From Ignavibacteriota bacterium (GTDB lineage Bacteria; Bacteroidota; Ignavibacteria; UBA10030), in the NCBI GenBank assembly GCA_003162695.1, contig PMML01000099.1:1-43733 (forward strand): 43,733 nucleotides of DNA, in the 5' to 3' direction. How positions within the stretch are numbered: position 1 is the stretch's first letter; each line of letters opens with the position of its first letter. Below, one piece after another: positions 1 to 43,733 of the stretch. The position numbers and the translations under genes were made by a program. Below the pieces are notes generated by a model that ran no database searches, was not told where the DNA came from, and saw only the letters and a list, made by a program, of their open reading frames with translations.

Positions 1-981
1 TACTGTGGCATTGTTGAGTAAACTGCCGGATGAGTTTGTCACGCTGACAGTACATAAGACCGTTGAAAAAACAACAGTTGCATTAGAATCCACATTCTGA
101 GCTATACTGACAGTGGAGCCGCAATATGTTAAGCGGAATGTATATTTCACAGGCAGCAGTTCTTTCGATACAATACCATTTGATGTGCTCCCATAATTCT
201 GCCACCCACCTGAATTAAACTGGACTACACCAGTATCAATCGGATTTCCGAGGCTGTTGTTGAATTGCACTAATGTTCTCACCGTCTGGAATATAACGGT
301 TGCATTGGAATCGATGCTTTGCGATTCACTTATAGTCGCGCCGTTATATGTTATACGGAATGTATATTTAGTTGGAAGCAGTTCTTTCGTTACAACTCCG
401 TTCGTTGTCGTTCCAAAGTTTTTCCAGCCTGCCCCCACGGGGCCACCGGCATTAAATTGCACCAGACCGGTATCAAGTGGAGCGCCAGTGCTTGTTTGCA
501 GTTGAACGTTCGCAGGAACTGTTTGGAACACAACCGTCGCATTAGAATCAAGGCTTTGTGCTTTATTAACTGTAGCGCCATTATACGTCATATGGAATGT
601 ATATTTGGTCGGAAGCAATTCTTTTGAAGCAACACCATTTGAAGTAATTCCATAATTTTGCCAACCTGCCCCCACGGGGCCATTGGCATTATACTGGACA
701 ACGCCTGCATCCAATAGAACACCTGTGCTGGTTTGTAATTGAACCGATGTCGGAATAGTTTGGAATACAACCGTTGCATTGGAATCGATGTTCTGTGCCT
801 TGATGACGGTAGCACTATTATATGAAAGACGGAATGTATATTTTATTGGTAGAAGTTCATTCGTCACACCGCCGTTTGATGTCGTTCCGAAATTTTGCCA
901 ACCGGAGGTGCTATTATATTGCACAATTCCTGTATCTAATGGATTACCCTGGCTGTTCTGTAGGTTTACAGCGACATTCTT
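1..981 (-). repeat. Coding tandem repeats, about 222-237 bp units
   Basis: Four full units and part of a fifth are read on the minus strand: 981-757 (75 codons), 756-520 (79), 519-283 (79), 282-61 (74) and 60-1 (partial). Units two and three are closest to each other and share a four-residue GPVG insert missing from the first and fourth. All keep the reading frame. The units diverge at DNA level, which argues for older duplication under protein selection rather than a recent expansion. Confidence 0.9.
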
Positions 982-1950
982 TGTTTGGAAGATAATTGTT
1001 GAATCATTTTTGATAGTAACATTTGATTTGGTTTCTGTTCCATATGCGTACGTCATGCGCAAACTTGTCTTTTTAAGAGCAGTTGTGAAGGTAAATGTAC
1101 CGTCGTTGTTGTTCGCAGCGTCTCTCCATGTGCTATCACGATATTGAAGTGTGCCACCCGTAAGTAGCGAGCTTGTGCTGGAGAGAAGTTTCACCAAACA
1201 TTGAGAAATATTCGGTAAGCTTTTGAGAAGCTGCTTCGTATCTGCATTAAGGAGCTTATACGCATCACCGGATATTGCGGATCCACTGTCAGCACGCAAT
1301 TGATTTAGAACGGTATTAAGCGTGCTACGAGCATCTGGAGTATCATTATTTGACATCTGCGAGCTAATGGTGCTATATAATTGGATATAATTTTGACTTG
1401 TTGTCTGGCTTTGTATCCAGCCAAGTTTCTGCATCGCGGATACATCCTGGATGAGAGTGCGTGGGGAAACAACCTTAATGAGACTTGTTTTGAACCCAAG
1501 AGCACCATGATAGTTAAAATGATATGTTACAACGCTATCATTATCGATAGGAATATTTTTAAGATCGTAACGGACTTTCTGTAATAGACTATTTTTACTC
1601 AATGGAAATGATTCTACAAGAAAATCAAAAACCTCTAAAGTATCACTTATGAATTGAAAAGTATAATTACCATAAGCATCAGAAGTATCCATGCGAGATT
1701 CAAAAAGAACAATTGAAGGGGAACCATCCCCTATTCCTTCAAAACCAATTGTTGCATTTGGAATTTCTTTATACCAAGTCCATTGATTATACGGTTTAGA
1801 ATATCGAGAATCGATACCTGTCTTTTTACCAGATGGATCTGTGACAATGAAATTGATATCTGATGAAACATCCATATAAATTTTTGTTTGAGAATTTATA
1901 GCTTGCATTAAACTTAAATTCAATAGAATAATCGTAACTATTGTTTTCAT
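1..1950 (-). CDS. Secreted tandem-repeat protein, 3' end beyond window
   Basis: The reading frame is open from an ATG at 1950 to the left edge (650 codons, no stop), so the C-terminus is missing. A short signal peptide (MKTIVTIILLNLSLMQA then INSQ) points to export. Residues about 20-310 form a unique head. From about residue 324 the protein is a string of 74-79-residue repeats, each with a GNPLDTG-like start, a GWQNFGTTSNG turn, an ELLPTKYTFRLTY strand and a closing NATVVFQT. This looks like a beta-sandwich (Ig/carboxypeptidase-regulatory-like) stalk, which is inference. It starts 19 bp after the C39-like gene, with AAGGGAATG as likely ribosome site, so the two are probably co-transcribed. 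I do not recognise the family; adhesin or surface structure is a guess. Confidence 0.85.
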   Translation of the reverse strand, partial: MKTIVTIILLNLSLMQAINSQTKIYMDVSSDINFIVTDPSGKKTGIDSRYSKPYNQWTWYKEIPNATIGFEGIGDGSPSIVLFESRMDTSDAYGNYTFQFISDTLEVFDFLVESFPLSKNSLLQKVRYDLKNIPIDNDSVVTYHFNYHGALGFKTSLIKVVSPRTLIQDVSAMQKLGWIQSQTTSQNYIQLYSTISSQMSNNDTPDARSTLNTVLNQLRADSGSAISGDAYKLLNADTKQLLKSLPNISQCLVKLLSSTSSLLTGGTLQYRDSTWRDAANNNDGTFTFTTALKKTSLRMTYAYGTETKSNVTIKNDSTIIFQTKNVAVNLQNSQGNPLDTGIVQYNSTSGWQNFGTTSNGGVTNELLPIKYTFRLSYNSATVIKAQNIDSNATVVFQTIPTSVQLQTSTGVLLDAGVVQYNANGPVGAGWQNYGITSNGVASKELLPTKYTFHMTYNGATVNKAQSLDSNATVVFQTVPANVQLQTSTGAPLDTGLVQFNAGGPVGAGWKNFGTTTNGVVTKELLPTKYTFRITYNGATISESQSIDSNATVIFQTVRTLVQFNNSLGNPIDTGVVQFNSGGWQNYGSTSNGIVSKELLPVKYTFRLTYCGSTVSIAQNVDSNATVVFSTVLCTVSVTNSSGSLLNNATV

Positions 1951-1969
1951 TACTTCATTCCCTTATTTA

Positions 1970-4834
1970 CTATTCGAATTTTGGAATAATTTCTCTGTAT
2001 TTCCAAATTGGTATGACAGAAGTATCGAGATACACACGATCAGGATTGCCAGGATCTAAAATCGTGTATTGGCCATTGCCGATCTTGCTCGTTATAAGCA
2101 CCCAATGTTCATGACCATCGTCTGGACTTATAATTTGTGCAATAGATGGATATCCCTGACTAAGATTGTAATCTAAAGCATCTGTAAAGGCGGCAATCGA
2201 CGGAGGGTACATATGGTGGTTGTGATAAAGAAGACCTATACCTACTGCTTCAGATGCACCAACTGGACTATCTGGATAACCAAACAATGTCGTTTCAAAC
2301 TGAACATTTCCATGATTACCATATCCCTGGTTAACTGGATCATCCATCCAAGTATTCAACATTGAAGGGTCAACATTACACCCAAACCCTTTCAGAGCCA
2401 TTGCCATGTCAGACATAGCACAACCCTTCGCGCTAATATGATAATATGTCGTTTTGCCGTTTATTCTTGTTTTAGCGGTATCCTCATCTTTATCGTAATT
2501 TTGACCTGCCCAATAATCTTGCCATTGACAATAATATTCTCCAAGAGTATTAGCTCCTTTGAGCATAATACTTCTTGTGGGAGACACCAATGATGTACCG
2601 CTTGTTGCATAAAAGCTAATTCCCATTGGAAATCTTCCCGTATATTCGATGCCATTTAATACAAAAGAAACCGATCCATTATAAGCTTGTTTGTAGGGTA
2701 TATCGGTCAAATTCAATCCATTTTGCCCATTGCCTGTCAATTCCCCAAATTGTTCCGTCTCTTGTGAATAGTAGTTTACCGTAATACCTTTTGTGTTCGG
2801 AGAGATTGTTTTCCCGTTCTGATCTTTTAACGATACTGTTAGAGTAGCCGTTTGACCATGGATTACTTTTATAGGGTTTGCTTTCAACGAGATATTGGTA
2901 GGAACGGAATGAACGACAATACAAGTGGCAACGGGCAAGCTGCATGTATGAGGGTTTTGAGCTTCCGTCTCATCGCTCAACTTCAGTACTGTTGCTTTTT
3001 GTGACGTTATAAGACTGTCCTTATTCTTCGCATTCGATCTTGACAGCAAAGCAGCATATCTGGATTTCGAGAATAATTCATCGACCATTCGCTTTCTTTT
3101 CTCTATTCTCTCTTGCTGTAATGCCCCGACTGTTTTTTTATTTGGCACAGGAGAATTAGTCGTAATGTTTTTATTTTCTGTCTTGGCGCCATTTATTATC
3201 GGGTTCATTGAATTGCTGATGATCAAGCCGCAAGGATATCGCTGTACAACGTCTCCTAACGATGCAGAGATTTGTACTGCAACAGAATCTGCAGTAATAG
3301 ACTTTTTGGCAATGAAGTAAAATGGTCCCCAATCATTCTGTAGAGAGGCTCCAGTTGCTCCGGTGGATTCCGATCGGATAAAGCCATAACTCGACATTCC
3401 ATTACCAAGCCAGACATTGAACTGTTGATTATCCGAATATGGTACGATGGAAGTACCATCATAGCGTAATTGATTAAGCAATATTTGTGTCGAATCCCCC
3501 GGTAAAATAGTCGAATCCTGTAGCGCTACATGGAAGCAACCGAGTGAAACATCTATTGAACAAGATCCGTTTCTGTCCGGATAGTCGGTTCGGAGCGCCA
3601 CGAAAGGATCAATGACCTCACTTGAAGTGTTCGGGGGATTAAATTCAACATAGAATTTTATTGTTCCACTTCGCGCAACGCTATAGGGCACTTGAAGATT
3701 AAAATAGCAATTCGTATCATTTTCAAGTTTAAAGTAACCTAATCCTGAGCCCTCACACAATGTTATATTTGCGTTGCCGTCTAATGCCATTTCATTATTA
3801 TTGACATCTTGTGCAATAACGGTGATAATTGTGGAATCTCCTCCCATCATCGTTGTACGATCCGATGTTACTAAGAAATGATGGGGCTTCGCTTTGTATA
3901 AAAGCACTACTGCTCTTTTGCTTTGAAAACCGAATAAATTTGCAGTAATTGCCACAGAATCGACATCACCTACAAGATCGCTGCCATCCCAATAGAGATT
4001 AGCATGAGCATAGGCAGGTTCTTCCACATTGATAGATGATCCCATTACAGGAGTGCCCACATTAAGCTCGTCATTATTGAAAAGATATACATTGCCGAGT
4101 GGATTATTATCAAGCCTTTCAAGACTATAAGATGAAGTTTCAATGCCGCAAAACGGAAGATAGTTCAGATGCAAATCGTAAATGAATGGCCATGTATATA
4201 ATGTATTGGTATAATATGCATTGATCATTCCAGGCCATCCCAAATTAAGTATACAAGTGTCAGCCAGTCCCGAATCTAACGGCATAGTCTGAAGATGTAT
4301 TGTCACTCTAAAAGGATTTGCCTGCCACCATTGCCCACTCACTTGAAAATCTAAAGTTGTGGTAGTCATGGAAACGCTCGAATGAACGATATAAACGGGA
4401 TTATCATAACCATATCCATACGCTTCGCAGCCAAAAGGAAAAAAAGTTCCACAACCTGTAATGAGAGATCTTGGTGAACCTACATCTATAGAACCTGTAC
4501 TGTCGGTCACATCAGAACCGCCAATGAAAACAGCCATGGGATTTGGGTTCACTGTTTGAAGCGTTGAGGTGAACATCACTTGACTGCAAGGCCGGCTAAG
4601 CCAAACAGTCAGATACGGACTCGTTGGATCAAAATCACATTGAAAACATGGGTAGTCTTTAGCCGCAGAAGTCAAGATCCATGACGCAGGTTTTATCTTA
4701 TTAATTTTTGTATTCGGCGCTATCTCGACCCGTTGTTTAATGTTTATCTGTGATGAAAGTTGATGAACGGATAGAAGAGAAAAAATGATCGTTAAAATAA
4801 TACGTAGAATACCGTTGCTTTGTCGTAACTTCAT
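1970..4834 (-). CDS. Secreted protein with C-terminal C39-like cysteine peptidase domain
   Basis: The protein has 954 residues. A signal peptide (about residues 1-29, ending LSVHQLSSQ) implies export. The middle shows beta-rich Ig-like stretches, for example a TATLTVSLKDQNGKTI strand pattern near residue 690, and a charged linker rich in K, R and S. The last 190 residues resemble the peptidase C39-like fold: KGCAMSDMAMAL supplies a candidate nucleophile Cys805, GHEHWVLITS a candidate His910, and YTILDPGNP a candidate Asp927. The motif is GCAMSD rather than the usual GCGPTS, so activity is not certain. The gene precedes the tandem-repeat gene; cleavage or anchoring of that partner is speculation. 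No transporter lies nearby, so a bacteriocin-exporter role is unlikely. Confidence 0.8.
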   Translation of the reverse strand: MKLRQSNGILRIILTIIFSLLSVHQLSSQINIKQRVEIAPNTKINKIKPASWILTSAAKDYPCFQCDFDPTSPYLTVWLSRPCSQVMFTSTLQTVNPNPMAVFIGGSDVTDSTGSIDVGSPRSLITGCGTFFPFGCEAYGYGYDNPVYIVHSSVSMTTTTLDFQVSGQWWQANPFRVTIHLQTMPLDSGLADTCILNLGWPGMINAYYTNTLYTWPFIYDLHLNYLPFCGIETSSYSLERLDNNPLGNVYLFNNDELNVGTPVMGSSINVEEPAYAHANLYWDGSDLVGDVDSVAITANLFGFQSKRAVVLLYKAKPHHFLVTSDRTTMMGGDSTIITVIAQDVNNNEMALDGNANITLCEGSGLGYFKLENDTNCYFNLQVPYSVARSGTIKFYVEFNPPNTSSEVIDPFVALRTDYPDRNGSCSIDVSLGCFHVALQDSTILPGDSTQILLNQLRYDGTSIVPYSDNQQFNVWLGNGMSSYGFIRSESTGATGASLQNDWGPFYFIAKKSITADSVAVQISASLGDVVQRYPCGLIISNSMNPIINGAKTENKNITTNSPVPNKKTVGALQQERIEKRKRMVDELFSKSRYAALLSRSNAKNKDSLITSQKATVLKLSDETEAQNPHTCSLPVATCIVVHSVPTNISLKANPIKVIHGQTATLTVSLKDQNGKTISPNTKGITVNYYSQETEQFGELTGNGQNGLNLTDIPYKQAYNGSVSFVLNGIEYTGRFPMGISFYATSGTSLVSPTRSIMLKGANTLGEYYCQWQDYWAGQNYDKDEDTAKTRINGKTTYYHISAKGCAMSDMAMALKGFGCNVDPSMLNTWMDDPVNQGYGNHGNVQFETTLFGYPDSPVGASEAVGIGLLYHNHHMYPPSIAAFTDALDYNLSQGYPSIAQIISPDDGHEHWVLITSKIGNGQYTILDPGNPDRVYLDTSVIPIWKYREIIPKFE

Positions 4835-5038
4835 AGTGCTTTCCCTTGTTCGTTATACACTTGAATTCAAACAACAGTACACCCCATGGGCGTACATTGG
4901 TACATTTTTCTATAATTTGTCGTTTATGAATCAGCGCGTTGAGAGATTGTTTCGGTATACGCGCACCGGAAAGTTACTTCAAGAGATGGAAATTGTCAAG
5001 TACAAATTTGTCTTTTTGCTGTCATGACCGGTTCACCT

Positions 5039-5060
5039 CGTTCACATTGAAATGTGAACG
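5039..5060. promoter_or_regulatory. Perfect 22-bp palindrome, possible operator
   Basis: CGTTCACATT and AATGTGAACG are perfect inverted repeats separated by GA. The site lies in the 365-bp gap between two divergent genes (starts at 4834 and 5200). Its right arm overlaps the end of the dispersed 100-bp element at 5048-5147. A dimeric repressor site or a small RNA hairpin are both possible. The rest of the gap (4835-5038 and 5148-5199) shows only a weak minus-strand promoter candidate, TTGACA near 4993-4998 with N17 to TAACTT, and the ribosome site AAGAGGAGG before 5200. Confidence 0.45.
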
Positions 5061-5147
5061 AAAATTAATGAGTGTGAATATAAGTCGCGAATCCATTCCA
5101 TCAATAAGTATGAATTCCCGCAGAACCGACTTTTCGTCCATGTCTCT
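5048..5147 (+). repeat. Dispersed 100-bp element with terminal inverted repeats, copy 1
   Basis: This stretch aligns with 28822-28922. Both copies share GTCCA(T/C)GTCTCT at the right end, the neighbouring GAACCGACTTTTC, TTCCCGC(A/G)G, TCGCGAATCC and an ATGAGT block. They also share the left end, TGAAATGTGAAC here against AGAGACGTGGAC there. The left end here has drifted from a perfect inverted match to the right end. It ends 52 bp before the mutase start codon. No coding frame is shared by the two copies. Confidence 0.6.
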
Positions 5148-5199
5148 TGCTTCGCTTTTTCCTATTATGTAAATTGGAATTATAAAGAGGAGGTTACTC

Positions 5200-6564
5200 A
5201 TGCCGCTCATGGTGAGTATTTCAGGAATACGCGGGGTTGTCGGAACAACGCTCGTTCCCGAAACGATCGTTCAATATGTCTCTGCCTATGCGGAATATTG
5301 CCGCTGCGGAAAAATTATTATCGGCCGTGACGGCCGCATTACGGGAAAGAATATTTCCACGCTTATTTCTTCCGTTCTTTTACAGGCGGGATGCGATGTT
5401 GTGGATCTGGGCATTTGCCCTACTCCTTCCGTTGCACTGGCTGTTGAAAGACAAAAAGCATCCGGCGGCATCGCAGTGACTGCAAGCCATAACCCTATGC
5501 AATGGAACGGCCTTAAATTTTTTGCACCGACCGGACTATTTCTCGATGCGGAAGAAAATAAAATATTTTGGAATCTGGCAAAAAATTCAGTACCGCATTA
5601 TGCCCCATGGGACCGGCAGGGTTCGTATCTTCTTACCGAAGACTTTATCGACGAACATGTCGGTGCAGTTCTCTCCCTGCCTTTTCTTTCAAAAGATCTT
5701 ATACGGAAAAGAAAATTCCGAATCGTCATAGATGCCGTCAATGCCGCAGGAGGCATTATCGTTCCCAGACTGCTGTTAGAGCTCGGATGCACGTGCATCC
5801 TTCAGAATTGCGAAGTCTCCGGAATCTTTGCCCATACGCCGGAACCGATTCCGGAGAACCTATCCTCTTTATGCGCGGCGGTCAAACGGGAACACGCAGA
5901 TCTCGGCATTGCCGTCGATCCGGACGTCGACCGGCTTGTTTTAATCGATGAAAAAGGAGAACCCTACGGCGAGGAGTACACCATTGCCACATGTGCGGAC
6001 TTTATCCTTTCAAAGAAAGCGGACACCGCTTCGAAGCCTTCTGTCGTCGTTAATTTATCGACGACGCGTGCAATTGAAGATATCGCGTATAAGTACCATG
6101 CCGCCGTAATCCGGACTCCGGTCGGGGAAATCAACGTTGCCAAACGCATGAAAGCGGAGCGGTCTCTCATCGGCGGCGAAGGAAGCGGCGGAGTAATTTT
6201 GCCTGATGTTCATTACGGACGGGATGCGATCGTCGGCATCGGCATCATCCTGCAGTATCTTGCGGAATTTAACGGGCCGCTTTCCGCTCTCAAAGCAGGT
6301 CTCCCGCAATATTTTATTGTCAAGGGAAGAGTCGATCTCGGTACATTAGATCCCGATGCAGCGCTCGAACGCATCGAACAGGCACATGCTCATTCCGGAA
6401 AAGTGACCAAAGACGACGGATTGAAAATAGATTTTGCACATTCGTGGGTACATTTAAGAAAATCCAATACAGAGCCGATTATCCGGATAATCGCTGAAGC
6501 GCCTGCACGCACCGAAGCAGAAGAGCTTGTTCGATTGTTTACGGAAGAAGTTCTTGGATCGTAG
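5200..6564 (+). CDS. glmM: Phosphoglucosamine/phosphomannomutase family protein
   Basis: The alpha-D-phosphohexomutase family interconverts hexose 1- and 6-phosphates; the GlmM branch makes glucosamine-1-phosphate for peptidoglycan and LPS. All four family loops are visible in the 454 residues: TASHNP with the phosphoserine at Ser96, the metal loop DPDVDR at residues 240-245, the sugar-binding GGEGSGG, and the phosphate-binding RKSNTEP near the C-terminus. Length fits the family. The start is chosen from the strong AGGAGG ribosome site 8 bp upstream. It is followed by a repeat-filled gap and dprA. Assignment to glucosamine rather than mannose or glucose is by general resemblance only, so the gene symbol is tentative. 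Confidence 0.8.
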   Translation: MPLMVSISGIRGVVGTTLVPETIVQYVSAYAEYCRCGKIIIGRDGRITGKNISTLISSVLLQAGCDVVDLGICPTPSVALAVERQKASGGIAVTASHNPMQWNGLKFFAPTGLFLDAEENKIFWNLAKNSVPHYAPWDRQGSYLLTEDFIDEHVGAVLSLPFLSKDLIRKRKFRIVIDAVNAAGGIIVPRLLLELGCTCILQNCEVSGIFAHTPEPIPENLSSLCAAVKREHADLGIAVDPDVDRLVLIDEKGEPYGEEYTIATCADFILSKKADTASKPSVVVNLSTTRAIEDIAYKYHAAVIRTPVGEINVAKRMKAERSLIGGEGSGGVILPDVHYGRDAIVGIGIILQYLAEFNGPLSALKAGLPQYFIVKGRVDLGTLDPDAALERIEQAHAHSGKVTKDDGLKIDFAHSWVHLRKSNTEPIIRIIAEAPARTEAEELVRLFTEEVLGS

Positions 6565-6565
6565 C

Positions 6566-6650
6566 TCAATGTTCTGCGGTGCTGCCGTTCAAAGTTCTTG
6601 GTTCTTGGTTCTTAGTTTCTATTTTCCATTTTCCATTTACCATTTAACGT
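6566..6650. repeat. Palindrome remnant plus eight-unit heptanucleotide array
   Basis: Positions 6575-6591 (TGCGGTGCTGCCGTTCA) match the right half of the palindromic elements at 21798-21883 and 42169-42206. From 6595 to 6650 there are eight consecutive 7-mers beginning TT: TTCTTGG twice, TTCTTAG, TTTCTAT, TTTCCAT twice, TTACCAT and TTAACGT. It fills most of the gap between the mutase gene and dprA. Confidence 0.75.
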
Positions 6651-6669
6651 TCTTCAGGGGGATACTACA

Positions 6670-7791
6670 ATGTCATCAAGCTCACCGTCAGGGAGTTCCA
6701 TAGATATTCACGGCCTTCTCCGGCTTGTTTCTATTCCGCGGATAGGTCCTCAAAAAATCCGGTCGCTTATTTCCTTCTTTGGAAGTCCAACAAATATTTT
6801 CCGCGCCTCACCGCATCAAATTCTTCGCGCTCCCGGAATTTACGAAGAACATGCATATAACATTGCTCATCGCAGCGGCGATGAACTGTTCGCCGACTCC
6901 CAATTACAGCAGACGATCAAACATGGTGTGCGCATCGTTTCTCTCTGGGATAAGGATTATCCGGAATTACTGAATAAAATATACGATCCGCCGGTTCTCC
7001 TCTTTATCAGCGGAAAGCTGCTGGAATCCGATCAGAAATCGATCGCCGTCGTCGGAACGCGGCATCCGACGGCATACGGCCGAAGCACTGCAGAACGATT
7101 TTCCCGCGATTTAGTTCAGCACGGAATATGCGTCGTCAGCGGATTGGCGCGCGGCATCGATACGGCCGCTCACACTGCCGCGCTTCAATCGGGCGGAAGA
7201 ACGATTGCCGTCATCGGATCAGGGATTGACATTCCTTATCCTCCCGAGAACCGTCCGCTCATGGAACGCATTGCCGAATCGGGAGCGGTCGTTTCCGAAT
7301 TTCCTATGGGAACGATACCGGATTCTGCAAATTTTCCGCGTCGGAACCGCGTGATCAGCGGTCTCTCACTCGGCACGGTGGTGATTGAATCCGCAGAAAC
7401 CGGCGGCGCTTTAATCACCGCATCCCTGGCTCTTGATCAGAACCGCGAAGTCTTTGCTGTTCCCGGCAACATTACCGAGCGGCGCAGCAGCGGTACGAAC
7501 AAACTTATCCGGGACGGAAGAGCAAAATTGATTTCCTCGGTAAACGATATTTTTTCCGAGCTGCAGGCGCAGCTTCAATTCTCATTCGGGGAACAGACGG
7601 AGACTCAGCATCCTTCTCTTTCCCCGCAGGAACAGGGATTGTTCGACGTGCTCTCTTCACAACCCCAGCATATCGATGCGCTGGCCGATCGGACAGGAAA
7701 GGCGGCATCCGATACGCTGGTCACTTTACTTTCCCTGGAATGCAAGAATCTTATCCGTCAACTTCCCGGAAAACATTTTATCCGCGCATAG
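6670..7791 (+). CDS. dprA: DNA processing protein DprA
   Basis: DprA binds incoming single-stranded DNA during natural transformation and loads RecA on it. The 373 residues show an N-terminal helix-hairpin-helix-like region (about 10-70), the Rossmann-like DprA core from about residue 112 with VVGTRHPTAYG, SGLARGIDTAAH, GSGIDIPYP, FPRRNRVISGLS and a GALITAS motif, and a C-terminal winged-helix segment (about 315-370). Length is normal. The ATG follows CAGGGGG. DUF3109 and rpoN genes follow on the same strand. recA lies 25 kb away in this window. No comEC or pilus genes are present, so competence itself cannot be judged. Confidence 0.95.
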   Translation: MSSSSPSGSSIDIHGLLRLVSIPRIGPQKIRSLISFFGSPTNIFRASPHQILRAPGIYEEHAYNIAHRSGDELFADSQLQQTIKHGVRIVSLWDKDYPELLNKIYDPPVLLFISGKLLESDQKSIAVVGTRHPTAYGRSTAERFSRDLVQHGICVVSGLARGIDTAAHTAALQSGGRTIAVIGSGIDIPYPPENRPLMERIAESGAVVSEFPMGTIPDSANFPRRNRVISGLSLGTVVIESAETGGALITASLALDQNREVFAVPGNITERRSSGTNKLIRDGRAKLISSVNDIFSELQAQLQFSFGEQTETQHPSLSPQEQGLFDVLSSQPQHIDALADRTGKAASDTLVTLLSLECKNLIRQLPGKHFIRA

Positions 7792-7897
7792 AGAAAACAC
7801 CTTCTTTTTTTATCAAACGGAGTTCAGCATTTTATATTTGCTTCTTTTTGCTCCTTTCGTCTCTGGTTTTTTTTTCCTATACTCCATGTGCAGAGTA

Positions 7898-8512
7898 ATG
7901 AAGAATATGCATGTTATCGATAATACTGAATTCGACGATTCTATCGTCCATTTGAAATTTGCCTGTGATGTACAGTCGTGCAAAGGGGCATGCTGTACGT
8001 TGTATGGAGGCATGGGAGCGCCTCTGCTCGACGAGGAAATTCCCATACTTGAAAAATCGTTTCCGCTCATCAAAAACAATCTTCCTGCCGAACACTTGAA
8101 GACCATCGAACAGAACGGTCTTTATGAAGGGCCGCCGGGAGCATACACGACCACGTGCATCGAAAAGCGGGCGTGTGTATTCGTTTTTTATGAAAACGGC
8201 ATCGCATTTTGCGCATTCGAACACGCTTATCGCGGCGGCATTTTACACTGGCCTAAACCGATTTCCTGTCATCTCTTTCCCCTTCGCCTGGATCGTTTTT
8301 TTACGGAGCATTTGCGCTACGAACGGATTTCCGAATGTGCGCCGGCACTTGAACGCGGCAAGAACGAGCAGATTGATCTCTACGATTTCCTTTCCGAGCC
8401 TCTCAAGCGTCTTTACGGCGATACTTGGTACGAGCGTTTTCTTTCTCTTTGTCAAACGGAACAAACGCGCATGGACTATCGTTTGAACTGTAAAGGAATA
8501 CAAGCGACATGA
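7898..8512 (+). CDS. DUF3109 family cysteine-rich protein (probable Fe-S or zinc binder)
   Basis: About 204 residues. Near the N-terminus CDVQSCKGACC gives the CxxxxCxxxCC pattern of the DUF3109/YkgJ-like families; further cysteines lie in TTCIEKRACVF, FCAFEH and ISCHLFPLR, suggesting a bound metal or Fe-S cluster. Function is not established for the family. The frame is open back into dprA, but family members begin close to the conserved IDNTEFDDSIV stretch, so an ATG at 7898 (or 7907, or 7886) is more likely than anything upstream; no clear ribosome site decides it. The stop overlaps the rpoN start (ATGA), suggesting translational coupling. Confidence 0.75.
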   Translation: MKNMHVIDNTEFDDSIVHLKFACDVQSCKGACCTLYGGMGAPLLDEEIPILEKSFPLIKNNLPAEHLKTIEQNGLYEGPPGAYTTTCIEKRACVFVFYENGIAFCAFEHAYRGGILHWPKPISCHLFPLRLDRFFTEHLRYERISECAPALERGKNEQIDLYDFLSEPLKRLYGDTWYERFLSLCQTEQTRMDYRLNCKGIQAT

Positions 8513-9939
8513 TCAACTTGCAGCAGCAACTTCGTCTCGGGTTGAAACTGACACCGCAGCAGGTGCAGTACCTCAAGCTCCTGCAGTTACCCACGCTGGC
8601 GCTCGAACAGCGTCTTAAGTTGGAACTCGAGTTGAACCCCATGCTTGAATTGAACGATGATCTCGAATCTTCGATCGAGCAGGACGAACCGGCTGCAGAA
8701 GCAGAGGAAGCGCCCACAAACGTTGAAGAGGATTCCTATACGATCGAAGATTATATGAACGACGATCAGGCCGGCTTTAAAAGTCCGGAAGCATCCCGTT
8801 CCAACGATGAAGACGATGCGTATGAGCCGCCGATTCCTTCCGATATTCAGCTTTCGGAACGTCTGCTCAGCCAGTTCCGCATGCTGGATGTCGACGACGA
8901 ATCCATTCTCCTGGCGGAAGAGATCATCGGAAACGTCGATGAGGACGGTTATTTGCGGCGCGATCTCTCCCTGATTGTTCAGGATCTGAACCTGACCTAT
9001 GGCCTGGCCATTGCGATGGAAAAAGCGGAGGAAACGATTCAGAAAATTCTTCTTCTGGAGCCGCCGGGCATTGCGGCGCGTTCCCTTCAGGAGTGCCTGA
9101 TTGCACAATTAAGAGCTGCAAAGTATTCCCATTCCTTAAAAGAATTGTGCATACGGATTCTTCACGAGTATTTTGATAATTTCAAACTTAAACGTTACGA
9201 CAAACTTGAGCACGACCTCGGAATCGGCCGAGAGACGCTGAAAAAAGCAATCGAATTGATTCAACATATGAATCCCAAACCGGGCGAGGGAGAATTCAGC
9301 ACGCATGATAATTATGTAACTCCCGATTTCGTCGTTGAAAAAGACAACGGAGATTTTATCATTACTCTGAACGACAGGAACATCCCCCCGCTGCGCATCA
9401 ACGCGGCTTATAAGGAACTGCTTGCCCCCAAAGGAAAAAAAATATCTGCGGAAACAAAAGACTTTGTAAAGAAAAAATTCGAGTCGGCAAAATGGTTTAT
9501 CGCATCCATCCATCAGCGGCGGGAGACGCTTCTGAAGGTCATGCGTGCCATCATCGAACGCCAGCGGAAATGGTTCGAAGAAGGTGAAACTCTTAAACCG
9601 ATGATTTACCGCGATATTTCATCCGTTGTGAATGTCGATATTTCCACCATCAGCCGTGTTGTCAACAGCAAGTATGTCCAGACGGAATTCGGAGTTCACC
9701 CGCTGCGGTTTTATTTTACTTCCGGCTTGGAATCGGAAAGCGGGGAAGATATTTCGAACCAGGCGGTTAAACAAAAAGTTAAAAATATCGTCGAGAGTGA
9801 AGATCCTTTAACTCCGCTGAATGACGATAAAATTGCCGGGCTGCTCAAACAAGACGGTATCCGTATCGCCCGGCGTACCATAGCTAAATACCGCGACCAG
9901 CTTGGAGTTCCAATCGCACGTCTCAGGAGAAAGGTCTAA
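8509..9939 (+). CDS. rpoN: RNA polymerase sigma-54 factor RpoN
   Basis: Sigma-54 directs RNA polymerase to GG/GC (-24/-12) promoters and needs AAA+ activators. The 476 residues carry all three regions: the glutamine- and leucine-rich activator-interaction region at residues 1-45 (QQLRLGLKLTPQQVQYLKLL), an acidic linker (about 48-110), the core-binding and helix-turn-helix domain (DISTISRVVNSKYV near 380), and a C-terminal RpoN box (ARRTIAKYR at about 454-462). Start ATG overlaps the DUF3109 stop. hslV follows after 6 bp. No bacterial enhancer-binding protein is encoded in the window, so its regulon is not visible here. Confidence 0.97.
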   Translation: MINLQQQLRLGLKLTPQQVQYLKLLQLPTLALEQRLKLELELNPMLELNDDLESSIEQDEPAAEAEEAPTNVEEDSYTIEDYMNDDQAGFKSPEASRSNDEDDAYEPPIPSDIQLSERLLSQFRMLDVDDESILLAEEIIGNVDEDGYLRRDLSLIVQDLNLTYGLAIAMEKAEETIQKILLLEPPGIAARSLQECLIAQLRAAKYSHSLKELCIRILHEYFDNFKLKRYDKLEHDLGIGRETLKKAIELIQHMNPKPGEGEFSTHDNYVTPDFVVEKDNGDFIITLNDRNIPPLRINAAYKELLAPKGKKISAETKDFVKKKFESAKWFIASIHQRRETLLKVMRAIIERQRKWFEEGETLKPMIYRDISSVVNVDISTISRVVNSKYVQTEFGVHPLRFYFTSGLESESGEDISNQAVKQKVKNIVESEDPLTPLNDDKIAGLLKQDGIRIARRTIAKYRDQLGVPIARLRRKV

Positions 9940-9945
9940 ACGCCT

Positions 9946-10485
9946 ATGAACACAGAGGCCATTCATGGTACCACTATCATCGGTCTGCGCCATAAGGGAA
10001 AAACCGCTCTTGGCGGAGACGGCCAGGTAACCCTCGGCTCAACGGTGATGAAACAAAATTCAAATAAAATCCGGAAACTGCATAACAATAAAATTCTCGT
10101 AGGGTTTGCGGGTTCAGCAGCCGATTCTTTCAGCTTAATGGAACGGTTCGAGGAAAAGCTGGAGCAATATCAGGGACAGGTAGTCCGGGCGGCTGTAGAA
10201 TTGGCTAAACTCTGGCGTACGGATAAATACCTTCGCCAGCTCGAAGCGCTTCTCGCCGTCTTAGACGGCGAACATGCGCTCATTATTTCCGGCACGGGAG
10301 ACGTCATCGAGCCGGACGACGGCATAGTCGCCATCGGTTCCGGCGGCAGCTATGCTCTGGCGGCTGCGCGCATGTTGATCCGGCATACAAAGCTGGATGC
10401 CAAAGAAATAGTCGAGGAATCCCTTTCGGCAGCATCGGATATTTGTATTTACACCAACAAACATTTTACTATAGAAGAATTATAA
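9946..10485 (+). CDS. hslV: ATP-dependent protease peptidase subunit HslV
   Basis: HslV is the threonine-protease core of the HslUV two-component protease. The 179 residues include [25 protein letters not shown], written here in part: TTIIG supplies the N-terminal nucleophile Thr9 after removal of an eight-residue propeptide (MNTEAIHG), and GGDGQ is the conserved turn. The E. coli protein has only Met before this Thr, while longer propeptides occur in several other phyla. AGGAGAAAGG inside the rpoN 3' end serves as ribosome site. The stop lies 1 bp before hslU. Confidence 0.95.
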
Positions 10486-10486
10486 C

Positions 10487-11875
10487 GTGGCAAAAAAACA
10501 ATCAATACAATCAAACGGCAATGAATTGACGCCGCGGCAGATCGTCCGTGAATTGGATAAATATATCATCGGGCAGGATGCGGCAAAAAAATCGGTCGCA
10601 ATCGCCCTGCGGAACCGCTGGCGAAGGCTTCAGGTCGCCGAAGGGCTGCGCGAAGAAATCATGCCGAACAATATTATACTCATCGGACCGACCGGCGTCG
10701 GAAAAACGGAAATAGCAAGACGGCTTGCAAAACTTTCCGCAGCACCGTTTATCAAGGTGGAAGCTTCCAAATTCACGGAGGTCGGTTATGTCGGGCGCGA
10801 TGTGGAATCGATCGTTCGGGACCTTACGGAAATCGGCGTGAACATGGTCAAAGCGGAAAAATCCGCGCAAGTGCAGGACAAAGCACGAACCCTTGCCGAC
10901 GAACGGCTGCTGGATATTCTTCTTCCGCCGGTCAAACGAACACAGATTGCATCTCCGGACGAACAGCCGCATGAAAATCATGACGATCAGGAAAAAACTC
11001 GCGTCAAATTCCGTGATAAATTGCTGAACGGTTCCTTTGAAGAACGCTTGGTGGAAATCGAATTGCCGGCAATCCCGACACCGCTTATGCAGGTGATGGG
11101 TCCTTTTTCCGTCGAAGAGATGGGAATCAATTTGCAGGAAATGCTCGGCAGCATAGCGCCGCAAAAAAAGAAGAACCGGAAAGTAACCGTCGCCGAAGCG
11201 CGTCAGATTTTCATACAGGAAGAATCGCAGAAACTGATCGACATGGAAAAGGCGGTCAAAGAAGCCCTGGAACGCATCGAAAATTCAGGAATCGTTTTCA
11301 TAGATGAAATCGATAAAATTACAAGCGCGCGCGGGCAGCAGGGAGGGCCGGATGTATCGCGGGAAGGCGTCCAGCGGGATCTTTTACCGATCGTCGAAGG
11401 ATCGAATGTTTTAACAAAATACGGAATGGTAAAGACCGATCATATTCTCTTTATCGCATCCGGAGCGTTCCATATCGCCAAACCTTCCGACCTCATACCG
11501 GAACTTCAGGGCCGTTTTCCAATCCGCGTGGAACTGAAAAGCTTGAGCGAAGACGATTTTGTTAAAATTCTAACGCTCCCCCAAAACGCACTCCTCAAGC
11601 AATATATAGCTCTCATGAAGACGGAAGGAATTACAATCGAATTCGAAGCGGACGCTATTCGCGAGATTGCAAAAATCGCTTTTGAAGTGAACGAACAGGT
11701 GGAGAATATCGGCGCACGGAGACTGCACACGATTATGACGACGCTGTTGGAAGAGCATCTTTACGATGCCCCCGACGCACTCAAATCGACTTCCCTTAAC
11801 ATCACGAAAGAAATCGTTCAACGGAAACTGAATTCAATCGTCAAGAACCGGGACCTGAGCCGATACATTTTATAA
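10487..11875 (+). CDS. hslU: HslUV protease ATPase subunit HslU
   Basis: HslU is the AAA+ unfoldase that feeds substrates to HslV. It starts with GTG one base after the hslV stop, an arrangement typical of coupled translation. In 462 residues the sequence shows [16 protein letters not shown] at the N-terminus, Walker [10 protein letters not shown] (about 67-75), the pore motif GYVGRDVE, an intermediate domain (about 110-240), Walker B IVFIDEID, and the C-terminal SRYIL tail that inserts into HslV. Length matches the family. It ends the plus-strand run; a REP-like element and a strong terminator follow. Confidence 0.97.
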
Positions 11876-11901
11876 AAGCCTTTAAATTTCACCATTAACT
11901 T

Positions 11902-12062
11902 TGTAGCCGCGACAGACCTGCCCCCATGGGGTTGTTCCGAGAATATTGATAGAAATTATCGAGAGGTCGTCGCGGAGTATTCCGACACCACTTGTAGCCG
12001 CGACCGCTGGTCGCGGGGAATCCCGACACCACCCCATAGGGGCAGCGCCGGTGTCGGCTACA
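11902..12062. repeat. Two tandem REP-like palindromic elements
   Basis: TGTAGCCGCGAC occurs at 11902 and 11994. The second copy (11994-12062) can fold into a branched structure: outer arms TGTAGCC/GGCTACA (11994-12000, 12056-12062), hairpin CCGCGACC/GGTCGCGG (11998-12005, 12009-12016), and stem CCGACACC/GGTGTCGG (12023-12030, 12050-12057) enclosing CCCCATAGGGG. The first copy keeps CCCCATGGGG, a GTCGCGG arm and CCGACACCAC but is decayed. The layout resembles REP/BIME elements mobilised by RAYT transposases; no RAYT gene is in the window. Confidence 0.65.
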
Positions 12063-12066
12063 GAAG

Positions 12067-12099
12067 AAAAAAAGGGGCAAGTCATCTTGCCCCTTTTTT
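12067..12099. terminator. Bidirectional Rho-independent terminator
   Basis: AAAAAAAGGGGCAAG, loop TCAT, CTTGCCCCTTTTTT: a perfect stem flanked by A and T runs. It lies between the convergent hslU (plus) and the outer-membrane protein gene (minus) and can serve both. Confidence 0.9.
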
Positions 12100-12126
12100 A
12101 AAAAATCTTTCTTTGTTCTCTATAAC

Positions 12127-13536
12127 TTACAGCCGAACCTTCAACCCAAATGCCACCGTCATAGCGTTGAAACTTTTCGGGTAGAATGCGGATCCGAATG
12201 TATCCGTGGCAAAATCCAGATCGAGCACCCAGAAATCGAGTCCGAAACCGAATGCCCAGCGTGTAATATCGTCTCCTCCTAAAACAAGACCCGTCCTCAG
12301 CGGCAGAAGCGGAATAATCCTGTACTCCGTGCCGATGGAGTACCTCGCTTTTGTCGTATTGCCAAGCGATTCGTTAAATCCCTGCGCATATTCAAAAGCA
12401 AGAATCATGTGACCCGGCAGGAACGACAATCCAGGAATTTTTTGCGCTTCCATGCTCGTGCCCAGGCGCATGACGGTCGGTAATGCCGTTGTAAATGAGC
12501 CGCCTGTTTGATTTTTACCCTTGAAGATATTCTTCGCACTATCCTGGATTGCGGGGGAATATCCGTGATATACAAAGCTGGTATCACCAGTCGTGATAAT
12601 GACATTCTTATTCCATGTAATGCTTCCGGCATCGGTTAGACTCCATGAAACCATCATGCCATCATTCAATTCCGCCGTCAGACCAAAATCGAATCCCTTG
12701 CCTTGACCGACAGGACTCGGAAACGGTGTAAGTTCCGGTTTTGGGCTGGCGTCGTTATTGAAGAAATCCACACCGGCCCGCTGTGTTGCAAAATCATCAC
12801 TTGCAGTAATCGTGTTCTGCCCAAGATCATCGGTCGTGGAATTTGTGATAAAGCCGTTACTCTTCGTTGTCTGGGCAATTCCAAATCCGCTGATAAATTT
12901 TATACCGGCGCCTACATATAAAGACTTAGTAAAAGGAAGAAAATTCGGAATTTTTCGCGCATAGGAAAGATTATATTCGCGGTACAACCATGCATCAAAG
13001 TTTGTTCCACTCAAATCAAAAGTGGAATTTGAGGGCAGGCCAATCATGTAGAGATTTACATATCCCTGTGTGAGAGTGATTGTGGAACCGGCATGGTCCA
13101 TTACAGCAAAACCGAAATTCCCTAGTACTCCTGCCTGGAAAGACAGGCCTGCCCACATTATGTCGACATTCACTTTTGTCCTCGGGTTAGCCGGCATCTG
13201 GCTTAGAATATAATTCTTATCCGCATCCGTCAGCGGGTAAGGAACGCGTTTGCCTGTACTGTCGGGAATGCCTGTAAAATATTTCATATATGTGTCGTAG
13301 GACATCAATTCCGTACTGATGTGTGTATCCGTCTGAACAAGACTGATAACGAAGGGGGCAATGCCCGGAACGGCCAGATTGGCGGGATTGATGCCGATGG
13401 CATCCGTTCCCCTTGCAATTGTTACTGCTGTGCGCCCCATACCGAGTGTTGTAATACTTGTTCTATCCTGGGCAAAAGCGAATAAAGAAAACGCCACTGC
13501 CAGTGCAACAAGCGAAGATATTCTCATCGTTTTCAT
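12127..13536 (-). CDS. PorV/UPF0164-like outer-membrane beta-barrel protein
   Basis: The 469-residue product begins with a signal peptide (MKTMRISSLVALAVAFSLFAFA). It then has LGMGRTAVTIARGTDAIGINPANLA, here split into its LGMG and INPANLA halves, a signature seen at the start of PorV/PorQ/UPF0164 and DUF5723-like barrels of the FCB group. The remainder alternates aromatic-rich strands and ends in a strand closing with a hydrophobic residue pattern (MTVAFGLKVRL), as outer-membrane barrels do. The frame is open further upstream, but ATG 13536 has an AGGAGA ribosome site and clears the preceding gene by 10 bp. It is co-transcribed with the upstream lipoprotein. Substrate or partner is unknown. 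Confidence 0.75.
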   Translation of the reverse strand: MKTMRISSLVALAVAFSLFAFAQDRTSITTLGMGRTAVTIARGTDAIGINPANLAVPGIAPFVISLVQTDTHISTELMSYDTYMKYFTGIPDSTGKRVPYPLTDADKNYILSQMPANPRTKVNVDIMWAGLSFQAGVLGNFGFAVMDHAGSTITLTQGYVNLYMIGLPSNSTFDLSGTNFDAWLYREYNLSYARKIPNFLPFTKSLYVGAGIKFISGFGIAQTTKSNGFITNSTTDDLGQNTITASDDFATQRAGVDFFNNDASPKPELTPFPSPVGQGKGFDFGLTAELNDGMMVSWSLTDAGSITWNKNVIITTGDTSFVYHGYSPAIQDSAKNIFKGKNQTGGSFTTALPTVMRLGTSMEAQKIPGLSFLPGHMILAFEYAQGFNESLGNTTKARYSIGTEYRIIPLLPLRTGLVLGGDDITRWAFGFGLDFWVLDLDFATDTFGSAFYPKSFNAMTVAFGLKVRL

Positions 13537-13546
13537 GGCTGTTCTC

Positions 13547-15709
13547 CTAATTCGGTTTGATCGTATATGTGATATTGCCGATGCCGACAATGCGAATGTA
13601 ATTCGTTCCCAGCACCCGCACCGTTTGCCCGCCCGTTGATTGCAGATTATAAAGCCTGATATAAATCGAATCCGTCTGATTAAAGTTCGCCATATCGGAA
13701 CTATTGAGAGACACCGTCGATGTCGTTTTGGAAGTTCCTTTAGACCATCCACTTTGAGGATCTACCGGAGCTGCAAGAATATACAGTGAATCGACTGTGT
13801 TCGATATGGTATCTCTTTTCGGAAGCCAGAAAAGCGTATCGCTTAGACGTGTCGCCTTGTTATAATGGAGGAATGCCGTTTTCATACTCATCTGAAGCGG
13901 TAAGTTATTAACCACGGTAAACACTACCGATCCTTTACCGATATTTTTAGTGAAGTCGGTAGGAATCTGAGAACTGTCAAACGCCATCGTTTGCGAGTAG
14001 AGAGCATTGCTGATATTGAATCTGAGCGGAAGATCTATATTAAACGATGGATAGACTCCGCTTGTGTCATGGATGGAATAGGAAGCAGGATTCAATACAA
14101 AATCAGGATCGATAACGACATGTCCCTGTATATAGAAAGAATCAGGCACATCGGGGAAAAAACGCATCAATGAATTAAAGAAAGCGGGATGGTCGACGCT
14201 ATTAACGGGTATTTGTGTAGTAACGCCGGGAACGATCCGTTTATAGCCATTATACGATGAAATGATCAATGTGTCGATGGTATTATGCTTCGTATTTTTT
14301 TCCGTAATCGTAAGAACATAATCGGCCGAGCATCCGTCATTCCCGCCCAGCGGCAGAGTCACCAGGAGGTATATACTGTCTAATGCAATTGATCCCGAAA
14401 AACCTTGTAATTGGTTGACGTTGATATTCGATGCAAATCGCTGATCGATATTGACATTTGTCGTTCTGACTCTTCCGTTCAATGATTTAATCACAAAAGG
14501 AGCATCGGGAACAATTTCCGTGATAATATAATCCGATTTTCTGACTGTCGCCTTTGCATTGTCTATTGCTGTAAGCGTTTTTACGGTGCCCGAATATGTC
14601 AGTTTTGTACCGAATGTCCCGCTCGCAGCAGTTCCGCCGGTTACAACATAATATTTACTCATATCAATCCGCGGGAGTGTCGTTATTGTTTCACTCGGCA
14701 ATGTAGTGTCGATCGAATAACTTCTGCCCGTCGAAGCATTGATCAGTTCATTCACTGTAAGATTTACTCCAACGTTGACACCGAGGTTATTGGTAAATTT
14801 TAAATGAAACGCCCCCGCATCAAATGTAGCACTGCTCAATATCGTGGAGTCGTCGATAACCCATTTCGCATTATTCTGATTATAAACCGTCAGGCTCGGT
14901 ATCGTCGCAACAGCGCTGTCGGCAGTTAAAGGTCCCGATGACAGACTTATAGCGATACCCGAACTGGAAGTAAAAGACACAGGAGTAAAACCCGAACCCG
15001 GAGTATAAATTTTTATCGAATCGGTTTTTAGCAGCCCCCACATTTTTTTTCCCGCTATAGAGGTTGGGTATGTTTTGGATTCACCGACCGATAGGGTGTC
15101 CGGAATAGTAAAATTTGCTACCCAGCTCGTGTCCAGAGGAGATTGCCAGTTATTTCTCAGGAGGATCGGTGCTATAAACGCAATCCTGACCGGCAAAGTA
15201 TTTACAACAGTCAGCGATAATGTATTGCTTGACATATCGGATAGTTGAACATACCGAAGCTTCGAAGTGTCTCCTACCGACTGTGAAGCTATGGCATAAG
15301 AGACAGCAGGAACCGGGAAACCCGAGACCAAACCGATAGCGCTTGCCGAAATAGAAGTTGGAACTGGTGAAATAGACCCGACAGAAAATGTCCCTACAGA
15401 AACCTGCATACCCGTATCGGTCGCTGTCATCGTCGGCAGCGTGATGCGTTGCTTTGCCGCAGATTGTGTATTCACATAATCATACATGCCTACAGTGCCG
15501 TGTACGACAAGATTCGAAGCCGGTTTTTGCGCATACTCGCTGAAATATTCCGTAATATCCACAAGAGGTATGGAACCGATGGAAACTGTTGATGCAGCTA
15601 AAACCGGAGCTAGCGGTTTCTCGATGCAGTTCAATGCAAGAAGAGCAAGTGAACATACGAGAATCCCCGTGAGAGTTGTTTTTATCAAAAACAAGGTGGT
15701 GTGCTTCAT
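13547..15709 (-). CDS. Large lipoprotein of unknown function
   Basis: The protein has 720 residues. The N-terminus is a lipoprotein signal (LALLALNC, lipid-attachment Cys28). The mature part is rich in Thr, Ser, Val and Asn and looks all-beta, with recurring segments around LxxTVVNTLPVRI and FTVVNNLPLQM that suggest repeated beta-sandwich modules. I recognise no named domain. The start follows AAGGAG and lies 46 bp downstream of a good promoter. The outer-membrane barrel gene follows after 10 bp, so the two probably form a surface pair, with this protein attached to the outer membrane. Confidence 0.75.
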   Translation of the reverse strand: MKHTTLFLIKTTLTGILVCSLALLALNCIEKPLAPVLAASTVSIGSIPLVDITEYFSEYAQKPASNLVVHGTVGMYDYVNTQSAAKQRITLPTMTATDTGMQVSVGTFSVGSISPVPTSISASAIGLVSGFPVPAVSYAIASQSVGDTSKLRYVQLSDMSSNTLSLTVVNTLPVRIAFIAPILLRNNWQSPLDTSWVANFTIPDTLSVGESKTYPTSIAGKKMWGLLKTDSIKIYTPGSGFTPVSFTSSSGIAISLSSGPLTADSAVATIPSLTVYNQNNAKWVIDDSTILSSATFDAGAFHLKFTNNLGVNVGVNLTVNELINASTGRSYSIDTTLPSETITTLPRIDMSKYYVVTGGTAASGTFGTKLTYSGTVKTLTAIDNAKATVRKSDYIITEIVPDAPFVIKSLNGRVRTTNVNIDQRFASNINVNQLQGFSGSIALDSIYLLVTLPLGGNDGCSADYVLTITEKNTKHNTIDTLIISSYNGYKRIVPGVTTQIPVNSVDHPAFFNSLMRFFPDVPDSFYIQGHVVIDPDFVLNPASYSIHDTSGVYPSFNIDLPLRFNISNALYSQTMAFDSSQIPTDFTKNIGKGSVVFTVVNNLPLQMSMKTAFLHYNKATRLSDTLFWLPKRDTISNTVDSLYILAAPVDPQSGWSKGTSKTTSTVSLNSSDMANFNQTDSIYIRLYNLQSTGGQTVRVLGTNYIRIVGIGNITYTIKPN

Positions 15710-15755
15710 ATAACTCCTTCACCTAACGTGAGAAAAGTAACTAATCTTATAAGAC

Positions 15756-15784
15756 AATATACCGAGGCCCCATCCGATTGTCAA
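15756..15784 (-). promoter_or_regulatory. Sigma-70-type promoter for lipoprotein/barrel operon
   Basis: On the minus strand TTGACA (15784-15779), a 17-bp spacer, and TATATT (15761-15756). The expected start point is about 40 nt upstream of the ATG at 15709. Confidence 0.65.
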
Positions 15785-15834
15785 TAAGCTATAACACTCG
15801 TTTCCCGACTTTGTGTTCCCGCTCACGTACAAAC

Positions 15835-15867
15835 AAACCGGCAAGAACCATCCGTCCATGCCGGTTT
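15835..15867 (-). terminator. Terminator after DUF3467 gene
   Basis: Read on the minus strand, AAACCGGCA pairs with TGCCGGTTT across a 15-nt loop and is followed by TGTTTGT. It lies 26 bp beyond the DUF3467 stop codon and ends the TPR-DUF3467 transcript. Confidence 0.65.
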
Positions 15868-15892
15868 TATATTCAATTTCGATCTTTTATGT

Positions 15893-16219
15893 TCAGTGGA
15901 TTTTCTCTTCCTTAGCAGCGGCTTGAATGCCGAAGAACGAACCGTTCGGTATATCGCCGGCGATTTTGATCTCACCGAATTTTTTTTCGTATTTATCGAT
16001 ATTGTCGCTCAGGGCGTGAAGCAGCATTTTAGCGTGCTGCGGCGTCATAATAATGCGTGCATGCACTTTTGCTTTCGGGATACCCGGCAGAATACGCGTG
16101 AAATCGACGATAAATTCAGCGGGAGAATGCGTAATAATTGCAAGATTGGAATAAATACCCTCTGCTTCTTTCTCGCCAAGCTCGATATTAATTTGCTGCT
16201 GTTGAACCTGATCGCTCAT
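15893..16219 (-). CDS. DUF3467 domain protein
   Basis: The product has 108 residues. The core EGIYSNLAIITHSPAEFIVDF and the following RIIMTPQHAKMLLHAL, both trimmed here to their recognisable parts, match the DUF3467 family, small cytoplasmic proteins common in Bacteroidota relatives and without a known role. The frame is open further upstream, but that part overlaps the TPR gene and is not family-like; ATG 16219 with AAGGA upstream is preferred. It starts 7 bp after the TPR protein stop and is followed by a terminator. Confidence 0.85.
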   Translation of the reverse strand: MSDQVQQQQINIELGEKEAEGIYSNLAIITHSPAEFIVDFTRILPGIPKAKVHARIIMTPQHAKMLLHALSDNIDKYEKKFGEIKIAGDIPNGSFFGIQAAAKEEKIH

Positions 16220-16226
16220 AATGTCC

Positions 16227-17597
16227 TTACTTTCCGTTCTGGATCTTATCCACCTCATCCAGAGCTTTTTTTGCTTTGTCCGCCTCGCCAACCTGCAAAT
16301 ATATGGTGCCGAGTGTTTGCCAGATTACCGCATCCTTAGGTTTTAATTCCGTCATCTTTTCTATATAAGGTAAAGCGCTCTTGAATTTCGATTTGTAATC
16401 GAATGTCTCTCCTTCTTTGGCATCCTGGGACTGCCTATGGATGTCGACTCCCCAATTGTAATACGTCGCACCGAGCTCGTATATCGCATCGCCATATGCC
16501 GGATCGATCTTCAGTGCCGTTTCGAATTCCGCAACTGCCGATACAAAATCATTGATCGTTTTGTAAAGAATGCCGAGAATGTAATGGTTCGTTTTATTGC
16601 CCGGATCGTTTTCTACCGACAGCTTGAAAGCTTTCGCAGCTTCGGCAATTTGATCGGCGTACACATAGGACTGGAGCAGCAGGTTGAGATTTTCGTTATC
16701 CTTCGGGTTCTTTGCTTTCACTTCCTCGAAAACCTGGACTGCTTTATTGAAATAAACGGCCGCTTCACGATAGACCGTCGAATCGATCGGTAAATGATAC
16801 GGTTTCGTCACCAATGCATTATCTTTGTCGATGTTGACGGTTAAACCGTATTTCGAATATGTCCATTCTTCTTTTTTGGTCTTTTTATCTTTCTTCGTCG
16901 CATCGGCGAGACCTAATGCCTGCACAATATCATCCTTAGAAATTCCCTTTTTTGCTTTACCAAGAATCTTCTGGATTTTTAGAAGCTCTGCGTTGTCTGT
17001 TTCGAATTTGTTTTTCTTCTCGACCCCGCGTTGTAGATAAATTTTTCCAGCCTGCTTATACAGGTCTGCGTCCTGGAACTTCGTCCACGGTATGGTGAAC
17101 ATAATGAGGGCACTATCGATATCGCCTTTGCCGTAATATGCAGAAGAAAGAAATTCATACGTAAAGACGGTATCCGGTTTTGCCGCCAGGGCAAGGAAAA
17201 ATTCATCGAGAGCACGACGATAATATTGAGTCGAATCGCTGCTCGCACGGCGCAGATAGGAAACACCGGCATTCAAGTGTATGCCCCAGAATGCGTAGCG
17301 GACAATTGCAATATCACCTGCCTTTTCTTTTGAATACTTCAAGGTACTATCGAAAGCCGTATTCATTCCTGCATAATCGCCCTTGTCTCCGCGGATACGA
17401 CCGAGCAGATACCATGCTTCAGCGTTCGTCGGATTGATTTTTGTTTCTTTTTCCAGTAACGGCAATGCTTTATCATTTTCTTTTTTATTGACATATTCTT
17501 TGGCCAGGCTATAATCGCCGGCACTGCACTCAAAGCCCGTCAAAACAATCGCAGTTAAGCATGTGCAGATTGCGGCTAGAATGAAATTCTGTTTCAT
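16227..17597 (-). CDS. Exported TPR-repeat protein
   Basis: The product has 456 residues. An N-terminal hydrophobic signal (about residues 5-22) is followed by CSAGDYS; the cysteine is not in a convincing lipobox. Tetratricopeptide repeats are clear at about residues 30-130 (NAEAWYLLGRIRGDKGDYAG) and again in the C-terminal half, around NHYILGILYKTINDFVSA, YGDAIYELGATYYNWG and DAVIWQTLGTIYLQVGEAD. Between them lies a short lysine-rich insert with DDIVQALG and EEWTYSKYGL, reminiscent of SmpA/BamE-type sensor folds, though that is only a hint. Such proteins scaffold envelope complexes. It has its own promoter and is coupled to DUF3467. Start ATG 17597 has AAGGAAA upstream. Confidence 0.8.
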   Translation of the reverse strand: MKQNFILAAICTCLTAIVLTGFECSAGDYSLAKEYVNKKENDKALPLLEKETKINPTNAEAWYLLGRIRGDKGDYAGMNTAFDSTLKYSKEKAGDIAIVRYAFWGIHLNAGVSYLRRASSDSTQYYRRALDEFFLALAAKPDTVFTYEFLSSAYYGKGDIDSALIMFTIPWTKFQDADLYKQAGKIYLQRGVEKKNKFETDNAELLKIQKILGKAKKGISKDDIVQALGLADATKKDKKTKKEEWTYSKYGLTVNIDKDNALVTKPYHLPIDSTVYREAAVYFNKAVQVFEEVKAKNPKDNENLNLLLQSYVYADQIAEAAKAFKLSVENDPGNKTNHYILGILYKTINDFVSAVAEFETALKIDPAYGDAIYELGATYYNWGVDIHRQSQDAKEGETFDYKSKFKSALPYIEKMTELKPKDAVIWQTLGTIYLQVGEADKAKKALDEVDKIQNGK

Positions 17598-17646
17598 ACC
17601 GATTTCCTTCTTTTTATCTATTTTTTCAAGAATGGTTTTGTTTATA

Positions 17647-17675
17647 AAGATAGCAAATGCTCCAGCTATAAGCAA
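17647..17675 (-). promoter_or_regulatory. Sigma-70-type promoter for TPR-DUF3467 operon
   Basis: On the minus strand TTGCTT (17675-17670), a 17-bp spacer, and TATCTT (17652-17647), about 50 bp before the ATG at 17597 and directly after the upstream terminator. Confidence 0.55.
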
Positions 17676-17676
17676 G

Positions 17677-17708
17677 AAAAAAGCCCGGACGCATGTTCGA
17701 GCTTTTTT
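17677..17708 (-). terminator. Terminator after anti-sigma factor gene
   Basis: On the minus strand AAAAAAGC and GCTTTTTT enclose an imperfect GC-rich stem (TCGAACATGCGTCCGG). It lies 31 bp beyond the stop of the anti-sigma gene. Confidence 0.75.
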
Positions 17709-17739
17709 GGAGCAATTTTAAAACTATCCTTGTGCGGAC

Positions 17740-19014
17740 TTATTTCGTCTCGACCTCATCCCCCGTATGAATTTCGAGTCTTTTTGCTTTCGTCTGTACG
17801 AACGGCTTTCGAAACCGCGGTGTGGCAAAAACAGGAAACGCTTCAGCTGCACCCGGACGTTCGATCTGTCCAGTAATTTCTACGCTGATGCCTCCGGAAT
17901 CTTCATTGATCTGAGTCACCTCTCCGGCTTCGCTGTAGCGCTGCTGGGGACGAGTTTGCCGCAAAAAGAAATTCTTTATCATTTTGTTCCGGAGCATCTG
18001 CAGCGCCATGACATCGAGCGGAAGAATGTGCTGCAGGCTGTCGATATTGACGGCAACTTCCGAGTAGAGCGCCGTGTCCGAATTGATAACGATAAATTTT
18101 CTCTCTGAAGCAGTATTGGCAAAATGTTTGAAAATATGCTCCGCATTGATTCGCGCCGGGGCGCTGCTGCCGGAAATGATGTAAGGGGCTTCATTCATCG
18201 CCATGATGCGTTCCATTTGAACGCGCTGGAGCGGTTCGAGATTCGCTGCGATGCTGGCAACCATCACACGATTTAATTTCGGCAGCGATGGATCGACTGC
18301 AAATGCGCTATTCTCGCCGACAAGAATAGAAGAGCCGATGCGCCTGCCTGCAAGTTCCAACAGGCTGTCGAGAACACGTGTTTGTTCTTCCGTCGGCTTT
18401 ACTGCATCGACAAATTGCCGGTACGTAATATTCCTTTGTTTTTGGGACGCAGTCTTTCGAACTTCGATGCGAAATCCTTTTTGGGTGGTTCCGTCTACGT
18501 GCAAAGCGGTTTCGTTTTTCTCGTCCAGAGCCAGCGTTCCGAAGAGAGAGAACTGCAGCGCCTGGTCCTTATTCACGGAAGTAAAAAACGGAAGCAGCCC
18601 GTTCTTAAGAATATTTTTCTGATAAGCAACCTGCGCTGTCTGCGATTTATTCGTAATAAAAGTATAGATCATTGCACGTTGCTGAACTGCAAAAATGCCG
18701 GCGACAACAAGTGCAGCAGATGCAATGGTGAAAAATGCGGCGGCATATTTTCGCGGAAATGGTAAAAGATTCGACGCTTCTTTTTTCTGATCCTCAATTT
18801 TCACGGAAAGCCGCGTCCAAAATGCAAAATTCGGTTCAATTGTTTTTTTCTTCGCCAGCAGATGCTTTATAAACTCAAGCTGGGCCAATTCTTCCCTGGC
18901 GGACGGGTGGTCCCGGAGATATCTTTCCAATTCCTGCTTCTCCGGTTCGGAAAGGGATCCATCAATATAGTCGGACAGCATTGCGGATAGTTCAGATGGT
19001 GACAATAGATTCAT
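17740..19014 (-). CDS. Membrane-anchored anti-sigma factor
   Basis: The 424-residue product overlaps the ECF sigma gene by four bases (ATGA), the usual sigma/anti-sigma arrangement. Residues 1-55 (LSDYIDGSLSEPEKQELERY, then EELAQLEFIKHLL) resemble the cytoplasmic anti-sigma domain, but the HxxxCxxC zinc motif of the ZAS class is absent. A single membrane segment follows at about 90-110 (AAAFFTIASAALVVAGIF). The remaining 310 residues should face the periplasm and match no sensor domain I know; they include a helical EEQTRVLDSLLELAG stretch. It probably holds the sigma factor at the membrane until an envelope signal releases it. Confidence 0.8.
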   Translation of the reverse strand: MNLLSPSELSAMLSDYIDGSLSEPEKQELERYLRDHPSAREELAQLEFIKHLLAKKKTIEPNFAFWTRLSVKIEDQKKEASNLLPFPRKYAAAFFTIASAALVVAGIFAVQQRAMIYTFITNKSQTAQVAYQKNILKNGLLPFFTSVNKDQALQFSLFGTLALDEKNETALHVDGTTQKGFRIEVRKTASQKQRNITYRQFVDAVKPTEEQTRVLDSLLELAGRRIGSSILVGENSAFAVDPSLPKLNRVMVASIAANLEPLQRVQMERIMAMNEAPYIISGSSAPARINAEHIFKHFANTASERKFIVINSDTALYSEVAVNIDSLQHILPLDVMALQMLRNKMIKNFFLRQTRPQQRYSEAGEVTQINEDSGGISVEITGQIERPGAAEAFPVFATPRFRKPFVQTKAKRLEIHTGDEVETK

Positions 19015-19604
19015 AGGCGTGCTTCCTTTACAAGCGGTTCAAGAGCTTTGCGCAGCATTGTTCGTCCTCGAGAAATGCGCGATTTGACGGTTCCGACTTC
19101 ACATTCCATTATTTTAGCGATTTCATCGTACGGCAGACCGTCGATATCTTTAAGAATGACGGCAGTCCGAAATTTTTCAGGAAGGGTTTTCAGTCCCAGC
19201 GCGATAAGTTCATGGTCATCGCGATTTTCCGGAGCGACCGACATTTTCATTTGTATTTCGTTATCTATCCCTTCATCAAGCGTTTGGAGCGAAAAAAAAC
19301 GCCGCAGTTTCCGCCTTCGTATTTCATCCCGCCCTTTGTTGACAGCAATGCGGTAAAGCCAGGTATAGAAAGTGGATTCAGATCGAAAACGCGGCAGCGC
19401 TTGATATGCTTTAATAAAGACTTCCTGTGCAAGATCTTCGATAATATTTTGTTCATGGAAAATCGAATACAAAAGATTTCGTATCCTTTCCTGATACCGT
19501 TCGACCAGAATCCTATAGACGTGTTCTTCCCCCTTCTGAAACAGAAGGATGAGTTCTTCGTCGCTCATTCCGGATATTGGAACGGTTTTCACCTCTTGTG
19601 CCAT
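19011..19604 (-). CDS. ECF sigma factor (RpoE-like)
   Basis: The 197-residue protein has sigma region 2 (ILVERYQERIRNLLY, then EDLAQEVFIKAYQAL and TWLYRIAVNKGRDEIRRRK) and region 4 (LPEKFRTAVILKDIDGLPYDEIA, of which GTVKSRISRGR is the recognition helix). This is the classical group of RpoE-like ECF factors paired with an anti-sigma partner, whose gene overlaps its stop. ATG 19604 (AGGAAC upstream) is preferred. An in-frame ATG at 19745 would add 47 residues of non-sigma sequence but cannot be excluded, because the ECF promoter candidate lies only about 30 bp before it. Confidence 0.92.
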   Translation of the reverse strand: MAQEVKTVPISGMSDEELILLFQKGEEHVYRILVERYQERIRNLLYSIFHEQNIIEDLAQEVFIKAYQALPRFRSESTFYTWLYRIAVNKGRDEIRRRKLRRFFSLQTLDEGIDNEIQMKMSVAPENRDDHELIALGLKTLPEKFRTAVILKDIDGLPYDEIAKIMECEVGTVKSRISRGRTMLRKALEPLVKEARL

Positions 19605-19774
19605 TAAAGTTCCTGCATTGAAGTTTTTATCTGAAGGTACAAAACTTCCTGCCGGAACACCAGCAGCAACAGTTTGCGCGCGGCCTTTCCATTTAATACC
19701 GGTAAATAAAACAGCCGTGTTCCCTCCTCTTTTCCTCGCTTCCATGGCTTTTGCGATTTTTCAATAACCGGATG

Positions 19775-19803
19775 TTTGACGTATTTGCAGCCGTGAGAGT
19801 TCC
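19775..19803 (-). promoter_or_regulatory. Candidate autoregulatory ECF promoter
   Basis: On the minus strand TGCGGAACT, then 18 bp, then TCAAAC. GGAACT and TCAAA match the sigma-E type -35 and -10 elements. The same TGCGGAACT box recurs upstream of tsaD. The 374 bp from 19605 to 19978 hold no gene; besides this promoter they contain the hairpin at 19880-19915 and a nonamer array at 19945-19971. Confidence 0.5.
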
Positions 19804-19879
19804 GCAAAATTCATGCACGAATTATTCATTGGAAAAACGGGAAATTTTGCAATTTCAATTTTAAAGTGCGGGCATAAAG

Positions 19880-19915
19880 ACCACCTTGCGAAGGTGTAGA
19901 CCTTCGCAAGGTGGT
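19880..19915. repeat. Perfect 15-bp-stem hairpin
   Basis: ACCACCTTGCGAAGG, loop TGTAGA, CCTTCGCAAGGTGGT. There is no T run on either side, so it is not a standard terminator, although it lies between nuoF and the ECF sigma gene, both on the minus strand. A REP-like dispersed element or an mRNA-stabilising structure for the nuoF 3' end are both possible. Confidence 0.7.
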
Positions 19916-19944
19916 TCTCTGATACTTTGTGAAAATTACGATGT

Positions 19945-19971
19945 TTTTGAGGGTATTGAAGGTATTGAGGG
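19945..19971. repeat. Three-unit nonamer array beside nuoF stop
   Basis: TTTTGAGGG, TATTGAAGG and TATTGAGGG follow one another directly, and the array ends 7 bp from the nuoF stop codon. It resembles the short tandem arrays that follow nuoD and flxD, but with a 9-bp instead of a 7-bp period. Confidence 0.6.
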
Positions 19972-19978
19972 TTTTTTA

Positions 19979-21283
19979 TTATACCAGAGGTATGGCGGAG
20001 GCAGTTACTTTCCTTGTTCGTTTTTCGAATTCATCCCTAAACAGCCGTATCATCGATTGCACCGGCCAGGCAGCAGCATCTCCGAGAGCGCATATTGTAT
20101 TGCCTTCAATGTTGCCAGCTATGTCCATCAACAGATCGACATCTTCCGCAACTGCCAGGTTCTGTTCGAATCGTTTCATGATTTTAAACATCCAGACGGT
20201 TCCTTCCCGGCATGGCGTGCATTGCCCGCACGATTCGTGATAATAGAATTTTGCAATACGTGTCAGGACGCGAATCAAGTCTGCATCCTCGTCCATGACG
20301 ATCATGCCGGCAGTACCGACCGATGATCCTGCCGCTTTGAGAGAATCCGCATCCATACGAACCCCCTCCAGCCGTTCGCCTCGCAGAATCATCGTGGACG
20401 ACCCTCCCGGTATAACCGCTTTCACCGCTTTATTGCCCGGAATGCCTCCCGCCCATTTATAAATAATGTCGAGCAGCGGTTCCCCGGTCGGCATTTCAAA
20501 AACTCCGGGATTATTAACATTTCCGCTGACTCCGACAAGCATAGGTCCCGGATGCTTGGACGTACCGATCTCGCTGTACCACTTACTTCCGTTTTTGATG
20601 ATGACAGAGACATTTGCAATGGTTTCTACATTGTTGATAGTTGTCGGGCAGCCCCACAATCCGGCTTGTGCCGGAAACGGCGGTTTGATGCGCGGATAAC
20701 CCCTCTGTCCTTCGATCGAATTCATGAGTGCGGATTCTTCTCCGCAGATATACGCTCCAGCGCCGCGGTGAATATAAATATTTGCGGAGAACCCGCTCCC
20801 CGCGATGTTCGCGCCGGCATACCCTGCGGCGTACGCATCATCAAGCGCTTGCTGCAGAATCCGAATCCATTTATTGTATTCCCCGCGGATATAAATATAA
20901 GCAGCGGTCATCCCCATAGCATAGCAGGCGATCAGTGTACCCTCGATTAAAAGGTGCGGGTTGTATTCAAATATTTGCCTGTCCTTAAACGTCCCCGGTT
21001 CCGATTCGTCTCCGTTAACACAAAGATATTTCGGCTTCGATGATGTCCTGGGCATAAACGACCATTTTAATCCGGTCGGGAAACATGCGCCGCCGCGTCC
21101 CCGCAATCCGGATTTTTTGACTTCATCGATCACTTCTTCCGGCTTCATCGCAAGAGCTTTTTTTAAACCCTCGTACCCGCCATTTGCACGGTAGATATCG
21201 ATCTTATGCAAATCCGTAATGGGGGGAAGAACAACATTCTTCCACGCCGTAGTTTTTTCAATATCGGAAGGCTGAACGATCAT
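19979..21283 (-). CDS. nuoF: NADH-quinone oxidoreductase subunit F
   Basis: NuoF carries the NADH- and FMN-binding sites and one [4Fe-4S] cluster of complex I. The 434 residues show the nucleotide-binding [16 protein letters not shown] region near 60, the [14 protein letters not shown] motif, [19 protein letters not shown] for FMN/NADH, and the C-terminal cluster ligands [12 protein letters not shown] with a later cysteine in [11 protein letters not shown]. Length is normal. The ATG directly abuts the nuoE TAA stop. No nuoG follows; the next minus-strand gene is the ECF sigma factor. NAD-dependent hydrogenase or formate dehydrogenase homologues exist, but the nuoABCDE context favours complex I. 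Confidence 0.95.
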
Positions 21284-21763
21284 TTAATCATCGGTTGATT
21301 TGGCGATTGTGTCGATGAGTGCATCGATTTTTGCAATCGTTAGATTTTCATAATATTCATCGCCGATAGCGATCATCGGCGCCGTGCCGCACGAGCCCAG
21401 GCATTCGGCTTCCTCAAGGCTCCATCGCATATCTGCAGAAACCTCTCCCGGCTTGAGAGCGAGCTTTTTTTCCAGATGTTCGAGAATTTTTCCCGAACCT
21501 CGCAGCATGCAGGAAACATTCGTACAGATCTCGATATGATGTTTGCCGGTCGGTTTTGAATGCAGCATCGTATAGAATGTAACAACTCCGAGAATATGAC
21601 CGAACGGCAAACCGAGCAGCGCCGCGACATATTTCATGGAATCTTCCGAAATATATCCTTCCTGTTCCTGGACAATCCACAACACCGGCAGTACCAATGC
21701 CTGTGCCGTCGGATACCGATTCCGTAATTCGTTGACCTTGGCTGTATTTACATCGTTGAGCAT
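21284..21763 (-). CDS. nuoE: NADH-quinone oxidoreductase subunit E
   Basis: NuoE is the 24-kDa [2Fe-2S] subunit of the NADH-dehydrogenase arm. In 159 residues the thioredoxin-like fold is recognisable, with cluster ligands in CTNVSCMLRG and ECLGSCGTAP. The N-terminal helical part (YPTAQALVLPVLWIVQEQEGYI) is typical. It is tightly coupled to nuoF (stop TAA then ATG) but separated from nuoD by 191 bp of repeats, so it may need its own promoter, which I could not identify. Confidence 0.95.
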   Translation of the reverse strand: MLNDVNTAKVNELRNRYPTAQALVLPVLWIVQEQEGYISEDSMKYVAALLGLPFGHILGVVTFYTMLHSKPTGKHHIEICTNVSCMLRGSGKILEHLEKKLALKPGEVSADMRWSLEEAECLGSCGTAPMIAIGDEYYENLTIAKIDALIDTIAKSTDD

Positions 21764-21774
21764 ATCAAGTAAAG

Positions 21775-21955
21775 TTCTAAGTTCGCGGTTCGTCGTTATC
21801 GTTCAATGTGCCTGCCTGCGTGACGACGTCAGCAGTCGGCGTCGCCCCAATGCGGGCAGGCTGCGGTGCTGCCGTTGAACGATTGTCTGGTTTCACTGTT
21901 ATATAGTTATGTATTTAATTCTGTATTCTTAATTCTATATTCTGAATTCTGAATT
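21775..21955. repeat. Composite palindrome with flanking heptamer arrays inside nuo cluster
   Basis: Four 7-mers (21775-21802: TTCTAAG, TTCGCGG, TTCGTCG, TTATCGT) lead into a large palindrome. It has outer arms ATCGTTCAA/TTGAACGAT (21798-21806, 21875-21883) and inner arms GCCTGCC/GGCAGGC (21810-21816, 21855-21861), and includes TGACGACGTCA. From 21919 to 21953 five 7-mers follow (TTCTGTA, TTCTTAA, TTCTATA, TTCTGAA twice), ending at the nuoD stop codon. It occupies nearly all of the nuoD-nuoE gap. Confidence 0.75.
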
Positions 21956-23220
21956 TATTTATCCGCTTCTCCCATGATCGGATCGATGCTGCCGATAATC
22001 GCAACGACATCGGAGATCATCGCTCCTTTTGCCATGAGGCCGAGAGCCTGCAGGTTTACCATCGAAGGGGACCGGATTTTCAGGCGCCAGGGACAGCCGT
22101 CTCCTTTGCTGTTGATATAAAATCCGAGTTCACCTTTGGGCGATTCGACGGCATGGTATACTTCTCCGGACGGCGGTTCGATGCCGAAATTGATAAGCAT
22201 AAAATCATGAATCAGTTCTTCCATTTTTGAATACACCCTCTGCTTGTGGGGCAGGACTTTTTTGGGACGATCAGGATAAATTTCTCCGGCCGGTATTTTA
22301 TCCAGGATCTGCCGCACGATCTTCGTACTTTCTTTCATTTCCGCCATGCGCACATAATATCGCGCGAGTACATCTCCTCCCTCGAAGACAGGAACTTCAA
22401 AATCGAGTTCCTTGTAGACAAGATACGGATTTGCCCGGCGCAGGTCATGCTGGAAACCGCATGCCCGAAGTGAAGGACCCGTAACGCCGAGATCGAGAGC
22501 GTTCTCAAGCGAAATCGTTCCGATCCCATCCGTCCTTCCGATAAAAATACTGTTCGTATTGAGCAATTGTTCGGACTCGCCGAGATTCGCCGGAAATTCC
22601 TCTATGAATTTCCGAATCATGTTCATTGCCCCGGGTGAAAGGTCTTGAGCAACTCCACCGATGCGCGCATAGCTCGTTGTAAATCTGGCTCCGGCAATCG
22701 CTTCAAAAATATCGTATAATTTTTCCCGTTCCCTAAATGTCCACATCCATACCGTCAGCGCGCCGACGTCCATTGCAAGCGATCCGGCAAACATCAGATG
22801 CGATGAAATTCTGGCCAGCTCCGATACCAGCGTGCGGATATACTGCGCGCGCGGAGGCGCTTCAATGCCGAGCAATTTCTCCACTGCAAGCACATACGCC
22901 GTATTATTAGACATGGGAGAAATATAATCAAGCCGGTCGGTATGCGGAATAAATTCGTGGTAGCTGCAATGTTCCGCAAGTTTTTCGTAGCCGCGGTGCA
23001 GATAGCCGAGTTCGGGAACCGCTGCGATTACCGTTTCGCCGTCAAGCTTAATAAGCAGCCGCAGGACGCCATGCGTAGCCGGATGCTGCGGTCCCATATT
23101 GAGAATCATCTCGCTCTCAAGCGGGTCGTCGAACGACACGGTTGTGTGTTCGTTTTCCAGCGCCTGAAGAATCTTCGATTTACGTCCGGTCTGTCCTGTC
23201 GTCTGTTCCATATTTTTCAT
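21955..23220 (-). CDS. nuoD: NADH-quinone oxidoreductase subunit D
   Basis: NuoD is the 49-kDa subunit that, with NuoB, forms the quinone-reducing site. The 421 residues carry MILNMGPQHPATHGVLR near 40, ELGYLHRGYEK, the TDRLDYISPMSNN segment, and a C-terminal DVVAIIGSIDPIMGE. The last residue is Lys where Arg is usual, a conservative change. The start at 23220 overlaps the nuoC end by 41 bp; a second in-frame ATG at 23211 is nearly as good and neither has a strong ribosome site. The stop codon sits directly at a heptamer array. Confidence 0.95.
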   Translation of the reverse strand: MKNMEQTTGQTGRKSKILQALENEHTTVSFDDPLESEMILNMGPQHPATHGVLRLLIKLDGETVIAAVPELGYLHRGYEKLAEHCSYHEFIPHTDRLDYISPMSNNTAYVLAVEKLLGIEAPPRAQYIRTLVSELARISSHLMFAGSLAMDVGALTVWMWTFREREKLYDIFEAIAGARFTTSYARIGGVAQDLSPGAMNMIRKFIEEFPANLGESEQLLNTNSIFIGRTDGIGTISLENALDLGVTGPSLRACGFQHDLRRANPYLVYKELDFEVPVFEGGDVLARYYVRMAEMKESTKIVRQILDKIPAGEIYPDRPKKVLPHKQRVYSKMEELIHDFMLINFGIEPPSGEVYHAVESPKGELGFYINSKGDGCPWRLKIRSPSMVNLQALGLMAKGAMISDVVAIIGSIDPIMGEADK

Positions 23221-23710
23221 ATTTACTCGGTAAATCCAGCGAACCGGGAATACCCATCAACGGAAAATCTTTCCGCAGCGGATGATATTCGAACTCTTCC
23301 GGCATATAGAGCCGGCGGAGATCTGGATGTCCTTCAAAGACGATGCCGAACATATCGAACGTTTCACGTTCATGCCAGTTCGCCGTCGACCATACTCCCG
23401 TAACGGTCGGCACTTTCATGTCGCTTTCTTCCGTAAAAACTTTTATTCGCATGCGGTGTCCGGAAGTGGTTGAATAACAATTATATGCAACACAGAAACG
23501 TTTTTCGGCTGTGTTCATATCCAGTCCGAAAAGATCGGCTAAAAGATCGTATCCCGGATCTATTTCCTTTTTCAGGAACTTGCAGAATTCGACAATCCGT
23601 TCTTTTGGAACAATGACCGTGAGTTCCCCGCGAAATTCCGAATATCCGGCAGCAATGTCGCCGAATTTTATTTTCAATTTCGAAAGAAGAACTTCGTTCA
23701 GGGCTTCCAT
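23180..23710 (-). CDS. nuoC: NADH-quinone oxidoreductase subunit C
   Basis: NuoC is the 30-kDa subunit of the connecting arm. The 176 residues end with the family signature ERETFDMFGIVFEGHPDLRR and HPLRKDFPL, split here to keep it short. An open frame extends upstream to a TTG at 23752, but ATG 23710 lies 4 bp after the nuoB stop and matches the usual N-terminus, so it is preferred. It is separate from nuoD, overlapping it out of frame, not fused as in E. coli. Confidence 0.92.
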   Translation of the reverse strand: MEALNEVLLSKLKIKFGDIAAGYSEFRGELTVIVPKERIVEFCKFLKKEIDPGYDLLADLFGLDMNTAEKRFCVAYNCYSTTSGHRMRIKVFTEESDMKVPTVTGVWSTANWHERETFDMFGIVFEGHPDLRRLYMPEEFEYHPLRKDFPLMGIPGSLDLPSKYEKYGTDDRTDRT

Positions 23711-23714
23711 AGGA

Positions 23715-24248
23715 TTACCGGGTATTCGTTTGATGCAGCGCGTGATTTCCAAAATCGCCGATATGTGCGGGTGCCATTCCGCGCGATTCCCCGCGCTGCA
23801 CTTTTTCCTGCAGCATCATGAGGGCATAAAGCAAATTATCCGGACGCGGGGGACAGCCTGCGACATAGACATCGACCGGAAGGAAGAGATCGATTCCCTG
23901 TACGACAGAATAGGTGCGGTACATTCCTCCGGAAGATGTGCAGACACCCATGGCGATAACCCATTTCGGCTCCGGCATCTGATCGTAAATTTTTCGCACG
24001 ACTTTCGCCATCTTGTAAGTGGTAGTCCCGGCAACAATCATCACATCGCACTGCCGCGGCGTAAAGCGCATCACTTCCGATCCAAAACGTGCAATATCAA
24101 AACGGGGACCGGCCGCCGCCATCATTTCGATAGCGCAGCAGGAAATTCCCATCGGCATCGGATACAGGGAATTTTTCCGGCACCAATTGATGACAGCTTC
24201 AAGTTTCGTCGCAACGAATCCGTCCCCGATCGAATTTTCTAATCCCAT
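23715..24248 (-). CDS. nuoB: NADH-quinone oxidoreductase subunit B
   Basis: NuoB holds cluster N2, the last Fe-S centre before quinone. In 177 residues the ligands are visible as [10 protein letters not shown], a later cysteine in [11 protein letters not shown], and [12 protein letters not shown] 24248 is chosen because the family N-terminus starts about there; it overlaps the end of nuoA by 10 bp. The upstream open frame is read-through of nuoA in another frame. The C-terminal 25 residues ([20 protein letters not shown]) are lineage-specific. Confidence 0.95.
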
Positions 24249-24595
24249 TCCAGCGCGCCTTTCTTCCATACGAAATAATACCCGAGCAGAAGAACGAAGA
24301 TAAAGGAAGCCATTACAATGAATCCGGAAAATCCGAGATGTTTGTAGGTCACAGCCCACGGGTACATAAAAACGATTTCAATGTCGAACACGATAAAAAG
24401 CATGGCAACCATATAGTATTTGATGGAAAATCGTTCACGTGTCGAACGGAGCGGCTCCATACCGCTTTCGTACGTAGAATATTTATCGCTGTTCCGGCGT
24501 TTGGGACCGAGAATCTCGTTGACCTTGCTCATGACGATGCCGAAGGCCATCGCTACTCCGATCATCAAAAATATCGGTGTATAATTTTCAAGCAT
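24239..24595 (-). CDS. nuoA: NADH-quinone oxidoreductase subunit A
   Basis: NuoA is a small membrane subunit next to the quinone channel. The 118 residues contain three membrane segments (about 8-28, 64-84, 90-110), the conserved loop [17 protein letters not shown] and [12 protein letters not shown]. It is the first gene of the cluster on the minus strand. A short leader and a possible promoter lie directly upstream. Confidence 0.95.
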
Positions 24596-24610
24596 ACATG
24601 GTTCCCAAAG

Positions 24611-24639
24611 ATACTAAACAAAAATGGACGCATAAGCAA
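24611..24639 (-). promoter_or_regulatory. Candidate sigma-70-type promoter for nuoA
   Basis: On the minus strand TTGCTT (24639-24634), a 17-bp spacer and TAGTAT (24616-24611). The -10 box ends only 15 bp before the nuoA ATG, so the leader would be under 10 nt, which lowers confidence. Confidence 0.35.
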
Positions 24640-24661
24640 CGACGTTCCGATTTGTACAACA

Positions 24662-26383
24662 TCACCGGTGGAATTTGAGTTTCACTCCTTCCAGAGGCCA
24701 GCGGGCGCGAACGCGAAGCGTATCTGAAAAAGCGCTGATCGGTTCTGCGGGGCGAAACGGATATGGCCGGCCGGGATCGAATTTATGGTTCCGGTTTTTA
24801 TCCACGTATACTTGCAGAACGTACCGCCCCTCTTCGAGTCCCTCGATTAAAAAATTTCCCCGTGCATCGGCAACAACCGTCGACGATTTTTCCGCGCCGC
24901 CGCCGAGCTGGAATGCGGTCACCACAAACTGCCCCGATGTATCTTCATCGTTACCGTTAACAACCATTCCTTCAATACTGCTCAAGTCGTACTCATCGAG
25001 CGTCTGAAAACGGATTTCTTTCGTAGAATCATTGCATGCCCGCCCGTTCCAGTTTTTAACAGCACGGAATTCCCCCCGCAGTACATACCATTCAGTGCTT
25101 CGCAGTTTTTGCTTCGGACTCAGCGATGCAGCATCCGCAGAGAGCCAATTCCATTTGACGGGAACATTTTCTTCCCCGGCATTCAGAAGATGAATATTCT
25201 GCTCTGCAGAGGATGGCTCCACAGCATCGGAAAAATGAAACACAAACGAATTCTCAAGCGGAACTGCCGTTGTGCTGTCCTTAAGAGGAAAGGATGCTAC
25301 TTTAAAAACGGTCGAGTCCGGCTTTGGAGAACCGCTCAAGGCCATTGAATTTGCCATCACGTTTATTCGATTGCCTGAAGAATCGGATGCATCGTGAACA
25401 AACAACCGGTATGCTTTGGTGGAATCCTGAACATCCGTAACGAGATTAACGACGGATAATTTCCCGATACTCCCATATGCCAGGAGAACAGGCAGCGGCT
25501 CATGATTGAGCGTGTCGCGGATGACAAAGGAAGCGTTCGTGTACGTTCCCTGCAGGAGACACTTCGAAAACTCTGCCGACACATGCCGGTTATCGAGCAC
25601 TGTGACCTTGATCAGGCGCGGTCTCGTCGTATCTTCTTTCGCCATTTGCATGACAAGACCGGAATATAATGTATCATTAGGTGTCAGTCTGATATCGGAC
25701 GTTGAAAGAGCATATTCATCGGATTCCGGATCGTAGAGAAGATTCCTGTTTTCATCTTTCACCGCAATGATGCGATAGAGTCCGGCAGGAATATAATGAA
25801 GAGAAAAGTCCCCCCGCGCTCCCGATTGTGTAATAAAATCAGGACGCTGTTTCCGCGGATCGAGCATTGCCGCATCGATGCTGTACAGACGGTAAGCGAA
25901 AATCATTATTCCCGAAAGAGATTCTTTTTCGTATGACGGCAGCACATATCCTTCAACCGCTGCACTGTCGATGGTACTGCCCGTGGAAAAAGCAAGTGTA
26001 AACGAGTGCAACATGCGGTTTTTGTTGGTCAGATCGACGACATCGGTTCCCACATTGACAACATACGTCGTGTTCTCATGAAGCGAATCGGGAAAATGCA
26101 CTTCCACTTCTTTTCCGCTCCAGTCGTATTCCGGCTGACCGACAAACGGGGAAATAAATATCGATTCCTGAACAGTCCGTTGATCTACATATTTGTTGAA
26201 TTTCAAGGTGATGGAGCGGCCGTGAAACATGGTCGTTTTATTCTGCGGAAATGTTCGGACGATTTCCGGAGACGTAAGATCGACCGGTCCGCCTGTGGGA
26301 GGCCTTTGGTCTGCGCAGCCGGCAAGGAGCAAAGCTGTCATTACCGCTGCAAACGCTTTTCTTAAGTTATTTCTTTTGTCCAT
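24662..26383 (-). CDS. Ig-like (Big_5-type) domain lipoprotein
   Basis: The product has 573 residues with a lipoprotein signal (ALLLAGC, Cys23) followed by ADQRPPTGGPVDLTSPEI. The next 110 residues (PEIVRTFPQNKTTMFHGRSI, LKFNKYVD, HENTTYVVNVGTDVVDL) match the bacterial Ig-like fold called Big_5 or SbsA Ig-like. Later parts hold carboxypeptidase-regulatory-like segments (EGYVLPSYEKESLSGIMIFA; GRYVLQVYVDKNRNHKFDPG). It is a member of a widespread FCB lipoprotein type of unknown role. ATG 26383 overlaps the mltG end by 17 bp; it closes the tsaD operon. Confidence 0.82.
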   Translation of the reverse strand: MDKRNNLRKAFAAVMTALLLAGCADQRPPTGGPVDLTSPEIVRTFPQNKTTMFHGRSITLKFNKYVDQRTVQESIFISPFVGQPEYDWSGKEVEVHFPDSLHENTTYVVNVGTDVVDLTNKNRMLHSFTLAFSTGSTIDSAAVEGYVLPSYEKESLSGIMIFAYRLYSIDAAMLDPRKQRPDFITQSGARGDFSLHYIPAGLYRIIAVKDENRNLLYDPESDEYALSTSDIRLTPNDTLYSGLVMQMAKEDTTRPRLIKVTVLDNRHVSAEFSKCLLQGTYTNASFVIRDTLNHEPLPVLLAYGSIGKLSVVNLVTDVQDSTKAYRLFVHDASDSSGNRINVMANSMALSGSPKPDSTVFKVASFPLKDSTTAVPLENSFVFHFSDAVEPSSAEQNIHLLNAGEENVPVKWNWLSADAASLSPKQKLRSTEWYVLRGEFRAVKNWNGRACNDSTKEIRFQTLDEYDLSSIEGMVVNGNDEDTSGQFVVTAFQLGGGAEKSSTVVADARGNFLIEGLEEGRYVLQVYVDKNRNHKFDPGRPYPFRPAEPISAFSDTLRVRARWPLEGVKLKFHR

Positions 26384-27389
26384 ACCGTTGGGCGCGTTTG
26401 ACACGCCGATAGGAATTAATATTCTTCTCATGTTCGCTGTAAGACCTTGCAAAATGATGCCCGCCGATTCCCGTCGCCACAAAATAGAGATAGCCGTGGT
26501 TCGACGGATAGAGGGCGGCAAGAATCGCCAGTCTCCCCGGATTGTTGATGGGTCCCGGAGGCAGTCCCTGATGCATATATGTATTGTAGGGTGACGATAT
26601 CAGCAAATCCTGATGCGTTAGTTTCTGTTCCCTGCCCAGTGCATATTGAACGGTTGGATCCGCATCAAGCCGCATTTTCTTTCTTAACCGGTTCCAGTAC
26701 ACGCCGGAGATAACCGGGCGTTCTTCCATAACGCCGGACTCCGCTTCGATGATCGAGGCCAGAGTCAGGACATCCTGCTGCGAGACGTTCAATTGATGCT
26801 GGCGGGCCAGAAGGCTGTCGCTGTAAAATTTTTGAAACCCATCGAGCATGCGCGTTATAATATCCTCTTCATCGTTCTGCCAGTAAAACGAGTATGTGTC
26901 CGGCAATAAATATCCTTCCAGCGATGCTGCGTTGAGATGGTGCTGACGAATAAAAGCGGTGTCGCGGCAGAGTGAAAGAAAGAGAGCCGCATCGATTCCC
27001 AGATCGCGGTGATACCGCCTTGCAATTTGTTCGAGCCTCCACCCTTCGGGAATCGTAACCGGAATGACCATTCGCGACTTTCCTTCGCCGATATCTTTTA
27101 AAAGCGAAAGATTGGACTGCCCTTTGACAAAGAGGTACTTGCCGGTTCGTATCGATTTTGTATAACCCAATATTCTTCCGGCGAGTTTGAACGTCCAGAC
27201 ACTCCGTATCACACCCGCCGCACGCAGATTCTCCGCTGCACCGTTGAACGACGTCCCGCGGAAAATCGTAACCACGACCCCCTGAGGCTGGTGCGATGTA
27301 TTCTGCATCCAGAAGACGATATAGACGGCGGCGCCGGAAAACAGAAAAAAAGCGGCAGACACATTCAGAATTTTTTCCCTCGCGCGCAT
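26367..27389 (-). CDS. mltG: Endolytic murein transglycosylase MltG
   Basis: MltG cleaves nascent peptidoglycan strands in the membrane and sets glycan length. The 340-residue protein has one N-terminal membrane anchor (about 9-28), a LysM-like region (VVVTIFRGTSFNGAAENLRA), and the YceG catalytic domain with LPDTYSFY, the catalytic Glu215 in LASIIEAESG, and YNTYMHQGLPPGPINNPG. ATG 27389, one base after the chorismate mutase stop, is preferred over 27419. The downstream gene starts inside its 3' end. Confidence 0.95.
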   Translation of the reverse strand: MRAREKILNVSAAFFLFSGAAVYIVFWMQNTSHQPQGVVVTIFRGTSFNGAAENLRAAGVIRSVWTFKLAGRILGYTKSIRTGKYLFVKGQSNLSLLKDIGEGKSRMVIPVTIPEGWRLEQIARRYHRDLGIDAALFLSLCRDTAFIRQHHLNAASLEGYLLPDTYSFYWQNDEEDIITRMLDGFQKFYSDSLLARQHQLNVSQQDVLTLASIIEAESGVMEERPVISGVYWNRLRKKMRLDADPTVQYALGREQKLTHQDLLISSPYNTYMHQGLPPGPINNPGRLAILAALYPSNHGYLYFVATGIGGHHFARSYSEHEKNINSYRRVKRAQRYGQKK

Positions 27390-27390
27390 A

Positions 27391-27693
27391 CTATTTCTTT
27401 TTCCTTTTCGTTTCCTCAACAGTCACACGCTCCCTGCTGCGGGACTCGTCGATGATTCTTTCAAAAAGCCGGACAATTGCTTCATTCTTCAACGGTCCCG
27501 GATTTTTTTTCGTGACGTTCCGCATTACTTCTTTTTCCCGATCCGGAGAATAAACTTCAAGTCCCAAAAGAATTTTTACTTTTCCGATTTCCTCCGCGCA
27601 GACAGCCCGTTCATTGAGCAGTTTTACCATTACTGCGTCAATCTCATCGATGCGTTCTCTCCACTTGCGGATGTCGTCCAATTCTTTGTTCAC
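27391..27693 (-). CDS. Chorismate mutase, AroQ type
   Basis: A 100-residue all-helical chorismate mutase (chorismate to prephenate, toward Phe and Tyr). The family pattern is present: RIDEIDAVMVKLLNERAVCAE, of which RIDEID and LLNER are key, then IGKVK with the active-site Lys, and DREKEVM supplying Asp, Arg and Glu. It is monofunctional, without prephenate dehydratase or DAHP synthase attached. It sits between tsaD (9 bp gap) and mltG (1 bp gap), an unusual place for an aromatic-pathway gene; the lysine-rich tail (KRKKK) is encoded just before the mltG start. Confidence 0.88.
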   Translation of the reverse strand: MNKELDDIRKWRERIDEIDAVMVKLLNERAVCAEEIGKVKILLGLEVYSPDREKEVMRNVTKKNPGPLKNEAIVRLFERIIDESRSRERVTVEETKRKKK

Positions 27694-27702
27694 CTTTTCC
27701 TC

Positions 27703-28713
27703 TTACGATGCCAATTGAAGATTCGGCTCAGCCGTCAATTCCAGACTCGACCGGATCCCTTGTTTCATTTTTTCATATCCGGCCATTGCAACCATTGCAC
27801 CGTTATCCGTGCAGAATTCAAACTCCGGCAAAAAGAGATTCAAACGATACCGCTGTGCTTCGGATTCAAGCCGGCGCCGCAGCGCCGCGTTAGCGGAAAC
27901 CCCTCCAACCACTGCAATATCGCCGACCCCGCAGGTCTTTGCTGCTGAAATCAATTTTTCTGCCAGCACATCGACAACCGCTGCCTGGAAACTTGCGCAC
28001 ACATCGGCAATCCATTTTCCATCCGCCTTCGCTTTATCGAAACCGGATTTTCTTAAATAGTACAAGACCGATGTCTTCAATCCGCTGAAACTGAAATTCA
28101 TCGAACCTTTTTCGAGATACGGTCTCGGAAATTCCACGGCGTGCGGGTTCCCTCCGGAGGCGTGTTTGCCGATCAAAGGCCCTCCCGGATAGCCTATCCC
28201 GAGCATTTTTGCGACCTTATCGAATGCTTCGCCTGCCGCATCGTCGACAGTTTCCCCCAACAACTGAAAAGAGAAAAAATCTTTGACAAGAACCAGCTGT
28301 GTATGCCCGCCGGAAACGGTCAGGTTAACATACGGAAATTTCGGTTTTCGATCTCCGATAAAGTTCGAAAGAATATGTGCTTCCATGTGATTGACGCCGA
28401 TAAACGGCACATTGAGAGCCATAGCAAGAGCCTTACCGAAACTCAACCCGACCAGCAAGGCGCCGGCCAGACCCGGTCCGTGCACGGCTGCCACGGCATC
28501 GATTTCATTCCGTTCGATATGCGCTTTTGTGAGCGCCTCTTGAACGATTGGAACGATTAATTTCTGATGTGCCCGCGATGCAAGTTCAGGCACTACACCG
28601 CCGTATTTCGTGTGGACATATTGTACAACGGTTATATTGGAAAGCAGTCTGCCATCCTGCAGAACCGCAGCTGATGTTTCATCACATGAAGTTTCTATAC
28701 CGAGAATAATCAT
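27703..28713 (-). CDS. tsaD: tRNA N6-adenosine threonylcarbamoyltransferase TsaD
   Basis: TsaD transfers the threonylcarbamoyl group to A37 of ANN-decoding tRNAs, working with TsaB and TsaE. The 336 residues show ILGIETSCDETSAAV, GGVVPELASRAH, the metal-binding HMEAH, VSGGHTQLV, the GEAFDKVAKMLG helix and GGVSANAALR. ATG 28713 is preferred, with GAAAGAA upstream; the TTG at 28725 has no support. It is the first gene of a four-gene operon. Confidence 0.96.
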   Translation of the reverse strand: MIILGIETSCDETSAAVLQDGRLLSNITVVQYVHTKYGGVVPELASRAHQKLIVPIVQEALTKAHIERNEIDAVAAVHGPGLAGALLVGLSFGKALAMALNVPFIGVNHMEAHILSNFIGDRKPKFPYVNLTVSGGHTQLVLVKDFFSFQLLGETVDDAAGEAFDKVAKMLGIGYPGGPLIGKHASGGNPHAVEFPRPYLEKGSMNFSFSGLKTSVLYYLRKSGFDKAKADGKWIADVCASFQAAVVDVLAEKLISAAKTCGVGDIAVVGGVSANAALRRRLESEAQRYRLNLFLPEFEFCTDNGAMVAMAGYEKMKQGIRSSLELTAEPNLQLAS

Positions 28714-28736
28714 AAATTCTTTCAATAATAATCAAA

Positions 28737-28764
28737 ATTGAGGGACAATGCAACGAACAGTTCC
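28737..28764 (-). promoter_or_regulatory. Candidate ECF promoter for tsaD-aroQ-mltG-lipoprotein operon
   Basis: On the minus strand TGCGGAACT (GGAACT at 28764-28759), 17 bp, then TCAAT (28741-28737). This mirrors the candidate at 19775-19803. An overlapping sigma-70-like pair, TTGCAT (28753-28748) and TATTAT (28730-28725) with N17, would leave a leader of only about 5 nt. The 312-bp gap 28714-29025 also holds the dispersed element at 28822-28922 and the rpmB promoter. Confidence 0.45.
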
Positions 28765-28821
28765 GCACATAGTTTAAAATAGAAACGGTTCGCCTTCGAT
28801 CCGGAGATGCAGACCGGCACG

Positions 28822-28922
28822 AGAGACGTGGACAAGAACTCATGAGTTAAAAATAGTTATCGCGAATCCGTCTTAGAATGAGATACAAATTCCCGCGGAA
28901 CCGACTTTTCGTCCACGTCTCT
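28822..28922 (+). repeat. Dispersed 100-bp element with terminal inverted repeats, copy 2
   Basis: The ends AGAGACGTGGAC (28822-28833) and GTCCACGTCTCT (28911-28922) are a perfect 12-bp inverted repeat. Inside lie the palindrome AACTCATGAGTT, TCGCGAATCC and TTCCCGCGGAACCGAC. The interior and both ends align with 5048-5147. An alternative fold pairs TCTTAGA (28871) with TCTAAGA (28919) and AATCCG (28865) with CGGATT followed by T's (28939). It ends 39 bp before the rpmB -35 box. Confidence 0.65.
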
Positions 28923-28961
28923 AAGAATGTCCTTCATTCGGATTTTTTGTCTCTTCTTCTC

Positions 28962-28990
28962 TTGCCTCTCTATCATTTTCTGGCTATATT
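28962..28990 (+). promoter_or_regulatory. Sigma-70-type promoter for rpmB
   Basis: TTGCCT (28962-28967), a 17-bp spacer, TATATT (28985-28990); the expected start is about 29 nt before the rpmB ATG. Confidence 0.6.
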
Positions 28991-29025
28991 AATATTCAAG
29001 TTTAATAAAGCGAATGGAGTAAGCA

Positions 29026-29220
29026 ATGGCAAGGATTTGTGATATATGCGGTAAAAAACCGATGGCAGGCAACCATGTCAGCCATGCGCATAATCGTGTC
29101 CCGCGGCGTTTTTTGCCCAACATTCAGTCCGTACATATTATCGGCGAGAATGGCCAGACGAAAAAAGCGAAGGTCTGCACGAATTGTATTAAATCGGGCA
29201 AAATTCGAAAATCCGCATAA
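29026..29220 (+). CDS. rpmB: 50S ribosomal protein L28
   Basis: The 64-residue product starts [20 protein letters not shown] and has the zinc-ribbon form of L28, with Cys5-Cys8 and Cys51-Cys54 pairs. It is monocistronic: own promoter, GGAG ribosome site 8 bp before the ATG, and a strong terminator 26 bp after the stop. Confidence 0.97.
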
Positions 29221-29245
29221 GAAACTGCAGAATGAATCGATGTAC

Positions 29246-29274
29246 AAATCCCGCCACGTTGCGGGATTTTTTTT
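29246..29274 (+). terminator. Rho-independent terminator of rpmB
   Basis: AAATCCCGC, loop CACGTT, GCGGGATTT followed by five more T's. Confidence 0.9.
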
Positions 29275-29326
29275 CCATAGAAAAAACGGACTCATGAACA
29301 AGGGACTGTAGAGCAGTCGTTGAGCG

Positions 29327-29968
29327 ATGAAATTCTTCTCTCCTCCAAATCAGATGACATTGCTGAGAATTTTGCTCACACCGGTTTTTCTTGCATTTCT
29401 CTTCTCGTCGCATATTTTTTTGCGCCAGTGGTCGCTTGCAGTTTTTATTTTCATGGCTTTAACGGATTGGTACGACGGCTGGCTGGCACGACGATGGGGA
29501 TATGTCTCCCGGTGGGGAGCCTTCTTCGATCCGCTTGCCGATAAGGTCGTTACCTCTGCAGCGTTGATTGCATATGATTTTCTCGGACTTGTGCCGGGAT
29601 GGATGGTCTGGATCATTGTGTTTCGGGATTTTCTTATAACAATACTTCGCTCGTATACCGAATATAAAGGAAAACCTGTCGGAACGACAAAGCTTGCGAA
29701 GGCCAAAACTTTCGTCCAGTTCGCGGTTATTTATTATTTGCTTATCCTTTATGTTGCACGGGACATGCCGTTTTTCACCGCTCAATACGGCAGCATCATT
29801 GATTTTTTACTCAATCATTCACTTGTCTACGGAATTATGTTCCTGACTACCGCCCTCACGGTCTGGACCGGAACGGCCTATTGCCGGGACAACTGGAAGA
29901 TTATACGGAACTTCTATGAATCTCAAAATAAAACATCCGAATCGGACGCCGATCGATCCTCATCGTAA
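29327..29968 (+). CDS. pgsA: CDP-diacylglycerol-glycerol-3-phosphate 3-phosphatidyltransferase
   Basis: PgsA makes phosphatidylglycerophosphate, the committed step to phosphatidylglycerol. The 213-residue membrane protein carries the complete CDP-alcohol phosphotransferase motif: Asp47, Asp50-Gly51, Ala54-Arg55, Gly64, Asp68 and Asp72, with the standard spacing. Several membrane helices are evident. The next gene, overlapping its 3' end by 53 bp, is the matching phosphatase pgpA, which supports the substrate assignment over phosphatidylserine or cardiolipin synthases. No strong ribosome site precedes the ATG. Confidence 0.9.
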   Translation: MKFFSPPNQMTLLRILLTPVFLAFLFSSHIFLRQWSLAVFIFMALTDWYDGWLARRWGYVSRWGAFFDPLADKVVTSAALIAYDFLGLVPGWMVWIIVFRDFLITILRSYTEYKGKPVGTTKLAKAKTFVQFAVIYYLLILYVARDMPFFTAQYGSIIDFLLNHSLVYGIMFLTTALTVWTGTAYCRDNWKIIRNFYESQNKTSESDADRSSS

Positions 29969-30440
29969 GGTCTCCCCGATCGTATGTTTTTTTGCTTCCG
30001 GATTTTTTTCAGGTTATTCGCCTTTCGCTCCCGGCACCGTCGGCAGCGCGGCCGCACTTGCTCTTTATGCTCTTCCCGGTTTCGAACACCCGCTTCTTTT
30101 ATGCACGATAGTCGTCCTGACATTTGTTCTCGGAGTTGCCGCTTCGAATCCTATGGAAAAAAAATACGGACACGACCCTTCCGTCGTTACGATCGACGAG
30201 GTCGCCGGAATGTGGGTTTCGCTCCTTTTTCTTCCGAAGAGCATCGCCGTCGCGCTGACTGCATTTCTTGTCTTTCGCATATTCGACATTATCAAGCCGT
30301 ATCCGGCCCGCCGGTTCGACGAAATGCACGGCGGCATCGGAATTATGATGGACGACGTTGTTGCCGGAGTGTACGCGAACATCCTTGTTCAACTGCTGCT
30401 CTGTATTGCTTCTCTCAGGCATTGGCTGTTAATAGTATGA
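29916..30440 (+). CDS. pgpA: Phosphatidylglycerophosphatase A
   Basis: PgpA removes the phosphate from phosphatidylglycerophosphate. The 174 residues show the family hallmarks SGYSPFAPGTVGS, PSVVTIDEVAGMW, FRIFDIIKPYPARRFD and GIGIMMDDVVAGVYAN, with acidic residues for metal-dependent catalysis and three or four membrane segments. The start lies within pgsA and the stop overlaps cinA by ATGA, so the three are translationally coupled. Confidence 0.93.
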   Translation: MNLKIKHPNRTPIDPHRKVSPIVCFFASGFFSGYSPFAPGTVGSAAALALYALPGFEHPLLLCTIVVLTFVLGVAASNPMEKKYGHDPSVVTIDEVAGMWVSLLFLPKSIAVALTAFLVFRIFDIIKPYPARRFDEMHGGIGIMMDDVVAGVYANILVQLLLCIASLRHWLLIV

Positions 30441-31687
30441 ATGCGGAAATTATCACAATAGGCGATGAGCTGCTCATCGGGCAGGTCGTCAATACCAATC
30501 AGGCCTATATTGCAGAAAGGCTGAATACAGCAGGCGTTTTTGCCGATCGTATGACAACAGTCGGAGACGCCGAGGGAAAAATTCTCTCGGCATTCGCGGA
30601 AGCGTGGGAAAGAAGCGGCGTCGTCGCAGTCACCGGCGGACTCGGACCGACGCACGACGATATCACTCGTGCCTGCGTCTGCAAATTCTTCGGCACCGAT
30701 CTTGTTCTCGACCCGCAAGCGCTGGAAAATGTCCGTCGGATTTTTTTGCGGCGCAATCAGGAACCAAAAAAAATAAACGAAGAGCAAGCTCTGGTTCCCC
30801 GCGGATGCAAGGTTATTCAAAACCGGCTCGGTACGGCTCCCGGTTATTTTTTTGAACGCAGCGGCAGGTTTTTTTTCGTCATGCCCGGTGTGCCCTATGA
30901 AATGAAAGGAATGATGGACAATTTCATTATTCCATTTTTTGAAAAAATAGACACGGGACTCGTCATTCGGCATCGTACGCTTAAGACAACCGGCATTGCG
31001 GAATCGTTTCTTGCCGAGCGGATCGGGGATGTCGGATCCTTGTTCTCCGCCGGTTCCGGCGTATCGCTCGCTTTCCTGCCGAACTCCGCAGGTGTTCGCC
31101 TCCGAATTACCGCCAGAGCGCCGAAGATCTCCGAAGCAGAGAACCTGATCCGGGACGTGGAAAAGAAAATCCGGGATAAAGCGGAACGTTATATCTACGG
31201 GGCGGACGAAACGGAACTCGAAGAGATCGCCGGAAATATACTTGCTTCAAAAAAACTGACTCTCGCCGTCGCCGAATCGTGCACAGGCGGATTGATTGCA
31301 GACCGGATCACGAATGTCCCCGGAAGCTCCGGATATTTTGAACGCGGCATTGTCGCGTACAGCAATGCTTCAAAAATTCACGAACTCGAAGTTCCTTCTT
31401 CCGTCTTTGAGCAGTACGGCGCCGTCAGCAAGGAAGCAGCGGAAGCGATGGCTTCCGGCGTGCGGATAAAATCAAAGAGCGATATAGGACTTTCGACCAC
31501 GGGTATAGCGGGACCCGGCGGCGGAACGGCGGAAAAACCGGTCGGATTGGTCTGGATAGGTTATTCCGATCGCGAAAAAACTTTCGCGCAGAAATTTATA
31601 TTCAACGGGCAGCGCAGAATCATCAAAGAACGCGCTGCACAAGCCGCGCTCGAATTGCTTCGAAGAACAATTTTAAAACTCGAATAA
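30437..31687 (+). CDS. cinA: CinA family protein (nicotinamide-nucleotide amidase)
   Basis: The 416-residue protein has the two CinA modules. The N-terminal COG1058/MoCF-like domain (about 1-170) holds AEIITIGDELLIGQVVNTN, GGLGPTHDDITR and MPGVPYEMKGMM. The C-terminal PncC-type domain (about 255-410) holds AESCTGGLIADRIT, GSSGYFERGIVAYSN and STTGIAGPGGG, and deamidates NMN to nicotinic acid mononucleotide. The true start is the ATG overlapping the pgpA stop; an open frame further upstream is a shadow of pgpA. The cinA-recA neighbourhood is a recurrent one in bacteria. Confidence 0.94.
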   Translation: MNAEIITIGDELLIGQVVNTNQAYIAERLNTAGVFADRMTTVGDAEGKILSAFAEAWERSGVVAVTGGLGPTHDDITRACVCKFFGTDLVLDPQALENVRRIFLRRNQEPKKINEEQALVPRGCKVIQNRLGTAPGYFFERSGRFFFVMPGVPYEMKGMMDNFIIPFFEKIDTGLVIRHRTLKTTGIAESFLAERIGDVGSLFSAGSGVSLAFLPNSAGVRLRITARAPKISEAENLIRDVEKKIRDKAERYIYGADETELEEIAGNILASKKLTLAVAESCTGGLIADRITNVPGSSGYFERGIVAYSNASKIHELEVPSSVFEQYGAVSKEAAEAMASGVRIKSKSDIGLSTTGIAGPGGGTAEKPVGLVWIGYSDREKTFAQKFIFNGQRRIIKERAAQAALELLRRTILKLE

Positions 31688-31693
31688 CATTCT

Positions 31694-32257
31694 ATGCCGT
31701 CTCATCGCGCATTTATCGCACTTCCGGTATCCGGAGAAGCCGCAGCTTCGATATCGGCCGTGCAATCTTCTCTGCGACAGCCGGACGGCAGCGTGCGCTG
31801 GGAATCACCCGATAAGTTTCATATCACGCTGAAATTCCTCGGAACAACAGACAATGATCTTCTGGATCGTACCGCCCGAACTCTGGAGTCCATAGCCCGT
31901 ACGACTCCCCGGTTTACGCTCGTGTATTCCTGCGCCGGAGCCTTTCCCTCGTGTCATCGGCCTCGCGTGATATGGATCGGCACGGAAAACAATCCGGTTC
32001 TGATAACCCTGCAAAAAGCCGTCGAACAGGCCTGTTTCACTGCGGGTTTCCCGCCGGAAGAACATGCATTCCATCCTCATATTACTCTGGGACGCGTCGA
32101 AGATGGTAACCTGAACAGGTGCTTGACTGAAGCGATAAAAACCTGTACTTTTGAACCAATACATTCCGGGTGCACGGAAATCGTTTTAATGAAAAGCGAA
32201 TTGCATCGCACCGGATCTATCTATACCAAATTAAAATCATTTTCCTTTCAACCGTAA
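31694..32257 (+). CDS. thpR: RNA 2',3'-cyclic phosphodiesterase ThpR (LigT family)
   Basis: 2H phosphoesterases hydrolyse 2',3'-cyclic phosphate ends of RNA. In 187 residues both HxTx motifs are present, His43-Ile-Thr45-Leu and His129-Ile-Thr131-Leu, with the family start RAFIALPVSGE. It begins 6 bp after cinA and 12 bp before recA; cinA-thpR-recA order is seen in other bacteria. Confidence 0.92.
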   Translation: MPSHRAFIALPVSGEAAASISAVQSSLRQPDGSVRWESPDKFHITLKFLGTTDNDLLDRTARTLESIARTTPRFTLVYSCAGAFPSCHRPRVIWIGTENNPVLITLQKAVEQACFTAGFPPEEHAFHPHITLGRVEDGNLNRCLTEAIKTCTFEPIHSGCTEIVLMKSELHRTGSIYTKLKSFSFQP

Positions 32258-32269
32258 CCGGAGATTTTC

Positions 32270-33337
<1,068 letters not shown>

Positions 33338-33976
33338 TTGGCAGTCATCACAAAAATCCAGTTGCTGCGGGGCCGGCGTCCCCGCTATCGCATTTCCCTC
33401 GATTCCTCCGGCCCGTTCGAGATAAGCGATTGGACGCTCGGCAAGTGCGGCTTGCGCACCGGGGACGAGATGACGGCTGAAAAAAAATCGGAAATTCTGA
33501 TTTCGGAATCGGAACTTGCTGCAAAGAACTGCGCCGTCAATTTTATATCGTACCGCCCGCGCAGTTCGGAAGAGACGCTCATGCATCTTGTCCGCAAAGG
33601 ATTTGAAAATCCGATCGCATGCCGTGTGGTGGAGCAGCTTCAGGCGATAGGCATGATCGACGACCGCACGTTCGCCCGCATGTTTACGCGCGATCAGATA
33701 AGGCGCAAAGCCGGACGCAATCTCATCCGGCAAAAACTTTATCTTAAAGGAATCGACCGGCGCATGACGGACGGCGTCCTGGACGATCTGGTACGGCCGG
33801 AAGAAGAGCAGGAATCGGCAAGAGCGCTCGCCGCACGGCGGCTCGTTCTTGCAAAAAAATCTCTCGGAGCTCTCGATCATGAAAAACGGAAAAAAAGGAT
33901 GTACGATTTTTTGATCCGGAGAGGATTTTCTTTCGAGATCGCTCAGCAGACTGTTCAACAATTAATGAAGAAATAA
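33338..33976 (+). CDS. recX: Regulatory protein RecX
   Basis: RecX inhibits RecA filament growth. The 212-residue product starts with TTG immediately after the recA TAA, with no spacing, so its synthesis probably depends on ribosomes finishing recA. The three-helix RecX repeats are visible: RSSEETLMHLVRKGF, AIGMIDDRTFARMFTRDQIR, GRNLIRQKLYLKGID, and a C-terminal RMYDFLIRRGFSFEIAQQTV. The first 70 residues are a lineage-typical N-terminal extension. Confidence 0.9.
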   Translation: MAVITKIQLLRGRRPRYRISLDSSGPFEISDWTLGKCGLRTGDEMTAEKKSEILISESELAAKNCAVNFISYRPRSSEETLMHLVRKGFENPIACRVVEQLQAIGMIDDRTFARMFTRDQIRRKAGRNLIRQKLYLKGIDRRMTDGVLDDLVRPEEEQESARALAARRLVLAKKSLGALDHEKRKKRMYDFLIRRGFSFEIAQQTVQQLMKK

Positions 33977-33978
33977 TT

Positions 33979-35022
33979 ATGCAAGGATTCTCCTCCAACA
34001 AACCGTTTCTTAAAGTCCTGTTTCTTACAGCCCTGATCATCGCTTCGTTCTGGATCGCTTCATATTTTCCCGATCTTGTTCTGACGATCATCATATCCGT
34101 CCTGCTTGCGTTCATCCTCAAGCCGATTGTCCGGTTTTTGGAATTCCGGCTGGCCCTCAAGCGCGGTATTGCCATCGCGCTTGTCTTTCTCTTTATCGGA
34201 GGAATTATAGCCCTTCTGGCAATCGAACTTGTGCCGGTTGCTATCGAGAAGATCAAAGAAATGTATGCAACGTGCAGGACATTCCCCTTCGAACAAAAAC
34301 TCTCCGAAGTCACAAAAGATATTGCAGCCAGAGTCCCGTTCGTCAATCAGGCGACTATCACTCAAAAAGTGGAAGGTCTCATCCAATCCGGTTTGACAAG
34401 CATCGGAGAAGCTCTGCAATCGGCGACCGGATTTCTTGTCAACATCGCAATCATTCCATTTATCACGTACTTCATTCTTGCAGACGGCGATGCTGCGGTC
34501 AAAAAATTTGTCGAAAAAATTCCAAACAAATATTTTGAGATGTCGCTGAATGTCATCTATACGCTGCAAAACGAATTAGTTTCCTATCTCCGCGGCTTGA
34601 TGCTGGAATCGTGCATTGTCGGAGTTTTGACTATGATCGGATTGACTATCCTGGGCGTACCGTACGGGTTATTGATCGGAGTGCTCGCCGGCATTGCCAA
34701 TATCGTCCCCTATCTCGGTCCCATAGTCGGCGCCGGTCTTGCCATTTTCGTTTCGCTGGTGGAATTCGGCAGTTTCCAGATGCTTCTTCCCATTCTTCTT
34801 CTTTCTTTGATCATCCGGCTGATTGACGACCTTGTCCTGCAGCCTCTGTGTTTCGGAAAAACACTCGATATGCATCCTGTTGCCGTTGTCTTCGTCCTTT
34901 TGATCGGACATCAACTAATGGGAGTTGCCGGAATGGTTATTTCCATACCGATAGCGACAATCCTCCGGGTTACCGCAACGGAGACGTATTGGGGACTGAA
35001 GCATTATTCCATCACAACATAG
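33979..35022 (+). CDS. AI-2E family transporter (PerM/YdiK-like)
   Basis: A 347-residue polytopic membrane protein of the AI-2E transporter family. Hydrophobic segments lie at about 10-30, 30-50, 62-85, 150-170 and then a block from 205 to 335. The signatures VPYGLLIGVLAGIANIVPYLGP and DDLVLQPLCFGKTLDMHPVAV are family-typical (first split for length). Members range from AI-2 exporters to sodium/proton antiporters, so the substrate cannot be assigned. ATG is 2 bp after recX. Confidence 0.88.
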   Translation: MQGFSSNKPFLKVLFLTALIIASFWIASYFPDLVLTIIISVLLAFILKPIVRFLEFRLALKRGIAIALVFLFIGGIIALLAIELVPVAIEKIKEMYATCRTFPFEQKLSEVTKDIAARVPFVNQATITQKVEGLIQSGLTSIGEALQSATGFLVNIAIIPFITYFILADGDAAVKKFVEKIPNKYFEMSLNVIYTLQNELVSYLRGLMLESCIVGVLTMIGLTILGVPYGLLIGVLAGIANIVPYLGPIVGAGLAIFVSLVEFGSFQMLLPILLLSLIIRLIDDLVLQPLCFGKTLDMHPVAVVFVLLIGHQLMGVAGMVISIPIATILRVTATETYWGLKHYSITT

Positions 35023-35039
35023 ACGGAGTGCTGCACCGT

Positions 35040-35708
35040 ATGTCCCGTGTCGTTCTCGATATTGAAACTCTCGGGTACCCGCTCGAAACATTCGATGCAG
35101 ATCAGCAGGAATATCTTCTGAAATTTTCCGGGACTGCTGCAGAACGGGAAGAGGCGGTCTTAAAATTCAGCCTTTCCCCTTTCACGGCACAGATCATTGC
35201 CATCGGCTTATTCAATCCGGATACAAAAAAAGGCAAGGTCCTTTTTCAAGCGGATACGGCAACCTTGCAGACGGATGACGGCGGAGCGGTTCAATTTCAA
35301 TCCGGAAGCGAGAAAGAAATCCTCGAGCATTTCTGGAAAGACATCGTTCATTACGACCGGTTTATCACGTTCAACGGCAGAAATTTTGATTGTCCGTTCC
35401 TACTGCTCCGGTCGGCCGTATTGTCGGTCAAACCGGCACGGAACCTGATGCCGTACAGGTACGATTCCTCCATCCATTGCGACCTGCTCGAGCAGTTGAC
35501 TTTTTACGGCGCCATGCGGAAATTCAATCTCGATTTTTGCTGCAAGACATTCGGCATCCGAAGCCCAAAATCGGAAGGCATCACCGGTATGGACATGCAA
35601 TCGTTGTTCCAGGAAAAACGTTTTCTGGATATTGCCCGCTACAATCTCGGCGATCTTAAAGCCACCGCAGAATTATTTCTCCGCTGGGAAAAATATTTGA
35701 CCTTTTGA
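35040..35708 (+). CDS. Predicted 3'-5' exonuclease, DEDD superfamily
   Basis: A 222-residue RNase H-fold protein. The exonuclease motifs are VVLDIETL (Asp and Glu, motif I, residues about 4-11), ITFNGRNFDCPFL (Asp, motif II) and YNLGDLKATAEL (Tyr-x3-Asp, motif III), i.e. the DEDDy type. It resembles the PolB-exonuclease-like proteins found alone in many bacteria; its substrate is not known. The open frame extends upstream into the transporter gene, but ATG 35040 puts motif I at the expected place near the N-terminus. Context with recA/recX suggests DNA repair. Confidence 0.85.
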   Translation: MSRVVLDIETLGYPLETFDADQQEYLLKFSGTAAEREEAVLKFSLSPFTAQIIAIGLFNPDTKKGKVLFQADTATLQTDDGGAVQFQSGSEKEILEHFWKDIVHYDRFITFNGRNFDCPFLLLRSAVLSVKPARNLMPYRYDSSIHCDLLEQLTFYGAMRKFNLDFCCKTFGIRSPKSEGITGMDMQSLFQEKRFLDIARYNLGDLKATAELFLRWEKYLTF

Positions 35709-35715
35709 TCCTCCT

Positions 35716-36261
35716 ATGAAAAAACTTACGCATGCGGAAATTGCCGCTCACCGCGTTCCCTTGAACAAAATAGAAAGCGCCAGTCGTGTTCCTTTGACGG
35801 TGATCGTCGATAATGTACGCAGTTTATACAATGTCGGATCCATCTTCCGCACTTCCGACGGCGCTATGATCGAGAAGCTTATTCTCACCGGATTTACGCC
35901 GCATCCCCCGCGAAAAGAGATCGACAAAACTGCGCTCGGCGCTACGGAAACCATCCCGTGGGAATACTGCAAAGATCCTCTTGCGGCCGTTCAAAAACTC
36001 AAAAGCGCCGGATATAAAATCTGTTGTCTTGAATTGACTGATACCGGCATTCCGTATTACGAATTCAACCCGAAGGCTTTTCCCCTCTGCCTTGTCATAG
36101 GGAACGAGATTACGGGAGTTTCAAAAGAGATATTGGAGGCAAGCGATTGCGCGATAGAAATTCCGATGCACGGCATGAAGCAGTCCCTCAATGTCGCCGT
36201 TGCGTACGGCATTGCGGTGTTCGAGCTGACGCGTTTATGGAGAACAAACGGCTGCAGGTGA
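35716..36261 (+). CDS. SPOUT-class RNA methyltransferase (TrmH/SpoU family)
   Basis: The 181-residue product has the trefoil-knot SAM-binding motifs: NVRSLYNVGSIFRTSDG (motif 1), CLVIGNEITGVSKE (motif 2) and IPMHGMKQSLNVAVAYGIAVFE (motif 3, trimmed in discussion to MKQSLNVAVA). This family 2'-O-methylates tRNA or rRNA riboses. No extra RNA-binding domain is present, as in TrmH and TrmL relatives; which nucleotide it modifies cannot be told. It ends the plus-strand operon. Confidence 0.88.
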   Translation: MKKLTHAEIAAHRVPLNKIESASRVPLTVIVDNVRSLYNVGSIFRTSDGAMIEKLILTGFTPHPPRKEIDKTALGATETIPWEYCKDPLAAVQKLKSAGYKICCLELTDTGIPYYEFNPKAFPLCLVIGNEITGVSKEILEASDCAIEIPMHGMKQSLNVAVAYGIAVFELTRLWRTNGCR

Positions 36262-36328
36262 TCTCCCCTGCGGGGATGTAAAAATATTGGCCGAACAAAA
36301 TGCTCTGAATGTTAATAGAACTCATAAC

Positions 36329-36353
36329 GGGGCGGTCTGCTGACCGCCCCTTT
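36329..36353. terminator. Terminator between convergent genes
   Basis: GGGGCGGTC, loop TGCT, GACCGCCCC, then TTTAT. It lies between the methyltransferase gene (plus) and the glycosidase gene (minus) and best serves the plus strand. Confidence 0.75.
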
Positions 36354-36393
36354 ATATTTAATTCTGATGACGATACTTTATAATAAAAAATTC

Positions 36394-38514
36394 CTACTCA
36401 AGAGTGATTTCTTTTTTTAATTTGATATCCCTTGAAGACGATCCCGCCAGGATTACGAAAGCTCCCTGTTCCGCTTTCCAATCCTTTGTATTCGTATCCC
36501 AGAAAGAGAAGTCCTTTTTTTGCAGAAGCATTTCAACGGTCCGGCTCTCTCCCGGTTTCAAAGAAACCTTTTTAAAACCTTTAAGTTCTTTGACAGGACG
36601 GGGAACAGTGCATTCGACATCCTGTACATAGAGCTGCACTGTTTCGCTTCCAATTACATTCCCGGTGTTCTTAACCGTGATGCTCACGTGCACAGTATCG
36701 TTTCCGCGGAACCGTTCCTGAGAAACCGCGAGATTTTCATATTCGAACGTCGTGTAGGAAAGACCGAAGCCGAAAGGATACAGCGGAGCGATATTCTGTT
36801 TGTCGTACCATCGATAGCCCGAGAAAATACCTTCCGTATAGCGAATATCAAATACGGGATGCGCAGCTTCGAGCTTATAATTCCGGCCGGTAAACACCGT
36901 ATCGCCATCAGGAACGTATCCGTATCCCGGCGAATCCCGGAATTCCCGTTCTATTGTTATAGGCAGTCTTCCGGAAGGATTTACTTTGCCTGTAATAATT
37001 TCTGCCAGAGCTTTATTGCCTATCTGACCGACGTACCATGCATAAAGAATAGCTTTCGCTTTTTCATTCCATCCGGTCATTCTCACACCGCTTCCCGAAG
37101 TGACGATAACGACCGTGTTGGAATTGTTATTGACGCACTTCTGCACCAGCGCTTCCTGCGTCTCAGGCAGTTCAAAAGGCCTGTCCGAACCCTCGCTGTC
37201 TTCCGTACCGACATTGCAAAGCACAACATCGGCGGATTGTATTTCCTGTATGCCCGGATCCTTGCTGCAGCGAAGCCGGTCGCCCAGGGCCGACTGTAAT
37301 TCATCGAGCATCAAACGGATGTCATATCCTCTCACCCTGGCGGATCCGCCGCCCGCTGCCAGTTTCTTTACAAATTCTCCCGTCAGGAGAATCGTTTTTA
37401 CATTATCCTTGATAGGAAGTATGCTTCCTTCATTCCTGAGCAGGACAATGCCTTCTCTTGCCGTTTGCAGTGCAGCGGCTTCGTGTTCATCGTATCGGGC
37501 GGGCTCGCGGTTCATCGGATCTCTTTCATCGAATTTCATGGCAAAACAAGTCCGCACTATACTCCGTACCATTTCTGTGATGTCTTTCTCCTGCACCTTA
37601 TTCTCGCGCAGAAGTTCATGAACATTTTTCAGAGCAAAGGCGGAAGGCATCTCCAGGTTCTGTCCGGACTTTATCAGCTTTTCTCCGTCATATACAGACG
37701 ACCAATCCGTCATCACGAGCCACTGAAATCCCAATTCCTTGCGTAACAAGGTATCTATGACGAAAGCGCTTTGTCCGCACCACTCGCCGTTGATCTGGTT
37801 ATAGGAAGTCATAACTGCCTTTGCACCGGCATCGATTCCGGCCTTAAATCCCGGAAGATATATTTCATGGAGTGCACGTTCATCGACGATGGAATTGCTC
37901 CGCCGCCGAAAGTGATCTGTGTTGTTGGCGGCAAAATGCTTCAATGTTGCAATCGTCCCCGTGCTCTGGACTCCGGTTACATACTGTTCGATCATGCGTG
38001 CACGAAGATACGGATCCTCGCCGAAGTATTCGAAGTTTCTGCCGCATTGGGATTGCCGGTATTGATTCATGCCGGGACCCAACAAAATACCGATATTTCC
38101 CGCGCGGCACTCTTCGCCGACAGCTTTTGCATATTCGAATGAAAGGCCGGGATTCCAGGTAGCAGCAAGCAAAAGAGGACACGGGAAAGCCGTTGATTTT
38201 TCCAGCCGGGTCTTGGATAAAGAGTCTGCTTTTAGACCTTCCTGAATGCGCACGCCTTGCGTTGCATCGCTCATAAAAACTTCCTGAAGATGGAGACGCG
38301 GCACAGGCCGGATAAAGAACGACCGGTCTCCTCCGATCATTGCAATTTTCTCTTCGAGAGTCATCGATGCAACAACGGCCTCGGCTTTTTTATCTGCCTG
38401 ATCGAATGTCAGCGATTGAAACATAGGTTTTTCCTCTGCAGGCGATTGCCCTTTGAGCTCGCCGCAGGCGAGCATCAACAACATAAAACATCCGTAAATA
38501 AAAGTCGTCCGCAT
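36394..38514 (-). CDS. Glycoside hydrolase family 3 beta-glucosidase-like lipoprotein
   Basis: The 706-residue product has a lipoprotein-like signal (CFMLLMLACGE, Cys17), so it is probably anchored in the envelope. The GH3 barrel (about 40-320) shows GPGMNQYRQSQCGRNFEYFGEDPYL, LKHFAANN, MTSYNQING and the nucleophile Asp in LVMTDWSSVYDG. The second domain follows with GTEDSEGSDRPFELP, and the C-terminus (about 600-706) is the fibronectin-III-like domain (YPFGFGLSYTTFEY; GSETVQLYVQD). Long motifs are quoted only for recognition. ATG 38514 has a GGAGG ribosome site. It likely releases terminal glucose or xylose from oligosaccharides; no transporter is adjacent. Confidence 0.9.
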   Translation of the reverse strand: MRTTFIYGCFMLLMLACGELKGQSPAEEKPMFQSLTFDQADKKAEAVVASMTLEEKIAMIGGDRSFFIRPVPRLHLQEVFMSDATQGVRIQEGLKADSLSKTRLEKSTAFPCPLLLAATWNPGLSFEYAKAVGEECRAGNIGILLGPGMNQYRQSQCGRNFEYFGEDPYLRARMIEQYVTGVQSTGTIATLKHFAANNTDHFRRRSNSIVDERALHEIYLPGFKAGIDAGAKAVMTSYNQINGEWCGQSAFVIDTLLRKELGFQWLVMTDWSSVYDGEKLIKSGQNLEMPSAFALKNVHELLRENKVQEKDITEMVRSIVRTCFAMKFDERDPMNREPARYDEHEAAALQTAREGIVLLRNEGSILPIKDNVKTILLTGEFVKKLAAGGGSARVRGYDIRLMLDELQSALGDRLRCSKDPGIQEIQSADVVLCNVGTEDSEGSDRPFELPETQEALVQKCVNNNSNTVVIVTSGSGVRMTGWNEKAKAILYAWYVGQIGNKALAEIITGKVNPSGRLPITIEREFRDSPGYGYVPDGDTVFTGRNYKLEAAHPVFDIRYTEGIFSGYRWYDKQNIAPLYPFGFGLSYTTFEYENLAVSQERFRGNDTVHVSITVKNTGNVIGSETVQLYVQDVECTVPRPVKELKGFKKVSLKPGESRTVEMLLQKKDFSFWDTNTKDWKAEQGAFVILAGSSSRDIKLKKEITLE

Positions 38515-38597
38515 ACCGCCTCCGTCGTCAAATTCTTGAAATCGTTTTTTCAATTTTATAACATAGCGAGAATCTTTTTGAAAAGAAACATTCTTTC

Positions 38598-38641
38598 TGC
38601 GTGTCTGCGTCAGCAGGGCAGGTCTGCATCGCGGGCAGGAT
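38598..38641. repeat. Decayed copy of GC-rich palindromic element
   Basis: CTGCGTGTCTGCGTCAGCAG and the following GGCAGG, GCGGGCAGG blocks match the central part of the element at 21810-21861 (CTGCGTGACGACGTCAGCAG, then GCGGGCAGG). It lies in the 139-bp gap between the HAD gene and the glycosidase gene. No heptamer array accompanies it. Confidence 0.5.
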
Positions 38642-38653
38642 TGATTCCCCTGA

Positions 38654-39256
38654 TTATTTTTCAAGGAACGGACGAACATCCGTTACCAGCATGCCTGCTT
38701 TTCCGGCTGCTTCCAGTCCGAGATCGCCGTCTTCGAATACCTGGCACAGATGCGGCGGAACGTTCAACCGCCGTGCAGCCTCCAGAAAAATATCCGGCGA
38801 CGGCTTCGGCGCCACATCGTCGTCGGCGGTAACAAGCGCGGTGAAAATATTTCCGATCTTCGCCGAATCTAATTCCATTTGGACATTACTCAGTTTTCCC
38901 CCCGATGCAACGGCCATCGGCAATATGCCTTTGTACCGGAGTGCGATGCTGACCACAGGTTCGAGAGGCCGGATTTCTGTAAAATGCCGCAGAAAATATT
39001 CCTGTTTGACGCCGCATATTTCATCCGCATCCAGCGCTGCGGCTATGTGGGCGCCGTACTCTTCAAGAATATCTCTGCCCTCCATGCCTTTTTTGGAGAA
39101 GAAGAATTCGTAATCCCACGGTAATCCCGCTTCCGTGATTGCATGTTTCCATGCCTTCATATGCAGAGGCATGGAATCCACCAGTGTCCCGTCGCAGTCA
39201 AATATCAGCCCCCGGATATGGTTCGGTACTTCGATTGTTTTCATCGGCTGCCGCAT
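38654..39256 (-). CDS. HAD-superfamily phosphatase/beta-phosphoglucomutase-like
   Basis: The 200-residue protein has the HAD motifs: FDCDGTLVDS with nucleophile Asp20 and Asp22, VASGG (motif II), the Lys in APKPSPDIFLEAA (motif III) and VFEDGDLG (motif IV). A helical cap follows motif I, as in beta-phosphoglucomutase and sugar phosphatases. The neighbouring glycosidase makes a sugar-phosphate substrate plausible. ATG 39256 is only about 5 bp after AAGAG; an in-frame ATG at 39244 is an alternative. Confidence 0.82.
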   Translation of the reverse strand: MRQPMKTIEVPNHIRGLIFDCDGTLVDSMPLHMKAWKHAITEAGLPWDYEFFFSKKGMEGRDILEEYGAHIAAALDADEICGVKQEYFLRHFTEIRPLEPVVSIALRYKGILPMAVASGGKLSNVQMELDSAKIGNIFTALVTADDDVAPKPSPDIFLEAARRLNVPPHLCQVFEDGDLGLEAAGKAGMLVTDVRPFLEK

Positions 39257-39269
39257 CTCTTAAGATTAT

Positions 39270-39294
39270 AAAAAGGGCGATCACAGGATCGCCC
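39270..39294 (-). terminator. Terminator after flxA
   Basis: On the minus strand GGGCGATC, loop CTGT, GATCGCCC, followed by TTTTTATAA. It lies 40 bp beyond the flxA stop and ends the hdr-flx transcript. Confidence 0.85.
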
Positions 39295-39334
39295 GCTTGT
39301 ATTTATTTTTTGAAAATATATTTGCCTGATTCCT

Positions 39335-40174
39335 TTAATATTCCGCCGGCAGTTTTTTCAGCTCACCGTAGGAAAACACAGGTCCGTCCTTACAGACATA
39401 TACAGGACCCACATTGCAGCGCCCGCATTTTCCCACGCCGCATTTCATCCGGTTTTCCAGAGTCGTATACATCGTCTCGGGTGTAAATCCGAGTTTCTCA
39501 AGAACGGGGAATGTGAATTTTATCATCACCGGCGGGCCGCAGACAATGGCTATCGTGTTTGAACTTGCAGGAGCGAGTTCTTCCAGTACCTTCGGCACAA
39601 ATCCGACTTTTCCCGTCCACTGCGGATTTTCACCTCCGGGATCGACCGTCGTCGTTAATCTCATATCGGACCGCTTTCCCCATTCGTCGAGCTCGTATTT
39701 ATAGACAAGATCGGCGACCGATCGCGCACCGTAAACTACCGTAATATCCTTGAACCAATCGCGCAAATCGAGCGCATTCCAGATCACGCATCTCATCGGC
39801 GGCAATGCGATGCCTCCGGCGATGAACAGAAGATTTTTCCCCTTCCATTCTTCGAGCGGAAAAATATTTCCGTACGGTCCGCGGAATCCGATCACATCGC
39901 CTTCTTCCCTGCGGGCCAGAGCGGACGTAACGCGTCCCGCCTGGCGGAATGTGCACTCCACGTATTCTTTCCGCATCGGCGAAGAAGCGATGCAAAATGT
40001 CGATTCGCCTTCGCCGAAGACGGAATATTCGCCGAATTGTCCGGCTTTGAAATTAAACTGTTCACGCTCGGCATCGTTCGTAAATTTTAAACGGAATGTT
40101 TTCACACCCGGCGCTTCATCGGTTATTTTTTCTATCCGCATCAAATAAGGATTATAAATATTGTTCGACGGCAT
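39335..40174 (-). CDS. flxA: FlxA-like FAD/NAD(P)H-binding subunit
   Basis: A 279-residue oxidoreductase of the ferredoxin-reductase type, close to the gamma subunit of sulfhydrogenases. The FAD domain (about 10-105) has AGQFGEYSV and RGPYGNIFP; the NAD domain follows with LLFIAGGIALPPMR and VCGPPVMIKF; the C-terminal KCGVGKCGRCNVG with a later VYVCKDGP supplies four cysteines for a [2Fe-2S] cluster. In the FlxABCD-HdrABC complex this subunit takes electrons from NADH. It is the last gene of the hdrA-flxDCBA run. GAGAAGAG precedes the ATG. Confidence 0.82.
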   Translation of the reverse strand: MPSNNIYNPYLMRIEKITDEAPGVKTFRLKFTNDAEREQFNFKAGQFGEYSVFGEGESTFCIASSPMRKEYVECTFRQAGRVTSALARREEGDVIGFRGPYGNIFPLEEWKGKNLLFIAGGIALPPMRCVIWNALDLRDWFKDITVVYGARSVADLVYKYELDEWGKRSDMRLTTTVDPGGENPQWTGKVGFVPKVLEELAPASSNTIAIVCGPPVMIKFTFPVLEKLGFTPETMYTTLENRMKCGVGKCGRCNVGPVYVCKDGPVFSYGELKKLPAEY

Positions 40175-40269
40175 ACTCTTCTCTGTTCAACAAATAATTT
40201 TAATTTTCTTTTGCATCGTCATTCCCGAACGGAATCCCGTTCTAAGAGCGGAAAGGACGCAGCAAATAT

Positions 40270-41286
40270 TTAAACCGTTTCCACATTGGCGGCAATGTCC
40301 TGTAATTGTTCTTTAAGATTCATATCGGACGGGCATGCACGGGAGCATCGTCCGCAGCCGACGCAGCCCGTCAGTTCCGCAGCTTCCGGCTGGTAGGAAA
40401 ATTTATGCATCACCCTCTGCCGCCAGCGTTCGCTCTGATTATGCCGGGGATTATGTCCCGACGTATGAAGCGTAAAGAGCGAAAACCCGCACGAATCCCA
40501 GCACCGTACCCTCGATCCCTTTTTCGCCGTTCCTTCCTCCTGTATATCGAAGCAGGAGCACATCGGACAAACGAATGCACAGGCGCCGCATCCGATACAT
40601 CGAAGGGATGCGCCGTTCCAGATATCGTGATCGAATGCATGGGAAAGTTTTTTCCTGACTTCTTCATGCGAAAATGCTTTTTCAACTTTTGCAAGATACT
40701 GCTCTTTCCTGATCTCCGGAATCTCCGAGAAGAGACTGCTGCAGCGATCCGCGATCGAAGCGCCTTTTCCCGTAAGAATTTCCGCCGCATATCCGTTATT
40801 TTCGACAGGCGTCAGAAGTATATCGCTGCCGCAGATATCTCCGGGACTGCTTCCAGTAGAGGTGCAGAAACAATCTGCATCCGCCTTTATACAACTCATG
40901 CTGATGACCGTTAATGCCTTTTGCCGTCCGGCAATAAGTGCGTCGGGAATATCGCGGTCGAAAAATTCCGCAAGACGTTTCAATGCCATTGCGTCGCAGG
41001 GGCGCGAACCAAAGAGCACACGTTCGGCCGGAGCCGCTGCAGAAGGATCGTCGACTTTGACTTCTTTTCCCTGATATTCGAAGGAGATTAATGGTTCGTA
41101 TCTTGGAAAGAGAACCAACTTTGGAGATTCCGTCGTTTGAATATAATCGAAGACCACCGGCTGCATATTTTGAACCGGCGCAAAAAATACTTTTTGTCCC
41201 TTGCGAACGGGAGCATAAACTATCTTCCCTTCGTCCGCAAGCCCTGCAAGAAGTTTTAATAAATTATCGTGTGTAATGGATTTCAT
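40270..41286 (-). CDS. flxB: FlxB-like 4Fe-4S subunit (sulfhydrogenase beta-like)
   Basis: The 338-residue protein resembles the beta subunit of sulfhydrogenases. It contains PCDAMALKRL and the cysteines of CIKADADCFC, then two ferredoxin-type cluster motifs: CIGCGACAFVCPMCSCF (about 240) and CVGCGRCSRACPSDMN near the C-terminus. It should relay electrons between FlxA and the Hdr part. ATG 41286 is preferred to a TTG at 41298. A 95-bp gap separates it from flxA, with no clear promoter in it. Confidence 0.8.
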   Translation of the reverse strand: MKSITHDNLLKLLAGLADEGKIVYAPVRKGQKVFFAPVQNMQPVVFDYIQTTESPKLVLFPRYEPLISFEYQGKEVKVDDPSAAAPAERVLFGSRPCDAMALKRLAEFFDRDIPDALIAGRQKALTVISMSCIKADADCFCTSTGSSPGDICGSDILLTPVENNGYAAEILTGKGASIADRCSSLFSEIPEIRKEQYLAKVEKAFSHEEVRKKLSHAFDHDIWNGASLRCIGCGACAFVCPMCSCFDIQEEGTAKKGSRVRCWDSCGFSLFTLHTSGHNPRHNQSERWRQRVMHKFSYQPEAAELTGCVGCGRCSRACPSDMNLKEQLQDIAANVETV

Positions 41287-41350
41287 ATCAATTATCAACT
41301 ATACGTTATGCATAACATCGAACATCCGCACGGCAGCACCTTGAACGGTT

Positions 41351-42151
41351 TTATTGGATAAACGTCTCCTTATCCTCATTCCTGAACGACGACATTGCCG
41401 AGGAAGCGTCGCAGCTTATACCCGGCTCGAAACCGAATTCCGTTCGGGCAATTCGTGAAGCTTCGATGGTCAGCAATCCGATCGGTATCCCGGCCGGGCA
41501 GGCAATCGTGCATGACCCGCAGGAAACACAGCGTCCGGCAAGATGCATAGCCCTGTTCATATGCCATTCAAAATTTCCCTGTGCATGGGAAGGAACGCTG
41601 ACCCATTGCGGCTGGTTGCATTCCACAATGCAGCGTTCGCAATAGCACAGCGGGCACGCCGCGCGGCACGCATAACATTTAAAGCATTTTTCCAATTCGT
41701 TCTGCCAAAATTCAAAACGCTCCGCCGCGGATAATGCTGCAATATCTTCGATTTCTTTTACGACGAACGGCGGAAACAGCACCGGATGGCTTTGTGCGTA
41801 AACTTCGAGTGATGAGTTATCGGTCAATTCTTCGAGCGTATCGTTTTCCACAGCGAGGACAATAATTGCGCCGCTCGACAATTGATGTTCGGCAATCATT
41901 TGCACGATCGTCCGGACTGCTGCCGGATGTGCAACAATTGCCGCTTTTCCCATTTTTTTAATTTCCGGCTTATTGATATAGACAGCCAGATTCTGGTGAC
42001 AGCGATCATCCCAGACGAGTTTCGCCGCATCGGCAGCACTACGGATAAAAACCGGACGGGATTTTCCGCCGCTTCCTTCGCCGTATCCGATGACAACCTG
42101 AACCTTGCCCGATTCCAGCAATTCTTTTACTTTTTGATGCAACGCTTGCAT
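41351..42151 (-). CDS. flxC: FlxC-like 4Fe-4S subunit
   Basis: The 266-residue protein has an N-terminal domain (VQVVIGYGEGSGGKSRPVFI) of the coenzyme-F420 hydrogenase/formate-dehydrogenase beta type. This is followed by a dense cysteine block, CFKCYACRAACPLCYCERCIVEC split here into CFKCYACRAACP and CYCERC, and a second cluster motif CVSCGSCTIACP. This fits FlxC of the FlxABCD set. The frame can also start at a TTG (42175) that lies inside the palindromic repeat; ATG 42151 is preferred. It lies between flxD and flxB. Confidence 0.78.
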   Translation of the reverse strand: MQALHQKVKELLESGKVQVVIGYGEGSGGKSRPVFIRSAADAAKLVWDDRCHQNLAVYINKPEIKKMGKAAIVAHPAAVRTIVQMIAEHQLSSGAIIVLAVENDTLEELTDNSSLEVYAQSHPVLFPPFVVKEIEDIAALSAAERFEFWQNELEKCFKCYACRAACPLCYCERCIVECNQPQWVSVPSHAQGNFEWHMNRAMHLAGRCVSCGSCTIACPAGIPIGLLTIEASRIARTEFGFEPGISCDASSAMSSFRNEDKETFIQ

Positions 42152-42152
42152 T

Positions 42153-42378
42153 TTCTTTATTCTTTCATCGTTCAACGTGCTGCGGTGTCAGTGCTGCCGT
42201 TGAACGTTTTTTCAATTCTTTTGTCTATTGACCGCTGTTCCATTTGGAATCACACTATCGCGTGAATACATTTTCAGGCCCGCCTGCGTGACTGTTTACC
42301 ATTCACTATTGACCATTCACCATTTACTATTCACCCTTCTGAATTCATCATTCTGAATTCTTCATTCTGAATTCTCTG
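42153..42378. repeat. Palindrome and twelve-unit heptamer array between flxD and flxC
   Basis: CGTTCAACG (42169-42177) and CGTTGAACG (42198-42206) are perfect arms around TGCTGCGGTGTCAGTGCTGC, and a T6 run follows. After a CCCGCCTGCGTGACTG block (42279-42294), twelve consecutive 7-mers run from 42295 to 42378 without a break: TTTACCA, TTCACTA, TTGACCA, TTCACCA, TTTACTA, TTCACCC, TTCTGAA, TTCATCA, TTCTGAA, TTCTTCA, TTCTGAA and TTCTCTG. The last units lie inside the flxD reading frame. Confidence 0.85.
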
Positions 42379-42777
42379 TGCCGGTCCCAATTCGCGAATT
42401 TCCCGCACGGTCGTATTGACAATATCCGCCCATTTCGCTCCTTCTGCCGCAGAGACCCAGGAAAATTTTACGCGGCGCATATCGTATCCCATATATTCCA
42501 TCATTTGCTTAAAAACAATCCAGCGGCGGCGCGCATGGAAATTTCCCGATGTATAATGACAATCGTTCGGGTGACAGCCGGAAACGATAATGCCGTCCGC
42601 GCCGAGAGCTAATGCTTTTAAAAGTAAATTGTAGTCGATACGCCCCGTGCATGGAAAGCGCACAATGCGCACATTGGCCGCATATTTAATGCGGCTGGTT
42701 CCGGTCAGGTCTGCGCCTGCATAGGTACACCAGTTGCAAACATACGCCACGATTTTCGGTTCGAATGTATTTTCCAT
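42331..42777 (-). CDS. flxD: FlxD/MvhD-like iron-sulfur electron-transfer subunit
   Basis: The 148-residue product is a member of the MvhD (FlpD) family, which passes electrons to HdrA through a [2Fe-2S] cluster. It has IVAYVCNWCTYAGADLTG, RFPCTGRIDY, the DGIIVSGCHPNDCHY cluster motif and a C-terminal family domain to LGPAQRI. The last twelve residues (QNEEFRMMNSEG) are encoded by the heptamer array at 42331-42378 and are not part of the family. It starts one base after the hdrA stop. Confidence 0.85.
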   Translation of the reverse strand: MENTFEPKIVAYVCNWCTYAGADLTGTSRIKYAANVRIVRFPCTGRIDYNLLLKALALGADGIIVSGCHPNDCHYTSGNFHARRRWIVFKQMMEYMGYDMRRVKFSWVSAAEGAKWADIVNTTVREIRELGPAQRIQNEEFRMMNSEG

Positions 42778-42778
42778 C

Positions 42779-43733
42779 TTAGCTCAGGAGCTCCAATACT
42801 TCCGCATAAACCTGTTCGTTGCTGTAGCCCTGCAGGTCGATCGATTTGGATTTGCAGAATGCAACGCACGTTCCGCATCCCTGGCACAATCCGGGATTCA
42901 CCCGTGCGACCGACCTGATGACTTTACCATCACGCGTTTTAATCTCTTCCCGCTCGATTGCATGATAGGGACACGCCGTTTCACACATAAAACAACCGGC
43001 ACACGTCGAGAAAAGCGGAGGCGCTGTCCGGTTCACAACTGCAATGACCGGCTCGCGCGTCAATTCATCGCGTGAGAAAAGTGCAAGCACTTTACTTGCC
43101 GCCGCCGATGCCTGACTGACGGTATCGGGAATATCTTTGGGAGATTGGCATGCACCGGCGAGGAAAATTCCACCCGTGTTTGTTTCCACCGGGCGCAGCT
43201 TGGGATGTGCTTCCGAAAAGAAACGATACTTATCGTAACTGATATGCAGTTTTTGGGCAAGTTCTTCCGATCCCGGATTGGATATACCGGCGGTCGCAAG
43301 GACAACCATGTCCGCTTCGATTTCCACCTGCTGCGCGCCAAGGAGTGTATCCGCACCGTGTACGATCAGTTTTCCGTTCCGTTCATACACACGCGACACG
43401 CGCCCGCGGATATAGTTCACGCTGTCTTCTTCGATAGCGCGGCGGACAAATTCATCGTATCCTTTTCCGCCGGCGCGGATGTCCATATAAAAAACATACG
43501 CTTCCGCATCGTGTACTTTGTGTTTATAGAGCATTGCATGTTTTGCCGTATACATGCAGCAAATTTTCGAGCAATAATCGATCCCTTTCGCCGGATCGCG
43601 CGATCCTGCACATGCGATGAAAACTATTTTTTTCGGAACATTCCCATCTGAAGGACGCCTTACTTCGCCCAGCGTCGGGCCGGACGCCGAGAGCAGGCGT
43701 TCGAATTGTAATCCGTTGACGACGTCTTTGTAC
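42779..43733 (-). CDS. hdrA: HdrA-like heterodisulfide reductase subunit A, 5' end beyond window
   Basis: The frame is open from the right edge to the TAA at 42779, about 317 residues, so the N-terminal part with the FAD dinucleotide fold is missing. What remains is clearly HdrA: ERLLSASGPTLGEVRRPSDG, FIACAGSRDPAKGIDYCSKI, CCMYTAKHA, ADMVVLATAG, GIFLAGACQSPKDIPDTVSQ and two C-terminal ferredoxin motifs, CAGCFMCETACP and CQGCGTCVAFCKSKSI. HdrA carries the bifurcating flavin in methanogens and in the Flx-Hdr complexes. hdrB and hdrC, if present, would lie beyond the right edge. Confidence 0.88.
   Translation of the reverse strand, partial: YKDVVNGLQFERLLSASGPTLGEVRRPSDGNVPKKIVFIACAGSRDPAKGIDYCSKICCMYTAKHAMLYKHKVHDAEAYVFYMDIRAGGKGYDEFVRRAIEEDSVNYIRGRVSRVYERNGKLIVHGADTLLGAQQVEIEADMVVLATAGISNPGSEELAQKLHISYDKYRFFSEAHPKLRPVETNTGGIFLAGACQSPKDIPDTVSQASAAASKVLALFSRDELTREPVIAVVNRTAPPLFSTCAGCFMCETACPYHAIEREEIKTRDGKVIRSVARVNPGLCQGCGTCVAFCKSKSIDLQGYSNEQVYAEVLELLS

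Follow-up and report, generated by a model that had tools for sequence, protein, structure and literature searches.

RUP and Correia (nemis) elements are non-coding sequences of about 105–160 bp with terminal inverted repeats (TIRs) that duplicate TA, lie between genes and reach many copies, and their mobility is attributed to IS630-type transposases. The IS630/Tc1-mariner superfamily is strict for TA duplication. The MITEPsy1 element of Pseudomonas syringae is 100 nt long and has 18-nt TIRs, a CTAG or YTAA target and no ORF (PMC3189936). This element is IS5-like, is attributed to the IS5-family transposase of ISPsy2 and has been trapped while transposing, with 99-nt relatives present in other Gammaproteobacteria (PMC3189936). 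Within the IS5 family, members of the IS427 group possess TIRs of 13–18 bp and generate a 2-bp duplication (PMC3281130, Table 2).

Here, we analyze a stretch of 43,733 nucleotides from an Ignavibacteriota genome (contig PMML01000099.1; hereafter the window) in which 2 short sequences are almost certainly copies of a protein-less MITE of about 99 bp, presumably moved by a transposase supplied in trans. MITEPsy1 is the closest described analogue of this element, with approximately the same size, TIRs of comparable length, a CTAG-type target and no ORF. However, it differs in its TIR (GGAAGGTCTGAAAAAGCC), in duplicating 4 rather than 2 bp, in the phyla that carry it and in having a named parent IS. 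RUP and Correia (nemis) resemble the element in being short, non-coding, intergenic, multicopy and bounded by TIRs, but their sequences and hosts differ. The IS427 group matches it in TIR length and in the 2-bp duplication, while IS427-group elements are 830–865 bp long and include a transposase gene, and the carriers yielded none with the TIRs of the MITE. Lastly, the TIR of ISPsy19, also of the IS5 family (GAGGGTGTAGACAAAAT; PMC3189936), resembles that of the MITE (GAGACGTGGACGAAAAG) at its start and inner A run when compared by eye only, and this IS differs in having a 3-nt duplication and a CHHD target (PMC3189936). The features of the window are as follows:

28823..28921, plus strand: MITE copy 2, 99 bp, 95% identity to the genome consensus; left end GAGACGTGGACAAGAAC, right end ACTTTTCGTCCACGTCTC
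28822..28833, plus strand: left inverted end of copy 2, a perfect 12-bp match to 28911–28922; sequences AGAGACGTGGAC / GTCCACGTCTCT
28911..28922, minus strand: right inverted end of copy 2, pairing with 28822–28833
28820..28822: left target flank C-GA of copy 2, with its right counterpart TA-A at 28922–28924; a decayed 2-bp duplication
about 5049..5146, plus strand: MITE copy 1, older, 75% identity to the consensus; the right half GAATTCCCGCAGAACCGACTTTTCGTCCATGTCTC is best conserved
5047..5048: left TT of the target duplication of copy 1
5147..5148: right TT of the target duplication of copy 1, followed by G

An earlier note on this DNA, made from the letters alone, had reported that 2 copies of about 100 bp align over their whole length, and this is real: they share 72 identical positions and score 103, compared with a mean of 16.8 (sd 7.5, max 47) for 2,000 dinucleotide shuffles. 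The perfect 12-bp inverted ends it described for copy 2 are also confirmed. Copy 2 sits between tsaD (minus strand) and rpmB (plus strand; ribosomal protein L28), and copy 1 between an unnamed 954-codon ORF (minus strand) and a gene for a glmM-like phosphosugar mutase (plus strand). The note placed both copies 5' of plus-strand genes, which holds for rpmB and the glmM-like gene, but both intergenic regions are divergent, with minus-strand genes on the opposite side.

The window has 2 copies, but the element is not "present twice" in the genome, as the note had it. Specifically, a nucleotide search of the assembly returns about a dozen full-length and several partial copies, and a search with a profile built from these returns about 30. 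Their identity to the consensus ranges from 58 to 96%, and 15 of 29 are exactly 99 bp long. ORF calls around each copy place almost all of them between genes of any orientation—i.e. with tandem, divergent, or convergent neighbors—and a comparison of the flanks of different copies finds no sequence in common. With some 30 scattered copies, mixed gene contexts and unshared flanks, the sequence reads as an old, partly recent mobile repeat and not as a leader. In one copy (L035, contig C54), a 520-codon frame starts inside the element, which may thus supply the start region of a gene.

Relatives of the element are found elsewhere in the class. A 20-base end pattern searched against 84,980 species genomes, a collection that possibly lacks the source genome, matches only the Ignavibacteriales genome NC_groundwater_1718 and 2 MAGs labeled "Bacteroidetes", WY2.bin60 and FK_Sedi_B_Bin.45; in the 2 MAGs, the copies are exactly 99 bp and set in CTA-[element]-TAG. 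A two-ended pattern, scanned over a limited length range that may have missed longer or shorter relatives, is present in 7 of 391 genomes of the class. Closer reading reveals about 16 distinct copies in G054 and further ones in G046 and G322, at least 6 in WY2.bin60, and a probable 99-bp copy in G028, a member of the same family as the source genome. Homologous elements of 98–100 bp with the same ends (GAGACGTGGACGA...TCGTCCACGTCTC) thus extend to other orders of the class and to families besides that of the source genome, and outside the source family, all elements have this length apart from one 151-bp variant. This variant, in FK_Sedi (L146:1501-1651, L144), combines the same ends with a core of CACAGAG/CTCTGTG-type repeats. 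In G013, a member of the source family, the same ends surround other cores in elements of 120–122 and 173 bp (L102, L115, L117, L119, and L120), which bear a GATGGCAAAGCCATGCCTTCGGC motif at one end, so that a single set of TIRs serves several MITE families. The element was not found in the plasmids searched, nor among 70 loci of viral contigs with a 16-bp end.

Insertion leaves a clear mark in these genomes. The element lies inside C-NN-G, and in 32 of 59 copies the NN on one side matches the NN on the other, compared with a mean of 9.9 and a maximum of 19 in shuffles; the 32 include 23 of the 30 copies outside the source genome. Duplications of 3–6 bp are not enriched in the 59 copies. A flanking C precedes the element in 48 of 59 and a flanking G follows it in 47 of 59. 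TA is the commonest duplicated dinucleotide (13/32) and CTAG the commonest site, with TT, AA, GA, CA, TC, and TG making up the other 19. Several copies of the source genome, including the one at 28823, have mismatched 2-bp flanks. As such, the earlier view that no target-site duplication is visible is correct for that copy (CGA/TAA), but not for the copy at 5048 (TT/TT), and the 2-bp duplication is clear family-wide.

The note had also proposed looking for empty sites in relatives, and these exist for 3 insertions of G046. When the flanks of the elements at L197, L174, and L178 are joined, they can be aligned to G041, a congener of G046, with no element between them. For example, L197 reads ACC-TA-[element]-TA-GCC in G046, and the empty site in G041 reads ACC-AA-GCC. 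The empty site of L174 (TTCCC-AA-GCTGGAGG) lies in a paralogous locus of G041, and the NN copies in G046 differ (AC/TA). L178 shows only that G041 lacks the element there, since its intergenic alignment has gaps. In G054, the element of L206 splits a palindrome (GCGACGA|GAGGCTCGTCGC) with GA duplicated, and an intact palindrome, CGACGAGGCTCGTCG, stands about 40 bp from the interrupted copy. For WY2.bin60 L143, no clean empty site is readable, but in relatives the element is missing from the ends of the orthologous genes. Two elements of G054 (L177 and L206) occupy C-GA-G sites within GC-rich palindromes that resemble hairpins of terminators or repeats.

Among 36 class-wide copies, conservation covers 16 bp at the left end (GAGACGTGGACGAGAA) and 18 bp at the right end (ACTTTTCGTCCACGTCTC) but not the stretch between them. 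The TIRs of the 98–100-bp elements measure 13–16 bp, and the 2 ends can be told apart by base 14, which is G on the left and A on the right in 34 of 36 copies. Between families, cores share 40–57% identity in a gapless register. For instance, cores of the source genome and WY2.bin60 match at 28–37 of 63 in-register positions without a gap (z 3.5–6.0), compared with 35–38% in the best shifted register; some G054 and G046 cores also match those of WY2.bin60 weakly (z about 4), with other pairs at background. These in-register matches indicate that at least the elements of the source genome, WY2.bin60 and some of those of G054 and G046 form one ancient family whose master copies remained free of indels. 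A length that stays at 98–100 bp across families despite the drift of the core merits specialist attention. One tentative explanation, which we consider possible though doubtful, is that the 99-bp spacing is selected, with transposase synapsis working only when the ends are about 99 bp apart and the core free to drift; alternatively, the fixed length may simply reflect common descent with few indels.

Altogether, the copies are homologous and dispersed, with conserved TIRs, a 2-bp duplication and empty sites. The element is well below about 600 bp, differs in presence at orthologous sites and has no coding capacity; the MITE guess of the earlier note is therefore supported by copy number, TIRs, target duplication and empty sites. 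In the mechanism we propose, both element ends (16–18 bp, GAGACGTGGACGARAA) would be bound by a trans-acting DDE transposase, most likely one of the IS427 type within the IS5 family, which would insert the element into C-NN-G, with CTAG preferred; fill-in of a 2-bp staggered cut would then duplicate NN. The assignment to the IS427 group follows from the fit of TIR length and 2-bp duplication, and makes an enzyme of this type the probable, if far from certain, source of mobility.

Searches for the parent IS covered close TIR matches in draft assemblies, with PF01609 (DDE_Tnp_1) as the transposase profile. The TIR-pair search found no autonomous IS with matching TIRs in the source genome, G013, WY2.bin60, FK_Sedi, G054, G046, or G322, and no retrieved locus has long-range TIR pairs with matching 2-bp flanks. 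DDE_Tnp_1 matches in six carrier genomes are bounded by other ends. An IS5-family IS of the source genome (L213:955-2187, contig C81; NF033581) has TTTAA flanks on both sides and ends GAGACCTCTGAAAAAC, whose resemblance to the MITE TIRs is limited to GAGAC and an approximate run of A. A 1303-bp TIR pair in G046 was rejected as the parent since it encloses a reading frame that is arcC-like from its translation, and is a chance pairing. Because draft assemblies lose multi-copy ISs, a missing parent is weak evidence; it bars naming the parent, but not its kind.

Other readings of the 2 window copies were weighed against the MITE. The earlier note had also suggested an RNA leader, a switch or a small RNA—i.e. 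a repeated sRNA, or a leader acting in cis on rpmB and glmM, that alternates between pairing of its two ends and a different hairpin. The region 28821–28923 does fold better than its shuffles (z −3.2 on the plus and −3.8 on the minus strand), but sequences with long TIRs fold well on both strands anyway, and the older copy of the window does not fold (z +0.67). The fold ending in CGGATT plus T's that the note described is a hairpin outside the element, is absent from the other copies and is not called as a terminator by the scan. Copies also occur in both orientations beside tandem, divergent, and convergent genes, and we rejected a cis-leader role on the basis of this gene context. The compensatory changes that the note proposed to look for are absent by alifold from both the source-genome and class-wide sets, the latter with 7 pairs in 36 copies that represent several families and orders. 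Across the class, 11 cells of the TIR helix show changes on both sides; 8 of these fall at a single pair (col 2/102), which marks the GG-ended subfamily. The next pair is mismatched in 13 cells, and the other variation is mostly one-armed or mismatched, a pattern that 2 homologous ends produce. With no compensatory pairing beyond the paired TIRs, no Rfam match at gathering or E-value thresholds, and no shared flanks, a structured RNA is hardly credible. The note further considered that the similarity might be confined to a protein-coding remnant. Compared with core-shuffled means, stop-free frames are in excess in 4 of 6 frames, none of them consistently; given that no single frame stays open across the subfamilies and that the copies are not independent, we read no coding signal and reject a coding remnant.

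Mobilization by an IS630/Tc1-mariner-type transposase, with TA duplicated at CTAG, agrees with the commonest dinucleotide and site, but most clean duplications (19 of 32) are not TA, which departs from the strict TA rule and makes this enzyme type unlikely. It is also conceivable that an old element has been domesticated as a regulatory or chromosome-organizing site, with a protein bound at its ends, its mobility past and the 99-bp spacing serving that protein. Ends far better preserved than the core and a length of 98–100 bp across families would suit such a site; however, a transposase would conserve the ends equally, empty sites and genome-specific insertion sites reveal movement, and the source-genome copies have decayed to as little as 58% identity, like dead MITEs. 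We thus regard domestication as very improbable, and under the MITE reading, the copies beside rpmB and glmM presumably serve no regulatory function themselves.

The MITE family is of a known kind and apparently unnamed: our literature searches returned no match for the TIR string and none for MITEs with Ignavibacteri*. It is spread over several orders of a class that has been little studied and to which the Ignavibacteriales belong, and its clear target rule and unusually fixed length provide a usable case for the minimal size of transposase-mobilized elements. In addition, it accounts for repeated intergenic sequences close to housekeeping genes that look "conserved" and might otherwise be taken for RNA leaders.

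Two further loci show elements in other settings. In G046, an arcC-like (carbamate kinase) reading frame ends within the 99-bp element at L178:1501-1599, and its final residues ETWTRSTIF and stop codon are encoded by the end of the element. WY2.bin60 (right flank of L157) and FK_Sedi (L142) share 99.9% identity over a 1.6-kb stretch that closes with the end of the same element, beyond which the 2 MAGs diverge; in WY2.bin60 an IS-like sequence (GGAGTCTGTCGGGGAACC...) begins exactly at the divergence point, with the other flank on a different contig.

Follow-up and report, generated by a model that had tools for sequence, protein, structure and literature searches.

Imperfect seven- and eight-base tandem arrays in the gene gaps of an Ignavibacteriota genome and their place in a polar composite with a hairpin repeat

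Intergenic tandem repeats with a seven-base unit include the STRR of the cyanobacteria Calothrix and Nostoc and the heptameric LSSRs (Mrazek 2007), both of which are cited in PMC4692102 and PMC4679880. Arrays of the heptamer TAACTGA are found in Beggiatoaceae, Cyanobacteria and five Bacteroidetes, and those of the Beggiatoaceae, which lie upstream of start codons, were proposed to be regulator-binding sites (PMC4679880). The heptameric repeats of Xanthomonas and Nostoc have the units GGGAATC and GGGGA(C/T)T (PMC4692102). In the SPADE survey of 7006 prokaryotic genomes the heptamer is given, in the passage concerned, as the most abundant intergenic period of prokaryotes from many groups and is left unexplained (PMC6344855). 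A second type of described system, the REPs, flank RAYT genes in inverted orientation (PMC2817692).

The window analysed here, a stretch of 43,733 nucleotides from an Ignavibacteriota bacterium, contains heptad arrays in three gene gaps. The original prediction had divided positions 42295-42378 into twelve 7-mers, each starting with TT, and this reading is exact. Delimited by repeat finder and shuffles, the array spans 42289..42378 (+ strand), has about 12 units of a TTTACCA/TTCACTA type grading into a TTCTGAA type and is flanked by the genes for an iron-sulphur protein and mvhD/FlpD. The array between a phosphoglucomutase/phosphomannomutase-family gene (glmM-like) and dprA, given as eight units at 6595-6650, is real but was drawn too short, since nine TT-phased units occupy 6588-6650; its limits by the same methods are 6587..6651 (+), with GTTCTTG grading into TTTTCCA and TTTACCA. 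At the third locus, the nuoD-nuoE gap, two stretches had been proposed, 21775-21802 and 21919-21953. The latter is solid (21917..21955, +; repeat finder and shuffles; units ATTCTGT, ATTCTTA, ATTCTAT, ATTCTGA, ATTCTGA), whereas the former, a four-unit stretch at the opposite end of the gap (21775..21802, +), is the weakest of all (region score 9.5, p = 0.0025 against shuffles). The solid array follows immediately on the stop codon of nuoD and is antisense to the operon. The protein encoded by nuoD (21955-23220, minus strand) shares 77-78% identity with proteins from Ignavibacteriales and from related Bacteroidetes MAGs.

The period-7 scores of the three gaps are 28.7, 37.1 and 19.6, compared with maxima of 12.5, 12.1 and 12.6 in 2000 dinucleotide-preserving shuffles per gap, none of which reached the observed score. 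The TT-phased runs, 12 and 9 units long, are also above the longest run in the shuffles (6), and Tandem Repeats Finder reported overlapping 7-, 14- and 21-bp arrays at the 42.3-kb locus, at 6594-6645 and at 21915-21955. A search of a plasmid collection with the 6565-6669 gap was uninformative, since its matches, most of them to Acinetobacter, were no longer than 25 bp and had an E of 0.3, and an Rfam 15 search of the window gave no match at the gathering score.

The identification of heptad arrays was correct but incomplete, as they are part of a larger polar composite containing octads and a hairpin, and are not built from one fixed unit. An 8-bp period, a GTTCAAC/GTGCTGC block adjoining all three arrays and a hairpin at 42234-42285 had all been overlooked. 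In the 42.3-kb gap the composite starts with a block GTTCAACG - GTGCTGCGGTGTCAGTGCTGCC - GTTGAACG (42170..42206, +), in which octad family c lies between b motifs. The corresponding octad c blocks are GTTCTGCGGTGCTGCCGTTCAA (6571..6592, +), adjoining the heptads, and, together with a b motif, CTGCGGTGCTGCCGTTGAACG (21861..21881, +). The full order is TTCTTAG, GTTCAAC, GTGCTGCG octads, GTTATTTG octads, TTTACTATTCACC heptads, hairpin and again heptads. The GTTCAAC/GTGCTGC block is itself an octad run; with one mismatch allowed it was found 57 times in the genome, and the reversed control pattern not at all. On the same strand, family c precedes d in 13/14 cases and e in 15/15, and d precedes e in 13/13; the order held on both strands. 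Because all three arrays adjoin this block and the family order is fixed, the arrays represent the heptad part of the composite. When all gaps were compared with each other, 445 pairs matched, as opposed to 1 in shuffles; the matches include other dispersed repeats. One of these is a long imperfect palindrome inside the composite, GCCTGCCTGCG...GCGGGCAGGC (21810..21861, strand not assigned), which is 95% identical over 41 bp to a copy at locus L017. In one pair of copies, identity is 93% over 100 bp, heptads and hairpin included, and in the array just upstream one copy is longer by about 29 bp, or about four units. The length of octad runs depends on the locus and ranges from one or two units to about ten. 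This gain and loss of units is observed among copies within one genome. The octad core GTGCTGCNGTGCTGCNGTT was found 35 times in the window's genome and in 7/293 other genomes, with a single chance-level match in each, which rules it out as a class-wide element. Integron attC-like core sites were also set aside; GTTCAAC...GTTGAAC fits RYYYAAC...GTTRRRY, but so does any such inverted repeat, and the operons that contain these gaps are ordinary.

The genome is a draft MAG, 98.7% complete, whose 132 contigs add up to 3.38 Mb. Periods were counted in samples of 393 kb and 305 kb, an array being counted when its period run had a score of at least 12. The genome-wide excess of period 7 on which the original prediction depended is present, with 24 gaps against 0.2 in shuffles in the 393-kb sample, where period 8 gave 14 against 0.07. 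The 305-kb sample gave 11 against 0.3 for period 7 and 3 against 0.2 for period 8. In the 393-kb sample the excess extends to multiples of 7 and 8, is marginal for period 9 (2 against 0.1) and is absent for periods 4-6 and 10-13. Period-7 arrays occurred in 4/2372 chunks of coding DNA and period-8 arrays in none. The three window arrays thus belong to a genome-wide population of imperfect intergenic 7- and 8-bp arrays. A foreign origin of the array-rich contigs was considered and rejected, the composition of one of them, C114, being ordinary. Like the STRR and LSSRs, these arrays consist of tandem 7-bp units beyond chance expectation and are intergenic (24 + 11 gaps in the two samples); many loci per genome, unknown function and a proposed origin by slippage are further common features. 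They differ in being highly degenerate ladders, in having a second period of 8, in their fixed order with a hairpin repeat and in occurring in an Ignavibacteria-type lineage. The SPADE passage likewise names heptamers only, whereas octads are also strongly over-represented here.

A set of 80 named loci from the class is likewise dominated by period 7, which was found in 20 gaps where 1.0 would be expected, and deeper samples of four genomes of the family contained 2-4 period-7 gaps each, with none in shuffles. The nuoD-nuoE gap was examined in these relatives because the window carries an array there, the window's own genome being outside the 80. An array lies within 100 bp after nuoD in 16/75 genomes compared with 7/382 after other genes, a count in which related genomes may be represented repeatedly; among matched co-directional gaps the proportions are 14/42 for nuoD-nuoE and 5/82 for others (p = 1.4e-4, uncorrected for kinship). 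The nuoD-nuoE gap thus stands out as a hotspot across Ignavibacteria/Chlorobi relatives. Its units mostly differ among genomes (AATTAAG, AATTACT, ATTGGAA, GATGAAG, CAATTCG and others, several with an AATT core), and some relatives have perfect or nearly perfect arrays (AATTAAG x7, AATTACT x5). The heptameric repeats of Xanthomonas and Nostoc similarly have conserved and variable unit positions and occupy the same gaps in relatives with varying length and sequence (PMC4692102); their units form G-quadruplexes, whereas most units of the present genome are rich in A and T and not in G. No report of a companion period of 8, a polar composite or a class-wide hot gap was found in the open-access literature searched. 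A search of the same literature also found no description for Ignavibacteria, but the view that such arrays had not been described for this type of organism does not hold more widely, TAACTGA arrays from five Bacteroidetes having been published (PMC4679880) and 7006 prokaryotic genomes surveyed (PMC6344855).

Within the period-7 arrays, unit identity is 0.70 between neighbours, 0.55 four units apart and, at distances of seven to nine units, about 0.35-0.39, compared with 0.27 for random sequence. As the detection threshold itself favours similar neighbours, only the decay past the first neighbour counts as evidence. Near units that are alike and far units that are unlike are the pattern expected from unit-by-unit duplication with mutation. 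Transitions account for 44% of unit mismatches (31% expected from composition), and the period shifts from 8 to 7 inside one run. The heptad arrays of the window's genome are degenerate ladders and do not show near-exact repetition of one unit.

The 42.3-kb array also forms the 3' end of a gene. The mvhD/FlpD gene (42331..42777, minus strand; PF02662, E 1.7e-48) takes its last 15 codons and stop from the array (42331..42378, minus strand), the translated tail being ...RIQNEEFRMMNSEG*, and in the 148-residue product the FlpD domain extends to residue 131. Three relatives, G024 (mvhD protein 91% identical), G033 and G001, have the same next gene, short gaps and no arrays, and their mvhD tails are other sequences such as EYLEMSRQGVA. 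By this comparison the twelve-unit array has taken the place of the original final codons and stop of mvhD; C-terminal tails annotated in genomes of this kind may likewise derive from repeats. As a separate observation, the mvhD protein is 91% identical to that of G024, which is of another genus, and 86% to that of G033, of another family, and the corresponding values for nuoD are about 74% and 72%. Since the mvhD identity is far above that of nuoD, the hdr/mvh cluster (window 42331-43733) may have moved horizontally.

The degenerate arrays probably arise in gene gaps by slipped-strand duplication and drift, without sequence-specific function. Single 7- or 8-bp units would be duplicated by slipped strands in gaps that tolerate growth, and ordinary point mutation would then make the units drift. 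The generating step may be slippage by a replication or repair polymerase, with 7-8 nt corresponding to the duplex span that the polymerase holds, an idea from the literature (Mrazek 2007, cited in PMC4679880 and PMC4692102). Several arrays would have been joined in a fixed order around the hairpin element and the assembly copied to many gaps, as their correlation suggests, possibly by RAYT-assisted transposition or gene conversion. Slippage and drift are favoured by the restriction to periods 7, 8 and their multiples (with a marginal 9), by the decay of identity and by the excess of transitions. Copies of one composite that differ in unit number point the same way, and so do the replaced mvhD tail and the function tests described below. 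The observation least well covered by this explanation is the gap hotspot, which simple neutral slippage does not predict and which might point to some cause or use peculiar to that site.

The hairpin element, H (42234..42285, + strand), has a 7-bp stem (42249-42255 / 42260-42266) and a conserved flank, ACATTTTCAGGCC. The window copy scored 48.4 bits (E 1.9e-10) with a covariance model, partly by construction because it was included in that model. H is 52 nt long, the stem and a loop of four being followed by ACATNNTNAGGCCTCCGGC, and has about 54 copies in the genome. Among unfiltered pattern hits, 183/259 cells of the stem are paired, compared with 152 ± 6 when partners were re-dealt and a maximum of 175 in 1000 such trials. 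Changes on both sides of the stem were found in 30 cells of the aligned set against 9 in shuffles, the set having been pre-filtered for foldability, and in 46 against 11 in an independent set from other genera that was fitted to the model. Like REPs, H is therefore an intergenic palindrome that is dispersed and has compensatory changes in its stem. Of 19 sampled copies of H, 15 have an array within 200 bp, with fixed polarity; families a (7:0), c (8:2) and d (7:0) are upstream of H on the same strand and e is downstream (10:0). H directly precedes a RAYT gene on contig C104 (NF047646, 90.3 bits), and in another genome, G007, a related RAYT gene lies between two identical same-orientation copies of H (L318, G007:C7:22801-24300), so RAYT and H are neighbours in two genera. 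The surroundings of the latter gene contain more GAGTCCAGCTCG...GGACGA repeats. At another locus (L192, G000:C52) a long palindrome, GCCTGC...GCAGGC, is inserted in the tail of H between CAGG and CCTCCGGC, so that repeats nest.

H shares with REP/RAYT systems its dispersed intergenic hairpins, covarying stems and nearby RAYT gene (PMC2817692). It differs in keeping the flank ACATNNTNAGGCCTCCGGC while varying the stem, and in that the RAYT-flanking pair is direct and not inverted; no GT(A/G)G (GTAG-type) head is evident in H alignment A1. A scan of about 33 RAYT loci with the covariance model of H found a full-scoring copy at only one, 1.6 kb away. Because the other RAYT loci are without H and the published inverted arrangement is not seen, we call H REP-like and not a REP. 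The whole composite could be a mobile REP/RAYT-like element with heptads that belong to its ends as a working component and are required for transposition. Its fixed order on either strand, the 93% copy pair, the two RAYT associations and the closeness of most H copies to an array are all in line with this. We nevertheless regard it as unlikely: H is dispersed without heptads in the family members G007, G006, G225 and G024, so H and the arrays are separable, and many heptad arrays of the window's genome are without c, d or H. The near-absence of H from RAYT loci and the direct orientation of the G007 pair count against it as well.

By analogy with the repeats of Beggiatoaceae, the arrays might instead be sites for a DNA- or RNA-binding regulator, in an untranslated leader or between operon genes. 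Arrays are frequent in co-directional gaps, unit families are shared between loci and the nuoD-nuoE gap is occupied recurrently across the class, all in line with this. With gene orientations taken from plain ORF calls, however, the composite is sense to co-directional genes in 5 cases and antisense in 9 (p = 0.42), the purine-rich strand is the sense strand in 13/25, and the median distance of arrays is 22 bp from the upstream stop but 45 bp from the downstream start. If anything, arrays are scarcer in divergent gaps, which are the places of promoters (3/38 with arrays against 60/299 others, p = 0.08), and a promoter or leader signal was rejected on the unbiased orientation and the lack of enrichment in these gaps. 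Stop trinucleotides are equally frequent in sense and antisense (77 and 77), and an all-frame stop-codon device was rejected on this count. As the arrays have no strand, stop-codon or promoter preference, regulation is unsupported, and the complete drift of units within an array (0.35-0.39 identity between units seven to nine places apart) also argues against a recognised site; regulator binding is distinctly unlikely. The TAACTGA repeats are also intergenic heptamer arrays and also found in Bacteroidetes, but have one fixed heptamer, mostly just upstream of starts and in a single orientation (PMC4679880), whereas the arrays described here have many other units and no preference for orientation or start codons. 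Two periods, unit-by-unit drift, the lack of strand or promoter preference, growth into a gene end and a hot gap constrain any explanation of the 7-bp period and make the choice between a polymerase slippage register and a regulatory site directly testable.

There is a slim chance that a dedicated or strongly localised process acts at certain gaps, such as templated iterative synthesis at nicked hairpins like H, with the period kept or regenerated at nuoD-nuoE while the letters are replaced. If so, a mechanism whose template register is 7-8 nt would account for the widespread 7-bp intergenic periodicity of bacteria. That the arrays were made in one pass, by error-prone synthesis recopying the preceding 7-8 nt (break-repair templated insertion or a nicked hairpin), seems very improbable. 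Similarity of nearest neighbours is not unique to slippage, as one-pass templated synthesis yields the same, and ladder-like drift at a constant period, the change from 8 to 7 within one run and the hairpins adjoining arrays would all be accommodated. The transition excess, however, suits ordinary mutation of older arrays, and the perfect or near-perfect arrays of relatives are a prediction of slippage. Chance or an assembly or binning artefact, conceivable in a metagenome-assembled draft of 132 contigs, can safely be dismissed, being refuted by the shuffle tests at the window gaps and in both genome samples, by the recurrence of period 7 in independent genomes of the class and by the ordinary composition of array-rich C114.

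The window contains several other repeats. A 237-bp tandem repeat at 59-903, with copies about 70% alike, lies within a large minus-strand reading frame (1-1950) and looks like a repeated extracellular domain. Two 63-bp stretches, at 5085-5147 and 28860-28922, are 78% alike (TCGCGAATCC...CCGACTTTTCGTCCA) and apparently represent another dispersed repeat. A further dispersed family is found at 4815-4958, where a 125-bp segment shares 79% identity with a gap in a different contig (L151). The 11856-12424 gap has another multi-copy palindromic repeat (CCGACACCGGCGCTGCC...GGTGTCGG), which is 92% identical over 76 bp to a copy on C118 (L165) and 83% over 88 bp to one on C35 (L022).
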